A DNA stretch of 6,935 bases, from the NCBI GenBank assembly GCA_021820165.1, contig JAKADW010000109.1, positions 1-6,935 on the forward strand, given 5' to 3'. The DNA is from Bacillota bacterium (GTDB lineage: Bacteria > Bacillota_E > Sulfobacillia > Sulfobacillales > Sulfobacillaceae). The notes below the pieces were generated by a model. It did not search any database, was not told where the DNA came from, and saw only the letters and a program-made list of their open reading frames with translations. The translations under genes and the position numbers were made by a program. Positions 1-6,935 of this stretch are shown in pieces. Each line of letters opens with the position of its first letter. Position 1 is the first letter of the stretch.

Positions 1-256
1 CATAGACACTAACCTCGGCTACGCCAGCATATACACACCGATTGGAAATAGGGCTTAACGCAGCCCATCCCACAACCACCCCATCCAAGCGCGCAACAAG
101 TCGGCACTCTTTTACGTGATCGCTGTCCCAGTCCGACCACGCAGGAATGTTTTGCTCAAAGGTGGCATGCCCTGTTTCCATTCCTTCCTGGTAAATTCTC
201 CGAACCGCGTTCCAGTCTTCTGCCGACATGTTTTGGATGTCAAGACCCGTACTCAT
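1..256 (-). CDS. GNAT N-acetyltransferase, phosphinothricin acetyltransferase-like (partial, 3' end outside window)
   Basis: Only the first 85 codons lie in the window. The start is the ATG at 256-254, preceded by a purine-rich Shine-Dalgarno AGAGGA at 266-261. The translated N-terminus has the layout of the Pat/Bar and YncA branch of GNAT enzymes: 'MSAEDWNAVRRIYQEGMETGHATFE' (roughly residues 10-34), then a W-D-W patch, 'CRLVARLDGVVVGWAALSPIS' (51-71), and 'RCVYAGVAEVSVY' (73-85), the strand before the acetyl-CoA P-loop. The P-loop itself (expected just past residue 88) is off the window. Family members move an acetyl group from acetyl-CoA to the amine of phosphinothricin, methionine sulfoximine or similar amino-acid analogues; the true substrate cannot be read from sequence. 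It is co-directional with disA but separated by 165 bases, so it may or may not be in the same operon. Family assignment is confident; substrate is not. Confidence 0.88.
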   Translation of the reverse strand, partial: MSTGLDIQNMSAEDWNAVRRIYQEGMETGHATFEQNIPAWSDWDSDHVKECRLVARLDGVVVGWAALSPISNRCVYAGVAEVSVY

Positions 257-421
257 CACTTCCTCTGGCGTGTGCGACCGACAATCGCCTACGCTTTGTG
301 AATGATCCCCGCATCAGGATTCGCTGGAACGGTTCAGAAATCCTGCTGAGCCGCGAGCTACCCGAATGAACCTTTTAACTTTTCGCGCCCTCTGCTATTC
401 GTTCCAAATCCGCACCCAGTT
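257..421. other. Intergenic gap between disA and the GNAT gene
   Basis: No convincing gene is seen here. It contains an imperfect inverted repeat, GGTTCA at 331-336 against TGAACC at 367-372, with a 30-base interior and a T-rich stretch (373-383) following on the plus strand only. For minus-strand transcription leaving disA there is no T tract after the repeat, so it is not a good terminator for disA. No clear -35/-10 pair for the GNAT gene could be picked by eye. One alternative frame of disA stays open into this gap down to base 375 (see findings). Confidence 0.5.
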
Positions 422-1423
422 TTAGTAGCCCTCTAAGAATAACTGACAAATAGCCCGAGCCCTTTGTGGCCCCACGTCGGGCAACTGATCCAGTTGATCC
501 TGAGACGCTTGGCGTAGCCCCGTTAAACTCCCGAATTTTTCCACCACCTGCAGTATCACGGATTCTGGGAGTCGCGGTACGGTATGTAATAATCGGAAGC
601 CCCGGGCATCGACCATATCGGGCGTCCGCCGGTATCCCAATGCCCGAGCCCATTGCTCTAGTCCCCATTGGGCCGCCCCGTCCATTTCCACAGGATCCAA
701 CACCTTAAGGCTGGGTTGAGCTCGATAATCGGCAAAGATCCACTCCCATTCTCGATGTAGATCGGGATATTCTTCTAACTGGAGGTCTATCAGTCGCCCG
801 TCGCGTCCTAGTTCCACAATATAGCGGTAGATTTCATTACGGATCTGGATCGCGATCAAGACTCGACGGAGCACCTCCACCACATCGGCAAAAAATGACG
901 CGCCCCGCACTTCATTTTCCAACAAGCGTCGCGCTGCGCTCCGGTACAAACGGTCATAGCGGGATAACGAGGTCAAGGCTCCGGTAGCCTTGGTCAAAAT
1001 AAAGCTTAAGTCGTGGAGCACGTAGCGCGCCCCACCCCCATAAATACTCACGACGCTACGACGTTGCGACACGGCAATCACAATGGCGTCTCGGGTCCGT
1101 GCAATACGCTCCGCCGCACGATGCCGCATACCCGTCTCGGTGGACGATGCCGTCAACTTGGGCCGGAGTTCCACATTGGCACGCCGGATCCGGCTCATCT
1201 CGCGGTCCAAAACAATGGCGCCGTCCATCTTAGCCAGTTCATACACCAAGGCGTGATGAAACGGAACGTCGAGGGAAAATCCCCCCTCGAAATCCTCATC
1301 AATGCCCGGTTCCCCGCCGACCACAATCAGTGCTCCCGTGCGTGCTTTAATGATGTTATCGATGGCCTCACGGAGAGCGGTTCCTGGTGAAACCATCGCC
1401 AACATCCCTAAGATCTGATCCAT
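422..1423 (-). CDS. disA: DisA, diadenylate cyclase (c-di-AMP synthase) DNA integrity scanning protein
   Basis: DisA condenses two ATP molecules into cyclic di-AMP and slows or stops when bound to branched DNA such as recombination intermediates. The 333-residue product shows the DAC domain at about residues 1-140: 'SPGTALREAIDNI', 'GALIVVGG' (30-37), the catalytic 'DGA' at 67-69 in YELAKMDGAIVL, and the 'RHR' motif at 100-102 in TETGMRHRAAERIA. A helical spine follows (about 145-280), and a helix-hairpin-helix DNA-binding domain (about 284-327, 'VPRLPESVI...LDQLPDVGPQRARAI'). The ATG start at 1423 fits the family N-terminus and has GGGGGTG eight bases upstream. The gene lies 48 bases after the radA stop, the usual radA-disA pairing; RadA is known to bind and restrain DisA in Bacillus. 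The protein is about 25 residues shorter than the 360-residue Bacillus protein, with part of the deficit at the C-terminal tail after the HhH. Identity is certain; only the exact C-terminus is doubtful. Confidence 0.97.
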   Translation of the reverse strand: MDQILGMLAMVSPGTALREAIDNIIKARTGALIVVGGEPGIDEDFEGGFSLDVPFHHALVYELAKMDGAIVLDREMSRIRRANVELRPKLTASSTETGMRHRAAERIARTRDAIVIAVSQRRSVVSIYGGGARYVLHDLSFILTKATGALTSLSRYDRLYRSAARRLLENEVRGASFFADVVEVLRRVLIAIQIRNEIYRYIVELGRDGRLIDLQLEEYPDLHREWEWIFADYRAQPSLKVLDPVEMDGAAQWGLEQWARALGYRRTPDMVDARGFRLLHTVPRLPESVILQVVEKFGSLTGLRQASQDQLDQLPDVGPQRARAICQLFLEGY

Positions 1424-1461
1424 GACCGCAACACCCCCAAATCTTCGGCACCGGATGGCGG

Positions 1462-1484
1462 AGGAGCCCCCTTAGGGGGCTCCT
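1462..1484 (-). other. 10-bp hairpin whose loop is the radA stop codon
   Basis: The arms 1462-1471 and 1475-1484 are perfectly complementary (AGGAGCCCCC against GGGGGCTCCT) and enclose a three-base loop, 1472-1474, which is the TAA stop codon of radA. No T tract follows on the minus strand, so it is not a typical intrinsic terminator for the operon. It could be a partial attenuator, an mRNA stability element or a processing site between radA and disA. Structure is seen directly; role is inferred. Confidence 0.6.
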
Positions 1485-2184
1485 TTCCCAATCAATCCGA
1501 GTCGTTCTGCCGCATCGACCACGCGACTGACTCCGGCCACGGCAATCCCGGGATAGATTTCTCGGCCACCGCCGGGCACCATGCCCCGCTTAAACCCTAA
1601 ATGAGTCGCCTCTTTCAGTCGGTCATCGATACGGGCCACCCGCCTTAATTCGCCGGTTAATCCTACTTCACCTGCCACCACCCACTCCGGTGCCACCGGC
1701 ACCCCTTCGATGCTGGATAAGGCGGCTGCCAGAATACCCAGGTCCAATCCCGGATCGTCTAAGGATACGCCTCCGGTCAACTTAAAATACGCGTCCATTT
1801 CCGACACCCGCGCCCCTAGATGGCGTTCAATAACCGCCAGGACAATGGCGACACGATGGGGATCGAGCCCCGACACCACACGACGTGGGTTACCGTAGGA
1901 ACGCACCAATAAGGCTTGGACTTCCACCAAAATCGGTCGACTACCTTCTATGGCCGCCACCACCGCCGACCCTGATGCGCCCAGCGGGCGCTCCGCCAAG
2001 AGGCTTCGAGACGGGTCTTCGACCGCCACCAAGCCTTCACCTTGCATCGCGAACAGACCAAGCTCATTGGTAGCGCCAAAACGATTCTTAATCCCTCTCA
2101 AGGTTCGAAACGGGTGTTGGCGGTCACCTTCAAACATTAACACCACATCCACTAAGTGTTCGACCACTCGTGGACCTGCTAGCG
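1472..2184 (-). CDS. radA: RadA, DNA branch-migration helicase/ATPase, exon 2 (C-terminal half)
   Basis: The second exon starts at 2184 with the last two bases of a serine codon (CG) and continues L-A-G-P-R-V-V-E-H-L-V-D, the standard continuation of the RadA 'KEGS(I/L)AGPR' block. It supplies residues 223-458 of the spliced protein. Visible features are the RadA-specific 'KNRFG' motif (spliced residues 254-258) and the Lon-protease-like P domain: 'NPRRVVSGLDPHRVAIVLAVIERHLG', 'DAYFKLTGGVSLDDPGLDLGILAAALSS', 'GEVGLTGELRRV'. The expected catalytic Ser of true Lon is not seen, as is usual for RadA. A GTG at 2167 would open an apparent independent 231-residue frame, but conservation extends upstream of it (LAGPR), so it is not a real start. 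The stop TAA sits in a hairpin loop. With exon 1 the total is 458 residues, a normal RadA length. Confidence 0.95.
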
Positions 2185-2185
2185 C

Positions 2186-2920
2186 TTAATGGACAATGTC
2201 TTCATCCTGACCAGGCCATTCATATCGCTGCCCATCTGATGTTGGCAGAGTCTTAATCCACGCATATCGGGTAGGATCTTTCAGGATCACCGATTGGGGT
2301 TGGCCCCGATGCCGAAAAAGCTTCGCGAGAGACTCGAGATCTTCTAACGCCCAGGCCTTGCGCCCACGGGGTTTTAGAGTGAGCAGGGTCAGAATCTCAA
2401 TAGCCACCCCGAGAGGTGCCCAGGCCATCCGCGTGAGTCCGTCCGGGGCTACCGGAGTCTCTCGTAAAACGTCCCAGTGTTTGGTGCCCAAGCGTGCAGC
2501 ACACGCCATCGAAACCGTAAACCGTCCCGAATCCCACGCCAAGGCTTCGGACCCTGGGTGAATGACCACGATATGTTTAAAGACATCCTGCCACCGAATG
2601 GCATCGGACACTACGGCAAACCAAGCATTGTGATGATGCCCCACATCAGAGACCAAAATCACTGGATGGGGCGCAGGAAACATCCGGGCCACGAGGCCCT
2701 TTTCTTCCAGTTTCCGAGCGAGGTTCCACCAGGGTTCGAATTCCGCCCAGGGTGCGTAGTCTTGAGCCCGATGATGTTGCCAACGTCGAAACGCCTTATT
2801 GCCTTGTGCCCATACTGTCAGGAGCTGGGCGTGTTGTCTCTGAGGATCCAAAGCGCATTGCCTCGTTTCCTGCACATTCGGTTGCCACGAAGGGCTCTCG
2901 CGCTTCATGCGTTCAACCAT
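2186..2920 (-). CDS. Intron-encoded protein of unknown family, tryptophan-rich (candidate homing endonuclease or maturase)
   Basis: A 244-codon open frame lies inside the radA intron. I do not recognise the family: there is no clear LAGLIDADG, GIY-YIG, HNH or His-Cys motif. Intron position suggests a homing endonuclease or maturase, by inference only. The product has 14 tryptophans (about 6%), a basic, helical-looking N-terminal third (about 28-76, with 'AFRRWQHHRAQDYAPWAEFEPWW'), a possible alpha/beta segment 'HPVILVSDVGHHHNAWFAVV' (85-104) and 'HIVVIHP' (116-122), and a helical C-terminal third ending in K/R- and D/E-rich turns. The 5' end overlaps P4-P8 of the intron core, and ATG 2920 has no clear ribosome site. 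An alternative is GTG 2692, preceded by AAGGG four bases upstream, giving 168 residues mostly inside the P8 loop. The 3' end reads through P8, J8/7 and P7 and stops with TAA at 2188-2186, directly before the terminal G. It could also be degenerate. Confidence 0.65.
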   Translation of the reverse strand: MVERMKRESPSWQPNVQETRQCALDPQRQHAQLLTVWAQGNKAFRRWQHHRAQDYAPWAEFEPWWNLARKLEEKGLVARMFPAPHPVILVSDVGHHHNAWFAVVSDAIRWQDVFKHIVVIHPGSEALAWDSGRFTVSMACAARLGTKHWDVLRETPVAPDGLTRMAWAPLGVAIEILTLLTLKPRGRKAWALEDLESLAKLFRHRGQPQSVILKDPTRYAWIKTLPTSDGQRYEWPGQDEDIVH

Positions 2921-2942
2921 TCATGCATATAGCCCAGTACTT

Positions 2943-2964
2943 TAGCTAGAGTTACCTCAAGCTA
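2943..2964 (-). other. Intron P2 hairpin with GNRA (GUAA) tetraloop
   Basis: UAGCU (2964-2960) pairs with AGCUA (2947-2943), then one U-U mismatch, then GAG pairs with CUC around the loop GUAA (2955-2952). The hairpin contains the TGA at 2959-2957 that ends translation of unspliced radA message. GNRA loops in group I introns commonly dock into a receptor helix; no receptor was identified here. Confidence 0.8.
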
Positions 2965-2965
2965 C

Positions 2966-2972
2966 GGGCCGC
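2966..2972 (-). other. Internal guide sequence of the intron (P1 and P10)
   Basis: The intron bases GCGGCCC are complementary over all seven positions to the ligated exon junction GGGU/CGC (2980-2977 joined to 2184-2182), with a U.G wobble exactly at the 5' splice site. GCCC pairs with the 5' exon (P1) and GCG with the 3' exon (P10). Because the junction was placed from protein conservation, this match is independent support for both splice sites. Confidence 0.9.
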
Positions 2973-2976
2973 ATTG

Positions 2977-3640
2977 ACCCTTCTTTGGTGACATGCCCCA
3001 CCAAAAAGATGGGACATGCGGTATCGGCCGATCCTTTGGCCACCCGCATGAGCCTAGCGGCCACGTCACGGACCTGTCCTACACTACCCGGAGCCGATTC
3101 TAGCTCCGGATTGTAAACCGTTTGTAGCGAATCCACCACGGCTAGACGCCAAGACCGGGAACTAAGTACCTCGACAATGTGGTGGATGTCGCCTTCGGCC
3201 AGCACAAATAGGTTGTCGCCCACCGTCTGCAAGCGAGCGGCCCGGAGCCGAGTCTGTGCCTGGGATTCTTCTGCCGTCACATACAACACCGGCCCTTCAC
3301 GGCTGGCAAACGCAGCAATTTGAAGAAGTAGCGTTGACTTCCCAATGCCCGGGTCACCGCCCAGTAAAACAAAACTACCGGGTACTACGCCGCCTCCAAG
3401 CACCCGGTCGACCTCGGGTAGACCCGAGTCGAAACGGGAGACCGTCTCGGTCTCGATGCGATTTAAGGGTATCGGTTGCTTCAAACCCCCTGTCGATCCG
3501 GTTGTGACGCTACTCTTGGCGACGATTTCTTCTTGCATGGTACTGTATCCACCACACCCTGGACACCGTCCGAGCCACCGGGCACTCGCGGTGGCACAAA
3601 CCTGGCATACGTAGCGCTTATGATCCCGGATTGCTCTCAC
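2977..3640 (-). CDS. radA: RadA, DNA branch-migration helicase/ATPase, exon 1 (N-terminal half)
   Basis: RadA is a RecA-like, ring-forming motor that drives branch migration of recombination intermediates in the cytoplasm. Exon 1 encodes residues 1-221 plus the first base of codon 222. It shows the four-cysteine zinc finger C12-x2-C15-x10-C26-x2-C29, Walker A 'GGDPGIGKST' at 94-103, 'VTAEES' at 121-126, Walker B 'LAVVDS' near 165, and 'HVTKEG' at the exon end. Without splicing, translation would continue S-M-R-P-V-A and stop at TGA 2959-2957, giving 227 residues that lack KNRFG and the Lon-like domain. The GTG start at 3640 lies 5 bases after the clpC stop; the sequence AGGAAGG directly abuts it, which is close for a ribosome site, so translational coupling with clpC is likely. 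Joined to exon 2 the protein is 458 residues, the same as in Bacillus subtilis. Confidence 0.95.
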
Positions 3641-3645
3641 CCTTC

Positions 3646-6093
3646 CTATTCGGTAGTGGCGTCATCCACTCGCGTGAAGGTCATATGACCTTCCTTACTA
3701 TCCACGAGAACTTTGGCGCCTTCGGGAAAGCGACCAGCGAGAATTTCTTCAGCCAGTTGATCTTCGACTAGTCGCTGAATCGCGCGCCGAAGCGGTCTTG
3801 CCCCGAACACCGGATCGAAGCCCTCCCGCGCGATGAGGTCCTTGGCCGCATCTGTAATCTCCAAGTGATACCCGTTGCGCCCGATCCGGTCCGTAACCTC
3901 CTGGAACATGATCCCCACAATATGCGCCAAATGTTCTTGGGATAGTTCGTGGAAGACGATAATATCGTCGACCCGGTTCAAGAACTCGGGGCGAAACGTT
4001 CTTTTCACCTCGTCCATGAGTCGATCTTTCATCTCACGGTACTGACCGTCTTCACTATCGCGGCGAAATCCAATCGTCGCTTGGCGCTTAATGACGTCTG
4101 CGCCCACGTTTGAGGTCATAATAATCACCGTGTTGCGAAAGTCGACTGTTCTACCTTTCGACTCGGTTAGTCTTCCTTCCTCCAACACCTGCAATAAAAT
4201 GTTGAAGACTTCTGGATGCGCCTTCTCAATCTCGTCCAACAGGACCACGGAATAGGGGTGGCGACGCACCGCTTCGGTCAGTTGACCGCCTTCCTCGTAG
4301 CCCACATAGCCCGGAGGGGCACCCACCAGCCGGGACACCGCATGGCGTTCCATATATTCAGACATGTCGATGGTCACCATTGCGTCTTCATCGCCAAATA
4401 GCGAAGACGCTAAGGCTTTGGCCAATTCCGATTTGCCAACTCCGGTTGGGCCCAGGAACAGAAAAGAACCAATCGGACGGCGGGGATTCTTCAAGCCGGC
4501 TCGGGCTCGGCGAATCGCCCGACTCACGGCCTGAACTGCCTCGTGTTGCCCCACCACGCGCCGATGCAGTTCCTCTTCCAATTTCAAGAGTCGTTCGGAC
4601 TCTTCCGCCGCTAACCGTTCGGTGGGAATTCCGGTCCACGAGGACACAATGTGTGCAATATCATCCGGCATCACATTAATCGCCTCTTTGCCCTGCCGGG
4701 TATGCCATTCTTGAGTCTGATGGTCGAGTTCTTCCCGTAGCTTTTGTTCTTCATCGCGCATTTGCGCGGCCTTCTCGAATTCTTGAGCCTGTACCGCCGC
4801 TTCTTTTTCTTTGCGGAGTTCTTCGAGCTTACCCGCCAAGTCTTTGAGATCCGGCGGGGCCACATAGCTTTTTAGGCGAACACGTGAGGCCGCCTCGTCA
4901 ATTAAATCGATGGCCTTGTCGGGAAGAAATCGGTCTGGCACGTACCGATCCGACAGACGCACAGCGGCTTCAATGGCCTGGCTGGTAATGTTGACCCGAT
5001 GGTGGGCCTCGTAGCGGTCACGTAATCCATAAAGGATCTGAATCGCCTCGTCGGACGACGGTTCTTCGACCATAATCGGTTGGAATCGGCGCTCGAGAGC
5101 CGGATCCCGCTCAATATACTTACGGTATTCATCGAGGGTGGTTGCCCCAATGGCTTGCAACTCACCGCGGGCCAGTGCGGGCTTTAAAATGTTGGCCGCA
5201 TCGATGGCGCCTTCCGCTGCCCCGGCCCCCACGATGGTGTGCATTTCGTCGATAAACAAAATCACGTTTTTCGCCTCACGGATTTCGTTCATGGCGCGTT
5301 TCAGGCGGTCCTCAAATTCGCCCCGATATTTAGAACCAGCGAGCATCGCGCCCAAGTCCAAAGCCACCACCCGCCGGTCTTTTAACGTCTCCGGCACCTT
5401 ATTATCGACAATTCGCTCGGCCAACCCTTCCACCACCGCCGTCTTACCTACCCCCGGCTCGCCAATAAGCACCGGATTGTTCTTGGTCCTCCGGCTTAGA
5501 ATTTGGATCACGCGCTCTGCCTCTTTGTCGCGTCCGATCACCGGATCCAGTTTATTGTCCCGGGCCATTTGGGTTAAATCGCGACCATAGAGATCCAAAG
5601 TCGGCGTATTGACTTGGCTGGGCGCCTCGCCCGCGCCTCCTTGGCCGCCCGACTGGGCACCGTTGGTATGCACCAACTGGTGCCGGACTTTGCTAAGGTC
5701 AGCCCCGGCCGCCAACAAAACTTGGGCGGCCACGCCCTCCCCCTCGCGAATTAAGCCCAAAAGCAGGTGTTCTGGGCCAATGTAATTTTGGTTAAGCGTG
5801 CGGGCCTCTTGACCGGCTAATTCCAACACCACTTTTTTGGCGCGCGGAGTAAACGTCACCTCGTCGTTGGGTCCTATCGCCGGACCTCTCCCCGTCGCCT
5901 TAAGCACCTCGGAACGGACTGTTTCGAGGTCGAGCCCAATGGATTGCAACACTTTGGCCGGCAAAGAATTGGTTTCCCGGATAAGACCCAACAACAAATG
6001 TTTGGTCCCCACAAAATTATGCCCCATGCGCCGTGCCTCATCCTGGGCGTGAATGACTACGCGTCGTGCCTTTTCGGTAAACTGTCCAAACAT
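3646..6093 (-). CDS. clpC: ClpC, AAA+ unfoldase subunit of the ClpCP protease
   Basis: A complete 815-residue ClpC, normal length. ClpC hexamers unfold substrates, including arginine-phosphorylated proteins marked by McsB, and thread them into ClpP. Visible in order: a double Clp-N repeat (1-140; '[21 protein letters not shown]' and '[18 protein letters not shown]'); a Gly-rich linker (144-158); NBD1 with Walker A GEPGVGKT 211-218, Walker B ILFIDE 278-283 and arginine finger ALERRF 332-337; a UVR-type middle segment (about 428-456, '[22 protein letters not shown]'), the adaptor-binding coiled coil; NBD2 with Walker A GPTGVGKS 548-555 and Walker B VVLLDE 616-621; the ClpP-docking tripeptide IGF 674-676; and a C-terminal D2-small domain ('[17 protein letters not shown]'). 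The ATG at 6093 has AAGGGG at 6107-6102, eight bases upstream. It follows mcsB by 53 bases and precedes radA by 5, the classical ctsR-mcsA-mcsB-clpC-radA-disA order. CtsR control would act upstream of this window. Confidence 0.98.
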
Positions 6094-6101
6094 GGTTTCA
6101 T

Positions 6102-6107
6102 CCCCTT
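6102..6107 (-). promoter_or_regulatory. Ribosome binding site of clpC
   Basis: AAGGGG on the minus strand, eight bases before the clpC ATG at 6093-6091. It settles the ClpC start, which also matches the invariant family N-terminus MFG-F-T-A. Confidence 0.7.
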
Positions 6108-6146
6108 CGCATCACGCAAGCATGTTCGCGTGTGTCTTCACTCCCC

Positions 6147-6932
6147 TTATTCTTCCCCTAACAACCGCCGCAAGTTGTCCGCTCGTAATTGGTCGCGTTC
6201 CGCCGCACTAAGTTCTCTACCAGCCGTCATTTGAAGAAAGCCCGGGCGGGTCTCTACCGTAAGTTGCGCATAGGTGGCGGCATGCGGGGCGTTAAGGAGC
6301 CCCAAATCGGATCCGATCTTGACCTCGGAAAGCAGGCGGAGCGCCTCTTCGGACGATATAATCCGAGCGTGGGTGAGAAGCCCCCAGGCCCGACCCACAC
6401 GGTCGGCCATCGCCACTCCTGCATTTTGGAGCAAATGCTGGCGAGCGTGGCGCTCGCGCCCCACAATTTGCTGAGTCACGATGGTTAAATTATGGATAAA
6501 CTCCTCCTCGCTAAGGCCCAGAGACACTTGATTCGAAACCTGGAAGATATTGCCGAGCGCCTCGGACCCTTCCCCATAGAGTCCTCGCACCACCATCCCT
6601 AATTGAGCCAAGGTGGTAAACACTTGCGACGCTTGGTGCGTCAGCACCAAAGCTGGAAGGTGCATCATCACCGAGGCACGCATGGCGGTCCCAATATTGG
6701 TCGGGCACGCCGCAATGTACCCCGATCGGGCATCAAACGCATAGTCCACGTGTTGTTCTATGGCATCATCGAGCCGATTGGCCACATCCCACGATTCACC
6801 GAGTTGTAGACCCGGGAGCACCACTTGAATTCTTAAGTGGTCCGCCTCGTTCATCGGGATCCTCACACTCTCTCGCTCGTCGATAGCCACCGCGTCATAG
6901 GGTACCGGTTCTTGCCCCAACATCGGACTCCC
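6147..6932 (-). CDS. mcsB: McsB, protein-arginine kinase, C-terminal part (5' part missing; in-frame TAG at window edge)
   Basis: McsB phosphorylates arginines in CtsR and misfolded proteins, marking them for ClpCP. The frame holds 261 codons including about 258 from the first ATG (6923), against roughly 350-360 in the family. Visible: 'MNEADHLRIQVVLPGLQL', 'DDAIEQHVDYAFDARSGYIAACPTNIGTAMRASVMMHLPAL' with the conserved phosphagen-kinase cysteine in ACPTNIGT, 'VVRGLYGEGSEALGNIFQVSNQ', and near the C-terminus RDQLRA (243-248 from that ATG), the allosteric phospho-arginine pocket motif 'RDxxRA'. The N-terminal phosphagen-kinase part with the 'SSRIRLARN' block is not present in the window. Directly upstream in frame the bases at 6935-6933 read TAG. 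Protein similarity to the family appears to start at S-P-M-L, so the ATG at 6923 is not a normal McsB start, although GGGGAG lies just before it. Identity is sure; whether the gene is intact is not. Confidence 0.9.
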   Translation of the reverse strand, partial: GSPMLGQEPVPYDAVAIDERESVRIPMNEADHLRIQVVLPGLQLGESWDVANRLDDAIEQHVDYAFDARSGYIAACPTNIGTAMRASVMMHLPALVLTHQASQVFTTLAQLGMVVRGLYGEGSEALGNIFQVSNQVSLGLSEEEFIHNLTIVTQQIVGRERHARQHLLQNAGVAMADRVGRAWGLLTHARIISSEEALRLLSEVKIGSDLGLLNAPHAATYAQLTVETRPGFLQMTAGRELSAAERDQLRADNLRRLLGEE

Positions 6933-6935
6933 CTA

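Follow-up and report, generated by a model that had tools for sequence, protein, structure and literature searches.

A probable group I intron in the radA gene of the Sulfobacillus family

Is the radA gene of this member of the Sulfobacillaceae broken, or is it interrupted by an element that can be removed from its RNA? The question is raised by a stretch of 6,935 nucleotides (the window). Its minus strand carries an mcsB-like kinase gene with an ATP:guanido domain, a gene that we take from its sequence to be clpC, radA and disA. The radA gene is split into two frames by an insert of 792 nt (2185-2976, minus strand). The c-di-AMP synthase gene disA (422-1423) follows directly after radA. The insert is considered here to be a group I intron, with a probability of about 0.96.

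The first exon (2977-3640, minus strand) has a GTG start and encodes the RadA residues 1-221 together with the first base of Ser222. It ends with HVTKEG and a single serine-codon base, U2977. The second exon (1472-2184, minus strand) begins at C2184, supplies the remainder of Ser222 and continues with LAGPRVVEH up to the stop. Joining U2977 to C2184 generates a TCG serine codon and a RadA of 458 residues, which scores 517.3 bits against TIGR00416 (cut-off 403.05); the separate halves reach 247.8 and 253.3 bits. In the unspliced RNA, the frame of exon 1 proceeds past HVTKEGS into MRPVA and meets a stop at 2959-2957, 18 nt into the intron. The frame of exon 2 has its first start codon downstream of LAGPR. 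In a motif test the junction, composed of exon GGGU, an intron-terminal G (position 2185 in the window) and exon CG, fitted 35 of the 35 radA introns.

The assignment of the insert to group I draws on a consensus fold, on covariation, on P7, P10 and the terminal G, and on a bridge to the Rfam family RF00028 via the locus L124. All features of the fold lie on the minus strand. P1 (2966-2980) pairs exon GGGU (2980-2977) with intron GCCC (2969-2966); its four pairs, among them the wobble U2977.G2969 at the 5' splice site, are invariant in 27 of 27 sequences. The guide half of P10 (GCG) occupies 2972-2970. P2 (2943-2964) pairs 2964-2956 with 2951-2943 around a GNAA loop, and 6 of its 9 pairs are compensated (26 distinct sequences). 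The 5' strand of P3 (2929-2937) consists of CUGGGC at 2937-2932 with a possible extension to 2929, and 3 of 9 pairs are compensated; the 3' strand (GCCCAG, 2825-2830) is given by the RNAalifold consensus. In P4 the 5' strand (2922-2926) pairs with 2876-2872, a 3' strand found in the consensus fold and in model-fitted alignments, and compensation appears only after distant members are added. P5 and its extension cover 2881-2917. All 4 pairs of P5 (2917-2914 with 2884-2881) are compensated, as are 7 of 9 pairs of the extension (2909-2900 with 2895-2886), which is closed by a GAGA loop. P6 and P6a (2843-2871) are formed by 2871-2868 with 2846-2843 and by 2865-2861 with 2853-2849, respectively. 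The 5' strand of P7 (2834-2840), G(A)GACAA, contains the bulged A2839; eight strand combinations occur in 38 sequences.

P8 is a predicted duplex of UCCUGAC (2817-2823) with GUCAGGA (2205-2211), found in 27 of 27 members with differing sequences, and its loop holds most of the intron ORF. J8/7 and the 3' strand of P7 share 2191-2204 (J8/7, 2204-2197; P7, UUGUCC at 2196-2191), and the string GATGAAGACA(U/G)UGUCC is present in 27 of 27. The helices are found in the order P3, P4, P5, P6, P7, P3', P8, P7'. A P9 hairpin is absent from the window intron, as merely 6 nt separate the 3' strand of P7 from the splice site. P9 is not universal among group I introns. The first-pass annotation had given the coordinates of the insert, the break in the RadA frame and the U2977-C2184 junction correctly, and the TCG codon and the 458-residue product that it expected were confirmed. 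It had also paired P1 to P8, the bulged A of P7 and P10 by eye, and each of these was recovered; P9, for which there is no room, had not been claimed. Of a gene inside the insert it had spoken as a hypothetical protein and no more; the ORF family, the occurrence throughout the bacterial family and the further host genes are added by the present analysis.

From an alignment of the 5' core of 27 sequences and no other input, RNAalifold predicted P1, P2, P3, P4, P5 and P6 with their extensions, and 22 of the 50 pairs in this consensus show compensatory change. In the named structure 96.9% of the cells are paired, compared to 27-43% in slid controls. None of 500 shuffles matched its pairing or its covariation, and 27 of 500 matched its number of pair types. 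The compensated pairs amount to 35/49 over 31 sequences and to 41/49 over 21 members, both counted in alignments that were fitted to the model and hence lean towards it. In P7, pairs 1-4 are paired in all 38 sequences (L120 and L087 were left out of the table of P7 and P10), and compensatory change affects pairs 2 and 4, with pairing lost at pair 5 in 18 sequences and at pair 6 in 15. The conserved G-C pair beside the bulge occurs in 38/38, and the bulged A was assigned by its sequence context. P10 tracks the exon: exon CGC is accompanied by the guide GCG and exon CGAUU by the guide AAUCG, with pair 3 switching from G-C to U-A. At least 3 contiguous base pairs of P10 can be formed in 34 of 35 radA introns, and 2 in L119. 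A comparison of six sequences showed near-invariance over the first ~195 nt and the last ~30 nt of the insert and divergence in the middle. In 20 of 27 sequences, the window included, the length of the insert is not divisible by three. The ends of the insert are constrained as RNA, since the reading frame that passes through the core differs between relatives.

The first-pass annotation had proposed a search with RF00028. At its gathering level this model matched nothing in the window by cmscan, and in 2100-3050 it matched nothing up to E 10, where the sole RNA family match was a microRNA model (E 9.3). It was also silent in 30 related loci (19 of the 26 family radA loci, with 6, 1 and 4 further). 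On eight whole genomes nothing was matched at the intron sites, and a single 10.6-bit scrap was found elsewhere. As a control, RF00028 was run on 14 known genomes; it matched in 8 and exceeded its cut-off in 2. The missing match in the radA introns is ascribed to the narrow coverage of RF00028; a match to this model is a matter of detection and does not define a group I intron. The accessible part of PMC6125680 states that its authors expected poor coverage of group I diversity by this model, and reports an archaeal search with it that gave nothing significant. No other result weighs as much against the test that had been proposed, and in view of it the case for group I was built from comparison. 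The proposal of a group I intron in radA is supported by comparative structure and not by the search suggested for it. Two observations had been named as speaking jointly against the intron, no match to a group I model and cDNA of the unspliced form only, and the first of them alone was made.

The bridge to the curated family is provided by L124. R3, a model built without this locus, matches it at E 8.3e-14, and RF00028 aligns to the same bases at E 2.6e-10 and 46.2 bits (cut-off 50); a second, downstream piece is matched by RF00028 at E 1.5e-4. Read by eye, the two alignments place P3, P4 and P7 in a common register. Through this convergence the curated group I family and the radA-intron lineage meet on one sequence, and RF00028 is blind to the radA, cheY and chaperonin members tried. 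The group I intron of L124 (1501-2650) interrupts a gene for ribonucleotide reductase. Its ORF looks HNH-like by eye and is matched in Pfam by zf-FCS alone, below the cut-off.

How widely is the radA site occupied? A first protein database search returned 8 relatives of the intron ORF, and in five loci from genome records (two of Sulfobacillus) the ORF lies between two radA halves. The radA N-half was matched in 26 of the 34 Sulfobacillus family genomes, and in all 26 the site is occupied by an insert of 752-807 nt. The ORF was found in 27 family genomes, the 27th being G028, where it is accompanied by the C-half of radA and by part of the core. In the other seven (G006, G007, G015, G018, G030, G033 and G034) no N-half is matched, by loss or by missing contigs, and the C-half matches are weak. 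These weak partial matches (L064-L072, 25-30% identity) we take for Lon-type proteases; the weak partial N-half matches L038-L040 were likewise taken for other ATPases. When the seven genomes without RadA are set aside, the intron is present in 27 of 27 radA-bearing family genomes. The core and the junction are retained in 27 of 27 sequences, and no empty site was found among the radA-bearing family genomes examined.

Outside the family, R1 (built from 27 sequences) showed the same site of radA to be occupied by the intron in G136, G097 and G364, which are 3 of the 15 genomes examined of another class; further R1 matches, L079-L081, are weak (E 0.16-0.4). Among the 154 genomes of the class to which G001 belongs, R2 matched 36 at E up to 0.1. 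Of these matches 33 are radA introns: the 27 of the family and those of G469, G509-G512 and G515, the placement in G510 being based on one radA half. The remaining three are G508, G401 (E 0.046) and G498, where the match (L121, E 5.5e-4) lies inside an uninterrupted frame and was rejected as false. Empty radA sites that read straight through were found in L083 (G514), L084 (G513) and L088 (G436), and the intronless radA of L084 carries the identical TCG codon. Across the phylum the lineage is rare: under strict filters and at E up to 0.01, R3 matched 7 of 398 sampled genomes. No relative was found in viral contigs by ORF or core pattern, nothing in BFVD under E 0.001, none on plasmids, and in phage DNA one 27-base chance match. 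A viral origin was rejected on the lack of relatives in viral contigs, BFVD and phage DNA.

Introns of the same kind are also found in other host genes. G097 and G136 possess a second, ORF-less intron in a presumed cheY-like gene, situated between presumed fliY-like and fliO-like genes (all named from sequence). These introns measure 174 nt (L089 1506-1679) and 162 nt (L091 1506-1667), with P1 and P10 paired by eye; the covariance models place P1 in another register. G364 has a cheY-like intron as well, which is partly masked (L125). The ORF-less relatives share one cheY-like site in a flagellar operon (L089 1420-1995, L091 1455-1985 and L125 1400-1590). In L089 an additional in-frame stop of cheY occurs past the intron. 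Folded alone, the cheY introns adopt most of the same helices, L091 without P2; P7 is a pseudoknot and cannot appear in such folds. Their stability corresponds to z-scores of -2.89 and -4.04; among 200 shuffles, one was as stable in the first case and none in the second.

G204 contains an intron in what we take to be a thermosome-like chaperonin gene after hrcA (L090, minus strand, 480-1700). It encodes an ORF of 306 residues and has an apparent P9 by eye. Compared by hhalign to the radA-intron ORF profile, the chaperonin-intron ORF gave E 2.5e-5 (probability 75%, 57 columns), which is suggestive of a distant similarity, not certain. In G427 an intron interrupts a ribonucleotide reductase gene (PF02867). 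The G508 match, L120 (1706-1857, minus strand, R2 E 1.1e-11), adjoins a weakly tail-fibre-like gene (phrog_772, E 0.0071); R3, in which L120 is included, scores it at E 3.5e-26.

The ORF of the window intron (2186-2851, minus strand, 221 residues) starts with TTG at 2851-2849, within P6a, and its TAA stop ends one base short of the 3' splice site. In 27 of 27 members the start lies inside the ribozyme core, in P6a just before P7, and the frame is open as a TTG- or GTG-started frame without premature stop; 5 of the 27 ORF matches have a stop inside the match. A longer ORF of 244 residues with a start at 2920 was rejected, as relatives do not keep its frame. In L024 and L029 the ORF is not closed ahead of exon 2 and would continue into it. 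Three distant members show an AAGGAGG site before an ATG at roughly the position of the ORF start. The dN/dS ratio is 0.09-0.43 in 11 of 15 pairs (4 are saturated), which indicates that the ORF is under purifying selection. The divergence of the ORF follows that of RadA (Mantel r 0.88, n=27, 0/2000 permutations) in a distance test that omits L078 (truncated), L087 (one radA half) and L122 (no ORF drawn).

The protein has no match in Pfam or NCBIfam up to E 1, and in PHROG a match at E 0.11 only. LAGLIDADG, HNH and GIY-YIG are likewise without a Pfam match up to E 1 for the window ORF. Among 30 members searched against Pfam, three unrelated weak matches arose, in one member each. Weak fold matches to restriction-endonuclease-like proteins were obtained. 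D...(D/E)-x-K is the motif of the PD-(D/E)XK nucleases, and no such conserved residues were seen by eye in the 30 aligned ORFs. The weak matches suggest that the ORF encodes a restriction-endonuclease-like protein without conserved catalytic residues.

Could radA simply have been broken by an insertion, with its halves left as relics or separate proteins? That Rfam finds no intron would agree with this, which is nevertheless very improbable: the RadA halves of L001-L005 are 77-90% identical to those of the window, RadA is 59-99% identical between pairs of the 27 family members, every member keeps the core and the same junction, and exon 2 offers no start codon before LAGPR. A different kind of insert, such as an intein, a group II intron, an IStron or another transposon, might be expected from the large size, the single ORF and the conserved site, and is hardly conceivable here. 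An intein is contradicted by the insert lying out of the RadA frame in 20 of 27 and by the early stop; with an ORF that is without Pfam, NCBIfam and convincing PHROG matches, no transposase or reverse transcriptase is seen; and against another RNA element stands the lone microRNA match. The intein, group II, transposon and pseudogene readings were rejected on the evidence of frame, stop, ORF and conservation.

Two further explanations accept the group I intron and differ in the role of its ORF. The ORF could be an active homing endonuclease that holds the site by repeated homing, as the nuclease-like fold matches, the identical radA site in distant lineages, the empty sites in sister genomes (L083 and L084) and the distantly similar ORF of the chaperonin intron would allow. 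We regard this as unlikely, given that the (D/E)-x-K pair is not conserved, that ORF distances go with RadA distances, and that the radA-bearing family genomes examined hold no empty sites, so that no targets are seen there. Somewhat less likely still is a host or regulatory role, in which either the ORF would be translated or the core would fold, never both, and the intron would switch the output of RadA. The position of the start codon in 27/27, the AAGGAGG sites at about the same place in three distant members and the purifying selection on the ORF speak for such a switch; the overlap of ORF and core, however, also fits simple compactness.

The group I intron in radA is thus retained as the explanation, and it is highly likely that it would splice as described. 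In the proposed mechanism, a guanosine-initiated two-step self-splicing would join U2977 to C2184. A ribosome that runs out of exon 1 would halt at the stop 18 nt into the intron, which may leave the core free to fold. The TTG-started ORF in P6a would be readable solely when the core is unfolded. Most likely the ORF protein would be a former homing endonuclease with a restriction-endonuclease-like fold that now serves as splicing cofactor; such a maturase is the favoured reading, at slightly less than even odds. Since disA is next after radA, the state of the radA RNA could also affect the expression of disA. The full picture must be called tentative and rather doubtful: an unrecognised Firmicutes group I lineage (without P9 in radA and cheY, and down to 162 nt) may have been domesticated in radA and retained for as long as the bacterial family has existed, along with a PD-(D/E)XK-derived maturase, and the exclusion between ORF translation and ribozyme folding may act as a switch on RadA, perhaps also on disA.

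I-Ssp6803I is a PD-(D/E)XK homing endonuclease of a bacterial group I intron. If the predicted fold of the radA-intron ORF holds, the two are alike by description as nuclease-like proteins encoded in such introns. Unlike I-Ssp6803I, the radA-intron ORF lacks conserved catalytic residues and has an extra winged-helix-like C-terminal part. I-AniI is a LAGLIDADG protein. The maturase of the Thermotoga 23S intron also belongs to LAGLIDADG according to the available parts of PMC3984707 and PMC3943268, and together with I-AniI it offers a model for an intron-encoded splicing aid. In contrast to both, the radA-intron ORF has no LAGLIDADG match in Pfam.

Group I introns are described in the accessible part of PMC3984707 as rare in bacterial protein genes, with flagellin, recA, nrdE and nrdF as hosts; radA is not among the hosts named there. 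The introns of these genes are likewise of group I, occupy conserved bacterial protein genes and bring an early stop after exon 1. Compared to them, as far as this source describes them, the radA intron is family-wide, has no P9, encodes an ORF of an unrelated family and goes unseen by RF00028. Titles and abstract openings, with subscription journals outside the search, yielded no group I intron of radA or Sulfobacillus. As far as these searches reach, the kind of element is known, and new are the radA, cheY and chaperonin hosts, the family of intron ORFs, the lack of P9 and the occurrence throughout a bacterial family.

A lineage spread over several host genes escapes RF00028, so that the number of bacterial group I introns is underestimated, and where the frame of radA or cheY is broken in these bacteria the gene is probably no pseudogene. 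Group I introns are thought to come and go, and the radA intron is found in every radA-bearing family genome examined. Since its ORF shows no decay either, this is a case where a selfish intron would be expected to have turned useful.
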